Shown here piece after piece: positions 1-47,112 of a stretch of 47,112 bases of DNA. The notes beneath the pieces were generated by a model. The model saw only the letters and a list, made by a program, of their open reading frames with translations, did not search any database and was not told the DNA's origin. The DNA comes from Bacteriovoracaceae bacterium (GTDB taxonomy: Bacteria > Bdellovibrionota > Bacteriovoracia > Bacteriovoracales > Bacteriovoracaceae), in NCBI GenBank assembly GCA_947448495.1, contig CANFNX010000002.1, positions 1-47,112 of the forward strand, given 5' to 3'. How positions within the stretch are numbered: position 1 is the stretch's first letter; each line of letters starts with the position of its first letter. The position numbers were made by a program, and so were the translations under genes.

Positions 1-1325
1 CTCCTGAAGATATTGGGGGAATGGCCGCTTCAACAGGAATTTTGACGGCCCGTGGGGGAATGACCTCTCATGCGGCCGTGGTAGCACGCGGGATGGGAAA
101 ACCTTGTGTCGCCGGTTGTACGGCCCTTGTGATTTCAGAAAAAAATAAAACTTTGTCGGTCAAAGGCAAGGTCTATCACGAAGGTGATTTTATCACGTTC
201 GATGGAGCGAATGGCGAAGTTTACGATGGCATTATTCCAACGATTGAAGCCAAAATTACGGCGGATTTTGCTACGTTTATGAAATGGGCCGATGGATTTC
301 GTCGATTGAAAGTTCGCACTAACGCCGACACTCCAGAAGATTCAAAAGTGGCGGTTGAGTTTGGAGCCGAAGGCATTGGCCTTTGCAGAACAGAACACAT
401 GTTCTTTGCTCCAGAGAGGATTCTTGCCGTTCGTGAAATGATTTTTGCAGAAAATGAAAAAGATAGAAAAAAGGCTTTAGATAAACTTCTTCCATTCCAA
501 CGCTCAGACTTTACAGGGATCTTCAAAGAGATGAATGGGCTGCCGGTGAATATCCGTCTTTTAGATCCACCTCTCCATGAGTTCTTACCTCATAATGAAA
601 AGGATCAACAGGAGCTGGCCGATGTCCTTGGGCTTTCGATCAGTGTCATTAAAGAGAGAAATGAGGCGCTTCATGAGTTCAACCCTATGTTGGGTCATCG
701 TGGATGTCGTCTTGCGATTACTTACCCTGAGATTTATTTGATGCAAGTTCGTGCGATTGTGGAAGCGGCGATTGAATCTGATAAAAATGGAATTAAGGTC
801 TTTCCTGAAATCATGATTCCTCTGACGTCAGAACTCAAAGAGTATTCAACCATTAAAAATGAATGCCAAGCTGAGATCGAGAAAGTATTTAAAGAGAAAA
901 ACCATACTGTGAAATACAAAATGGGAACCATGCTGGAGCTTCCACGGGCCTGTATTATGGCCGGAGAGATTGCGAAAGAAGCTGAGTTCTTCTCGTTTGG
1001 AACAAACGATTTAACTCAAACCACTTTTGGTTTATCTCGTGATGATGCGGGTAAGTTTCTTCCAAGCTATACTGCTCGCGGCATTTATCCAAGAGATCCC
1101 TTTGTATCAATTGATACTGAAGGAGTGGGCTTTCTGATGAAGCATGCGGTTTCTGAAGGAAAGAAAACGAATGCTGCGATTCATGCGGGGATCTGTGGAG
1201 AGCACGGTGGTGAGCCGGCCTCAGTGGAATTCTGTCATAAAATTGGACTGGATTATGTGAGTTGCTCGCCCTTTCGCGTTCCCATCGCAAGGCTCGCCGC
1301 GGCCCAAGCTGTTTTAAAAAACTAA
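1..1325 (+). CDS. ppdK: Pyruvate, phosphate dikinase, C-terminal part (5' end outside window)
   Basis: Interconverts pyruvate + ATP + Pi and phosphoenolpyruvate + AMP + PPi in the cytoplasm. The reading frame is open from the first full codon (base 3), so the gene begins before the window; about 440 residues of a protein usually near 880 are visible. The visible part opens in the swivelling phosphohistidine domain, with the GGMTSHAAVVARG motif that carries the phosphorylated His. The PEP/pyruvate-binding TIM barrel follows, with GTNDLTQTTFGLSRDD and the GICGEHGGEP motif holding the general-acid Cys. PEP synthase and PTS enzyme I share the fold, but the sequence around these motifs is PPDK-like. 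It ends in TAA immediately before a strong terminator shared with the convergent gene downstream. Confidence 0.93.
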   Translation, partial: PEDIGGMAASTGILTARGGMTSHAAVVARGMGKPCVAGCTALVISEKNKTLSVKGKVYHEGDFITFDGANGEVYDGIIPTIEAKITADFATFMKWADGFRRLKVRTNADTPEDSKVAVEFGAEGIGLCRTEHMFFAPERILAVREMIFAENEKDRKKALDKLLPFQRSDFTGIFKEMNGLPVNIRLLDPPLHEFLPHNEKDQQELADVLGLSISVIKERNEALHEFNPMLGHRGCRLAITYPEIYLMQVRAIVEAAIESDKNGIKVFPEIMIPLTSELKEYSTIKNECQAEIEKVFKEKNHTVKYKMGTMLELPRACIMAGEIAKEAEFFSFGTNDLTQTTFGLSRDDAGKFLPSYTARGIYPRDPFVSIDTEGVGFLMKHAVSEGKKTNAAIHAGICGEHGGEPASVEFCHKIGLDYVSCSPFRVPIARLAAAQAVLKN

Positions 1326-1330
1326 GTAAA

Positions 1331-1361
1331 AAAAAGCCCCGGTTTCCCGGGGCTTTTTTTT
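1331..1361. terminator. Bidirectional rho-independent terminator between convergent genes
   Basis: A 7-bp GC stem (GCCCCGG with CCGGGGC, loop TTTC) is flanked by an A run on the left and a T run on the right, so it can act on both strands. It ends ppdK, and the stop codon of the minus-strand gene lies at its right edge. Confidence 0.9.
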
Positions 1362-2184
1362 ACTGTTCGTTTGCTTTTGGTTTTGGTTTACCAGAATGTG
1401 AAGGTTCTTCTGATCCCTCCGATTCAGGAAAGTACTGGCCTTGTTTGAGGAATGCACACTGTTCGACAGCATTCGCATATCCAACCGAAATATCAGCAAC
1501 ATCATTTAATGTACTTGCTTCAAGTTCATAAAAGTTTTTTGCATCGCTAAGATTCCCATTCATCTTTCTAAGGGCACTCATGTCTTTAGCGAGATCTTTT
1601 TTAGAGATTCCGAAAAGATCTTTTTGAAATTTGTTGAGCTTGCCAAGAAGATCACTACATTCTTTGATTTTTCCAGCAAATTCACCCTCAATACCATTCT
1701 TTTCGATATATCCACAGACCTCTGGATTAACGGTGACACATTTAAAACCTGAACTTTGTTTTTTAAGCCCAAGAAAATTGATTTTGTAAGTATCTGAGCA
1801 GAAGGTTCTAGAAGTTAAAGAGCCTGCTTCATTGACGGAAGAAGTCTGAGCTTGTTGGAGATTAATTCCGTTCTCTCCATTGCTGAAGTTAACGCTGGAA
1901 ATTCTCTCAATCTTTCCTTCGCCTTTCTCAACATTTAATTTGAATAGAGATTTTTTTCCAAGGAGACCTTTTCTTGGAGTCTTTACACTATTCACTTTAT
2001 AAGTGAACTCTTCTTGTTTTGGAGTCACTTTAATTTCGAAATTAGAAATATCAGCATTATCCTTCAAGGTTGTTTTGCCTTGGGTGATTGAAAAATATCC
2101 ATTAGGGACAAGGTCACCATAATCTTTATCCTGAGCATAAACAGGAAGGGAAGTCAGGGCCATCAGTACAATTAGTTTTTTCAT
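1360..2184 (-). CDS. Secreted protein of unknown function
   Basis: 274 residues. The N-terminus (MKKLIVLMALTSLPVYA, then QDKDYG) is a clear Sec signal peptide, so the product is periplasmic or exported. I do not recognise a family. The mature part is polar, with several cysteines (FCSDT, KCVTVNPEVCGYI, KECSD), which suggests disulphides in the periplasm. The last 20 residues are rich in Glu, Ser, Pro and Lys and look disordered. An AAGGAG ribosome site sits 5-6 bases before the ATG. The gene is monocistronic and converges on ppdK. Confidence 0.8.
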   Translation of the reverse strand: MKKLIVLMALTSLPVYAQDKDYGDLVPNGYFSITQGKTTLKDNADISNFEIKVTPKQEEFTYKVNSVKTPRKGLLGKKSLFKLNVEKGEGKIERISSVNFSNGENGINLQQAQTSSVNEAGSLTSRTFCSDTYKINFLGLKKQSSGFKCVTVNPEVCGYIEKNGIEGEFAGKIKECSDLLGKLNKFQKDLFGISKKDLAKDMSALRKMNGNLSDAKNFYELEASTLNDVADISVGYANAVEQCAFLKQGQYFPESEGSEEPSHSGKPKPKANEQ

Positions 2185-2202
2185 AAAAACTCCTTTTGTT
2201 AC

Positions 2203-2231
2203 AGTCTAATTCATGAAGAGAGGCGATCCAA
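2203..2231 (-). promoter_or_regulatory. Probable sigma70 promoter for the secreted protein gene at 1360-2184
   Basis: On the minus strand TTGGAT (2226-2231) and TAGACT (2203-2208) are separated by 17 bases. Both hexamers match the consensus imperfectly; spacing and position (19 bases before the ATG) are right. Confidence 0.4.
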
Positions 2232-2326
2232 GAAGGTGCACTTTTTGCTTCTCATATCCAAATGAGTTGCTCAGGTAATTCCTTCTAAGAGTTGAATTTC
2301 ATTACAACCTAACTTAAGCTCAAGAG

Positions 2327-3235
2327 ATGGAAGAATTGAAGAAAGTTATTCGTGGTTTAATGCCCCAGGAGAATTTTGATGCTCTTGCCGTTGGCGTGAT
2401 TGATTTTAAGCAAGGCAAGTTTGAAGCCTTTGAAGTGGATCATTTTCAAAATGAACTTTTTTTTCAAAATCAATCACATCTCTTTTTTGATCTGGCCTCA
2501 CTCACAAAACCGCTTACAAATTCACTTTCTTATTTTCTTGAGCCACAGAAATTTGATGAAAATATGCTGCTGTGTTTGAATCATTGTGGAGGATTACCGG
2601 CCTGGGGTCTGTTACCGGCCCAAGGATGGAAAGAGCAGATTTTGAGTTATCCCATTCATACAAGCGAGACCCTTTATTCGGATTTTTCCGCTTTAAGAGT
2701 GATGCTCGAATTAGAAAAGAAAGGAATCAATCAAAAGAAGCTCTGTCAAAGTGTATGGGATAAAGACACTCTTTTTTGGACTGATCTGCCACTGAGTAGC
2801 GCAACTCCACAATGCGGATTCAAAAATGGGCTTCCCAATTTTGGAGAGGTTCATGATCCAAATGCATGGGTGATAGGCGATTTTTGCTCTCATGCTGGGC
2901 TCTTCTCTACCATTCATGGAGTTTGTCAGACGCTTTTGAATTATCAAAATAAAACAGATTTTATAAAAAAAGTTCATCATGATTTGGGCCTACACTCGCG
3001 ACGTTTCTCCTATGGCTGGGATCGCGTGGAGAATCCAGAGTCAACTCTGGCAGGCAAGGGATGCGGGCCTAAAACTTTTGGCCACCTGGGCTTCACAGGC
3101 ACTTCCATTTGGATTGATCCGGATAAATTAAAAGGTCACGTCATCCTCTCCAATGCCACAAAACTTTACTGGTATGACAAGCAAGGCCTGAATGATCTTC
3201 GTCGCGCCATCGGTGAAATCATCTGGCGAACTTAG
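2327..3235 (+). CDS. Serine hydrolase of the class C beta-lactamase / penicillin-binding family
   Basis: 302 residues without an obvious signal peptide. The nucleophile motif SxxK is DLASLTKP (Ser58, Lys61). A YSDFS motif (Tyr117) matches the YxN position of the family, and the C-terminal HLGFTGTS block corresponds to the third (KTG-like) box. The architecture is that of class C-like esterases, amidases and DD-peptidases, so I infer hydrolysis of an amide or ester, possibly a peptidoglycan fragment. Substrate cannot be read from sequence. The mpl gene starts 90 bases downstream on the same strand, which supports a peptidoglycan-recycling role. The ATG at 2327 lacks a strong Shine-Dalgarno sequence (CTCAAGAG upstream). 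Confidence 0.82.
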   Translation: MEELKKVIRGLMPQENFDALAVGVIDFKQGKFEAFEVDHFQNELFFQNQSHLFFDLASLTKPLTNSLSYFLEPQKFDENMLLCLNHCGGLPAWGLLPAQGWKEQILSYPIHTSETLYSDFSALRVMLELEKKGINQKKLCQSVWDKDTLFWTDLPLSSATPQCGFKNGLPNFGEVHDPNAWVIGDFCSHAGLFSTIHGVCQTLLNYQNKTDFIKKVHHDLGLHSRRFSYGWDRVENPESTLAGKGCGPKTFGHLGFTGTSIWIDPDKLKGHVILSNATKLYWYDKQGLNDLRRAIGEIIWRT

Positions 3236-3325
3236 GAGACGAAAAAGTGACTTGCTCAGGTAATTAAACATCCCACTCAAAATTGGACTCTGATAGAATA
3301 GTAGGACTATCGAAAAAGGATTTTT

Positions 3326-4771
3326 ATGGATCTTACACATCTCATTTCTCAAGAAGAACTTATTAAACGTCGTCATGAGATAAAAAAAGTTTTTTTCTAT
3401 CGAATCTGTGGAGCGGGCATGGGTCCTGCCGCCGTCCTAGTGAAACAAGCAGGGTTTCAAGTTGAAGGTGCTGATTCTGCCTTCTATCCTCCTATGAGCA
3501 CCTTTCTTGAAACGACCGGCATCCCTCTTTATAAGTTGGATCAAGTGACTCCTGATTTTCTAAAACAATATGATCTCATTGTTGTGGGGAATTCTGTTTC
3601 TGGTAAAGCTGAAGTCGCTCGAATGATTGAAAAAACAGGAGTTCCTTTCACCTCATTTCCCTCGGCTTTAGGCTCATTGGTCCTGAAAGATAAAAATGTC
3701 GTTGGAATTGCTGGAACTCACGGTAAAACCACTACGACTTATTTCATGACTCAGCTATTGGAAAAACTGAATCAACATCCAGGTAATCTCATTGGGGGAA
3801 TTATTGAGGGGAGAGATCCATCGTGCCTTGGTGATAAGTACTTTGCCATTGAGTCTGATGAGTATGATTCGGCTTACTTTCACAAAATTTCGAAATTCAG
3901 ACTTTATGAACTTAAAAATTTAATTCTGACATCACTTGAATTTGATCATGCAGATATCTTTCCGAATGTGGAAAAAATTGAAGATGAATTTAGAGATGTT
4001 ATACCTAAAGTAAAAACTCTTATTTTCAATCAAGAATATCCATCAGCGATGAAGCTTTATAAAGAATATCATGGACAGAATCCTGATCAAAAGTGGTTTC
4101 TCTATGGAGATAAATCTGTTATCGGTCCTCATGACGTAAAAACTTTTGAAAATGGTTCAACTTTCTCACTGGCCTGGAATGGAGAAAGAATTCCTTTTCA
4201 ATCTTCAGTGATTGGCCAACATAACGTTCTGAACCTTACCAGCTGCTTAATTTTCTTACTTTCTGAAGGCTTTAAAATTGAAGACGTACAAAAGGCTGCT
4301 TCAATGCTTGAGATGGTAAAGCGTCGTCAGGAAGTTCGTGGCAAATATAAAGATATGATTGTGATTGATGACTTCGCTCATCATCCGCGAGCAATCACTG
4401 TCACGATGGATGCCATTCGCGCTCGCTTTAAGGATAAAAAAATTATTACTATTTTTGAACCAATATCAGCAACGGCCAGAAGTTCAATTTTTCAAAATGA
4501 ATTTAGGGATTCCCTGGCCTCGTCTGATAAAGTGATTATTGCTAAGTCAGAAATGAGTACAACAGCACTTAATGGAAAAGATCTTGATGCTGATTTGTTA
4601 GCAAAGGAAATTGAATTAAAGGGGAAACAGGCGATCTGCGTTTCAAAACTCGATGATCTTCGTAAGGCCATTGATCAATTCTCTGGGCCTGAATCTGTGT
4701 TGTTAGTTTTAAGTAATCGAACCTGTTTGGGGTTGTGGGAGTCCAGCTTTGTTACAGAGCTTAAGGCATAA
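3326..4771 (+). CDS. mpl: UDP-N-acetylmuramate:L-Ala-gamma-D-Glu-meso-DAP ligase
   Basis: Mur-ligase family enzyme, 481 residues, cytoplasmic. It would attach recovered murein tripeptide to UDP-MurNAc. The N-terminal Rossmann domain contains GAGMGPAAVL; the ATP-binding P-loop is GTHGKTTT (130-137). The block IESDEYDSAYF followed by LEFDHADIF is characteristic of Mpl rather than MurC, and the C-terminal domain has DDFAHHPRAI. Length fits Mpl (about 450-480). An AAAAAGGA ribosome site precedes the ATG. The next gene overlaps its end by 23 bases. MurC is the alternative annotation automatic pipelines may give; the Mpl-type motifs make me prefer Mpl. Confidence 0.87.
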   Translation: MDLTHLISQEELIKRRHEIKKVFFYRICGAGMGPAAVLVKQAGFQVEGADSAFYPPMSTFLETTGIPLYKLDQVTPDFLKQYDLIVVGNSVSGKAEVARMIEKTGVPFTSFPSALGSLVLKDKNVVGIAGTHGKTTTTYFMTQLLEKLNQHPGNLIGGIIEGRDPSCLGDKYFAIESDEYDSAYFHKISKFRLYELKNLILTSLEFDHADIFPNVEKIEDEFRDVIPKVKTLIFNQEYPSAMKLYKEYHGQNPDQKWFLYGDKSVIGPHDVKTFENGSTFSLAWNGERIPFQSSVIGQHNVLNLTSCLIFLLSEGFKIEDVQKAASMLEMVKRRQEVRGKYKDMIVIDDFAHHPRAITVTMDAIRARFKDKKIITIFEPISATARSSIFQNEFRDSLASSDKVIIAKSEMSTTALNGKDLDADLLAKEIELKGKQAICVSKLDDLRKAIDQFSGPESVLLVLSNRTCLGLWESSFVTELKA

Positions 4772-6467
4772 GGGAGCGCTTCTCTTTGCAACCATTTTTT
4801 CTCTGACTTCTTGTGCCTCTTCTTCATTGAAGTGGCAAGGCGAAATGTCGACTCATGTCGCGACTTATATGAATTCATTTTCCAAGTTTCGGGAAAGAAT
4901 TTGTGTTCCTAAAGCGGAGCAGATTTTTAAAGATGACCTCAAGGCTTACCGAGGTCAGGGTTATTGGATCCCCGAATTAAATGATGACGTTGATGTCGAG
5001 TCGATCACGGCGATACTACCTGAATTTGAAAAAAAAATTACTTGGATAAAAAAACAAAAAGAAAGAATCAAAAAACAACATCTTCCCTCTACATCGGTCA
5101 CTAAAGATGTACGTTTTCTTGTAAGTCGTTTATTGGAGCTAAAAAAATCGGAGTTGTCTTTAAACGAAACAACGAAAATTAATTCTCGTAAAGAATCTCT
5201 GAAACTCCAGGACAAGCTTCTCAAAAGTTATGATCAGCTGATAGGAAAAGTGTCTTTTCTTTCAAATTACCAGTTTCCCGTTGATCATCTCAAAAATCGC
5301 AAAGTCTATGATGAGTTTCGTGAAAAAGAAGATTCCTCCTCTGTCAAAATTGCCAATTATACTTTCTTATATCGGAAACTTCTTGAAGATGGGGCCTATA
5401 ACCCTGACCACACTGGATCTGATATATATTTAAGAACGACACTCGACACAATTCATTTTGAGTTGCTCCAACATGATTTCTATATCACCGAAGATGCTCG
5501 TTATGATTTAGATTTTGTCTTGAATAAAATTGAATCAGAAATTGAAAGAGGGGAGAAAAAAATCCTGGATCGACTTACGGAATGGCAAGAACGTGTCGAA
5601 AGAACCTATCAGTTCTATTTTTCTTTGACTCAGCCTGATCATCAAAAAGTGATTATTGTTCATGGAAAAAAAACGACACCCAACCGTGAGCTCATAAGAG
5701 AACATAATCGTGCTACTGATCAATTGAAAGAATTTGTTTATACAAAACAAGCTGAGGTCTATCAATATTGGTTAAATCAACCAGAATTGATTCGATCCAT
5801 TTTTGTTCTAGAAACAATTCTCATGAATGAAGTTGGTGGTGTCGATGGGGATGATGCTTTGGAGAGGATGGATGTCGCTCGAGTGGTTGTGAATCGTTTA
5901 GATAAACCGAAATATCTCTCGATTGGGAAAAAAGATTTCATTTATCCTTACCTTAAAAAAGTCACATCTGATTTTCATCTACAGAGTGAGAAGTGGCTCA
6001 ATGCCCTCTTCAAGCAAGGTGAATTCTCTTTCACTTACTATTACATGTCCGGTGTCTCTCAAATATTTTGTCCGGATTTAGCTCCAACGGCTCGTAAACT
6101 GCGGGCGCAAAATGTTGAGATTGCTCTGCAGGTTCTCAAAGAAAAAGAGGGTGCTTTTAAGGCGACACGGTACTTCTCGCGCTCAAGCATGATCGGTCGC
6201 ATTCATATGGATAGTATTTGGGAAGATTATGTGGCCTTCCCTCAGCGTCCAGGGCTTTTGGCCTCAGGACAAGAGAGGCTAATGAAGGAGTTTAGGCAGG
6301 GAAATTATCTTTATCTCTACTCCTTTCAAGATCCGCAAAACACTACTTTTCAGGTGATTAAAATTGGAAATGAGACTTATGCTTTAGGTGAGGCCAAGGG
6401 AGTCAAGCTCTTCTATAACCAACGAAATCCCCATTACTTTAAGTATTTTACCAAAGTCGGAAAATAG
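4749..6467 (+). CDS. Lipoprotein with a possible SleB-like cell wall hydrolase region
   Basis: 572 residues. The only workable in-frame start is TTG at 4749, with GGGAG at 4737-4741 seven bases upstream, inside the end of mpl (23-base overlap, so translational coupling is likely). The N-terminus is a lipoprotein signal (ATIFSLTSC, lipobox LTSC), so it is anchored in a membrane facing the periplasm. Residues about 60-300 are charged and helical, probably coiled coil. Around residue 355 the segment ILMNEVGGVDGDDALERMDV followed by ARVVVNRL resembles the E-x-G-...-V-x-NR core of the SleB/hydrolase_2 family. That match is by eye and weak. Context with mpl and a serine hydrolase supports a wall-related role. 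Confidence 0.7.
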   Translation: MLQSLRHKGALLFATIFSLTSCASSSLKWQGEMSTHVATYMNSFSKFRERICVPKAEQIFKDDLKAYRGQGYWIPELNDDVDVESITAILPEFEKKITWIKKQKERIKKQHLPSTSVTKDVRFLVSRLLELKKSELSLNETTKINSRKESLKLQDKLLKSYDQLIGKVSFLSNYQFPVDHLKNRKVYDEFREKEDSSSVKIANYTFLYRKLLEDGAYNPDHTGSDIYLRTTLDTIHFELLQHDFYITEDARYDLDFVLNKIESEIERGEKKILDRLTEWQERVERTYQFYFSLTQPDHQKVIIVHGKKTTPNRELIREHNRATDQLKEFVYTKQAEVYQYWLNQPELIRSIFVLETILMNEVGGVDGDDALERMDVARVVVNRLDKPKYLSIGKKDFIYPYLKKVTSDFHLQSEKWLNALFKQGEFSFTYYYMSGVSQIFCPDLAPTARKLRAQNVEIALQVLKEKEGAFKATRYFSRSSMIGRIHMDSIWEDYVAFPQRPGLLASGQERLMKEFRQGNYLYLYSFQDPQNTTFQVIKIGNETYALGEAKGVKLFYNQRNPHYFKYFTKVGK

Positions 6468-6501
6468 ATCTCATTTGGCCTAAAAAATTCCCAAATAGTT
6501 T

Positions 6502-6530
6502 TTGATAAAACGTATTGCTCACGGTATAAA
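6502..6530 (+). promoter_or_regulatory. Sigma70-type promoter of metK
   Basis: TTGATA (6502-6507), 17 bases, TATAAA (6525-6530): near-consensus with ideal spacing, about 55 bases before the metK start. The -10 box is bracketed by short inverted arms ACGG (6521-6524) and CCGT (6532-6535). Confidence 0.72.
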
Positions 6531-6584
6531 TCCGTAAATTTAGTTTATTATTTGTTTAGTTTATTGCCTGCAAGGAGCAAGTCT

Positions 6585-7748
6585 ATGTTGAAAGATTACA
6601 TGTTTACCTCTGAATCAGTAACTGAAGGACATCCGGACAAGATCGCGGATCAAATCTCAGATGCAGTGCTTGATGCTATGCTTGCTCAAGATCCAAAATC
6701 TCGCGTGGCGTGTGAGACACTCATCACAACTGGTTTAGTGGTTGTTGCTGGTGAAGTGACTACAGGTGCTAACGTTGATATCAACGAAACCGTTCGTAAA
6801 ACGATTAAAAAAATCGGTTATGATCACTCTGATAAAGGCTTTGATGCCACTACTTGTGGTGTCACTATCGCTCTTGGAAAACAATCGCAGGACATCGCCA
6901 TCGGTGTAAATGAAGGTGAAGGAAAATTCCTTGACCAAGGTGCTGGTGACCAAGGCTTGATGTTTGGTTACGCCATCAATGAAACAGATTCGTATATGCC
7001 GATGACCATCGATCTTTCGCATAAACTTGCTAAGAAGTTAGCCGAAGTTCGCCATAATGGAACACTCAAAGATCTTCGCGCTGATGGTAAAACTCAAGTG
7101 ACGGCCCAATACATTGACGGCAAACTTGCTCGCATTGATGCTATCGTGGTTTCTTCTCAACATGCTGAGAGCATGACTCAAAAGCAAATTGAAGAAGGGA
7201 TTATGGAAGAAGTTATTAAGAAGACTGTTCCTGCACACCTCATCGATAAAAATACGAAGTACTTCATCAATCCAACAGGTCGCTTTGTGATTGGTGGGCC
7301 GATGGGAGACTGTGGTCTTACAGGTCGTAAAATTATCGTTGATACTTACGGCGGTCATGGTGCTCACGGCGGTGGAGCTTTCTCTGGTAAAGATCCTTCA
7401 AAAGTGGATCGTTCAGCTGCCTATGCTGCTCGCCACATCGCTAAGAACGTCGTCGCTGCTGGTCTTGCAGACCGCGCTCTGGTTCAAGTCGCCTATGCCA
7501 TTGGTGTTGCAAAACCAATGTCACTTTTGATTGATACTTTCGGCACAGCTAAAGTAGATGAGAATAAACTTACGATGGCGATTAATGAGCTTTTCGATAT
7601 GAGACCTAAGGCGATCATTCAGCGCCTGGATCTTCTTAAGCCAATGTACTCTGAGACAGCTGCTTACGGTCACTTTGGTCGCACTTCGGCCAACGGCTTT
7701 ACTTGGGAAAAAACCGATATGGTTGCTGCTCTTAAGGGCTTTTTCTAA
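6585..7748 (+). CDS. metK: S-adenosylmethionine synthetase
   Basis: Makes SAM from methionine and ATP in the cytoplasm. At 387 residues from the ATG at 6585 it is full length. AAGGAG lies at 6572-6577, seven bases upstream, which favours this start over the longer frame from 6552. Family motifs are in order: [17 protein letters not shown] (ATP/Mg binding), the [12 protein letters not shown] hexapeptide loop, [20 protein letters not shown], and the P-loop-like [16 protein letters not shown]. All residues I know to be catalytic in the family appear present. The roughly 50-base leader after the predicted transcription start is too short for a SAM-I riboswitch and I see none. Confidence 0.97.
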
Positions 7749-7774
7749 GCTAAAATTCTTCTTTGATCTTATGC

Positions 7775-7804
7775 AAGGCCCTCTCAAAGAGGGCCTTTTT
7801 TTTT
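7775..7804 (+). terminator. Rho-independent terminator of metK
   Basis: Perfect 10-bp stem AAGGCCCTCT / AGAGGGCCTT with loop CAA (7775-7797), followed by a T run to 7804. Confidence 0.93.
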
Positions 7805-7842
7805 GGTCTATGAGAATTCAGAAAATACCGTAAAATGGCTAA

Positions 7843-8073
7843 ATGAAGGAAATCTATTTTCTTGCTCGTCATACACCTTTTTGGGCCATCCCAGTGATGG
7901 TCCTGTCGTTAGAATTTGGGTACGTTCTTTGGCTCAAAAAGAAAAAGAAAAGTGCTGTCATGTGTGTGATGTTGGCGATGATTGGTGTGGGAGCAGTGGG
8001 TTTTTATTATTGGGCCGGTGGCCCAGAAAAATCTGTGAAATACCTTAAGATGATGCATCGCAACTATCGCTAG
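7843..8073 (+). CDS. Small membrane protein, unknown function
   Basis: 76 residues with two predicted membrane helices (about 11-30 and 37-56) joined by a very basic KKKKK loop, and a basic C-terminal tail (MMHRNYR). By the positive-inside rule the loop should be cytoplasmic. I do not recognise a family. There is no good ribosome site before the ATG, and a second frame overlaps it, so the call rests on the coherent two-helix topology and on the gene filling the gap between two terminated units. Confidence 0.5.
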   Translation: MKEIYFLARHTPFWAIPVMVLSLEFGYVLWLKKKKKSAVMCVMLAMIGVGAVGFYYWAGGPEKSVKYLKMMHRNYR

Positions 8074-8192
8074 AATAAAGTCTTACATTTTGACACCCCC
8101 TACTTAACCTGTTGAAAACAATAGATTCATCCCGAGTCTAAAATTTGACACCATTACTCAGTCTTAGTAAGTTGATAGCATCTGGAGGATCT

Positions 8193-9707
8193 ATGGATGA
8201 TATGAACTTTCTTCATCAAACCTTTGATGGTGCCGAAGCCGCTAATTTCCCTCCCATTGTCATTGTTGAGGATGACAAGCTTCTGGGAATGAGCTTAAAG
8301 AAATACCTCGAATACACTCTAAAATTAAAAGTTCTCCTCTATGCTAATGCTGAAGACTGTTTGATGGAGTTTGCTAAAAATCATCCAACAGAAAAACCTT
8401 TCTGCCTGATTTCAGATATCAGTTTGGGTCAGGGCTCAGATGGTCTGTTCCTCATAGACCTCCTCAAAGAGAAGGGATTTGAGTTCGTCTCGATTGTCAT
8501 GACGGGATTTGCTAGTATTGAGACCGCCATCGCTGCCACAAAAAAAGGTGTTTTTCATTACCTCACCAAACCTTTTGAGCCTGAAAATCTCAAAATGCTT
8601 GTGATTCAGGCCCTGCAGGCCAAATTACCAAGCCACTTACCAAAAGAAATTTTGAATGAGGGGCAAGGTATTTTTGCAGACCAATCTCGCTCGAGAAATC
8701 CTTCAAAACTCAAAATTGATCGCCCGACAGTGGAAGATACTTTTGAAGGCATGATTGGCCGCTCAAAGGCGATGAGAGATGTCTTCGATCGCATCAGTAA
8801 GGTGGCCAAGAGCGATTCGACGATTCTTATCATGGGGCCATCAGGGACAGGTAAGGAGCTCGTTGCATCAGCTATTCATAAACTGTCTCATCGTCATCTA
8901 AGAAATAGAATCTCCGTTAATTGCGGAGCCATTCCAAGTGAACTTCTGGAAAGTGAGCTTTTTGGGCACATGAAGGGTGCTTTTACAGGTGCCATTTCTA
9001 ATCGCAAAGGGCGCTTTGAACTTGCTGAAGGTGGAACAATTTTCTTGGATGAGATTGGTGATATGCCAATGCTTCTTCAGGTGAAACTCCTTCGCGTTCT
9101 TCAGGAAAGGCAAATCGAGCCAGTAGGTTCGACAGAGCTTTTACCTATTGATGTGCGTGTGATTGCAGCTACTCACCGTGATCTGGATAAAGCCGTTCAG
9201 GAAGGAAAATTCCGCGAAGACCTTTTCTATCGCTTAAATGTGATTCCTATACGTATGCCGGCCCTAAAAGAGCGACGTGAAGATATTCCACTTTTGATTT
9301 CTCACTTCTTAGATCGTTTTGTTTCAGCAGATCGATCGAACGAAATTAGTTTTGCTCCACTCACAATGGATCTTTTGATGGGCTATGATTGGCCAGGAAA
9401 CGTTCGTGAGTTAGAAAACGTCATTGAGCGATTGGTTATTCTTCGAGGTGGAAATGAAATCCTTCCTGAGGATCTTCCGGCCAAAATTTTCCGCTCAAAT
9501 CCTCTCGCGACTCAAACTTATAAAACACTCTTTGAACTTCCTGAAGTCGGAGTTGATCTTAAGCAGATCTTATCTGATATTGAAGATTCTTTGATCGTTC
9601 AGGCGATGAATCGAACAGGTGGAAATAAGAATCAAGCTTCAAAGCTTCTGACTCTTAACCGGACAACATTGATCGAAAAAATGAAAAAGAAAAATTTAGA
9701 AATGTAA
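8193..9707 (+). CDS. NtrC-family sigma54-dependent response regulator
   Basis: 504 residues from the ATG at 8193, which has GGAGG just upstream; the frame stays open from 8145 but that extension lacks a ribosome site. The receiver domain (about 20-140) has the acidic pair EDD, phospho-acceptor Asp75 (ISDIS), VMTG and LTKPF. The AAA+ domain has Walker A GPSGTGKE, the sigma54-contact loop GAFTGA, Walker [12 protein letters not shown] and the arginine-finger region REDLFYRL. The C-terminus is a Fis-type helix-turn-helix ([18 protein letters not shown]). It should activate sigma54 promoters after phosphorylation. No partner kinase is adjacent. Contrast the degenerate relative at 18741-19682. Confidence 0.95.
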
Positions 9708-9710
9708 TGA

Positions 9711-9736
9711 AGGCCCTCGCAAGAGGGCTTTTTTTT
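9711..9736. terminator. Terminator between the NtrC-type gene and the convergent OM protein gene
   Basis: 8-bp stem AGGCCCTC / GAGGGCTT (one G-T pair), loop GCAA, followed by a T run on the plus strand. On the minus strand there is no comparable U run, so it chiefly serves the plus-strand gene. Confidence 0.85.
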
Positions 9737-9737
9737 C

Positions 9738-10295
9738 TTAAAATTTGTAGCCAGCTCCCAGAGAAAACATCACGAAGTCATTTCCTACAATTTTGCTAAA
9801 CTCGGTTTGAAAAAACCATTTCTCAAAAGGCCAGCGACCATACAAAGACCCCATAAGAAGAACTGGGGAGGGTTCTGTGAGCGAGGCTTGATTGGGTTTG
9901 GTATAGGTTTGAGAGACAATCATAAGTGGTATTTTAAAACCAATCTCCGCTTTTTTAGAGGAAACAAAAAATCCTGACCCTACGGAAGCCTTGAGCCCGT
10001 AAACACTGATATCAGATTGATCGTAGGTGACTGTGTTTTTTTCAGCTCCTACATTTCCTTGTCCATAGAGAAAGCAGCCATCGACAAAGCTGCGATAAGT
10101 AGCCGTTTCAAGGCCCATACTGCCGCCTGCACACAAGGCACGATTGGTGACGATAAAATTAGACCTGATATTATTAATTTTAACACTCCCTTCTTGCTGC
10201 CAACTCATCATATCGATGAAGGCATCACTACGCTGAGTTTGGCCCCAAGCGAAGGTTGAGACAAAAAAGAAAAGCAGGAAAATGTTTATAGCCAT
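9738..10295 (-). CDS. Probable small outer-membrane beta-barrel protein
   Basis: 185 residues from the ATG at 10295, which begins a hydrophobic signal peptide ending FAWGQ. An upstream ATG at 10322 would add nine residues with two Asp, less natural for a signal peptide; neither start has a good ribosome site. The mature part alternates polar and aromatic residues and ends FSLGAGYKF, the C-terminal aromatic strand typical of BAM substrates. The start overlaps the end of the upstream haem beta-barrel gene by 10 bases, so the two are likely translated together. Function unknown; the operon suggests a partner of the haem proteins. Confidence 0.68.
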   Translation of the reverse strand: MAINIFLLFFFVSTFAWGQTQRSDAFIDMMSWQQEGSVKINNIRSNFIVTNRALCAGGSMGLETATYRSFVDGCFLYGQGNVGAEKNTVTYDQSDISVYGLKASVGSGFFVSSKKAEIGFKIPLMIVSQTYTKPNQASLTEPSPVLLMGSLYGRWPFEKWFFQTEFSKIVGNDFVMFSLGAGYKF

Positions 10296-11446
10296 AAATG
10301 TGTCTGGAGTAAGTACATCCATGAATCTTTCATAGATGAGTTTTTAATAAAATTACGAGTGTCATAAATGTCTGCACGAAGTTCTAATCGATGGATAGGA
10401 AAATACTGAAGACCTGGCCCCCAGCGAACAGTGTAGTCAGATTGATCGATATCATTTTTGAGATACTCAATATTCGCAAATGCATAAAAACCTCTGGCGG
10501 GTCTGAGATAAGTTTGCAAAAGACCATAGCGGGCAGTGGTTGAAGGAGTATTGTCCTGAGGCTTTTTTTGAGTTTGTCCTAATTCGGCTAAAAGGGCAGA
10601 ACCTTCTTTTAAATTAAAACGTCCATGAACGGCATAAGAAGTGAGTTGAACAAAATCATTTCTGGAATTTAAGAAAGAAGCGCCCACTCGATGGAGATTG
10701 AACACAGTTTTTTCCACCATGGCACTGCCGCCCTTCATCCGATAGGCGGGATCCTGATAATAATTGCCAATAAATCCATGGACCCCACCTTCCCAATCTC
10801 CTTTGAGAAAATGTCCGGCTACACCATAGACCTGATCATTCTGAGTGATCTGAGGATTCGTGCGGCTAAAAGCGATGTGTTCAATCACTCTAAGTCCGTA
10901 GACCTTATCCATTAAACCAGCATACACGCCGACACTCGAATTATAACGATAACCGATATAGAGGTTTCGGCTGCGATACTTTTGATCACTTTCACCTGGA
11001 TCAAGTTGAGCGGGTAGAGGAACCTTTCCATAATCTGCGGCAAAGATGAATTTATCATTCTGACCGAACTTGAGCGCCAGCCTTGCATCCATTTGCATGT
11101 TAATCCATTCTTTTTCTTCTCTCGACTGAGACCCTGGATTGGTCACTAATGAGAATCCACGATAATTGAGCTGGGTGCGAACCCACTTTTGCTTGGGTTT
11201 TCTAAAAAGAAAACCTGATGTTTCTGAAATTTTTTCTTCACTCCAGCTTTTTGGATAAAAAGCATTACTTGAAATGGCAGTGGCCGAAACCGCACGTCCA
11301 TAATCAGTTAATTGACCATTTCCAAAAGGGTTAAAGTGGCAGTTCACACAGGAGGTGTAGCCATGCCCGATAAACTGAGCATAGCCCCAGCTAAAAGTGC
11401 TGAATAAAAAAGTAGAAAGAATGATGATCATTTTCATGCGGTTCAC
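10286..11446 (-). CDS. Outer-membrane beta-barrel protein with an N-terminal c-type haem motif
   Basis: 386 residues from a GTG, or 383 from the ATG at 11437, which opens the signal peptide MKMIIILSTFLFSTFSWG. Soon after cleavage there is a single CVNCH haem-attachment motif (Cys33, Cys36, His37) in GHGYTSCVNCHFNPFGNG. The remaining 340 residues are rich in aromatics and alternating polar residues (YIGYRYNSSVGVYAG and similar), as in a porin-like barrel, ending QTHLWL. I recognise the combination as a barrel with a haem plug but cannot name a family. It lies between a di-haem lipoprotein gene (76-base gap) and a small OM protein gene (overlap). Inference: electron transfer across, or sensing at, the outer membrane. 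Confidence 0.72.
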   Translation of the reverse strand: MNRMKMIIILSTFLFSTFSWGYAQFIGHGYTSCVNCHFNPFGNGQLTDYGRAVSATAISSNAFYPKSWSEEKISETSGFLFRKPKQKWVRTQLNYRGFSLVTNPGSQSREEKEWINMQMDARLALKFGQNDKFIFAADYGKVPLPAQLDPGESDQKYRSRNLYIGYRYNSSVGVYAGLMDKVYGLRVIEHIAFSRTNPQITQNDQVYGVAGHFLKGDWEGGVHGFIGNYYQDPAYRMKGGSAMVEKTVFNLHRVGASFLNSRNDFVQLTSYAVHGRFNLKEGSALLAELGQTQKKPQDNTPSTTARYGLLQTYLRPARGFYAFANIEYLKNDIDQSDYTVRWGPGLQYFPIHRLELRADIYDTRNFIKNSSMKDSWMYLLQTHLWL

Positions 11447-11522
11447 TTTGATTAAAAGACCCGCAGTGAAAATGAATGAAGATTAAATCTTTGTCGAGAC
11501 GCCGCTCAAAAAGCACTCTGAG

Positions 11523-12164
11523 TTAGCGTGCGGCGAAATCTTTAATATATTGAAGCACAAGTTCTTCATTTGTAGTTGAAACAGTTGACCCGCTCGGTGG
11601 CATGGATCCACTCTGGATTTCAGTATAAAAGAGACTCTGTTCTGGATTGGTTTTATTAATCCATTTGGCAAGTTGGGTCTCGGTACTGAAGCTATGACAG
11701 TTTAAACATTTATAAGGAGTTAAGACGGCAGCTTTAATTTGAGCAAAAGATATTCCATTCGCAGTTGTGGGGACAGGATTCGATGATGCTGGAATGGATG
11801 CTGTGGGTGTGCTCACCATCTGTTCAATATACATTTTAATCATTTCTAAAGATTTTGTATCGAGAGGCGCCTGGTTCTTAGGCATAGAGCCATTTTCAAC
11901 GGTGGTAAAAAAAAGACTCGCTTGTGGATTGCCTGGGGTAATCCAATTTTTTAAATTACTTTCCGTTCCTACACTGCTGTGACAACTCAAGCAGTGAGGA
12001 GTCAGGATGCTTGATTTGATTTGTGAAAATGAAATGGGTTGATTCGGATCAAGAGCAGATTGGGATGTGTCGATGGTGCCAAATTTTAAATCAGAGGCAG
12101 ATGGCTGACAACCCATGAAAAGTAATAAGAGAGAAATAGTAACGATAGATGTTTTGTTTTTCAT
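11523..12164 (-). CDS. Di-haem c-type cytochrome lipoprotein with duplicated haem domain
   Basis: 213 residues. The signal peptide ends in a probable lipobox (FMGC, Cys19). Two haem domains of about 65 residues are tandem copies. Copy 1 has ISFSQIKSSIL, CLSCH (58-62) and GSMP (Met94); copy 2 has ISFAQIKAAVL, CLNCH (153-157) and GSMP (Met188). A Ser/Pro/Thr linker (about 118-137) joins them. The Met of GSMP, 30-odd residues after each CxxCH, is the plausible sixth iron ligand. The product should carry two haems at a membrane surface. It is first in an operon with the haem beta-barrel gene. Confidence 0.82.
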   Translation of the reverse strand: MKNKTSIVTISLLLLFMGCQPSASDLKFGTIDTSQSALDPNQPISFSQIKSSILTPHCLSCHSSVGTESNLKNWITPGNPQASLFFTTVENGSMPKNQAPLDTKSLEMIKMYIEQMVSTPTASIPASSNPVPTTANGISFAQIKAAVLTPYKCLNCHSFSTETQLAKWINKTNPEQSLFYTEIQSGSMPPSGSTVSTTNEELVLQYIKDFAAR

Positions 12165-12321
12165 ATCCCGATACTAAAGCAGAAGTAAAATTGATTTCAA
12201 GTTAATATCAAAGGATCAAAATTGTTTTTGTGACTGATAAAAGTAGTTCTCTCTCATGAGTTTGCCATTTAAGATTGTTTTCATTAAGGTGAACACCTCA
12301 AACTTAGGAAGAGGAGTTTTT

Positions 12322-12810
12322 ATGAAATGGACGTCGTTATTATTTTTGCTATCAGTTTTTTCATGGCAGGCCTATGCGGAAAATAAACTGGTACTAAATG
12401 TCCAGCTTAATCCCGCTGGATCTTTTCAGGCATTAAGTGAAAACATTGAAGGTGATTTAATAAAAAAACAGGGAGTGCTCAGTGCAGAAAAGTTAGTAGT
12501 TAAAATTGAAACATTAAAAACGGGAATAGATCTTAGGGATGAGCATCTTTGGAAACACATGAGTGCTGCTAAATATAAGCAAGCCTTCCTCACCCAGTTA
12601 ATTGGTAAGGATGGGGTTGCTAAGGCGATACTGGAAGTGGCAGGAGTAAAAAGACCAGTGCAAATAAAATTCCAGGATGACGGTAAGAAAATCAATGGAA
12701 CTTTTAAAGTCTCCGCACATGATTTCAAATTGCCGGAAGCCGAATATATGGGAATTGGTGTTGATGATGAGGTCGTGGCAGAAGTCAGTATGGTTTATAA
12801 GCAACCATAG
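12322..12810 (+). CDS. YceI-like periplasmic protein
   Basis: 162 residues from the ATG at 12322, with AGAGGAG upstream; the frame from 12256 has no such site. The signal peptide is MKWTSLLFLLSVFSWQAYA. The mature protein looks like a YceI lipocalin-like barrel: an opening strand with LNPAGSFQA, the LKTGIDLRDEHL segment typical of the family, and a late DFKLPEAEYMGIGVDDEV block. YceI proteins bind isoprenoid-like lipids in the periplasm. The match is by eye and moderate. It is transcribed divergently from the cytochrome operon and is monocistronic. Confidence 0.62.
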   Translation: MKWTSLLFLLSVFSWQAYAENKLVLNVQLNPAGSFQALSENIEGDLIKKQGVLSAEKLVVKIETLKTGIDLRDEHLWKHMSAAKYKQAFLTQLIGKDGVAKAILEVAGVKRPVQIKFQDDGKKINGTFKVSAHDFKLPEAEYMGIGVDDEVVAEVSMVYKQP

Positions 12811-12877
12811 TCAAAATCAAAGTAAGGCTTGATCCCAACTAGCTATTTTTCCATAAGGGACTAACTTATTAGAACCG

Positions 12878-12909
12878 AAGTCAAGGGTGCCAAAAAGCAC
12901 CTTTGACTT
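12878..12909. repeat. Strong hairpin after the YceI-like gene
   Basis: Arms AAGTCAAGGGTGC (12878-12890) and GCACCTTTGACTT (12897-12909) pair over 13 positions with one G-T pair and loop CAAAAA. No T run follows on either strand, so it is not a canonical terminator. It lies between the convergent YceI-like and mlaD genes and may protect or end their transcripts. The rest of 12811-12996 holds only the small frame at 12955. Confidence 0.6.
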
Positions 12910-12954
12910 TAATCATCTGCTTCTATTAAAGTCGAATGATAGGAGCCTTAAAAG

Positions 12955-13029
12955 ATGAATTCAGTGCTGTGGGTGAGCTTTATTATGCTCACATTATTAA
13001 TCTTCAGTCTTAGGTTTTTTTCTTTCTGA
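12955..13029 (+). CDS. Candidate 24-residue hydrophobic peptide
   Basis: ATG at 12955 with AGGAG (12941-12945) nine bases upstream encodes MNSVLWVSFIMLTLLIFSLR plus four residues before TGA: a single membrane-helix peptide. It overlaps the 3' end of mlaD on the other strand by 33 bases. A good ribosome site, spacing and composition support it; its size and overlap argue for caution. It could be a toxin-like or regulatory small membrane protein, or chance. Confidence 0.3.
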   Translation: MNSVLWVSFIMLTLLIFSLRFFSF

Positions 13030-13827
13030 GCCTTTAATGGATTCACGAATAAAGTATTTAATGACTTTGTTACGAGAAGCTCCACCTAGGACAGCTCTTA
13101 AATCCTCATGCAAGCTATCATCATAGATGAGGGAATTCAAAGTTCCTGGGCCGTGCTCTATACGAGACATGATTTTATCCATTCTCCCAGCTGTCGATTG
13201 CATGGTCTTCAAGGATTGTCCTAAACGAGCTTCACGAATCTCCTGAGTGATTTTTTCAATATTGAGACTTGCACGATTCATCGTTTCGAGGGTGTCGATA
13301 AGCTTTTTTCCGTCTTCCATATTATACAGAACAGTATCAATCCGATTCAGAATCCTTTCAGTGATGCTGGCAATAGATTCTCCCTTCGTGAGAATGTGCT
13401 TAAAATCTGATTGGTGCTCTGAAAAGAGAATATCTTCAGAGGGGTTAAAAACTTGTGCCCCTTTGGTGCCATGATAGATTTCAAGAAATTTATCACCCAC
13501 AAGCCCAGCGGTTGAGATCATAACTTTTGAATCTTTTTTTACCCATTTCAGCTCAGATTCTAAAATAGTGAATTGAATTTCAACCTGATCTTCGGCTTTG
13601 ATTGTAATTGAGTCTACTGTTCCAACCTTTATGCCTTTCAATTCGACATAGGAGCCAACTTTCAGGTTTTGTACATTTTCAACTTGAGCCTTGAGCTTTA
13701 CTTTAGATTTAAAAAGTGAATTTTCTTTTCCTATGCTCACAATTAATATCATGAGGAAGGTCACCAGAATCGTGATAAACATACCGACTCTAATAAAATT
13801 ACTTTCATCTTTTTTTCGTAATTTCAT
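12997..13827 (-). CDS. mlaD: MlaD-like MCE-domain substrate-binding protein
   Basis: 276 residues. An N-terminal membrane anchor (about 13-32) is followed by one MCE domain (about 42-120; VQNLKVGSYVELKGIKVGTV and STAGLVGDKFLEI). In the Mla pathway MlaD forms a hexameric periplasmic ring that binds phospholipid on the MlaFE transporter. At 276 residues it is longer than E. coli MlaD (about 180); the extra C-terminal part (about 150-260) is helical and charged, suggesting an extended coiled coil or barrel. AAGGAA precedes the ATG. It lies nine bases after mlaF and ends the operon. Confidence 0.88.
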   Translation of the reverse strand: MKLRKKDESNFIRVGMFITILVTFLMILIVSIGKENSLFKSKVKLKAQVENVQNLKVGSYVELKGIKVGTVDSITIKAEDQVEIQFTILESELKWVKKDSKVMISTAGLVGDKFLEIYHGTKGAQVFNPSEDILFSEHQSDFKHILTKGESIASITERILNRIDTVLYNMEDGKKLIDTLETMNRASLNIEKITQEIREARLGQSLKTMQSTAGRMDKIMSRIEHGPGTLNSLIYDDSLHEDLRAVLGGASRNKVIKYFIRESIKGSERKKPKTED

Positions 13828-13836
13828 AGCATTTCC

Positions 13837-14571
13837 TTAATTATCACTATTCGAGAAAGTTTTGATGAAATCATCCTGACTTTCTTCGAATTCTTGAGGT
13901 GTTCCATTAAAATGTATAACACCATCTTTTAGTATAAGTAATCGATCGCAGACTTTTAGTGCTGCTGGAATATCATGAGTCACAAATATTCCAGAAAATC
14001 CTGCGGATTTAAATTTTTTCATAATCTCTAATATTAAATCGACATTGACAGGATCTAGGCCGGCCGTCGGCTCGTCATAAAGTAGAATTTCAGGCGAGAG
14101 GGCCATGGATCTAGCGAGACCAACCCTTTTTTGCATACCTCCTGAAAGATCAGAAGGCATCAATCGTTTTGACTCTTTCATTGCCACTAAATTTAAAATT
14201 GCATCGACTTTGATTTCGACTTCTTCTTCGCTTAAGTCCGTATGTTCAAAAAGTGGATATGCTACATTCTCAAAAACATTCATTGAATCAAAGAGAGCAC
14301 CACTCTGAAAAGCGTAGGATATCTTTGTTCTAACCTTGAATAATGCTTCCTCTGATAATTGATCTATTCTATTGTTATGATAAAGAATCTCACCAGAATC
14401 AATATCTTCGAGTCCAATAATAGATCTTAGTAAGACGGATTTTCCGGTCCCCGAGTATCCGAGGAGTCCCACCGTTTCACCTTGACGGAGATGAAATGAT
14501 ACACCGTTGTGAATTTGCTTTGCTTCGAAACTTTTTCTAACATTTTTAAGTTCTAAAATAATGTCTTTCAT
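13837..14571 (-). CDS. mlaF: MlaF-like ABC transporter ATPase
   Basis: 244 residues, cytoplasmic ATPase of the lipid transporter. Walker A is GYSGTGKS (38-45), the Q-loop Gln is at about 89, the signature is LSGGMQKR (142-149), Walker B is ILLYDEP (162-168) and the D-loop is AGLDP. These match the Mla/organic-solvent-tolerance ATPases. Its start overlaps the end of mlaE by four bases (ATGA), giving translational coupling. Confidence 0.93.
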   Translation of the reverse strand: MKDIILELKNVRKSFEAKQIHNGVSFHLRQGETVGLLGYSGTGKSVLLRSIIGLEDIDSGEILYHNNRIDQLSEEALFKVRTKISYAFQSGALFDSMNVFENVAYPLFEHTDLSEEEVEIKVDAILNLVAMKESKRLMPSDLSGGMQKRVGLARSMALSPEILLYDEPTAGLDPVNVDLILEIMKKFKSAGFSGIFVTHDIPAALKVCDRLLILKDGVIHFNGTPQEFEESQDDFIKTFSNSDN

Positions 14572-15332
14572 GAAAAAACCAGGATCAAAAGTTTACTTAA
14601 AAAAAAGTCTGAGACTAAGATAATCATTGAGGTTCTTACAACCACCCAAATCGCAGAGTTTCCTACACCTCTGGTGCCTTCTCTGGTATGGAAGCCTTTG
14701 TAGCAAGCCAGAAGAGTGATAAAAAGGGCAAAGAAACAACACTTAAACATGCTACCAAAGATATCAACATAGGTAATATTGCTGAGAACTTTATTAATAT
14801 AGAAGCCAGTAGGAATATTGAATTCGGTGTATGCGATGATCATTCCTCCAAAAATTCCAACGATGCCTGAGAAAATGGCAAGGAGAGGGAGTGTAATCAA
14901 TGAAGCAAGAATTCTAGGTACGACCAAAACTCTGATAGGTGAGGTTCCCAGGGCGCGTAAAGCATCAATCTGCTGGGTTACATTCATCGCTCCTATCTCA
15001 GCACTTATGCCTGAACCAATACGACCAGCAATAAGCAATGAGGTAAAAATGGGGGCCAACTCTCTGATGAGCGAAAGGGAGACAATGGCCGGTACATAGA
15101 GCGTTCCCCCAAACTTCTCCAGGCCATATCCAAACTGAAGGGTCATCACCATACCAGTAACGAGCCCAATGACTATCGTAATAGAGAGCGAGCCTAATCC
15201 TAGTTCGATAATTTGTTCATAAAGTCGATTGAGATAAAAGGGACGAGAGAAAAGGCATTTGAGGAAACTATTAAAGAACTCTGTCACTTCACCAACTAAA
15301 ATGAGATTTTTTCGAATTTTATTCGTCATCAT
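14568..15332 (-). CDS. mlaE: MlaE-like ABC transporter permease
   Basis: 254 residues with about five or six membrane helices, the size of MlaE. The segment ALRALGTSPIRVLVVPRIL with preceding GRIGSGISAEIGAMNVTQQI is the conserved MlaE/permease core that contacts MlaF. Two successive ATG codons open the frame; the first overlaps the stop of the upstream lipoprotein gene by four bases. Acts in the inner membrane to move phospholipid between membranes. Confidence 0.93.
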   Translation of the reverse strand: MMTNKIRKNLILVGEVTEFFNSFLKCLFSRPFYLNRLYEQIIELGLGSLSITIVIGLVTGMVMTLQFGYGLEKFGGTLYVPAIVSLSLIRELAPIFTSLLIAGRIGSGISAEIGAMNVTQQIDALRALGTSPIRVLVVPRILASLITLPLLAIFSGIVGIFGGMIIAYTEFNIPTGFYINKVLSNITYVDIFGSMFKCCFFALFITLLACYKGFHTREGTRGVGNSAIWVVVRTSMIILVSDFFLSKLLILVFS

Positions 15333-15838
15333 TTGAAGATCACCGCTTTTAGAAAGTCATCGAAATCACTCTGATGATGACTTTTGGCGCTCATAGGAGT
15401 GATGCTTACGAAATCAAAGTAACAATGATTTCTTCTGGTATTTAGAAGTTTTAGTTCGACTGCGACACCATCTACTTTTCCGGTGCCCTCAACGCGATAG
15501 GCTTCTCGATCATGAAAGCTCAAAAATTCTTTCTTTAAAAGTTTTAGCTCGCTTATCGTATTAAATGTTTTGTTCGCAAGTTTATCTAAAGGTTGTTCCT
15601 GGAAATCGTCGCAGATGCTATTGGATAGCAAGATGCAACCATCTGTCTTGCTGGTCCAGGCATAGTCAGAATGTTCCTGATTGGTCTTAACCCAATCTTG
15701 TGAATCGAATTGGATATTGTAAGCGACATCCTTTGCCGAGGTAGGTGCGTCAGGCTCCATTAAATAAGAGCAACTGGCCCCAATAATAAGAAGGAACAGG
15801 GAAAAAACTCTACTGATTTTAGCGGTTAATAAATTCAT
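15329..15838 (-). CDS. Lipoprotein of unknown function, first gene of the mla operon
   Basis: 169 residues from the ATG at 15838. The frame is open to 15952 but the ATG at 15838 directly opens a lipoprotein-type signal (SLFLLIIGASC, Cys23). The mature part has further cysteines (DGCIL, SICDDF, NHCYFDF). It is not MlaA/VacJ, MlaB or MlaC by inspection and I do not recognise it. The four-base overlap with mlaE ties it to lipid transport, perhaps as an accessory or OM-facing partner. The ribosome site is weak. Confidence 0.75.
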   Translation of the reverse strand: MNLLTAKISRVFSLFLLIIGASCSYLMEPDAPTSAKDVAYNIQFDSQDWVKTNQEHSDYAWTSKTDGCILLSNSICDDFQEQPLDKLANKTFNTISELKLLKKEFLSFHDREAYRVEGTGKVDGVAVELKLLNTRRNHCYFDFVSITPMSAKSHHQSDFDDFLKAVIFK

Positions 15839-16021
15839 AACTTTGTAAATAATTGTAATCGCAATTCTGTCAAAAGAGATGTCAAAGTCTCGACAGGACT
15901 TTTTTGCCGATAGGTAAAATATGTCTTCTCCAAAACTAAATACCAGATACAATGATTTTTAAGTAGGTAAAAATGGCCGCATGAAGTGGCCTCCTACAGT
16001 AAAGACAGGAAGTCTTCACGA

Positions 16022-18709
16022 ATGAAAAGATTGTCTAAAATCATAATGACAGTTCTTATTGCAGTCCTCTTGCAATCGTCCTTATCATTCGCTGATATTT
16101 TTAATCAAGAAACATTCAAGACCCATCTTCGTTGGAACCTCACTGTTCCAAGAGATCAGTTTTATATCCTCAAAAAAGATGGGGTTCTTAATATAGAGAC
16201 GGTGAATCTTGAATTATTTGAAAACCTCTCTGCCGAAATCGCTAAGATTGCTCCTAGCTCGCAATACATGCAAAAAGTATCTTATTCAAAAGATAACTTT
16301 CCTGCTACACCTGCCACCATATCCATTAAGTTAGCTGACCCTTCAGTTGAATTGTTTTCTTTTTATCGAGAAGCAGACAAAAAATATATCTTAGATTTTT
16401 GGATTAACTCTGATCTTGTCGTTGAAAAGCCGACCACATTCAAAAAGCCACTCGCGCTGCCAGTGGCAGCGCCCGCTCCTGTAATGGCAAAGAAAATTCT
16501 TCCGGCCAATCCGTTGCTCGCTAAGAAAAGCAAAATCTTACCAGTCCTAGAGGTGACCAAAGAGGAAGTGGATACAAAACTACCTAACCCTGGATTTCGC
16601 GACTTTCGCTATGGTGCAAGTTTAATTTGGGATTATCAGCCCATGATCCCACAATTAGAAAAAGATATTAACTTAGCTTCAAAAATTCCTGATTCACTTT
16701 ACCCCATTCAAGATCGCGAATCTATTGATGACCCTAAAGAAGCTCACATGCAGCTTTCGATAAATTTTTATCGTGAAGTGAAATGGGGCTTAATGAATAA
16801 ATCAATCACTCTCTATGAAAAGAAGTATGGTCGTGACAGTAACTTCATTATTAATGAATTTATGAAAGCGAATGCTCTTTTAAAAGATAATATCGCTAAG
16901 CCTAATCGAGGCATCACTCAGTCCGCTATGGTCATCCTATCTAACATCAAAGACTTGACTGAAAACTATGATCTGAAAGCCGCCATTTTAAGATATCTTA
17001 TTCAGTACAATGTTGATGTTCGTGATCATGTCAGAACATTAGAGCTTGCGAAGAGCCTATTTGTTGAGGCGAGAGGACAATTTGATCAAACTCTTGTGAT
17101 CCAATCTTCCTTAACTATTCTCCACGCCTTAGCAGAACTCAAGCAGGTCGAAAAAATAGAAGAGTTTTTATCGGACAAGAAACTGGCCAGTATCCTTCCT
17201 CCTCAGATGGGCCTGGCCTATCTGACCTTTGCTTTGCTATCCAAGGGGGATAGTAAAGAAGTGATAAAGCGTTATGCGACTGTTTCAAAATCACTTGCAA
17301 AACCTGTCCACCCTGCCATTCTTTACAACGTCGCCGAAAGTTTTTTTAGGCATGCAGATTATGTAAACGCAGTTGCACTTTTTGATGAATTCATTGCATC
17401 TTATTCTTATTTATTACAATCTCCCTTTGCGCGCTTGAGATTGGCCCTTTGTTATGAGCTCATGGATAAAGATGCTTCAGAGAATTTAGTGCTTTACAAA
17501 AATGCGATTGATCGTTCAACTGATCCGGCTGCCCGTTATGAAGCCAAAATCCGTTATGTCGCCTTCAGAATGACAAGAAAAATTAATCCCTCAGAGGAAG
17601 ATAAGGATTCGGAGGTTTTTCTTGAGCAATCTCCCGACGAGTCTAAAGTTCTCAGTTTTGAACTTAAAAAAATCCTTTGGCTTGTTCGTTTAAGAATGTT
17701 CATTGCTTCAAAGGAATATGATAAAGCACTCGCTTATTTGACTTCCGTTCCGCTTGATTCATTAAGACCGGCCGAGAGACGTGTTTTTGAAGGTGATGGA
17801 GCTGAGATTGTCTATGGTCTGATTCAGGATGCCTTCTTGAAAGAAGATTACGCGAAAGTAGTTAAGATGTGGGAAGTTTTTAAATCAAAATATGAGACTA
17901 AAGTCGCCCGTAATTTATATTTGAATTTTGTTGTGTGTAATTCTTTCATTAAGCTTGGTCTTTATAAGAGTTACGACCGTGCTTTAGAGAGTTTTAAAGC
18001 TGTTGAAGGTGAAGAGCCTCGTGTTTTTCCTATCTGGGTAGATCGTATCAAAACCAAGAATTTAAGTGAGATGGTGGAAGAATTGAGTCTCATTCGCTTG
18101 GTGGCAGATGGGGACTGGCAAGGGGCAAGTGACAAGCTGGCCTCATATCCGGTGTCACTACGGGACTCGATGAACTATCCCTTTTATCGAGGTTTAGTGA
18201 ATTTTCATCTCAAAAACTACACCGAAGCCGTGGTAGAATTCGAAAAAGTTCTTGTCGGTCAAGACAAGGCCAACCCCCTAACTCCGAGGCAAACTGCTGA
18301 TCTATTAATGAGTTATGTTGAGTCTCTGTATCAATTAAAAGATCAAGAACGCTTTAAAACAGTGGTCCGCGCTCTCAGTGAGGATATCAACTCCTCAAAG
18401 TCGGCACAGATCTTGAATGTGTCCGAGCGAGTTAAGTATCTCCTTATCGAGTCTTTGGTGGGAGAGGACAATGCCAACTGGGCGGAGATTGAAACGATGA
18501 CAAAAGAATTTAGAGAAAAATTTCAAAAATCTCCTTACAATTCGCGAATTGGTTACCTTTACGGGTTATCATTAATAAAGAACTCGCGAATTGCTGAAGG
18601 GAAGGAAGTCCTTAGCATTTTGACGAAAGATGAAAAGGTACCTCTTCATATTAAAGAAATGTGTAGAAGTGAATTGGCAACTTTAGAATTAGTAGAAAAG
18701 AAATTATAA
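16022..18709 (+). CDS. Large secreted repeat (TPR-like) protein upstream of the flagellar genes
   Basis: 895 residues from the ATG at 16022, preceded by AGGAAG nine bases upstream; the frame also stays open from a GTG at 15986. The signal peptide is MKRLSKIIMTVLIAVLLQSS followed by LSFA. An Ala/Pro/Lys-rich linker (about 145-185) separates an N-terminal domain from a long helical part. That part contains TPR-like units, for instance VNAVALFDEFIASYSYLLQS and YTEAVVEFEKVLVG. It is probably a periplasmic scaffold. Its stop lies 31 bases before the next gene, which leads directly into flgB, so it may be transcribed with the flagellar locus. Specific role unknown. Confidence 0.8.
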   Translation: MKRLSKIIMTVLIAVLLQSSLSFADIFNQETFKTHLRWNLTVPRDQFYILKKDGVLNIETVNLELFENLSAEIAKIAPSSQYMQKVSYSKDNFPATPATISIKLADPSVELFSFYREADKKYILDFWINSDLVVEKPTTFKKPLALPVAAPAPVMAKKILPANPLLAKKSKILPVLEVTKEEVDTKLPNPGFRDFRYGASLIWDYQPMIPQLEKDINLASKIPDSLYPIQDRESIDDPKEAHMQLSINFYREVKWGLMNKSITLYEKKYGRDSNFIINEFMKANALLKDNIAKPNRGITQSAMVILSNIKDLTENYDLKAAILRYLIQYNVDVRDHVRTLELAKSLFVEARGQFDQTLVIQSSLTILHALAELKQVEKIEEFLSDKKLASILPPQMGLAYLTFALLSKGDSKEVIKRYATVSKSLAKPVHPAILYNVAESFFRHADYVNAVALFDEFIASYSYLLQSPFARLRLALCYELMDKDASENLVLYKNAIDRSTDPAARYEAKIRYVAFRMTRKINPSEEDKDSEVFLEQSPDESKVLSFELKKILWLVRLRMFIASKEYDKALAYLTSVPLDSLRPAERRVFEGDGAEIVYGLIQDAFLKEDYAKVVKMWEVFKSKYETKVARNLYLNFVVCNSFIKLGLYKSYDRALESFKAVEGEEPRVFPIWVDRIKTKNLSEMVEELSLIRLVADGDWQGASDKLASYPVSLRDSMNYPFYRGLVNFHLKNYTEAVVEFEKVLVGQDKANPLTPRQTADLLMSYVESLYQLKDQERFKTVVRALSEDINSSKSAQILNVSERVKYLLIESLVGEDNANWAEIETMTKEFREKFQKSPYNSRIGYLYGLSLIKNSRIAEGKEVLSILTKDEKVPLHIKEMCRSELATLELVEKKL

Positions 18710-18740
18710 ACGAACCAACTAACAACGGACAGGAGGTCTA

Positions 18741-19682
18741 ATGTTATCTCAAGGTTTAAATCTCGTAGGAAATCACCCAAAGTTCAACAGCACACTTGAA
18801 ATGGCCCGCAATGTAGCCGTGACAAAAACTGCTATTCTTATCTCTGGTGAAGCCGGTTCAGGTAAGAAGGCTATCGGTGCTTACATTCACCAAAATTCTG
18901 CACGCAAAAATGCACGCCTTGAGATTGTAGATTGTTCGCAAGACTCTCAAACTGTAGAGAAAATTGTTCTTGGTTTTAGAGACGATGAGACAGGACGTTT
19001 TAATCGTGGAGTCTTAGAACTTGCCAATGGCGGTACGGTAATTTTTGCCAACATTGACGCACTGGATGATAATTTCCAAAAAAGACTATATACTATCCTT
19101 CAAGAACTTCCTGACTATGAGTTAGATGTTCGCTTAGTTGCAACAACATCTAAGAATCTTTCTAAGCTTGTTGGTGCAGGTAAATTCTCTCGTGCTCTTT
19201 ACACTTATTTCGCCGGAGCGCAGATCGATATGATTGCCCTTCGTGAGAGAGGAACTGACGTGGAATTGATTGCTCGTCATTTCATCAATGAGTACGCTAC
19301 TGAAAATTCAGCTGGCGACCTAAATCTTTGTGAAGAAGCTGCTCGTAAACTGTCTGATTATAACTGGGGTCAAAATTTGATTGAGCTACGTTCATTCATT
19401 CGTAAAACTCTCACGAATATGGAAGGCAAAACTTTGGACATTGCTGCTATCGAAAATGGCGAGCGAAAAGTTGAGATGACATCTTCTGAAGTTGATGAAG
19501 ATGGATTGAAGCTTATGTCTCTTAAAGATGCTGAGAAACTTCTTATTAAAAAAGCCCTTGTGTACACTTCTGAGAATAGAACTCAAGCCGCAAAAATTCT
19601 TGGTGTTTCTATTCGTACTCTACGTAATAAAATCAATGAGTACAGAGGTGAAGGTGCTGCTTACTTCATTAACTTAAGATAA
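18741..19682 (+). CDS. Degenerate sigma54-activator-like protein with Fis-type DNA-binding domain
   Basis: 313 residues, strong AGGAGG site. It has the AAA+ plus Fis-HTH plan of bacterial enhancer-binding proteins such as FlbD/FlrC but no receiver domain. Motifs are eroded. Walker A is GEAGSGKK (Ser/Thr replaced by Lys43). Where GAFTGA should be there is FRDDETGRFN (79-88). Walker B is GGTVIFANID (no Asp-Glu pair). The arginine-finger block is FSRALYTYF instead of FREDLYYRL. The C-terminal HTH is intact (RTQAAKILGVSIRTLRNKIN, 280-299). It probably binds DNA but neither hydrolyses ATP normally nor contacts sigma54. It sits 28 bases before flgB, so a role in flagellar gene control is likely. 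Confidence 0.85.
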   Translation: MLSQGLNLVGNHPKFNSTLEMARNVAVTKTAILISGEAGSGKKAIGAYIHQNSARKNARLEIVDCSQDSQTVEKIVLGFRDDETGRFNRGVLELANGGTVIFANIDALDDNFQKRLYTILQELPDYELDVRLVATTSKNLSKLVGAGKFSRALYTYFAGAQIDMIALRERGTDVELIARHFINEYATENSAGDLNLCEEAARKLSDYNWGQNLIELRSFIRKTLTNMEGKTLDIAAIENGERKVEMTSSEVDEDGLKLMSLKDAEKLLIKKALVYTSENRTQAAKILGVSIRTLRNKINEYRGEGAAYFINLR

Positions 19683-19710
19683 TACGTTTTTAAAGGTTGA
19701 GGCCACTCAC

Positions 19711-20118
19711 ATGGATGTGAATGACAAAACACTCAAAGCACTTACCACGGCGTTGAATTTCCGTGAAATGAGACAAGAGCTTATTTCATCGAACGTTGCC
19801 AACGCCAACACGCCGGGCTTTAAGGCCAAGAAGATGGATTTCGAAGAGGCTCTTGCCAGGGCCCTCGACGTGGATGGAAATATGCAAATGAATGTTTCTG
19901 ATGGACGTCATCACAATGTTGGTAATGGCGGCTTCAATAATTTAGAACCAGAAATTTACGATGACCCAAATGGTGTCGTTTCAGAAAATGGTAATACTGT
20001 TGATGTGGAATCTGAGATGGCCCGCATGGCAGAAAACAAACTGATGTACGATGCCTTGGTTCAGCTGGTCAACAAAAAGATGGGTATGATGAAATACGCC
20101 ATTAATTCTGAGAAATAA
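19711..20118 (+). CDS. flgB: Flagellar basal-body proximal rod protein FlgB
   Basis: 135 residues, usual size. The N-terminal rod motif SSNVANANTPGFKAKKMDFE and the C-terminal KLMYDALVQLVNKKMGMMKY helix are typical. Exported by the flagellar type III apparatus to build the rod with FlgC and FliE. First structural gene of the locus; flgC follows after 12 bases. Confidence 0.95.
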   Translation: MDVNDKTLKALTTALNFREMRQELISSNVANANTPGFKAKKMDFEEALARALDVDGNMQMNVSDGRHHNVGNGGFNNLEPEIYDDPNGVVSENGNTVDVESEMARMAENKLMYDALVQLVNKKMGMMKYAINSEK

Positions 20119-20130
20119 GAGGAGAACTAA

Positions 20131-20571
20131 ATGGATTTACTCTCAAGTCTTAGAATTAGCTCAAGTGGTTTGGCGGCTCAACGTAAGAGGATGGAAGCCC
20201 ATTCCTCAAACATTGCCAATGCTCAGACAACCAGAACGGCCGAGGGCGGACCTTATAGAAGAAAAGAAGTGGTTTTTGGTTCAGAACCTGAGCGCGAAAG
20301 CTTTTCTGACATTCTAGAAGGGGAATTGGCCGAAAATGCTCAAACAGTTCATGCCACAGAAGTAGTTCATTCGGATAAAGTGGTATTTAAACATGACCCC
20401 ACTCATCCTGATGCCAACGCTGAAGGATATGTGGCGATGCCTGATATCAACCCGATGGTTGAAATGGCGAACATGATTGAAGCTCAACGAGCTTATGAAT
20501 CAAACGTAACAGCGATCAATACAACGAAACAAATGGCGATGAAAACGCTAGAAATTGGTCGAGGCAACTAA
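20131..20571 (+). CDS. flgC: Flagellar basal-body proximal rod protein FlgC
   Basis: 146 residues. N-terminal SSGLAAQRKRMEAHSSNIAN and C-terminal NPMVEMANMIEAQRAYESNV motifs identify FlgC. Rod subunit above FlgB. A GAGGAG site precedes the ATG; fliE follows after 10 bases. Confidence 0.96.
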   Translation: MDLLSSLRISSSGLAAQRKRMEAHSSNIANAQTTRTAEGGPYRRKEVVFGSEPERESFSDILEGELAENAQTVHATEVVHSDKVVFKHDPTHPDANAEGYVAMPDINPMVEMANMIEAQRAYESNVTAINTTKQMAMKTLEIGRGN

Positions 20572-20581
20572 GGAATAAGCT

Positions 20582-20944
20582 ATGTCGATTAAAGACATTA
20601 CAAGTTTTCAAAAAACATTGGGAAATGCTGACGCCAAAGGTTGGAGCAGATCCGTTGATAATGATTTTGATGCTGGAAAATTTAATATTGAAGGAGCTCC
20701 TTCTGTTGGTGAAACCGGCGGAACCAAAACTTTTGGGGAGTTTTTACAAGACTCTATCGGCAAAGTGAATTCACTCCAAAGTGAAGCCAATGTGGCGATG
20801 GAAAAACTAGCAAGTGGTGAAAGCCAAAACTTGCACGAAACCTTATTAGCAGTAGAAAAAGCTGATATTGCTTTCAGAACGATGAACCAGGTAAGAACGA
20901 AAGTGATCGATGCTTACCGAGAAATAATGAAGATGCAAATCTAG
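20582..20944 (+). CDS. fliE: Flagellar hook-basal body complex protein FliE
   Basis: 120 residues, slightly longer than the usual 100-110. The C-terminal half carries the conserved pattern: FGEFLQDSIGKVNSLQSEA, LHETLLAVEKADIAFRTM and VRTKVIDAYREIMKMQI. FliE joins the MS ring to the proximal rod. Gene order flgB-flgC-fliE-fliF is the classic one. Confidence 0.94.
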   Translation: MSIKDITSFQKTLGNADAKGWSRSVDNDFDAGKFNIEGAPSVGETGGTKTFGEFLQDSIGKVNSLQSEANVAMEKLASGESQNLHETLLAVEKADIAFRTMNQVRTKVIDAYREIMKMQI

Positions 20945-20982
20945 TTAGGATGATTAGATAAGCGAGAATCAGGAGGATTCAG

Positions 20983-22671
20983 TTGAATAACTTCTTTAGC
21001 CAAACTGTTCAGAACTTTATCGATTTTTTTAAGTCATTAGATATGACAAGAAGGATCGGTTTGATCGGTATTGCAGGGCTCGTGATTGCGCTTATGGCGG
21101 GGATCATTATTTGGGCCAGTAAAACTGATTATAAGGTTCTCTATACTGACCTCACCAAAGATGATTCGGCCGTTATTGCTAGAATGCTCGAAGAGGGGAA
21201 GATCGCCTACCAGGTTAAGGATGATGGTAAAACCATTATGGTACCAGAAGACATGGTGGAGATTTGGCGTCTCGAAATTGCTAAAAAAGGCGTGAACTTC
21301 ACGGGGACTGTTGGTTATGAAGTTTTTGATAAGCAGGCCTTTGGAACAACTTCTTTTGTTCAAAAAATAAACAAGCAGCGCGCCCTTGAAGGGGAGCTCG
21401 TTAAGACGATTATGCACATTAAAGGGGTGACGAGAGCTCGTATTCACCTTTCCATTCCTGAATCTTCTCCGTTTGTATCTGAAAGAAAACCACCAAGTGG
21501 ATCTGTTGTTTTAGATGTTGAACGTGGTGTAACCATGACTTCTGATGAAGTGAAAGGGATCCAGTCTCTTGTAAGTTCTTCAGTGGATGGGATGAGATCT
21601 CATAATGTGGTTGTTATCGATTCTCGTGGTAAGAAACTATCTGAAAATGATGGCGATCAGATGTCGACAGAGACTGCGAATCGGATTGCACTAGAAACAA
21701 AACTCAACTCTCAGTATGAGAAAAAAGTTGAAGAGATTTTGTCTCGCGTAATTGGTGAAGGTAAAGTTATTGCGAAAGTGGCCCTCAAGATGGATTTCAC
21801 TGAAAAAGTGGAGACCCAAACAACTTACGATGGTGAAAACTCAGCGGTAGTTTCAGAAGTTCGTAATGAGCAAAAAATGGTCGGAGTTCGTCCGTCACCC
21901 CAAGGGATTCCTGGGGCGAGATCAAATCTCCCTGGTGAAACTCCGCAGCCTGGAATCCCAGAAACTCGTAATGATGTGGATAAGTCCCTCGTAACGAAGA
22001 ATATGGCCGTTCCAACAATTGTCACAAAATCAAAAAAACCAACGGCTGAGATTGCCAGTATGTCTGTCGCCGTTATGGTGGATGGTAAGAAGGTTCCAGT
22101 TCTAGCAAAAGATGGAACTCCAATGGTGAATGATGACGGTATTCCTGTCACTAAATACCAAGCTTGGACTGAAGAAGAACTCCAGAATTTTCAACAGATT
22201 GTAGCAAGCTCTTTGGGAGTAAATGCGAACCGTGGTGATAAGCTTGTTATTAAAAATATGGAATTTGCTAAAGAAGACTTAGCAGAAATGGAAGCCATCA
22301 TGAAGGCACGCGAGAACCGTGAACTCATGAAAAACATCACAAAATATCTCATGATCGGTGCCATTATTTCACTTTTCTTCTTTATGGTGGTGCGACCGTT
22401 CATCCAGTGGCTTACAGAGAATTCTGTCGAATCAATTGAGGACTTCTTGCCTAAGACGATTGAAGAATTGGAAAAGATTCAGGCCAATCAACGCCTCCCT
22501 GGACTTGAGGATGTCCTACCTTCCATCGAGGATAAATTGAATCCTGAGAAGATTGAAGGTAACATGTTAAGAGAGAAGATTATCTCCCTGGTGGAAGCTA
22601 ATCCTGCCAAAGCTGCTCAGGTAGTGCATGAAATGATTCATACTTCTGAGACACAAAAAGAGATTGCTTAG
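20983..22671 (+). CDS. fliF: Flagellar MS-ring protein FliF
   Basis: 562 residues. It starts at a TTG (20983) with AGGAGG six bases upstream; no ATG nearby fits the frame. A membrane helix (about 24-46) is followed by periplasmic ring-building motifs (LYTDLTKDDSAVIARMLEE, GTTSFVQKINKQRALEGEL, VKGIQSLVSSSVDGM), then a second helix (about 447-467) and a cytoplasmic tail that binds FliG. It forms the inner-membrane MS ring on which the rotor and export gate assemble. Confidence 0.96.
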   Translation: MNNFFSQTVQNFIDFFKSLDMTRRIGLIGIAGLVIALMAGIIIWASKTDYKVLYTDLTKDDSAVIARMLEEGKIAYQVKDDGKTIMVPEDMVEIWRLEIAKKGVNFTGTVGYEVFDKQAFGTTSFVQKINKQRALEGELVKTIMHIKGVTRARIHLSIPESSPFVSERKPPSGSVVLDVERGVTMTSDEVKGIQSLVSSSVDGMRSHNVVVIDSRGKKLSENDGDQMSTETANRIALETKLNSQYEKKVEEILSRVIGEGKVIAKVALKMDFTEKVETQTTYDGENSAVVSEVRNEQKMVGVRPSPQGIPGARSNLPGETPQPGIPETRNDVDKSLVTKNMAVPTIVTKSKKPTAEIASMSVAVMVDGKKVPVLAKDGTPMVNDDGIPVTKYQAWTEEELQNFQQIVASSLGVNANRGDKLVIKNMEFAKEDLAEMEAIMKARENRELMKNITKYLMIGAIISLFFFMVVRPFIQWLTENSVESIEDFLPKTIEELEKIQANQRLPGLEDVLPSIEDKLNPEKIEGNMLREKIISLVEANPAKAAQVVHEMIHTSETQKEIA

Positions 22672-22704
22672 GTTATAATAAGACAGAGTTTAAGGAGCTG
22701 AAGA

Positions 22705-23742
22705 GTGGCCGATATTGAAAAGAATTTAGATCCCGATGTGCAGTTTCAACTGCTTTCTGGCCAAGAGAAAGCTGCTATTCTTTTATCTGCCTTAGGACCT
22801 TCAACAACTAAATTGATTTTCAAACACATGAAAGATAATGATGTTAAACGGATGATTAACACCATGGCCACCATATCGAAATCACCCATTTGGATGGTGA
22901 AACGTGTTTTGGAAGAATTTTATTCATCTATTAATGAAGATTCAGAACTTCTCTTCTCTGAAAACAAAGGGCGAGATTTTATTCTCGGCACACTTGGTGA
23001 AGATCGCGCCAAGCAATTATTAGGTCAAATTATTGATGTTGGTTCAAATAATACTCTCGAATCTCTTGAACTTGTAGACACAAGAACACTGGCGAACTTC
23101 CTCATCAATGAACACCCACAAACGATTGCACTTATCTGTGCTCACTTGCCAGTTGAGAAAAAAGTGGATGTGCTTAAAAAACTTCCAGAAGGATTGCAGG
23201 CAGAAGTTGTTCTTCGAGTTGCCAATCTTGATTTCGTTTCTCCTGAACTTATTGCACAACTTGATGACGTACTTAAGACAGAACTTTCGACTCTTGGTTC
23301 AATTGATACGAATCAACTTGGTGGTGTTGAACCCATTGCTGATATGCTCAATCTCATGGATAAAAACTCTGAGAAGAATATTATGGCAAGAGTTGAAGAA
23401 AAAGACCCTGAGCTTGCTGAGGAAATCCGTAAACTCATGTTCGTCTTTGAGGATATGATCTTTGTTGATGATCGTGGTATTCAGGAATTGCTGAAAATTG
23501 TGGATAACACCAAGCTTGTTACCGCTCTTAAAACAGCTCCGGAAGAAGTGAGAACGAAACTCTTTAAGAATATGTCAAATCGAGCGGCAACGTTGCTCAG
23601 AGAAGATTTGGAAGCCATGGGGCCGACCAAGCTTTCAGATGTGGAGAAAGCTCAGCAAGAAATTGTTCAGCAGCTTAAGGATCTTGAGTCTAAAGGCAAA
23701 GCACTTGTATCGCGTGGTGGCGAAGGTGATTCGTTCGTTTAA
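22705..23742 (+). CDS. fliG: Flagellar motor switch protein FliG
   Basis: 345 residues, standard size, GTG start with AAGGAG upstream. The N-terminal domain has LSGQEKAAILLSALGP; the middle domain EHPQTIALICAHLP; the C-terminal torque domain has FEDMIFVDDRGIQELLKIVD and MSNRAATLLREDLEAMGP. FliG sits on FliF and interacts with the stator to generate torque. 33 bases after fliF. Confidence 0.97.
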   Translation: MADIEKNLDPDVQFQLLSGQEKAAILLSALGPSTTKLIFKHMKDNDVKRMINTMATISKSPIWMVKRVLEEFYSSINEDSELLFSENKGRDFILGTLGEDRAKQLLGQIIDVGSNNTLESLELVDTRTLANFLINEHPQTIALICAHLPVEKKVDVLKKLPEGLQAEVVLRVANLDFVSPELIAQLDDVLKTELSTLGSIDTNQLGGVEPIADMLNLMDKNSEKNIMARVEEKDPELAEEIRKLMFVFEDMIFVDDRGIQELLKIVDNTKLVTALKTAPEEVRTKLFKNMSNRAATLLREDLEAMGPTKLSDVEKAQQEIVQQLKDLESKGKALVSRGGEGDSFV

Positions 23743-23757
23743 GGGGCTTAATCTTTT

Positions 23758-24561
23758 ATGCAAAAATTTCAATCAACTGATATCCAAACTTTTGAATTTG
23801 CTGACTTGCAAGTGGGTAAAGAAACTGGAACTTCTACTTTTAAGCCCTTCAATTTCAATGAGCTAAATGGCCAGCCTCAAAAGAAAAATACGATTACTGA
23901 AGAGACTCTTCGAACTGAAAGAACTTATGAGAAGAAGAATAATTTTAAAATTGATGGCGCGGTAAGAGATTCTCGTGGTCTTTCTCGTCAAGAGCAGAAT
24001 GATATAGAATCTCAAATCCAAATTGAAGTTCAAAAGAGGCTTGAGACAGCTTATCAAGAAGCTTATAACGAAGGTATAGAGAAGGGTAAGGAAGAGGGAC
24101 GAGCAGAGGCTATGGCCCATTATCAAGATGAGTTGACCGCCAAAGTGAATGAGTTTTCACAAATTGTTGATGAAATGACCAAGCAGAGCGATAAGCTTGT
24201 TGAAAAAAATCGTCATGATATTTATGAATTTATTAAACGTTTCACTAAATGGATTGTATTAAAAGAAATTGACGAAAAAGTGTATCTTGAAAATCTTCTT
24301 GAGAAACTTTTGCTCGAACTAAATGTACGTAAAAATCTTATTGTTAAAGTTGGTCGTGCTAACTTTAGTAAAATGCCTGAAGTGATTCAAACAGTAGAAG
24401 CTCGGCTTGGACAATTAACCAATGTACGGGTTGAGATCGTGCCTGAAATTAATCATCCGGGCATCATTCTTGAGTCAGAAAATGGCTTAATTGATGGTTC
24501 CATTGAAGGCGTCTTTGGTAACATCGATAGAATCTTTGAGCAAGTTGTAAAGCATGAATGA
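23758..24561 (+). CDS. fliH: Flagellar export ATPase regulator FliH
   Basis: 267 residues. The centre has the GxxxG-like run AYNEGIEKGKEEGRAEAMAH typical of FliH; the C-terminal half (about 135-267) is the FliI-binding domain (KWIVLKEIDEKVY, IVPEINHPGIILESENGLID). FliH dimers regulate FliI and dock it at the export gate. An AAGGGG site precedes the ATG; the end overlaps fliI by eight bases. Confidence 0.9.
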   Translation: MQKFQSTDIQTFEFADLQVGKETGTSTFKPFNFNELNGQPQKKNTITEETLRTERTYEKKNNFKIDGAVRDSRGLSRQEQNDIESQIQIEVQKRLETAYQEAYNEGIEKGKEEGRAEAMAHYQDELTAKVNEFSQIVDEMTKQSDKLVEKNRHDIYEFIKRFTKWIVLKEIDEKVYLENLLEKLLLELNVRKNLIVKVGRANFSKMPEVIQTVEARLGQLTNVRVEIVPEINHPGIILESENGLIDGSIEGVFGNIDRIFEQVVKHE

Positions 24562-25906
24562 GGATCTTAACCTCAATCAAATCTTGCGGTATATTGAAAA
24601 CCGAATTCCATATGAAAAGATCGGGAAAATCGTTGCCTCGCGAGGAATGGTTTATGAGGCGAGTGTTCCTCGGGCCGTTTTAGGAAGCAATGTTGAGTTT
24701 ATTGCTGAAAATGGTGAGCGATCGTTAGGTGAAGTCGTAGCGATCCAGGGCTCTAATTGTATGGTGATGCCTTATAATGAAATTTCAGGCATTAACTCAG
24801 AAACAAAAATTCATCTTAAAGATATTGTGACTGAGATTAACATCTCTCCAAATATGCTCGGACGAGTCATCGATTTTCAAGGGAATCCCATAGATAATAA
24901 AGGGCCGATTGAAGGTCCTTATGAAAAACGCTCCATTTTCGGAACCCCCCTTAATCCGCTTGATCGTCCACCAATTCGAGAAGCTCTTGATACAGGAATA
25001 AATTCTATTAACTGTTTTATCACTGCCGGTAAGGGACAACGTCTTGCGATTATGGCGGGTTCCGGTGTTGGTAAATCTGTCCTGATGGGTATGATCGCTC
25101 GAAATACAAATGCTGATATTAACGTCATTGCCCTCATCGGTGAGCGTGGTCGTGAGGTTTTAGAATTTATTCAATCAGATTTAGGTGAAGAAGGCCTTAA
25201 GCGTTCTGTCGTCGTCGTCGCGACTTCGGATACCTCTGCACTCATACGGACGAAAGCTGCTTATACAGCAACGACGATAGCGGAATATTTTCGTGATCAG
25301 AGTCAGGATGTACTTCTGATGATGGACTCCATCACTCGCTTTGCTATGGCCAACCGTGAAATTGCTCTTTCTACTGGTGAGCCACCCGGACAAAAAGGCT
25401 ACACTCCAAGTGTCTTTGCTAAACTTCCCAAGCTCATGGAGCGTGCAGGAACAAAAAAGGGAGCAGGGTCTATCACGGGAATTTATACCGTTCTCGTTGA
25501 AGGGGGCGATATGGATGAACCTATCGCTGATGCAGTGAGAGGGATTTCTGATGGTCACATTGTTTTATCTCGACAATTAGCTGCAAGAAACCATTTTCCT
25601 GCCATTGACGTGCTGGCTTCGATCTCTCGGGTGATGACTAAAGTAGCGTCAAAAGAACACAAAATTGTCGCTAGCCATTTACGTGATCTTCTTGCCTCTT
25701 ATAAAGAATCAGAAGACCTAATCACTGTTGGTGCTTATGCACGTGGGTCCAACCCCAAAGTGGATAAGGCGATTGCGATTTACGATGATCTTATCAATTT
25801 ATTAAGACAGCAAATTGAAGAATCTTTTACCATTGAAGAACTTTTCGAGAGGATGATCGACATTGCACGGAAAGCTGAAACTTCAGTCGATCCAAATTAT
25901 AGATAA
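24554..25906 (+). CDS. fliI: Flagellum-specific export ATPase FliI
   Basis: 450 residues. F1-beta-like ATPase energising flagellar protein export. Walker A is AGSGVGKS (168-175), followed by GERGREVLEF; Walker B is DVLLMMDSITRFAMA; the ERAGTKKGAGSITGIYTV block is typical of FliI. Overlaps fliH by eight bases, so coupled translation is likely. Confidence 0.97.
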   Translation: MNEDLNLNQILRYIENRIPYEKIGKIVASRGMVYEASVPRAVLGSNVEFIAENGERSLGEVVAIQGSNCMVMPYNEISGINSETKIHLKDIVTEINISPNMLGRVIDFQGNPIDNKGPIEGPYEKRSIFGTPLNPLDRPPIREALDTGINSINCFITAGKGQRLAIMAGSGVGKSVLMGMIARNTNADINVIALIGERGREVLEFIQSDLGEEGLKRSVVVVATSDTSALIRTKAAYTATTIAEYFRDQSQDVLLMMDSITRFAMANREIALSTGEPPGQKGYTPSVFAKLPKLMERAGTKKGAGSITGIYTVLVEGGDMDEPIADAVRGISDGHIVLSRQLAARNHFPAIDVLASISRVMTKVASKEHKIVASHLRDLLASYKESEDLITVGAYARGSNPKVDKAIAIYDDLINLLRQQIEESFTIEELFERMIDIARKAETSVDPNYR

Positions 25907-25908
25907 AA

Positions 25909-26361
25909 ATGAAAAAATATACATTCAAATTAGAACCTGTATTGAAGGTTCGAAAACTCAAAGAAGAAAACTGCCGAACAGAGCTGGGTTTGTTAATCAG
26001 CCATTTGAGTAAAATTGAAGACCAGATTAAGCATGAACAAGTGGAGATTGAAAACTATTTTAAAATTCAGGAAGCTTCACTTAAAAATGGAATTCGGGGT
26101 GATCAAATTCAGGCATTCCCCAATTTAATAGCTGCTAAAGATAAAAACATTCAACTCCTTCAACGAGATAAGAAAAATCAGGAACAGCTGATTGAAAACA
26201 AAAGACGAGAATTAGCAACTCTTAAGGGAGACCTTAAGGTGATAGAAAATCTGAAAGAGAAAGAATATGAAGAGTTCAGAAAAGCCTATAATAAAGAAGT
26301 TGATCAGAAAGTTGAAGAACAAACCCAAAATTGGCTCCAGCACAGAGAGCGGAAGGTTTAA
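25909..26361 (+). CDS. fliJ: Flagellar export chaperone FliJ
   Basis: 150 residues, charged and helical throughout, the antiparallel coiled-coil plan of FliJ (opening YTFKLEPVLKVRKLKEENCR). FliJ sits in the FliI ring like the F1 gamma subunit and activates export. Sequence conservation in this family is low; the call rests on the opening motif, size and place two bases after fliI. No clear ribosome site. Confidence 0.87.
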   Translation: MKKYTFKLEPVLKVRKLKEENCRTELGLLISHLSKIEDQIKHEQVEIENYFKIQEASLKNGIRGDQIQAFPNLIAAKDKNIQLLQRDKKNQEQLIENKRRELATLKGDLKVIENLKEKEYEEFRKAYNKEVDQKVEEQTQNWLQHRERKV

Positions 26362-26362
26362 G

Positions 26363-26890
26363 ATGAAATTATTGGCGCTCATGATGTTCTTTTCTCTTCA
26401 ATCTTTTTCGCAAACAACAAAAAAGACCTATACCGAAGAAGATTTTGTTAAAAAAGTGAGCGCAGAAGTTAAATCAAAAATTGAAACAATTAAAAATAAG
26501 AGCGTTTCTGATCTAACTAAAGAATTGCTGGATAAAGAAGAAAAGTTAAAACTTAAGGAACTAGATCTTGTTAAGCAACAGGATGCAATCAAGGTTTCTG
26601 AATCTGATATTGCTAAAAGGTATTCTGATCTCGCGGAAAGACAGAAAGACTTTTTAGGTTGTGTCCAAAAGATTAATGATGAATCTCGCTCTCGAATTAC
26701 TCAAGTGGTAGAAATGATTTCTAACATGAAGCCAGATAAAGCAGCTTCAGTTCTATCTGTTCAGGATTCTGAGATTGCAGTACAGATTTTACAAATGATA
26801 GATCCTAAGAAAGCATCAAAAATTTTCAACTTCATGGATAAGGATATTTCTGCCAAATTACAAAAACAATATCTTCAGATGAAAAAGTAA
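26363..26890 (+). CDS. MotE-like periplasmic flagellar protein (MgtE N-terminal fold)
   Basis: 175 residues from the ATG at 26363, one base after the fliJ stop, with GGAAGG upstream. A signal peptide (MKLLALMMFFSLQSFSQ) is followed by a charged coiled coil (about 25-105). The C-terminal FliG/MgtE-like segment (about 115-175) contains VEMISNMKPDKAASVLSVQD and ILQMIDPKKASKIFNFMD. This plan matches MotE, a periplasmic chaperone for the stator protein MotC in alphaproteobacteria, and similar proteins are often encoded next to fliJ. The exact role here is inferred. Confidence 0.78.
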   Translation: MKLLALMMFFSLQSFSQTTKKTYTEEDFVKKVSAEVKSKIETIKNKSVSDLTKELLDKEEKLKLKELDLVKQQDAIKVSESDIAKRYSDLAERQKDFLGCVQKINDESRSRITQVVEMISNMKPDKAASVLSVQDSEIAVQILQMIDPKKASKIFNFMDKDISAKLQKQYLQMKK

Positions 26891-26894
26891 AAAC

Positions 26895-27638
26895 TTAAAA
26901 GTTTAAGTAAACTCGCTCACCGAAACCTGTGTGATCCGTATATCGTGTAAAAGTTTCGCAACCTAACGTTTTTTGATTTCCCCACGTGTTCATGATGACA
27001 TCGCAACCAAAACGATCTTGAGAGTTATTTATCAAGTCAACAACAGTCACCCAGTGATAGTTCAGGCCTCCACTGTTCATAAGAACTGGAATAGGAGTTA
27101 TTTTTATTTGATGACCATCTTCTCGATTCCTTATGATTTGTTGCTGCCCGTAAAATAAATCACGCTTTAGCTTTTCTAGAAATATTTCATCATGCCAATT
27201 TATTCTCACCACCCAATGAGTGACTGGGCATGTATTCTTTCCTGGTTGTTCAGAAAAAATCTTATTCAGTGCCTTTTTCATGGTCGAAGAGTGTTGTCCA
27301 GGAGTGAGATCTTTGGCGTAGAGATCGTGGGTTTTAGGGCTGATATGCCTTTGGCAAAGCATGCTAGTCATATTTGAAGCCGCTGTCTGACCACAGTATC
27401 CTTCCCAGCCATTAAGCCCGTGAGAGCGTGGTTGACGATGGCTTATGGTTCCATCTGGGCAAACAGAATATGTGACAATTCCACGCTCTGGATAAACGGC
27501 ATCGATACCATCTCTTGTATCTTTGCAATCTGTTTGAGATTTCCACTGGTAGTTAAATAAGCTCGATTTTCTTGGATTCTCTTGGGCGTAGGATGAGAGT
27601 GATAAAAGGGATGCAAATAGAATGACTATTTTCTTCAT
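26895..27638 (-). CDS. Secreted papain-like (C39-type) cysteine peptidase candidate
   Basis: 247 residues with signal peptide MKKIVILFASLLSLSSYAQ. The order of likely catalytic residues matches a papain fold: GWEGYCGQTAASNM (Cys82, with Gln84 close by), GGLNYHWVTVVDL (His195) and CDVIMNTWG (Asn217). C39-like peptidases show the same CGQ/CGP-A, H-W-V and N-x-W/D pattern. Several other cysteines suggest disulphides. It lies on the minus strand inside the flagellar locus, four bases from the end of the motE-like gene, and is divergent from fliK. It could be a protease, a transpeptidase-like enzyme or an inactive relative. Confidence 0.68.
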   Translation of the reverse strand: MKKIVILFASLLSLSSYAQENPRKSSLFNYQWKSQTDCKDTRDGIDAVYPERGIVTYSVCPDGTISHRQPRSHGLNGWEGYCGQTAASNMTSMLCQRHISPKTHDLYAKDLTPGQHSSTMKKALNKIFSEQPGKNTCPVTHWVVRINWHDEIFLEKLKRDLFYGQQQIIRNREDGHQIKITPIPVLMNSGGLNYHWVTVVDLINNSQDRFGCDVIMNTWGNQKTLGCETFTRYTDHTGFGERVYLNF

Positions 27639-27668
27639 GAAAATTTCTCGTGTTTAATCCGTTAAACT

Positions 27669-27685
27669 ATAATTTAGTAAATTAT
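27669..27685. repeat. AT-rich palindrome between the peptidase gene and fliK
   Basis: ATAATTTA-G-TAAATTAT, a perfect 8-bp inverted repeat, 31 bases before the start of the minus-strand peptidase gene and 184 bases before fliK. The 230-base gap (27639-27868) also holds a small hairpin GGCAA-ATA-TTGCC at 27751-27763. It may be an operator, but AT-rich palindromes of this size arise by chance. Confidence 0.4.
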
Positions 27686-27868
27686 CCCGAACCCGTTTGG
27701 CTTAGGCAAAGGCTTTATAGTGCTTAAAATGACCATTTAAGCCCAAAAACGGCAAATATTGCCTACCCACAAAAAATAATTAAAGTATTTTTGGAAGATT
27801 CTGCCCGGCTTCATTTTATGGGCCGAGTTATGGGAGAATGTTTCGTAGGACCACTAAGGAACCAAGAA

Positions 27869-29113
27869 ATGCTTCAAGCAGTTAACAATCAACCTATCGA
27901 ACCAAAAGCTCCAGAGAGAGTTCAAGGTTCAAGAGCTGAGAAGGCGAAGATCAAAGATCTTGAGTCAGAGCTCGATGGTGCTGACTTTGCTAATGAATTA
28001 GAAGCTTCAATGGAAACTGAATCAACCGAAGCTTCTGAATCAGAAGTTAAGGCAGTTAAAGTTAATCCTGAAATGCTTCTTGAATCGCCTTCAACATTAA
28101 TTCAGCGTCCCGCTGGACAACTTGAAGGTCAACTTGAAACTCCTAATCCAAAAGTTTTTGATGCTAATTTGATTCAAGATGTTGATCAAATAATTCAACC
28201 AAAAACAACGAATGTTTCGGGAGAGCTTACAGCTGAGCAGGTGATGGAACTTGCTCAAGGCCAGGGTCTAAATCCAGAGATGGAAAGTGAAATGACCCAG
28301 GCATTGCTTAAAACTCCAAAGCTACAAATGGGAAGATCTCCTGCGATCGACTTTGCAAAAACAGAAGTTGATCCACAGCTAATGAATATGGATGATTTTG
28401 TTGCTCAAAAAAATGCAGCTGCAAAAAAATCACTGAACCATTCATCTGCCTATGGTATGCAAAATAAAGCTCAGTCCAATAAAATTGGAATGGAGCACGG
28501 ACTAAAGTCAACTCAGACTGTGAATGAACTCGGTTTGACTGATTCTTCTGCCGGCCGTTCTTCCATGAACTCTCAACAGTTTATTCTCAATTCACAAATT
28601 GATCTTGGGTCTAATGCTAAGGCCAATGAAGCCCAAGCCCCTGTGAAGACATTTAATATGTCGAATATTAAGTCTGAAAATTCAAATCAGATCATGAGCC
28701 AAATTACTGATTACGTAATCCAGGCAAAGGCTGCGAAAGAGCCAACTGTGAATATGCGTGTGAATCATGAAGAACTAGGCGTGATTGATATCACAGTTAA
28801 TAAATTGGGCACGAATCAAGATGCCATTGCCATCAATATTGGAACACATTCAGTTGATGGGAAAAATTTCTTCCAGGCCAATTCAAAAGATCTTTTCTCA
28901 CATCTGACAAACTCCGGTCTGAATGTGTCTGACTTAAAGGTGGAAACACCTTCTCAAACTGCTCGTAATGATTTCGATTTTGGAAGTCAGTCTGGGCGTG
29001 GAGGATTTGGTCAGCAGGATAAGCAATTCGGCTCTGAACAAAATCAGAGACGTCATGAGTCCGATCGTCGTCAGGAACTCTGGAATCTTTTAAGAGATAA
29101 GGATGCTGCCTAA
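27869..29113 (+). CDS. fliK: Flagellar hook-length control protein FliK
   Basis: 414 residues from the ATG at 27869, with AAGGA eight bases upstream; the frame is open from a TTG at 27791. The first 290 residues are low complexity (Glu, Gln, Ser, Ala), as expected for the disordered ruler. The C-terminal Flg_hook domain (about 300-385) contains VNMRVNHEELGVIDITVNKL and LFSHLTNSGLNVSDLKVET. FliK sets hook length and switches export specificity. It overlaps flgD by one base. Confidence 0.85.
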   Translation: MLQAVNNQPIEPKAPERVQGSRAEKAKIKDLESELDGADFANELEASMETESTEASESEVKAVKVNPEMLLESPSTLIQRPAGQLEGQLETPNPKVFDANLIQDVDQIIQPKTTNVSGELTAEQVMELAQGQGLNPEMESEMTQALLKTPKLQMGRSPAIDFAKTEVDPQLMNMDDFVAQKNAAAKKSLNHSSAYGMQNKAQSNKIGMEHGLKSTQTVNELGLTDSSAGRSSMNSQQFILNSQIDLGSNAKANEAQAPVKTFNMSNIKSENSNQIMSQITDYVIQAKAAKEPTVNMRVNHEELGVIDITVNKLGTNQDAIAINIGTHSVDGKNFFQANSKDLFSHLTNSGLNVSDLKVETPSQTARNDFDFGSQSGRGGFGQQDKQFGSEQNQRRHESDRRQELWNLLRDKDAA

Positions 29114-30051
29114 TGCCTGAAATTGGACGTAATTCAACACCACAAGAAATGCAGTATCGCCAGGTTCAAATGGGGCCACGATCACTAGCAGGCAAAGGAA
29201 TGAGTGAATCTCAGCAAAGAGAAGCACTTATTAATAAGGCCACTGGTTATAAACCAAAAAATGAATTGTTCAAAGAGGGTCCTCATAACGAAATGGGGAA
29301 AGATGAATTTCTGAAACTGTTGACGTTTCAATTACAAAATCAAGATCCCATGAATCCAATGGATCAAAGTAAATTCACCGGTGAACTTGCTCAGTTCTCA
29401 CAACTTGAGCAATTGGCCGCTTTGAATAAAAAATTCGAAGATGGAAATAAAACTCAAGGTATTCAAGATAAGTTTTATGCCGCATCTTTCGTTGGGAAAA
29501 AAATAGTCACAACAGGTTCATCTATTGACCTCAAAGAGAGTGGTGATCCAGGAGAAGTTCTTTTCAAACTCGATGGACAAGCTTCAAAAGTGATGATTCG
29601 AATTTTAGATTCAAAAAATAACGTCGCTGGCGAAATTTGGAAAGAGGGCTTATCAGAAGGGTCTCACCAAGTCAGTTGGGATGGAGTGGCCCTTGATGGA
29701 ACTCCGGCCGTAAAAGGTAAATATACAGCTCAAGTGAAAGCTTGGGATGATATGGGTCAAGAAGTTGGAACACGTACTGAAGCAACTGGTATTGTTCAAA
29801 GTGTAACTTTTGATCAAGGTGAGCCAGTTCTTACAGTGAATGGACAAAAAGTTTATTTGAGAGATGTAGCGAGCTTTCATACTGCTGATTCACAAACTCA
29901 TCAGATGAATAATGCAGCACAGGCATTAAATTCCGGCTTGTCGGGGCATAACGGTTCGATACAATTTAATAATAACGGAACAAGTGCGAACACTGTTCCA
30001 ACTCAGAGAGCAGTAAATGCTTACACTGAGAATGCAGGAATTTACGAGTAG
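29113..30051 (+). CDS. flgD: Flagellar hook-capping scaffold protein FlgD
   Basis: 312 residues. The N-terminal FlgD signature MGKDEFLKLLTFQLQNQD (61-78) and NPMDQSKFTGELAQFSQLEQ are followed by the Ig-like/tudor hook-cap domains (KVMIRILDSKNNVAGEI, SEGSHQVSWDGVALDGTPAV). About 50 residues at each end are extra and low complexity. It caps the growing hook. ATG shares its A with the fliK stop. Confidence 0.95.
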   Translation: MPEIGRNSTPQEMQYRQVQMGPRSLAGKGMSESQQREALINKATGYKPKNELFKEGPHNEMGKDEFLKLLTFQLQNQDPMNPMDQSKFTGELAQFSQLEQLAALNKKFEDGNKTQGIQDKFYAASFVGKKIVTTGSSIDLKESGDPGEVLFKLDGQASKVMIRILDSKNNVAGEIWKEGLSEGSHQVSWDGVALDGTPAVKGKYTAQVKAWDDMGQEVGTRTEATGIVQSVTFDQGEPVLTVNGQKVYLRDVASFHTADSQTHQMNNAAQALNSGLSGHNGSIQFNNNGTSANTVPTQRAVNAYTENAGIYE

Positions 30052-30052
30052 T

Positions 30053-30490
30053 ATGAGCAATAAAGTTAACTCGCTTCTTATACCAAACGTTTCTTCGCTT
30101 CCTTCTGATTCTCAGAAGGCAGAGAAAGCAAACGCCCTTAAGCAAGGGGAAAAAAGTGAGTTTAAAGGATTAGTTGATCAGCTTTCCCAACAGGATTTGA
30201 GACAACCTCAAGTCTCTGCTAAGAATGTTGGTCAGGAAGTAAATGTTTCCACTCACGCAATGAAAAGATTGCAAGAGAGAAATATAGAGCTTGATGGAAA
30301 TGAGTACATGAAGCTTAAAGAAGCGATGAGTAAGTTGAAAACGAAGGGCGGACATGACTCTCTCGTGATTACCAACAAAGCGGCATATGTCGTCGACGTA
30401 GATAAAAATACGGTGGTAACAGCGGTGGATAAGAACAACATGAACGAAAATGTTTTTACGAAAATCGATTCGACGATATTTATGATGTAA
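30053..30490 (+). CDS. TIGR02530-like flagellar operon protein
   Basis: 145 residues from the ATG at 30053, two bases after flgD. The conserved C-terminal domain has VSTHAMKRLQERNIELDGNE, KTKGGHDSLVITNKAAYVVD and ENVFTKIDSTIFM, the pattern of the small family found between flgD and flgE in many flagellar operons. Biochemical role is not established to my knowledge. The ribosome site is weak; coupling to flgD is likely. Confidence 0.82.
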   Translation: MSNKVNSLLIPNVSSLPSDSQKAEKANALKQGEKSEFKGLVDQLSQQDLRQPQVSAKNVGQEVNVSTHAMKRLQERNIELDGNEYMKLKEAMSKLKTKGGHDSLVITNKAAYVVDVDKNTVVTAVDKNNMNENVFTKIDSTIFMM

Positions 30491-30491
30491 A

Positions 30492-30617
30492 TCTGCTTAG
30501 GAGTAGCAGAGGAAACATAAGTTTTAATATTAATATGGTGTAGGTGGCTGGTCCTTTTCTGGAAGCCATGGATGAGAGCCTGTAGTGCTCAAATCCCCTC
30601 GCCGGAGTCTAGGAGGG
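30492..30617 (+). promoter_or_regulatory. Structured leader of flgE with possible ribosome-site sequestration
   Basis: The 133 bases before flgE contain successive short stems. They are TCTGCT/AGCAGA (30492-30510), GGCT..TCC/GGA..AGCC (30546-30567), GAGC/GCTC (30576-30590), and CCCTC (30596-30600) with GAGGG (30613-30617). The last arm covers most of the GGAGGG ribosome site six bases before the ATG. Pairing was found by eye; stability was not computed. Confidence 0.4.
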
Positions 30618-30623
30618 ACAGTT

Positions 30624-31907
30624 ATGAGTATTCTTTCATCTTTCAACATCGGTGTTACAGGTCTAAATGCTGCTGGTCAGAGCATGTCAGTGATCGGTGA
30701 CAACATCGCCAACGCTGGAACTTACGGTTTCAAAGGTTCAAGAGCAGAATTCCAAGACATGCTTTCAAATTCCCTTAAAGGAATTGATGGTGGTGACCAG
30801 ATCGGTTCTGGTACAAAACTTGCTCACGTTACGTCTCAGTTCACGCAAGGAACTGTTGCTCGTACAAACAACATTACTGATATTGCAATTAACGGTAACG
30901 GCTTTTTCCAAGTCGATGCACCGTTTGGTAAAGGATATACTCGTGATGGTGCTTTCCATTTCGATAAAGAAGGCTACATGGTTAACGGTGATGGTTACAA
31001 GGTTCAAGGTTTTCAGCCTGATGAAAAAGGTAACATCACAACTAAAACTGGTGATATTAAATTAGGAAATACAACAATTCCAGCAACTCCAACTTCTGAA
31101 GTGACTATGTCGATGAACCTTGACTCTCGTGAGCCAGTGAAGAAGTTTGATCCTGCCAATCCTGAAAAAACTTCGAACTTCAATACATCAGTAACGGTTT
31201 ACGATAATGTTGGTACAGCTCGTCTTATGACTGTGTACTATAACAAAGCTGCTGACGGAGCGAACTGGGAATACCATGCCATGATTGATGGTGCTGATGC
31301 TACAGGCGGTATCCCTGGTAAAATGATGGAAATGGCCAACGGTCAATTAAAGTTCAACCAAAAAGGTGTACTTGAAGAAGAAATCCCTGGAATGAATAGC
31401 TTCAACTTCAATAAAGGTGCAGCTCCAGGACAAAAAATTGCTCTAAATTTCGGTGCTTCTCTTAAAGAAGGTGGAACTGGTCTTGATGCTTGTACACAGT
31501 TTGGTTCTAAATCATCTGTGGCCCGTCACACTCAAGATGGTTCTTCGGCAGCTACACTTTCTTCAATGTCTTTCAATGATATGGGTGTTCTTACTGCGGT
31601 TTATGATAACGGTGTTCAGCGTGAGCTTGGTCAAGTGGCCGTGGCAAAATTCGAAAACAACGAAGGTCTTTTCAAAACTGGTAAAAACCTTTTCAAAGAA
31701 ACTCGTAAATCAGGTCAAGCAGCAATGGGCAAACCAGGCGCTGATGGACGTGGTGAAGTTCTTTCAAAATCGATTGAGCAATCTAACGTTGATATTGCTT
31801 CTGAATTTATTAACTTAATGGCCGCTCAACGTAACTTCCAGGCCAATACGAAAACGATCACAACATCTGACCAGATGTTACAAGAAGTTCTTAACATTAA
31901 ACGTTAA
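30624..31907 (+). CDS. flgE: Flagellar hook protein FlgE
   Basis: 427 residues from the ATG at 30624, preceded by GGAGGG; the upstream in-frame codons from 30585 are not needed. The N-terminus (FNIGVTGLNAAGQSMSVIGD, NIANAGTYGFKGSRAEFQDM) and C-terminus (IASEFINLMAAQRNFQANTK, ITTSDQMLQEVLNIKR) are the coiled-coil ends of hook proteins. It polymerises into the hook under FlgD, with length set by FliK. A strong terminator follows. Confidence 0.96.
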   Translation: MSILSSFNIGVTGLNAAGQSMSVIGDNIANAGTYGFKGSRAEFQDMLSNSLKGIDGGDQIGSGTKLAHVTSQFTQGTVARTNNITDIAINGNGFFQVDAPFGKGYTRDGAFHFDKEGYMVNGDGYKVQGFQPDEKGNITTKTGDIKLGNTTIPATPTSEVTMSMNLDSREPVKKFDPANPEKTSNFNTSVTVYDNVGTARLMTVYYNKAADGANWEYHAMIDGADATGGIPGKMMEMANGQLKFNQKGVLEEEIPGMNSFNFNKGAAPGQKIALNFGASLKEGGTGLDACTQFGSKSSVARHTQDGSSAATLSSMSFNDMGVLTAVYDNGVQRELGQVAVAKFENNEGLFKTGKNLFKETRKSGQAAMGKPGADGRGEVLSKSIEQSNVDIASEFINLMAAQRNFQANTKTITTSDQMLQEVLNIKR

Positions 31908-31943
31908 TAACGACTGATTCTTCTCCTAGTCTTTACTCCAAAT

Positions 31944-31977
31944 AGGGAGGTCAGCGAAAGCTGATCTCCCTTTTTTT
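31944..31977 (+). terminator. Rho-independent terminator after flgE
   Basis: 12-bp stem AGGGAGGTCAGC / GCTGATCTCCCT with one G-T pair and a GAAA tetraloop (31944-31971), followed by T7. Marks the end of the flagellar transcription unit. Confidence 0.95.
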
Positions 31978-32039
31978 ATTCACATCAACTGTTAGAAAAT
32001 GTTGGAAGAGCAAACATCAAACTACGTTAAAATGCTTGA

Positions 32040-32360
32040 ATGAAAATTTTAATGATTGTTTTATTGTTTTGTTCTCTCGCCTCAGCTGAGGCGATACCCC
32101 AGCAAGGACTTTACATCTGCAAGAGCGGCAATGAAGAGAGTATTTGCGATCAAATGCTCAAAACAAATATAAAAGATGACCGGCTCATTTCAATAACAGT
32201 TGAGTACGTAGGTTACTGTGGTTCCATGGGCCCATATCAGTATAGTTGTGTTGGTCAAACCTGTGGAGATGAAGGTATAAGATTTGAGTTTAAAGATCTT
32301 AAGCATTATTCATGGGAAAACAAACAATACGGATTTAAATGTGATTTTGAAAAAAAATAA
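32040..32360 (+). CDS. Small secreted cysteine-rich protein
   Basis: 106 residues. Signal peptide MKILMIVLLFCSLASAEA. The mature part has seven Cys (YICKSG, SICDQM, GYCGSM, YSCVGQTCGDE, FKCDFEK), which predicts several disulphides. No family recognised. Its end overlaps the start of the chitosanase gene by 20 bases, so the two are probably co-translated. Confidence 0.7.
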   Translation: MKILMIVLLFCSLASAEAIPQQGLYICKSGNEESICDQMLKTNIKDDRLISITVEYVGYCGSMGPYQYSCVGQTCGDEGIRFEFKDLKHYSWENKQYGFKCDFEKK

Positions 32361-33102
32361 TTGGTTTTTATTTTTATTATCCTCGTTCATTTTGATGTCC
32401 AATGTTACCCAGGCGTCATCCCTTGAGAAAAAGGTCGATTCCATCGTCAGTATTTTTGAAAATGATACCCCTGACATTCAATATTGCTCGATCGTCGATA
32501 TCAAAGATGGCCGAGGTTACACTGCAGGAAAAGCAGGCTTTACGTCCGCCACAGGTGATCTTTTAGAGCTGTTACTTCGGTATGAGCGAATTAATGCAGA
32601 ACTTTTTAAATCTGTGATTCCCATTTTGAAACAAAGAGCAAGAGAAGAAAATGGAGATGTCACAGGATTAGAGAGCTTACCAAAGCTCTGGGCTGTGGCC
32701 TGTCAAAATCAAGATTTTCTTAAAACTCAAGATGACTTAGTTGATGAGTGGTATAAAAAACCCGCCCGCTCTGCTTTGAAAAAGTATGGGCTCAAATCAA
32801 ATTTAGCCTACCTCATTTTTTACGATACAGTTATTCAGCATGGTGATGGAAATGATCCCGATTCTTTTAACGGAATTGTGAATAAAATGGGAAGGATTCC
32901 TCAAACAGAACGTGTATTCCTTAACAACTTTTTAAGAGCAAGATTAAAGGTTTTAAAAAATCCATCGAACCGTGAGACCAGAGATGTCTGGCGGGAATCA
33001 GTGGATCGAGTTATTTCCTTGAGGAAATTACTTTCTGAGGGGCATTTCAATCTAGATGGTGCTTTTACCCTTGAGGTCTGGGGCGAGAGCTTTTCTTTTT
33101 AG
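32341..33102 (+). CDS. Secreted GH46-family chitosanase
   Basis: 253 residues from a GTG at 32341, which opens the signal peptide ILKKNNWFLFLLSSFILMSN (ending TQA); a TTG at 32347 is an alternative start. The mature protein matches the GH46 chitosanase of Streptomyces N174. The general acid is Glu40 in SIFENDTPD (Glu22 there) and the second acid is Asp56 in DIKDGRGYTAGKAGFTSATG (Asp40 there). The blocks YDTVIQHGDGNDPDSFNGI and FNLDGAFTLEVWGESF align with YDAIVMHGPGNDPTSFGGI and the C-terminal block of that enzyme. The two acids are 16 residues apart rather than 18. GH46 enzymes cut beta-1,4 bonds in glucosamine-rich polymers. Confidence 0.9.
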   Translation: MILKKNNWFLFLLSSFILMSNVTQASSLEKKVDSIVSIFENDTPDIQYCSIVDIKDGRGYTAGKAGFTSATGDLLELLLRYERINAELFKSVIPILKQRAREENGDVTGLESLPKLWAVACQNQDFLKTQDDLVDEWYKKPARSALKKYGLKSNLAYLIFYDTVIQHGDGNDPDSFNGIVNKMGRIPQTERVFLNNFLRARLKVLKNPSNRETRDVWRESVDRVISLRKLLSEGHFNLDGAFTLEVWGESFSF

Positions 33103-33106
33103 GTGA

Positions 33107-33337
33107 TTAGCCGTTATTGCCAATAGCTTCAACCGGACAGGCAGCAAGAGCGTTTTCGGCTTCAGCGATCTCGGCAGGGTTCATCGGTTGTAGTTTAACG
33201 TAGGCATGTCCATCATTGTCATTCATCGCAAAGAATTTAGGAGCTTCTACACAGCAAGCATCGCACGCAATACACTGATCATCCACGTAGTATTTACCTG
33301 GAACATTTTGTTTAAAGCGTGAATTCTTGTCTGCCAC
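33107..33337 (-). CDS. Single-cluster ferredoxin
   Basis: 76 residues, GTG start with AGGGAG six bases upstream. The cluster ligands are C22-x2-C25-x2-C28 and C67-Pro (QCIACDACCVEAP and LAACPVEAI), the pattern of small single [4Fe-4S] ferredoxins. An extra Cys29 follows. Cytoplasmic electron carrier; redox partner unknown. It lies 24 bases after ppiD on the same strand and probably shares its transcript. Confidence 0.92.
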   Translation of the reverse strand: MADKNSRFKQNVPGKYYVDDQCIACDACCVEAPKFFAMNDNDGHAYVKLQPMNPAEIAEAENALAACPVEAIGNNG

Positions 33338-33361
33338 CAGAAGCTCCCTAAATCTTAAGAA

Positions 33362-34843
33362 TTAAATAATTGCCGGATTAGTAACAATTTTTGCTTTGTT
33401 ATTCAAATTTTTAAGCAATTCTTCTCTCACTTTTCTTGAGAAGGCCTGATTTTGTGCTGATTTCTCGGTGTTTAGCTGATCAGCTGCTTTTTTATCGGCA
33501 ACAGTCAGGGGTGAGTTAATCTTTACCAGAAAGATTGTGCCTGCATTCCCGAAGTTAAGGGTGTCATTCATTTTCCCTTTGAAGATATCCTCAGCTTCTT
33601 TTGGTGAGAGTAAAAGTTGCCCAATCGTTTGGTCAAATTGGTTCACGTCTGTGTTTTTAAAGAATTGTGCTCCAACTGTTTTTTGAAGACTCTCGAGATC
33701 GCTTAATTTATTTTCTTTCAGTAAATTTGAAATTCTATCCTGTTCAGACTTTAGAAGTTGATCAAGATCTTGGGCTTTCGTTTTTTGGATCGAAAGTCGG
33801 GCCAGTTCAGATTGAACATCTTCTAGTTTTTGACTGATAGCAGCCTTTTTATCTTCAACATAAATGATGTGATAGCCAAATTCAGTTTTTACTGGTTCAG
33901 ATATTTGACCTTGTTTCATAGCGAAGGCCGTCTTTTCAAATTCTGGAACCATTCGTCCGGCCCCGAACCAGCCTAGGTCACCACCATTGGATTTTCCTGA
34001 GGCATCTTCAGTTTCCTTATTCGCAATAGTGCTGAAGTTTTTCGTGTTAACTTTCGCCTTAATGGCTTTAATTTTCTCTAAAGCCTTTTGATCATCTCCT
34101 TTAATCAGAATATGACGGGCTTTGACTTCTTCAGGTTTGTTATATTTGGCTTTGTTTTCTGCATAAGCACTCTCAAGAGTTTTCTTATTTTCTGGCTTGG
34201 CGATAAAATCTTTAATTTCCTGCTCACTCACACTAATGAGCGGAGCAAGTGCCTGACGGCTGATTTTTATTGCACTCACGTTGACGCTTGAGTTTTTAAA
34301 ATTAAGGACATCATTCACATAGTTGTCGGATATCAATGTAGCGGTAAATAGCTCGTCTACTTTTTTCTGCTTTAGGTCATTGGCAATTAAATCTTCAAAC
34401 TGAGAAGGTGAATAACCATTTTGTTGTAGCGCGTTGCGGTAAAGCGACACGTCGAATTGCTCATTTCTCTTAAAGTACTGAAGATTTTTGATTTCGTTTT
34501 TAATTTCGTCGAGTGACACAACGAGTCCCATACTGTTGGCAGCATTAGTAATGAGTTTCTGCTGAATTAAACCATTAACAATCGACTGTTTTATTCCCAT
34601 TTCTTCAATTTGTTTTTGAGTCAGGGACTTTCCACCAAGCATTTGGCTGTAGAAATCAAGTTGTCGCCCTAAAGCTGCCTGATACTCTCTGATTGTGACT
34701 GGAGTTCCATCCACAGTGGCGACATTTTTCCCTCCACCGAGTGAGAACTTATCATAACCGCTAAATAAGAAACTAGCGGTGATAATGAGCATAATAAAAG
34801 TCAGGATAAAATAAGAGATCTTACTCGTGAAAGCACTTTTCAT
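33362..34843 (-). CDS. ppiD: PpiD/SurA-like peptidyl-prolyl isomerase
   Basis: 493 residues. One N-terminal membrane helix (about 11-30) anchors it in the inner membrane facing the periplasm. A SurA/PpiD-type chaperone region (about 40-200) is followed by one parvulin domain (238-331: VKARHILIKG, GGDLGWFGAGRMVPEFEKTA, FGYHIIYVED) and a helical tail. It helps fold exported outer-membrane proteins. It is shorter than E. coli PpiD (623). AAGGAAA precedes the ATG. Confidence 0.88.
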   Translation of the reverse strand: MKSAFTSKISYFILTFIMLIITASFLFSGYDKFSLGGGKNVATVDGTPVTIREYQAALGRQLDFYSQMLGGKSLTQKQIEEMGIKQSIVNGLIQQKLITNAANSMGLVVSLDEIKNEIKNLQYFKRNEQFDVSLYRNALQQNGYSPSQFEDLIANDLKQKKVDELFTATLISDNYVNDVLNFKNSSVNVSAIKISRQALAPLISVSEQEIKDFIAKPENKKTLESAYAENKAKYNKPEEVKARHILIKGDDQKALEKIKAIKAKVNTKNFSTIANKETEDASGKSNGGDLGWFGAGRMVPEFEKTAFAMKQGQISEPVKTEFGYHIIYVEDKKAAISQKLEDVQSELARLSIQKTKAQDLDQLLKSEQDRISNLLKENKLSDLESLQKTVGAQFFKNTDVNQFDQTIGQLLLSPKEAEDIFKGKMNDTLNFGNAGTIFLVKINSPLTVADKKAADQLNTEKSAQNQAFSRKVREELLKNLNNKAKIVTNPAII

Positions 34844-34990
34844 GGTTTTCCTTTGGACGAAAATAAATGCAAGTCATTTTATCGGGGAAGCTTAGGTCTG
34901 GTCAAAGACTTTTGATAAGAAACTTCATTGGCATTAAGCATTGTTTTGGCTACTCTTTAGGGATTAAAGTTCAAATTTTAAGGGCGTCGC

Positions 34991-35857
34991 TTGAAACTAA
35001 TTAACGAGTCGTCAAAAACCAAAATTGTCAATAATACGATCGTTGCGATTCTGGCCATTTATGGTATTTCACAGAAGCGTTTCGATCTCAATGAGCCAAC
35101 TCTATTCCATCAGTTGGTGACAGAGGTGATCTCTCCTGTTCAGGAGGGGTTATCCAATTCTAAAAAATCATTATCTGCATTTTGGGAAAATTACCTGCTT
35201 ATTGTGAATACCAGTAAAGAAAACCATGTGCTGAAGAAGCAAATCTCGCGCCTTGAAAGTGATCTCACGACAATGGAAGAGGTTCGTAAAGAAAATCTTC
35301 GTTTGAAAAGATTGTTAAGTTATTCGGATGAAATGAGTCAGCAGCGAGTGATGGCGCAAGTAGTGGGGTGGGATTCGGCTAACGAATTCAAGGTGATTCG
35401 ACTGAATAAAGGCAAGAAAAACGGAATTAAAGTCATGGCCCCAGTGATTACAGATCATGGTCTTGTTGGTTACGTTTATCGAGTGACGGATAATTTTTCT
35501 GATGTGCTGACCATTTTGGATCAGAATAACCGTGTTGATGTGATGGTTGAACGAACCAGAACCCATGGAATTGTAGAAGGTGTCTTTAATTTCAAATGTA
35601 CGCTCAAATATATTATGAGAAACGAACCCGTTGAAGTTGGCGATAAACTTATCACTGCCGGAGTAGGGGGAATTTATCCTAAGGGTATTAAGGTTGGGAT
35701 GATAACAGATATCACCAAAGAAAACTTCGGAATGACTTTAAATGTTGAGGTCATTCCAAGTGTCGATTTTGATAAATTAGAAGAAGTATTAGTGTTAATT
35801 CCAAATGAAACAGCTGTTCCTGAAGCACCCATTGCTGTTCAGGAGAAAAAAATATGA
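34991..35857 (+). CDS. mreC: Rod shape-determining protein MreC
   Basis: 288 residues. Likely TTG start at 34991 with AGGG seven bases upstream. N-terminal anchor (about 10-30), coiled coil (about 70-110), then the beta domain with VVGWDSANEFKVIRLNKGKK, GLVGYVYRV and ITAGVGGIYPKGIKVGMITD. Bitopic inner-membrane protein linking MreB to wall synthesis. First gene of mreC-mreD-mrdA-rodA; mreB is not in this window. Confidence 0.93.
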   Translation: MKLINESSKTKIVNNTIVAILAIYGISQKRFDLNEPTLFHQLVTEVISPVQEGLSNSKKSLSAFWENYLLIVNTSKENHVLKKQISRLESDLTTMEEVRKENLRLKRLLSYSDEMSQQRVMAQVVGWDSANEFKVIRLNKGKKNGIKVMAPVITDHGLVGYVYRVTDNFSDVLTILDQNNRVDVMVERTRTHGIVEGVFNFKCTLKYIMRNEPVEVGDKLITAGVGGIYPKGIKVGMITDITKENFGMTLNVEVIPSVDFDKLEEVLVLIPNETAVPEAPIAVQEKKI

Positions 35858-36390
35858 GAATGAGATTTTCTCAAATCATGATTTCTTTTGCGATCACGCT
35901 GGGTCTTTTAATAGGCTTTGAAATTGTGACGTCAACTTTACTACCTGCTATCGGTTGGAAGGAATATCGATTAACTTTTAACGTCCTGGTGATTTTATTC
36001 ATGGCGATTCGCATGGATTCTCCACTTGTGCCTTGGTTGATCATGGGCCTTCAAATCATCCACTCCATCTTCTCAATTGAAGGCTGGGCGCTAGGGACTC
36101 TTGCTGGAATTATTGTGATGATGTCGGCGAATTATCTGAAAGAAATTCTTCAGTTAACGACAGCTTTTATGACCATGTTCACGGTTCAGTTGTTTCAGTT
36201 TATCTGGTACCTAACTGTGACCGTTATTATATGTTTGAAAATTTCTGATTTTGATAAATTTGGATTAATTCTCTGGAGCTTTATTCCAGGAAGTATTCTT
36301 TTATCTTTAATTTCACCAGTTGTGTTTTGGTTGTTGGGCACAATCTGGAGAGTTCCAAATGAAAGCGGCCCTAGAGGAGTCGAAATTTAG
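35854..36390 (+). CDS. mreD: Rod shape-determining protein MreD
   Basis: 178 residues with about five membrane helices, the size and hydrophobicity of MreD. It overlaps mreC by four bases (ATGA) and precedes mrdA by two bases. Sequence conservation of MreD is low, so context carries much of the call. Confidence 0.86.
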   Translation: MRMRFSQIMISFAITLGLLIGFEIVTSTLLPAIGWKEYRLTFNVLVILFMAIRMDSPLVPWLIMGLQIIHSIFSIEGWALGTLAGIIVMMSANYLKEILQLTTAFMTMFTVQLFQFIWYLTVTVIICLKISDFDKFGLILWSFIPGSILLSLISPVVFWLLGTIWRVPNESGPRGVEI

Positions 36391-36392
36391 TC

Positions 36393-38360
36393 ATGTTTGG
36401 TGAAGAAGAATTAGTCAAGATTCACAAGGATCGGGCCACACTCCTTTCCTATATTATAACGGCAGCCTTTGGCCTGGTTTTGTCGCGTCTTTGGTATTTA
36501 CAAGTTTATAAAGGGGAAACTCTTCATAATTACTCGATCCAAAACCGCTTGCGAAAAGAGGTCGTCTGGGCCCCTCGTGGACTTATCTACTCTCGTGATG
36601 ATCAGTTAATTGTCGATAACATTCCTCGTTTTGATGCCATTCTTACTCCGCAGTTTTTAATGGAGAAAGAGGGGGCTTTAAATAAGCTGGCCAAGATTCT
36701 GAGCATGGAGCCAACGGCTATTCAGGCCATCTTAAAAAAGAATTCTAACCAGGCGACTTACAGACCAATTATTGTAAAAAAGAATATCACCTTTGATGAA
36801 TTGGCCAAAATTGAGACTCAGAACGCTGATCTTCCAGGGATTAGTGTTGATACTTTTATTTCCCGCGAATACCGAGATAAAGAAATTGGGGCCCACTTAT
36901 TAGGTTATATTTCTGAAATTTCTCAAACCCAATTACCTAAGCTGCGCGAACGCGATCGAATGGATTATCGTTTAGGAGATTTTATTGGGCAATTTGGTAT
37001 CGAGGAACAGCTCGATCGTTACCTGCGTGGTGAAAATGGCCACGAATTTGTAGAAGTTGATGCTCGTGGACGCAGAAAGAGATATATCAATACGGATAAC
37101 CTCTTTAAGGGGATCGAGGACGAAAAACCGATTTCGGGCATGAATGTAAAGTTGACCATAGACCGCGATATGCAAGTGGCAGCCTTTAATGCTCTAGAAG
37201 GTAAAGTCGGCGGTGTCATTGCCATCGATATCGATTCGGGTGAAGTTTTAACGATGGTGTCTCGTCCATCATTTGATCCTTCCCAGTTTTCTCGCGGTCT
37301 TTCTCCAGAGTATTGGAGAAGTCTTGTGACCAACAAAGAGCATCCTCTGCGTGATAGAAATATTCAAGAACACTTTTCTCCTGGCTCAACTTTTAAGGCC
37401 CTGACGGGAATCGCCGCTTTTGAAGAAGGCGAGATCGATGAAAATACTGAGGTCTTCTGTACTGGGAAGTGGAGCTTTGGTCGACGATCTTATCACTGTT
37501 GGAAGAAAGAAGGTCATGGCGCCACTAACCTCGTTAAGGCTATCAGAGAATCATGTAACGTTTATTTCCAAAAAGCTGCGAACCGCATGCCTATCGACGC
37601 TTTGGCAAAATACGCCAAAGCTTTTGGTTTGGGGGCGAGAACGGGAATTTCTCTTCCACGAGAAGTGGCCGGCTTAATCCCTACATCAGAATGGAAAAAG
37701 AAAAGACTTGGTCAAGAGTGGCAGCCTGGTGAGACATTATCATGTGCCATTGGGCAGTCCTATGTTTTGGCCTCTACGATTCAGTTGGCAACGGCCTACG
37801 CTGCCATTGCCAATGGTGGAAAAATTTATCGTCCCTTTGTCGTAAAAGATGTGTTCGATACGAATGGCGACTTGGTGAAAACTTATACTCCAGAACTCTT
37901 GTCAAAAATTGAGATGAAGAACCCTAAGACACTAAAGTTTATTCGTGAGGGTCTATTTCAAGTGGTTAACAATCCCAAGGGAACAGCTTGGTACCGTCGT
38001 GGTCAAGGGATTCTCATGGCTGGGAAAACAGGAACTTCTCAGGTAAAAGGTGCGAGTGCAGATAAAGTTCACCAAAAATGTGAGTTGATGGACTATGAAT
38101 CTCGCCACCATGGTCTCTTTGTTGGATTTGCTCCTTATGATAATCCTAAAATTGCTGCTGCAGTGATTGTGGAACATGGATGTCACGGATCGAGTGCCGC
38201 TGCTCCCGTCGCTGAGGCCGTCATCACTCAGTATATGAAAAAATATCATCCGGACATGTATCTGCAGAACCTAGAAAAAGATAAAACAATTAAAGATAAC
38301 TGGATTAAATCTCTTCGAGCAACCGCACCAGCAGCGGGTGGTGCTCATGGTGAGGAATAA
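36393..38360 (+). CDS. mrdA: Penicillin-binding protein 2 (elongasome transpeptidase)
   Basis: 655 residues. One N-terminal membrane helix (about 16-36), a dimerisation/pedestal domain, and a transpeptidase domain with SPGSTFKAL (Ser332, Lys335), SCN (387-389) and KTG (545-547). All three active-site boxes are intact. Cross-links peptidoglycan during lateral growth with RodA, whose gene overlaps its stop by one base. Confidence 0.96.
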   Translation: MFGEEELVKIHKDRATLLSYIITAAFGLVLSRLWYLQVYKGETLHNYSIQNRLRKEVVWAPRGLIYSRDDQLIVDNIPRFDAILTPQFLMEKEGALNKLAKILSMEPTAIQAILKKNSNQATYRPIIVKKNITFDELAKIETQNADLPGISVDTFISREYRDKEIGAHLLGYISEISQTQLPKLRERDRMDYRLGDFIGQFGIEEQLDRYLRGENGHEFVEVDARGRRKRYINTDNLFKGIEDEKPISGMNVKLTIDRDMQVAAFNALEGKVGGVIAIDIDSGEVLTMVSRPSFDPSQFSRGLSPEYWRSLVTNKEHPLRDRNIQEHFSPGSTFKALTGIAAFEEGEIDENTEVFCTGKWSFGRRSYHCWKKEGHGATNLVKAIRESCNVYFQKAANRMPIDALAKYAKAFGLGARTGISLPREVAGLIPTSEWKKKRLGQEWQPGETLSCAIGQSYVLASTIQLATAYAAIANGGKIYRPFVVKDVFDTNGDLVKTYTPELLSKIEMKNPKTLKFIREGLFQVVNNPKGTAWYRRGQGILMAGKTGTSQVKGASADKVHQKCELMDYESRHHGLFVGFAPYDNPKIAAAVIVEHGCHGSSAAAPVAEAVITQYMKKYHPDMYLQNLEKDKTIKDNWIKSLRATAPAAGGAHGEE

Positions 38361-39472
38361 TGAGCCAAAGGCTTCTTGAATTCTTAAAGCGCTATGATTT
38401 TAGTTTTATCGGAAGTATGTCCGCCATCTTTTTGGTGGGAATACTAAATTTGTATAGTGCTACTCATTCTCAATCCCATGAAGGACTAGATTCACTTTAT
38501 AAATCTCAGCTCATTTGGTTTGGTGTTGCAGTGGGGGTTGCCGTTGCCATCAGCTTTCTTAATCCTAAAACTTTTGAGCGTTTTTCTTACGTCGGTTATA
38601 TCGTTACTTTATTTCTCGTTTTTCTGGTTATGCTGATGGGGAAGGTGGGGATGGGTGCCCAACGGTGGCTCGTTCTCGGACCGATTCGCATGCAGCCCTC
38701 GGAGTTTATGAAAATGGGACTGGTGCTTGCCATGTCTCGTTTTTTTACCAGAGTGAGTCCTGAAAAAGAACTTGGTTTTAAAGATTTGATTTTCCCTGGC
38801 ATTATCGTTATGGTTCCGGCAATCATGGTAATTGCTCAGCCAGATCTAGGGACTGGGATGTTACTTTTATTCATTTTCAGCATGATGATTTTTTATAAGC
38901 GACTAAAGTGGAATACAATTGCGACTCTGGGTATTATTGCCCTCGTCTCAGGTGTGTTGATGTATAATTTTGGTTTAAAAGAATATCAACGTAAAAGGAT
39001 TCACACTTTTATTGATCCTTACCAAGATGCAAAAGGTTCAGGTTACAACGCCATTCAATCTGAAATTGCCATAGGATCTGGCCGATTATTCGGTAAGGGA
39101 TTCAAAAATTCTTCTCAGGCTTCATTGAATTATCTTCCTGAAAATCATACCGACTTTGTGTTTGCAATTTTTAATGAAGAGCACGGTTTTTTTGGTTCTG
39201 TTTTCTTGATCATTCTCTATATCGTATTTTTTATGCGGCTTATCTGGCTGGCAACATCTGTTCAAAGATTCTATGATTCCATTTTAGTCATCGGAATTAT
39301 GTCGATTTTCTTTTGGCATGCGTTCATTAACATGGCCATGGTTTCGGGTCTTTTGCCTATTGTAGGGATTCCGCTTCCTCTGATGAGCTACGGTGGATCA
39401 AGTATGCTCACCTTTGGTGTAGGAGTTGGGATGGCGACTTCTATCTCTAATACCAGAAACTTTTTTAACTAG
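38360..39472 (+). CDS. rodA: Peptidoglycan polymerase RodA (SEDS family)
   Basis: 370 residues, about ten membrane helices. SEDS motifs: GAQRWLVLGPIRMQPSEFMK, QPDLGTGMLLLF, SEIAIGSGRLFGKGFKNSSQ, LPENHTDFVFAIFNEEHGFF and the C-terminal GIPLPLMSYGGSSMLTFGVG. Glycosyltransferase partner of PBP2. Last gene of the elongasome operon. Confidence 0.96.
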   Translation: MSQRLLEFLKRYDFSFIGSMSAIFLVGILNLYSATHSQSHEGLDSLYKSQLIWFGVAVGVAVAISFLNPKTFERFSYVGYIVTLFLVFLVMLMGKVGMGAQRWLVLGPIRMQPSEFMKMGLVLAMSRFFTRVSPEKELGFKDLIFPGIIVMVPAIMVIAQPDLGTGMLLLFIFSMMIFYKRLKWNTIATLGIIALVSGVLMYNFGLKEYQRKRIHTFIDPYQDAKGSGYNAIQSEIAIGSGRLFGKGFKNSSQASLNYLPENHTDFVFAIFNEEHGFFGSVFLIILYIVFFMRLIWLATSVQRFYDSILVIGIMSIFFWHAFINMAMVSGLLPIVGIPLPLMSYGGSSMLTFGVGVGMATSISNTRNFFN

Positions 39473-39506
39473 TTTTCAAACAATCGTTTATTTTTTAGTC
39501 ATTTTC

Positions 39507-39540
39507 GGATCCCTAGGTGTCTGTAAGAACATAGGGATCC
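39507..39540. repeat. Inverted repeat after rodA
   Basis: Perfect 9-bp arms GGATCCCTA (39507-39515) and TAGGGATCC (39532-39540), with inner TGT/ACA able to extend the stem. No T run follows. It may end or protect the elongasome transcript, or be a protein-binding site. Confidence 0.55.
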
Positions 39541-39589
39541 TCGTGGCGAAGCTCTTGCATTGATGAGAGATAAACCACCTAAGGAATTT

Positions 39590-39793
39590 ATGGTCGCCAA
39601 ACTGATCTTATGTTCGTCATTGCTCATCTCCACCCTCAGTTGGGGAGCTGAATTTGATCAACGATTGACGGTCAAGGAACGATTGCGCATCTCTCTTTGG
39701 ACTGAGGGCCTTGCGCCTAGAAAGCCCCACCTTTCACACTCGACAAAACCTCGTCTACCAGAGGAAATTGAAAGATCCCTTCGAAAATTATGA
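39590..39793 (+). CDS. Small secreted protein, unknown
   Basis: 67 residues from the ATG at 39590 with AAGGA four bases upstream; in-frame TTG/ATG codons at 39560-39565 are alternatives. Signal peptide MVAKLILCSSLLISTLSWGA, then a 45-residue basic tail rich in Arg, Leu and Pro. No family recognised. Confidence 0.55.
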   Translation: MVAKLILCSSLLISTLSWGAEFDQRLTVKERLRISLWTEGLAPRKPHLSHSTKPRLPEEIERSLRKL

Positions 39794-39808
39794 TTTTAAC
39801 TTTTTGAA

Positions 39809-39837
39809 TCATATAGTATGATAGTAAGACTATATGA
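39809..39837. promoter_or_regulatory. Operator-like inverted repeat over the MarR start codon
   Basis: Perfect 9-bp arms TCATATAGT (39809-39817) and ACTATATGA (39829-39837) separated by 11 bases. -10-like hexamers TATAGT and TATGAT lie within it, and the right arm contains the ATG at 39834. MarR proteins bind such palindromes, so autorepression is the natural reading. Transcripts would have almost no leader. Confidence 0.6.
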
Positions 39838-40289
39838 AAAAAATAGCCAATATTGGCAGTTTGCTCAAAAAAATTTATCGGGTTTATAGCATCGAACTCA
39901 TGAAGGTCCTTCAAGGTAGGGGCTTCAATGATCTTCGTCCAAGTTTTCTCGAAGTCTTAATGTACTTATCTGAACACGACGGGCCCTCTATCAAAATGAT
40001 AGGAAAGGCCTGTGGTCTCAAAAAACAAACCATGACATCCCACCTTAATGAATTGGAAAAGCGTGGCTACATTACACGGACTCATTCGGAGCACGACAAG
40101 CGTGAACAACTTGTTTATCTGACAGACTACGGAGAAAAATTTAAACTTAATCTTCTTCAAGTGACTAATGAATTAGAAAAACAATACACCTCAAAACTAG
40201 GCGAGGTCGAACTCGATCGAGTTGAGTTGATGTTGGATAATCTCTATCGTGAAATTCTAGAAAACCAAAGAAGGGGAAGCTTGATTTAA
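39834..40289 (+). CDS. MarR-family transcriptional regulator
   Basis: 151 residues. Winged helix with the recognition helix in IKMIGKACGLKKQTMTSHLN and the wing ELEKRGYITRTHSEHDKREQ, typical of MarR; flanking helices form the dimer interface. Ligand unknown. No ribosome site is evident, consistent with a leaderless or near-leaderless message. Its end overlaps the convergent rhodanese-like gene by four bases. Confidence 0.92.
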   Translation: MKKIANIGSLLKKIYRVYSIELMKVLQGRGFNDLRPSFLEVLMYLSEHDGPSIKMIGKACGLKKQTMTSHLNELEKRGYITRTHSEHDKREQLVYLTDYGEKFKLNLLQVTNELEKQYTSKLGEVELDRVELMLDNLYREILENQRRGSLI

Positions 40290-40804
40290 GCTGATCTCTC
40301 TTTCACTTCCTCAAGTCTAAAACCTTTCCAATATTTGTAGCCACCAGAAATATTATTACAATTATAGTATCCGAGTCTGACTAGAAATTCGCAGGCCAGA
40401 ACGGAGTTCGTCCCATCTTCAGATATGATAAAAATCGGAGTTGTTTTAGATTGAATTTCAGCAAAGCGATCAGAGAAATCTTCCCATGGAATATGGAGCG
40501 CCTCTGGGAGCCGATTAAAGGCTTCGTAATCCTTGGATGTGACATCAATCAGGATAAAATCAAAGTCAGGGTTTTGATAAAGCTTCCATGCTTTCTCTGG
40601 GGATAGATCGTTATAGGCACGACCCTTGAGGAGAAACTCATCCGACACTTCCTCACCATTTTTGATTCGAATCAGATGATTGCGCTCGATACTCATCATT
40701 TTTTCAAGTCGAGTTTCAAGTTCTAGGATTTTACCCTCAAGCCGATCAATTTCTTTTTCGAAAGTCTGGAGTTGGCTAAAAATATTATGGGGTTTGTTCA
40801 TCAT
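40286..40804 (-). CDS. Rhodanese-like protein lacking the catalytic cysteine
   Basis: 172 residues. A coiled coil (about 8-42) precedes a rhodanese domain (about 65-170: DFILIDVTSKDYEAFNRLPE, ALHIPWEDF, ISGGYKYWKGF). The active-site loop that is normally C-x-x-G-x-R-S reads S128-E-D-G-T-N-S134, so sulphur transfer is unlikely and a binding role is more probable. Two consecutive ATG codons start it. Last in a minus-strand run of five genes. Confidence 0.85.
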   Translation of the reverse strand: MMNKPHNIFSQLQTFEKEIDRLEGKILELETRLEKMMSIERNHLIRIKNGEEVSDEFLLKGRAYNDLSPEKAWKLYQNPDFDFILIDVTSKDYEAFNRLPEALHIPWEDFSDRFAEIQSKTTPIFIISEDGTNSVLACEFLVRLGYYNCNNISGGYKYWKGFRLEEVKERSA

Positions 40805-40847
40805 ACCGCACCTCTGATAGCTTTCATCTTACCAGAGAAGCGGTGGA

Positions 40848-41750
40848 CTAAAAAAATGGGTAAATAGTGCCAAACTGAATTCGATTCACGATCATTGTTG
40901 TCAGGATTGCCCCAGAGATAAAGATGCAACCTTCATAAAAGCCATAACCTAGACTTTGCATTTCGGTATCTATTTCACCTTCAAAGGCCCTACCTTCGCT
41001 TAGGCGAATCGGGAAAATGCGCACAAGACCCTTTTTAAACAATGGAAAGATAATCAGGGAAAGAATGGTTTTTAATAAAACCTGAATACAAAAGACGGTG
41101 ATTTCGTAATGTTCTTGATCAAAACAGCTCGCAATAATAAATCCTGTTCCAAGAGTAAAACCTCCATAAGAAAAGCATAGTGAAAGATTTTTTTGAATCA
41201 TGAGTCGATTGAAGGTGAGTTTACTAATAAATGTATAATACTTAATTGAAATACCAACAATCACCAGCATATAAAGCCATAGAACAAGCAAGATCACCAG
41301 AGAGTTCTCCGCCTCGAGCATCACGGTGCGGGTGAGATAAGCAATCACAATAGCGTGGCAGAAACTAATGAAAGCATAGCTCATGTTTTTGCGTTTTAGA
41401 ACTTCATCCGTATAGTCAAAATTGTAAAACACAACTGATTCAACAATGTAGAGAGATAATAAATAGAGAATAACGGCGATTGAGCCCCACACAGCAAAGT
41501 GAAATAAGCTTAAAAGTACACCTGATGTCTCATTAAATGAAATGGATGAGAAAATAATTGAAATGCCAACGAGTCTAGAAAAAAGGTGAATGGTATCGGC
41601 CGGATTTTCTGCCGGATTAATTTTTTTGAGGACTTGGCGTTTGACGCTGGGATAAAAAATGACATGAGCATAACGATAAAGATAGATCATCAGGCAAACA
41701 AACGCTGCAAGGATAATTCTAATCACGAGACGATCAAAAATTTCGGCCAT
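40848..41750 (-). CDS. Polytopic inner-membrane protein, unknown
   Basis: 300 residues with about seven or eight membrane helices and short loops. The closing segment YGFYEGCIFISGAILTTMIV reminds me of the DUF350 membrane repeat, but I cannot confirm it. AAGGAA precedes the ATG. It lies nine bases after the secreted protein gene upstream and 43 bases before the rhodanese-like gene, so it is probably in their operon. Confidence 0.75.
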   Translation of the reverse strand: MAEIFDRLVIRIILAAFVCLMIYLYRYAHVIFYPSVKRQVLKKINPAENPADTIHLFSRLVGISIIFSSISFNETSGVLLSLFHFAVWGSIAVILYLLSLYIVESVVFYNFDYTDEVLKRKNMSYAFISFCHAIVIAYLTRTVMLEAENSLVILLVLWLYMLVIVGISIKYYTFISKLTFNRLMIQKNLSLCFSYGGFTLGTGFIIASCFDQEHYEITVFCIQVLLKTILSLIIFPLFKKGLVRIFPIRLSEGRAFEGEIDTEMQSLGYGFYEGCIFISGAILTTMIVNRIQFGTIYPFF

Positions 41751-41759
41751 AGATATTCC

Positions 41760-42419
41760 TTAGAAATTTTCCTTAAAGTAATCTAGTAGGAGGGTTTTCA
41801 TATCCACCTTTTTCATACGATCTTTATTAAAAAAATGAGGGAAGTTTTTTTGAGTAATAGGTCCGTTAGGTCCAAACTCATGGTTTGGTCCAAAATAGGG
41901 CCGATTTAAACTCACAGAGCTTCTGAGTTGCTGGTAGAATTCCATATTAGGTCTGAATTTTCCCCAGCCGAGAAATTTTGGAAAGTTTTTGAAAACTTTG
42001 CTGAATTTCCAGTAAGGTTGGCCTTCTTTGTTGAGCTTCCATTCACCAAATTCGCTATTGTTGATATAAAGGCTGCCTGGAGGAAGAGGAAGAAATTCTT
42101 CTTCAGCGCCATTGCGGCGATAAATCGAGAGACCAATATATTCTTTATTCTTACGGGCAAATTCTTTGTTTGTTCTCACAATGATGTCTTCAATAAGCTC
42201 ATATCCAGAAATGATTCGATATTTTTGGTAGTAAGTTTTCATCAGAAAACCTGTCGCATGGGTATCAGTTAGGATCACTGTCAGTTGATTCCCTTTGACT
42301 AACTTGGAAAATCCCCTTTCATTTTTTAAAAATTGAATCCCTAACTCAGAAGGTGAGAGAGCCTTGGCAAGACCAAGATAGGAGATAATAAGGACGATAT
42401 ATAAAAAAAACTTATACAT
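41760..42419 (-). CDS. Secreted protein, unknown
   Basis: 219 residues, signal peptide MYKFFLYIVLIISYLGLAKA. The mature part is aromatic and basic (VFKNFPKFLGWGKFRPNMEF, FGPNHEFGPNGPI) with no cysteines; no family recognised. Starts three bases after the HD-domain gene stop without its own ribosome site, so it depends on coupling. Confidence 0.72.
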   Translation of the reverse strand: MYKFFLYIVLIISYLGLAKALSPSELGIQFLKNERGFSKLVKGNQLTVILTDTHATGFLMKTYYQKYRIISGYELIEDIIVRTNKEFARKNKEYIGLSIYRRNGAEEEFLPLPPGSLYINNSEFGEWKLNKEGQPYWKFSKVFKNFPKFLGWGKFRPNMEFYQQLRSSVSLNRPYFGPNHEFGPNGPITQKNFPHFFNKDRMKKVDMKTLLLDYFKENF

Positions 42420-42422
42420 CAG

Positions 42423-43715
42423 TTAAGCCTGTAGAATATCCATGATCTTTTTCTGATTGGACATTGATAACTCTTCAAAGTCACAATGTATCCTGTTCAC
42501 GGCGTGAGACTCACTAAACTTTTGAAAGAGATCAGTTGCATCTTGGATATTTTTTACGGAAGAAAGATTTTTATTCAAAGAGGATTCTCTCATCACTTTC
42601 ATCGGGTAGTGCTCTTGTGGAGAATTAGCTGAATAGTACTTAGAAAGTCTCCCAGATGATGAGCATTTAATGTAGTCAATATTCTCAGACTTAAGAAAAT
42701 TTTCGAGTTCATGCATTTGACCCAGATGGGCCGTGCCGAAGGTCTCAAGTATCTTTTTCGGAATATTGTTTTTCACAATTCTCTTGGCCCAATGATTCGA
42801 TGAGTGTTTGAGCACTTTATACAGATAGGGATCGTCATGCTCAAGGTAGGCTTCGATATCAGCAGGAATAGAATATTCAGACTTCGCACTTTCGAAATAT
42901 CGCATGAGCATTTGCTCTAAACAAACTGCTCGATAATGAAAGTACACCATCATAAACATATGGAATCGAGAAAGAAGAAAATCATCAAAAGTAGAAATGG
43001 CCCTTTCTGAAATCCCTAAAAAGGCTTGAGAGTTTTCAGTACAGATTTTTAGATTATCGATGATCCAATCAAGATCAAACTTTCCATAACTGACCCCACA
43101 GAAATAACTATCTCTTAAAAGATAGTCCATGCGGTCACAGTCCATTTCAGATGAGACTAATTGATGAAGGAGAGGGAAGTAGTTAACGCCTTTAATGGTA
43201 AAATAATCAGGGTTTTTAGATTCGCCAACAACCAATTCAGCGACAGCAAAGGGATCAATTCCAAACTTGGATTTTACTCCCTTGAAAGACTCAGTGAAAG
43301 AACTATCGGTGATAGATTTGATAGTATAGTCCTCATGAGAAGCTTGTCGGTCTTTGCTCTCATGAAACTGCTTAGGAAGTTTTAGCGCCGAAACATTAGG
43401 CATCACCGATTCTGTGGAGTGACTGAGAGGTGCATGGCCAATATCATGCAAGAGACATCCAAGCCTTAAAGTTTCTTTTAGTCTCAATATCTCAGCAGAG
43501 GCTTGATCTTTAAAAAGGTTATTAAAAACCATTGTTGAGACATTCATCACACCTATAGAGTGAAGATAGCGAGTATGGGTAGCCCCTGGAAAAACATACT
43601 CTGCAAATCCAAGCTGCTTAATATTTCTTAAGCGTTGAAAAAATGGGTGCTCAAGAATTTCAATTTCTGAGTCATCAATAGGTATTGAGCCATGAACAGG
43701 ATCCCGAACTTCCAC
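42423..43715 (-). CDS. HD-domain phosphohydrolase (dGTPase/SAMHD1-like)
   Basis: 430 residues, GTG start with AAGGAG six bases upstream. It opens with RDPVHGSIPIDDSEIEILEH and QRLRNIKQLG, followed by the metal-binding HD motif: H47 (THTRYLHSIGV), H90-D91 (CLLHDIGHAPLSHS) and a later Asp in EMDCDRMDYLLRDS. This is the plan of dNTP triphosphohydrolases of the SAMHD1/YwfO type. Cytoplasmic; substrate (dNTP or other nucleotide) not determinable from sequence. Confidence 0.9.
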   Translation of the reverse strand: MEVRDPVHGSIPIDDSEIEILEHPFFQRLRNIKQLGFAEYVFPGATHTRYLHSIGVMNVSTMVFNNLFKDQASAEILRLKETLRLGCLLHDIGHAPLSHSTESVMPNVSALKLPKQFHESKDRQASHEDYTIKSITDSSFTESFKGVKSKFGIDPFAVAELVVGESKNPDYFTIKGVNYFPLLHQLVSSEMDCDRMDYLLRDSYFCGVSYGKFDLDWIIDNLKICTENSQAFLGISERAISTFDDFLLSRFHMFMMVYFHYRAVCLEQMLMRYFESAKSEYSIPADIEAYLEHDDPYLYKVLKHSSNHWAKRIVKNNIPKKILETFGTAHLGQMHELENFLKSENIDYIKCSSSGRLSKYYSANSPQEHYPMKVMRESSLNKNLSSVKNIQDATDLFQKFSESHAVNRIHCDFEELSMSNQKKIMDILQA

Positions 43716-43725
43716 AATCTACTCC

Positions 43726-43989
43726 TTAATTTCTAGCTTGTTCACGTGCATATTGATGAAGCCATTCGGCTATATCTCTCGACTCATGCATCGGTTTATT
43801 ATCGATGTAAAGGCATGGAACAGTTCCGCGGCCAGTATCAGTGATAAGTTTTTCCCGTTTACTTGGATCTTTTCTGGTATTGAAGAAGGTCACTTTTTTA
43901 TCAAGTCCCGTTTCTTTCAAGGCTGCCAAGACGATCTGGCAGTAAGGACATTCATCAAAGTAATAGAGTTCTAGTTTTTTTTCAGTCAT
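43726..43989 (-). CDS. Glutaredoxin
   Basis: 87 residues. Active-site C14-P-Y-C17 in FDECPYC, cis-proline motif TVPCLYID, and the GSH-binding ESRDIAEWL near the C-terminus. Dithiol glutaredoxin reducing disulphides with glutathione or a similar thiol. Ten bases before the HD gene on the same strand. A terminator lies just upstream, so its transcription start must be close to the ATG or depend on read-through. Confidence 0.93.
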   Translation of the reverse strand: MTEKKLELYYFDECPYCQIVLAALKETGLDKKVTFFNTRKDPSKREKLITDTGRGTVPCLYIDNKPMHESRDIAEWLHQYAREQARN

Positions 43990-44000
43990 TATTTTCTCTC

Positions 44001-44027
44001 AAAAAAAAAGGCTCCCACTTGGGAGCC
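44001..44027 (-). terminator. Rho-independent terminator of the histone-like gene
   Basis: On the minus strand GGCTCCC-(AAGT)-GGGAGCC (44010-44027) is followed by a run of nine U (44001-44009). Confidence 0.92.
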
Positions 44028-44035
44028 CGATTTAC

Positions 44036-44650
44036 TTAATCGTCATCATCATCTTGTTCTTCGTCTTCACCTGATTTTTTCTTTGGACCTTTAACGTATT
44101 CCTCGTCTTCGTCCATGTCGCTATCATCTTCTTCTTCATCTTCAGGAGAATCTAGGCCTTCTTCATAGCCCCAACCATACCCGTAACTTCCTTCTTCTTC
44201 TTCATCAGCAAACTCTTCAGAGTCCTTAGTCGTTTCGCCTTCCTCTTCTTCGTCTGAATCAAATTCAGCATCAAAATCGTCACTCATCGAGTCGGCAGTG
44301 TAGTCATCGTTAAATGGAGCGGCTGCTGCATGAGCAGGCACTTTATTTGTGACCACTTCTGGAACAATAACTTTTTTAGTTTCTTTCTTCGATGGAGCTG
44401 GTTTTGCTGCTGCTTTTTTTGCAGGTGCTTTTTTAGCGACAGCTTTTTTAGGAACAACTTTCTTAGGAGCTGCTTTTTTTGGGGCGACTTTCTTAGCTGC
44501 TTTTTTAGGAGCCGCTTTTTTTGGAGCCACTTTCTTAGTCGCTTTTTTAGGAGCCGCTTTTTTTGGAGCAACTTTCTTAGTTGCTTTTTTAGGTGCTGCT
44601 TTTTTAGCCGGAGCTTTTTTTGTTACTTTTTTGGTCTTTTTCGTTGCCAC
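44036..44650 (-). CDS. Histone-H1-like protein with basic repeat half and acidic half
   Basis: 204 residues, GTG start with an AGGATC-type site. Residues 1-95 are Lys/Ala/Pro repeats (units such as KKATKKVAPKKAAP) like the C-terminal tail of histone H1 and bacterial AlgP/HctB-type proteins, expected to bind DNA. Residues about 115-204 are strongly acidic (DSDEEEEGETT, DEEEEGSYGYGWGYEEG) and end EDEEQDDDDD. No folded domain is evident. It probably condenses or organises the nucleoid, with the acidic tail modulating binding. A strong own promoter and terminator suggest abundant expression. Confidence 0.85.
   Translation of the reverse strand: MATKKTKKVTKKAPAKKAAPKKATKKVAPKKAAPKKATKKVAPKKAAPKKAAKKVAPKKAAPKKVVPKKAVAKKAPAKKAAAKPAPSKKETKKVIVPEVVTNKVPAHAAAAPFNDDYTADSMSDDFDAEFDSDEEEEGETTKDSEEFADEEEEGSYGYGWGYEEGLDSPEDEEEDDSDMDEDEEYVKGPKKKSGEDEEQDDDDD
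44457..44624. repeat. Tandem 42-bp repeats inside the histone-like gene
   Basis: About four imperfect 42-bp units. Units 44499-44540 and 44541-44582 differ at two positions; the outer ones are more diverged. Each encodes 14 residues of the Lys-Ala-Pro pattern. Such repeats can expand or contract by slippage. Confidence 0.8.
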
Positions 44651-44695
44651 AAAAGATCCTTTTGCTGGTGAGTAAGTTGATTTTTAATCATCCCG

Positions 44696-44725
44696 ATTAT
44701 AGATGGTCGGGGCACTCAATTTCAA
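44696..44725 (-). promoter_or_regulatory. Strong sigma70 promoter of the histone-like gene
   Basis: On the minus strand TTGAAA (44720-44725), 18 bases, TATAAT (44696-44701), 45 bases before the GTG. The -10 is a perfect consensus. Confidence 0.75.
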
Positions 44726-44734
44726 GTCAGGAAT

Positions 44735-47112
44735 TTAATGCTTAATGGAGCTAATGTCCCCGGCCGAAGAAGCGTTGAGGGGATTCGTATAATTTTTTTG
44801 AGCATTATCAAATGAGCTATTGTTATTAATCTTTCCCTCTGAGTGTATTGCAAAGTTTTTACTCCCCTCGTCATAGCCACCGCTTTTAAGCAGTGTGTCC
44901 AGGGCTACAAATTTTGTTGAGTAGAAATTCCGTTTCATCAGTTCTTTCATTGAGCCAGCAGATCCGAAGCCTGGAGGAGGTGTAAATGACCCATCGGCCC
45001 CTATTCCATTGTAGGGACCTGGAGTGTAGGCCGAATAAAGCGCCTTTAAATCAGGTAAACTCTCATTCAGAGCGTATTCCATAATATAGTGCGTGGAGCT
45101 AAAATTTGGATCAGTTGCAGAATTAGATGAGAAGTACATTTTCAAGAGGGACAATAGGGGCTTTGGACAGTCCGCTCCTGATGCGTAAGAAGGTGTCTGA
45201 TCCGCATCGCCATAATAAAAAGCTAAAAACTGACCGGCCAAACTTTTACAACTCTTTGGTTTGGAAGCCGTCAAGTTGGCCGGATTGCCATTTGTAACAT
45301 CATTAATATCGGAAATTCCCTCGGCTGCACTTCTGTATCTTGCTTGGGCATTCACTGCTGCAGCGGTCGCTAAAGTTCCGGATTTGTAAGTCTGATAAGC
45401 GGCATAATTGAGAGCAACAGTGTAGTTATCAATCGCCGGATTTTGCTGATCCATATATTGGGAGATCGTTGATGTCACATCCGAGCTCGTTGTGAAAAGC
45501 ACATCTTTCACACTATCACTATAAAGAGGAGCAAAGAAAGCTGCTCGATACTTTTTAATACTCTCACTCAGGCTGTTGGCCTGAATAGGTTGGCCAATTC
45601 CAGGTATGGCCCCAAATGAATCGATGCCTAATCTGATATTTAATTCATTCGGAGTGGGAATGAGATAGTTTTTTGCCTCATAGCTTGTCGCCGCACGAAC
45701 CCGATGAACCTGGGCCAGAAGATCATCAGGTGTAATAACCCCAGATAATCCCCCTTTGAATGTTTTGAATTGATCTAAACTAAAGAGCCCGACTTTTTTA
45801 TCATCATTCGGACCATTCTTCGTCGTGATTTTAAATAAGTGATCCCCACCGACTAATGTATACGTGCTAGGCTGGGCAGGATTGGCCTCATAAACAAGGT
45901 TAGGTATGCCGAATTGAACTGTTCCGTTGGAAGGCTTACCACCGACAGGCGAATTGCTGGGATCAACCACCCAAAATGGATTGCTTAAGTTGATAGGTAA
46001 AGGAACTCCAGGCCCATATTCTGCTGGCTGAAGATCATGGCCCAAAAAGCGATTTGGTGTCCCTAGAACATCTAGCGAGGCCATATAAGGGATCGAGCGA
46101 AAGTAAGGCTCTGAGCGTGGGATAATGGTATCCTGCCCGGGCTTTTGAGTGAATAGCATGGGACCAATTCTTCCACCAAAGGGTTTGGCTGCTGCATAGG
46201 CCGTCAGTTTTATTGAGTCAGAAGAAAATGGACTAAACATCCCTACAAAATCTGCTTGTCCGCGAACGGCATAATAGGTGAGGACATTAGGATTTTTATA
46301 AAAACCTAAGGGATAACCGGGAACCGGGATAGCGACTTTTGAAATATCACAGGCCCCTGAAGTTGCACTATCTGCACGGGGAATAAGGGCCGCATAAAAA
46401 GTGGCATAATTGACTAGCATCAGCTTGAGATCAAGGAATTGCTTTTGATAAATATTTTTTGCAGGGATAAGAAAACTAGAAGCGGAATATTCAGTTTCAC
46501 TTGGAGCGAGAGTGGGAGGAATTTCCAAAAGAGTAAATGAATTTTTCATTTCATTATCGATCTCATTTCCGAGATTACGATAACCAGAATAAAAAGCTTT
46601 TACGATTCTTTCATTACCCGCATAAGGTTCTGAGGAGACAGTTGCTATATCGTCACAATTTCCGCCACCTATACAAACGGCTTTAGGGCGAGCAGCTCTG
46701 TTCATAATTTTTTCTAAGTTTCGAATGCGCATGGCAAGCTCAACGGCTTGAGGCCAGGCACCTTGTCGATCAGTGAGAATAGGGGGGCCGCGGTTTGCAA
46801 GACTGTTACTCGCATTGCTGGCCAGTACGTTATACGCCCAAGTTGTGGTGGTGAGCATGTTTAACTTAGAGCGCTCATTGCAGTCATTGATCTTCGTTCC
46901 AATTAAGGCATCCACAAAGTTACGAGAAGCCTCCTCAGATCCTGGCATACTGTATCCACCAAACTCAGGAAGTCCCGGAACTGCAAAGCGTTTGCAGACA
47001 TTGGTTTGAGAGCCGGCGATGTGAATGCAGGTCGCAGGAACATTGTAGTAGTCAGTGGTCACTTGTGACGAATTGAGAATATTAACATCTGGAGCAAGCC
47101 TAAAATTCGTAC
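44735..47112 (-). CDS. Large protein of unknown function (5' end outside window)
   Basis: At least 791 residues; the frame is open to the window edge, so any internal GTG (for example 47062) is not a real start. The visible part is rich in Ser, Asn, Pro and Ala with scattered cysteine pairs (CIGGGNCDD), and reads as an exported or surface protein. The block AYAAAKPFGGRIGPMLFTQK recalls proteins annotated as TadG-related pilus assembly factors in Bdellovibrionota, but I am not certain of that memory. No catalytic motif seen. No ribosome or promoter information is available. Confidence 0.75.
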   Translation of the reverse strand, partial: TNFRLAPDVNILNSSQVTTDYYNVPATCIHIAGSQTNVCKRFAVPGLPEFGGYSMPGSEEASRNFVDALIGTKINDCNERSKLNMLTTTTWAYNVLASNASNSLANRGPPILTDRQGAWPQAVELAMRIRNLEKIMNRAARPKAVCIGGGNCDDIATVSSEPYAGNERIVKAFYSGYRNLGNEIDNEMKNSFTLLEIPPTLAPSETEYSASSFLIPAKNIYQKQFLDLKLMLVNYATFYAALIPRADSATSGACDISKVAIPVPGYPLGFYKNPNVLTYYAVRGQADFVGMFSPFSSDSIKLTAYAAAKPFGGRIGPMLFTQKPGQDTIIPRSEPYFRSIPYMASLDVLGTPNRFLGHDLQPAEYGPGVPLPINLSNPFWVVDPSNSPVGGKPSNGTVQFGIPNLVYEANPAQPSTYTLVGGDHLFKITTKNGPNDDKKVGLFSLDQFKTFKGGLSGVITPDDLLAQVHRVRAATSYEAKNYLIPTPNELNIRLGIDSFGAIPGIGQPIQANSLSESIKKYRAAFFAPLYSDSVKDVLFTTSSDVTSTISQYMDQQNPAIDNYTVALNYAAYQTYKSGTLATAAAVNAQARYRSAAEGISDINDVTNGNPANLTASKPKSCKSLAGQFLAFYYGDADQTPSYASGADCPKPLLSLLKMYFSSNSATDPNFSSTHYIMEYALNESLPDLKALYSAYTPGPYNGIGADGSFTPPPGFGSAGSMKELMKRNFYSTKFVALDTLLKSGGYDEGSKNFAIHSEGKINNNSSFDNAQKNYTNPLNASSAGDISSIKH

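Follow-up and report, generated by a model that had tools for sequence, protein, structure and literature searches.

What does a homologue of the sigma54 activators do directly in front of flgB once its AAA+ domain has lost most of its catalytic residues? The question is raised by REG, an open reading frame in the 47,112-nucleotide stretch analyzed here (the window), which belongs to a Bacteriovoracaceae draft genome; the named relatives of this genome are for the most part MAGs of Bacteriovoracaceae, Bacteriovorax, and Halobacteriovoraceae. A TPR-protein gene, REG, and flgB-flgC-fliE-fliF-fliG run in one direction with short gaps, and the 28 bp between REG and flgB (start at 19711) confirm the statement of an earlier note on this DNA that REG is encoded directly before flgB. 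The main features of the locus are as follows.

8145..9707, + strand: intact sigma54 activator with a receiver domain, given for context; its HTH is different
15986..18709, + strand: TPR-protein gene, first of the presumed operon; its start is more likely ATG 16022
18741..19682, + strand: REG (313 aa), receiver-less FlbD/FlrC-type sigma54-activator homologue with an apparently dead AAA+ domain and an intact Fis-type HTH
18846..18869, + strand: Walker A of REG, retained, GEAGSGKK (residues 36-43)
19038..19055, + strand: degenerate Walker B, VIFANI (residues 100-105), D and E gone (intact: LDEI)
19185..19214, + strand: arginine finger region, FSRALYTYFA (residues 149-158), both finger Arg gone
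19521..19643, + strand: HTH_8 domain of REG (residues 261-301), nearly invariant
19711..20118, + strand: flgB, followed by flgC, fliE, fliF, and fliG in the same direction

Pfam searches assign Sigma54_activat (78.6 bits), AAA_lid_14, and HTH_8 to REG and detect no Response_reg domain, the AAA+ match starting at residue 8. The best NCBIfam match is FlbD (NF050807 equivalog) at 156.4 bits, below the curated cut-off of 750, and the AF2 model (mean pLDDT 80.8) is closest to the FlrC AAA+ domain 4qht, with a TM score of 0.84 normalized by target length. Alignment with the intact activator of the window and with intact orthologues shows that the GAFTGA loop is deleted and that the sensor II Arg is gone (GNVREL to QNLIEL), in addition to the Walker B and finger losses listed above. 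The earlier note had already read the loss of GAFTGA, Walker B acids, and arginine fingers beside a kept HTH, and the alignment bears this out; its broader claim that every motif for ATP hydrolysis and sigma54 contact is altered holds for GAFTGA, Walker B, fingers, and sensor II but not for Walker A, which is intact. ATP hydrolysis is very unlikely in bacterial enhancer-binding proteins (bEBPs) that lack the Walker B acids, and since these acids are gone from REG, hydrolysis by REG is very unlikely too. Walker A residues E37, G39, G41, and K42 are invariant in 26/26 aligned sequences, and the first Gly is present in at least 90% of them. Intact activators have Glu directly after the Walker A Lys; the window and 28 of the 29 other flgB loci of its family (f1) have Lys or Arg instead, L115 keeping Glu. 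One place past the first finger position, an Arg is invariant in all 26 aligned REG relatives and may represent a shifted arginine finger.

REG is the only protein with an RTLRNK-type HTH among the eight best sigma54-domain matches of its genome. Two others of these, L006 (G000:C49) and L007 (G000:C16), with 501 and 654 aa, also lack GAFTGA, so that three of the eight are defective. Just 5' of the REG start lies GGACAGGAGGTC (18727-18738), where a hairpin-like ACAGGAGGT covers a ribosome-binding site, as the palindrome at 16002-16016 (below) also does; this accounts for the TGGL found ahead of Met in many REG relatives.

The earlier note called REG a paralogue. Its position just 5' of flgB and its SIRTLRNK-type HTH are instead those that define the flgB-linked FlbD-type regulator of the phylum, marking it as the in-place orthologue of an activator that other families of the phylum still have in intact form. 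In this lineage, the receiver-less flagellar regulator of the FlbD/FlrC type would be REG, converted at its original locus; taken whole, as an ATPase-dead regulator of sigma70-type promoters, this reading has a little better than an even chance.

Is the degeneration an accident of one genome? Conservation across relatives was the check that the earlier note proposed, and REG of the window, like its counterparts at 29/29 other f1 flgB loci, has lost each of the four features (GAFTGA, Walker B, fingers, and sensor II). Of 23 genomes from the same genus, 22 have a close REG relative, and in the remaining one, G017, a contig break falls within the TPR gene. Scanning the named genomes yielded 46 loci, 45 of them REG relatives with 52-93% identity (including two genes each split over two contigs), the 46th, L084, being a paralogous full activator. 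FlgB is encoded downstream in 39 of the 45; four of the other six contigs end in or just past REG, and L078 and L080 carry other genes there. Median dN/dS is 0.088 for the AAA+ domain (54 pairs) and 0.054 for the HTH (33 pairs), with dS near 1, and the flgB control, at 0.028 (6 pairs), is more constrained than REG. The HTH and the C-terminal tail are nearly invariant across relatives. By these measures, the REG gene is under purifying selection, and its losses are the product of neither chance nor recent decay. Loss of rpoN or fliA was considered as a cause of the decay of REG and rejected, both genes being present in 38/38 genomes tested.

To place REG within the phylum, we surveyed its flgB loci. 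FlgB was found in 126 of 144 genomes, 22 of which (the window's own included) lie outside the survey table, and 104 flgB loci were examined, 100 plus 4 from another retrieval. Ten lack a usable neighbor (L114, L146, L156, L159, L187, L192, L195, L196, L197, and L198). The other 94 have a bEBP-type gene upstream on the same strand, at most 316 bp from flgB except at two f20 loci (1.2 and 2.2 kb), and the HTH core RTLRNK (RTLRHK in f9) is present in 94/94 rows. These rows comprise 29 from f1, 45 intact, 4 partly altered, 9 from f12, and 7 from f6, related loci not being independent counts. Regulators intact in all four features occur in f3 (8), f8 (17), f9 (5), f11 (7), f14, f15, f18 (2), f19, f21 (2), and f22, those of f9 having a longer N terminus; the partly altered ones are from f20 (twice), f23, and one f8 locus. 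All nine evaluable f12 regulators lack GAFTGA and the Walker B Asp, while eight keep the Glu, eight both fingers, and nine the sensor II Arg; residual activity may be less excluded here than in f1. In f6, seven genes at nine loci have open frames of 155-299 residues; all seven have lost GAFTGA and the DE pair, two keep the sensor II Arg, and one keeps both fingers. One f6 genome has a flgB match containing an in-frame TAA (G106:C1:2660155-2660535).

How many times was the activator converted? In the rpoB tree, where G154 on a branch of length 10 was disregarded, f6 is nested among f11, f21, f23, f22, f14, and f18, and f12 among f8, f15, and f19; f1 branches separately, in a part of the backbone with poor resolution. 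The REG gene tree places f12 firmly with f20, f8, f15, and f19, and leaves both f1 and f6 on long branches close to the midpoint root. By the gene tree, f12 decayed separately from f1. The gene tree by itself points to two losses, with the third coming from the rpoB tree; three independent conversions, in f1, f12, and f6, are probable.

If the DNA-reading helix has been preserved, what does it read? A box matrix was trained on 27 REG-flgB gaps longer than 60 bp from f3, f8, f15, and f19, without any f1 sequence; 26 of these gaps belong to an intact regulator and one (L172) to a regulator with an altered GAFTGA. The gaps contain a palindromic 13-mer of the GGCA-N5-TGCC type, consensus GGcAaaattTgCC, with a best box of 9.4-18.4 bits in 27/27 gaps and a motif log-likelihood of 151 versus 27-41 in 12 shuffles. 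It resembles the published FlbD-type box (PMC3333781), where the binding motif of DVU1063, an FlbD homologue, is GGCAxxxxTGCC and that of Caulobacter FlbD is CCCGGCAxxxxxTGCCGGG. In 8/8 gaps of f3, 46-77 bp separate the beginning of the best box from that of a canonical sigma54 site downstream, and in f8 a sigma54-like site with TTGA for TTGC occurs in 8/18 gaps (a loose pattern, without shuffle control). Sigma54 sites also precede flgB at loci of f2, f7, f17, f20, and f24. The f12 box, judged by eye at eight loci, lies between -35- and -10-like hexamers. At none of the 9 f6 loci did the region upstream of flgB (6-kb stretches) yield a box scoring 12 bits or more, so that for f6 the sequences indicate decay of the protein alone.

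In the window, the two best matches to the matrix lie before fliK, at 27793 and 27751, above the maxima of 20 mononucleotide shuffles, and weaker ones precede the TPR gene.

15896..15908, + strand: distal box of the TPR-REG-flgB operon, GGACTTTTTTGCC, weak, 8.1 bits
15913..15925, + strand: proximal box of the TPR operon, GGTAAAATATGTC, weak (the identical 13-mer scores 6.6 bits in L055), centered at about -41
15948..15953, + strand: predicted sigma70-type -10, TACAAT, 22 bp past the proximal TPR box
27751..27763, + strand: distal box of fliK-flgD-flgE, GGCAAATATTGCC, 17.5 bits
27793..27805, + strand: proximal box of fliK, GGAAGATTCTGCC, 18.5 bits, 42 bp from the distal box
27829..27839, + strand: predicted extended -10 of fliK, TATGGGAGAAT, 23 bp past the proximal box (hexamer at 28 bp)
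27869..29113, + strand: fliK, its start reassigned from TTG 27791 to ATG 27869

The TTG start given by the ORF caller for fliK is probably wrong, and the start at ATG 27869 places both boxes outside the gene. A box of at least 12 bits precedes fliK in 23/23 same-family loci with a FliK match. It is intergenic in the window and in 10 of the 23; in the other 13, both box and -10 extend into the 3' end of the upstream gene, where coding constraint could conserve them. The pattern T(A/G)TGnnAnAAT occurs exactly 23 bp past the fliK box, and at no other offset, in 18/25 rows (10/11 intergenic ones). At the TPR promoter, where the admitted boxes include weak ones (threshold of only 5 bits), a box is followed after 22 bp by TANAMT in 28/37 loci; among the nine misses, the hexamer is shifted to 21 or 23 bp in three, but not in the other six. 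The second TPR box, 17 bp upstream start to start, gives a matching peak at 39 bp, the next-highest count being 11 (at 6 bp). An unconserved site at 15966 scores 7.4 bits, comparable to the weak TPR boxes of the window, whose proximal one is credible by its position in relatives only. At fliL, a box is followed after 41 bp by TATAAT in 4/4 family genomes from four genera. Predicted boxes stand at a fixed distance from a sigma70-type -10 before TPR-REG-flgB, fliK-flgD-flgE, and fliL-fliM, the sigma70 assignment being made from hexamers read off the sequence. The spacing between box and promoter is typically rigid where activators or repressors work with sigma70, but not for sigma54 enhancers.

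Several further elements were observed in the window. A palindrome, AAGACAGGAAGTCTT (16002-16016), covers the ribosome-binding site of the TPR-REG-flgB operon; its ACA(N)GGANGT core is present at this site in 35/37 related loci, with stems of 2-7 bp, some of them changed on both sides (AAGAC/GTCTT, GAAAC/GTTTC), and the palindrome resembles a CsrA site. Downstream of the hook operon, 32284-33102 encodes a glycosyl hydrolase of family 46, and Rfam gave no match in the window at gathering scores.

Genome-wide, the strict box pattern shows little enrichment, with 16 sites versus 8 for the control in the window's own genome, 15 versus 12 in G016, and 7 versus 8 and 6 versus 2 in two aflagellate genomes; among the 15 strict sites of G016, the fliK site alone matched proteins beside the sites of the own genome. 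One strict box (L251, 1501-1513) lies between divergent genes, one of which encodes a GYF_2-PilZ protein, a possible c-di-GMP link of the REG regulon. Two genomes of the same family, G090 and G118 (99 and 98% complete), keep REG, and no FlgB or FlhA match was found in either. Because of this, the regulator appears to outlive the flagellum. The REG locus of G090 (L080, at the same contig coordinates) consists of a short TPR gene preceded by a box with TAAAAT at 22 bp, then REG, and 3' of it a 497-aa protein (10947-12440) with a weak YscJ_FliF match (23.5 bits versus a cut-off of 24.4), putatively an MS-ring protein, remnant or reused.

How, then, could REG act? We slightly favor the view that it is an ATPase-dead FlbD regulating sigma70-type flagellar promoters, more probably as an activator. 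REG would bind the predicted boxes, perhaps as tandem dimers, contact RNA polymerase without ATP hydrolysis, and activate from class II/I-like positions, at about -41 (TPR), -47 (fliK), and -60 (fliL), hexamers being counted as -12 to -7. It would also autoregulate positively, and its Walker A pocket may take ATP or another nucleotide as ligand, not fuel. Activation is favored because the TPR promoter shows, by eye, no good -35 hexamer at normal spacing and its box is centered near -41. A mainly repressing (or dual) REG, which would keep RNA polymerase from transcribing the REG operon before assembly advances, much as Caulobacter FlbD does at early genes, is the main rival, more so in f12, and we consider it rather unlikely. 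It agrees with the proximal TPR box covering the -35 region and with the f12 box that lies, by eye, inside the core promoter; FlbD represses early genes via ftr sites (PMC3930126), and the GAFTGA-less Caulobacter NtrC both activates and represses (PMC10274813). However, a promoter without a normally spaced -35 is as expected if it depends on an activator, and the boxes at fliL and fliK stand clear of the -10. The earlier note took REG for an activator turned DNA-binding co-regulator or repressor of flagellar genes; a former activator turned DNA-binding regulator is what the sequence suggests, and predicted operators do precede flagellar operons, but these fixed promoter-proximal positions appear to be no less compatible with activation of sigma70 promoters than with repression.

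Partnership with a full activator, which that note also raised (8193-9707 there), would make REG a helper subunit or co-activator at sigma54 promoters, through mixed rings or shared enhancers, for example with the protein at 8145-9707. The intact activator is indeed a steady neighbor: it lies 1.1-7.3 kb before REG in 30/45 related loci (9 kb in the window) and is present in 28/28 related loci with at least 9.5 kb before REG. The AAA+ fold and Walker A are retained, and the sigma54 gene is present in all 38 genomes tested. Sigma54 is probably used elsewhere in the genome, where its pattern (at most 1 mismatch) has 98 sites versus 40 for a backward control, and in 6/29 f1 loci (L101, L102, L104, L107, L117, and L128) the TPR gene contains, within 400 bp of REG, a sigma54-like site scoring 13-14 of 15; sigma54 may still serve REG-flgB at these loci, which speaks against a clean switch to sigma70. 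Against the partnership, the window shows no sigma54 signal above chance, with 16 promoter matches (at most 2 mismatches) versus 20.6 expected, and those near the operons, at 16059, 18402, and 27976, fall inside the TPR gene and fliK. Apart from proximity, no link between the two proteins was found; their HTHs differ (NRTTLIEK versus SIRTLRNK), and the finger and Walker B residues of the ring interface are gone from REG, leaving this alternative quite improbable. A gene decaying without remaining function, as the many missing catalytic residues might indicate, is scarcely credible given open frames, dN/dS of 0.05-0.09, the nearly invariant HTH and C-terminal tail, and the retention of REG in G090 and G118, where neither FlgB nor FlhA was matched.

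Beyond the window, the survey leads us to propose, with slightly less than even confidence, that at one flagellar locus an ATP-driven sigma54 activator became, at least three times independently (f1, f12, and f6), a protein with a broken AAA+ domain that regulates sigma70-type promoters and retains its DNA-reading helix, that the f1 and f12 boxes moved from sigma54 enhancer distance to fixed core-promoter positions, and that aflagellate descendants keep the regulator, the box, and a remnant operon. A change of sigma factor together with loss of ATP dependence in a transcription factor is rarely visible as a series; here, the DNA-reading helix is kept at a single locus through stages that range from an intact protein through partial to full decay. 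Such a series makes the order of steps, promoter swap or ATPase loss first, testable. If true, the proposal also names a flagellar regulator for the Bacteriovoracaceae, relatives of predatory bacteria; a Bdellovibrio transcription study stresses FliA (PMC3627812).

How does REG compare with known systems? Among the literature matches listed, as far as their available text goes, none reports REG or a repeated conversion of a flgB-linked activator with a preserved, moved box. Caulobacter FlbD and Desulfovibrio DVU1063 share with REG the HTH type and, as predicted for REG, the GGCA-N-TGCC box (PMC3333781) and flagellar targets; Caulobacter FlbD has GAFTGA (PMC10274813) and a receiver-like domain, and REG has neither. 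FlrC of Vibrio cholerae, the best structural match of the REG AAA+ model (4qht), shares the flagellar role, but its AAA+ domain is a sigma54 activator domain, whereas that of REG is without the catalytic residues. NtrC of Caulobacter and Rhodobacter capsulatus has the GAFTGA loop deleted like REG, with sigma70 promoters reported or inferred; in these proteins, the phosphorylation site matters and, for Caulobacter NtrC, ATP binding and hydrolysis are reported necessary (PMC10274813). In contrast, REG has no receiver, and its losses extend to Walker B, fingers, and sensor II. TyrR, DhaR, HupR, and VpsR are GAFTGA-defective homologues without sigma54 contact, like REG, and the first three are reported to be sigma70 dependent (PMC3162934); they have other targets, whereas with REG the loss is repeated in place, at one flagellar locus, across the phylum. 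Activators that lack GAFTGA and act with sigma70 are already known, and it is the recurrent in-place conversion of a flagellar one that looks new.
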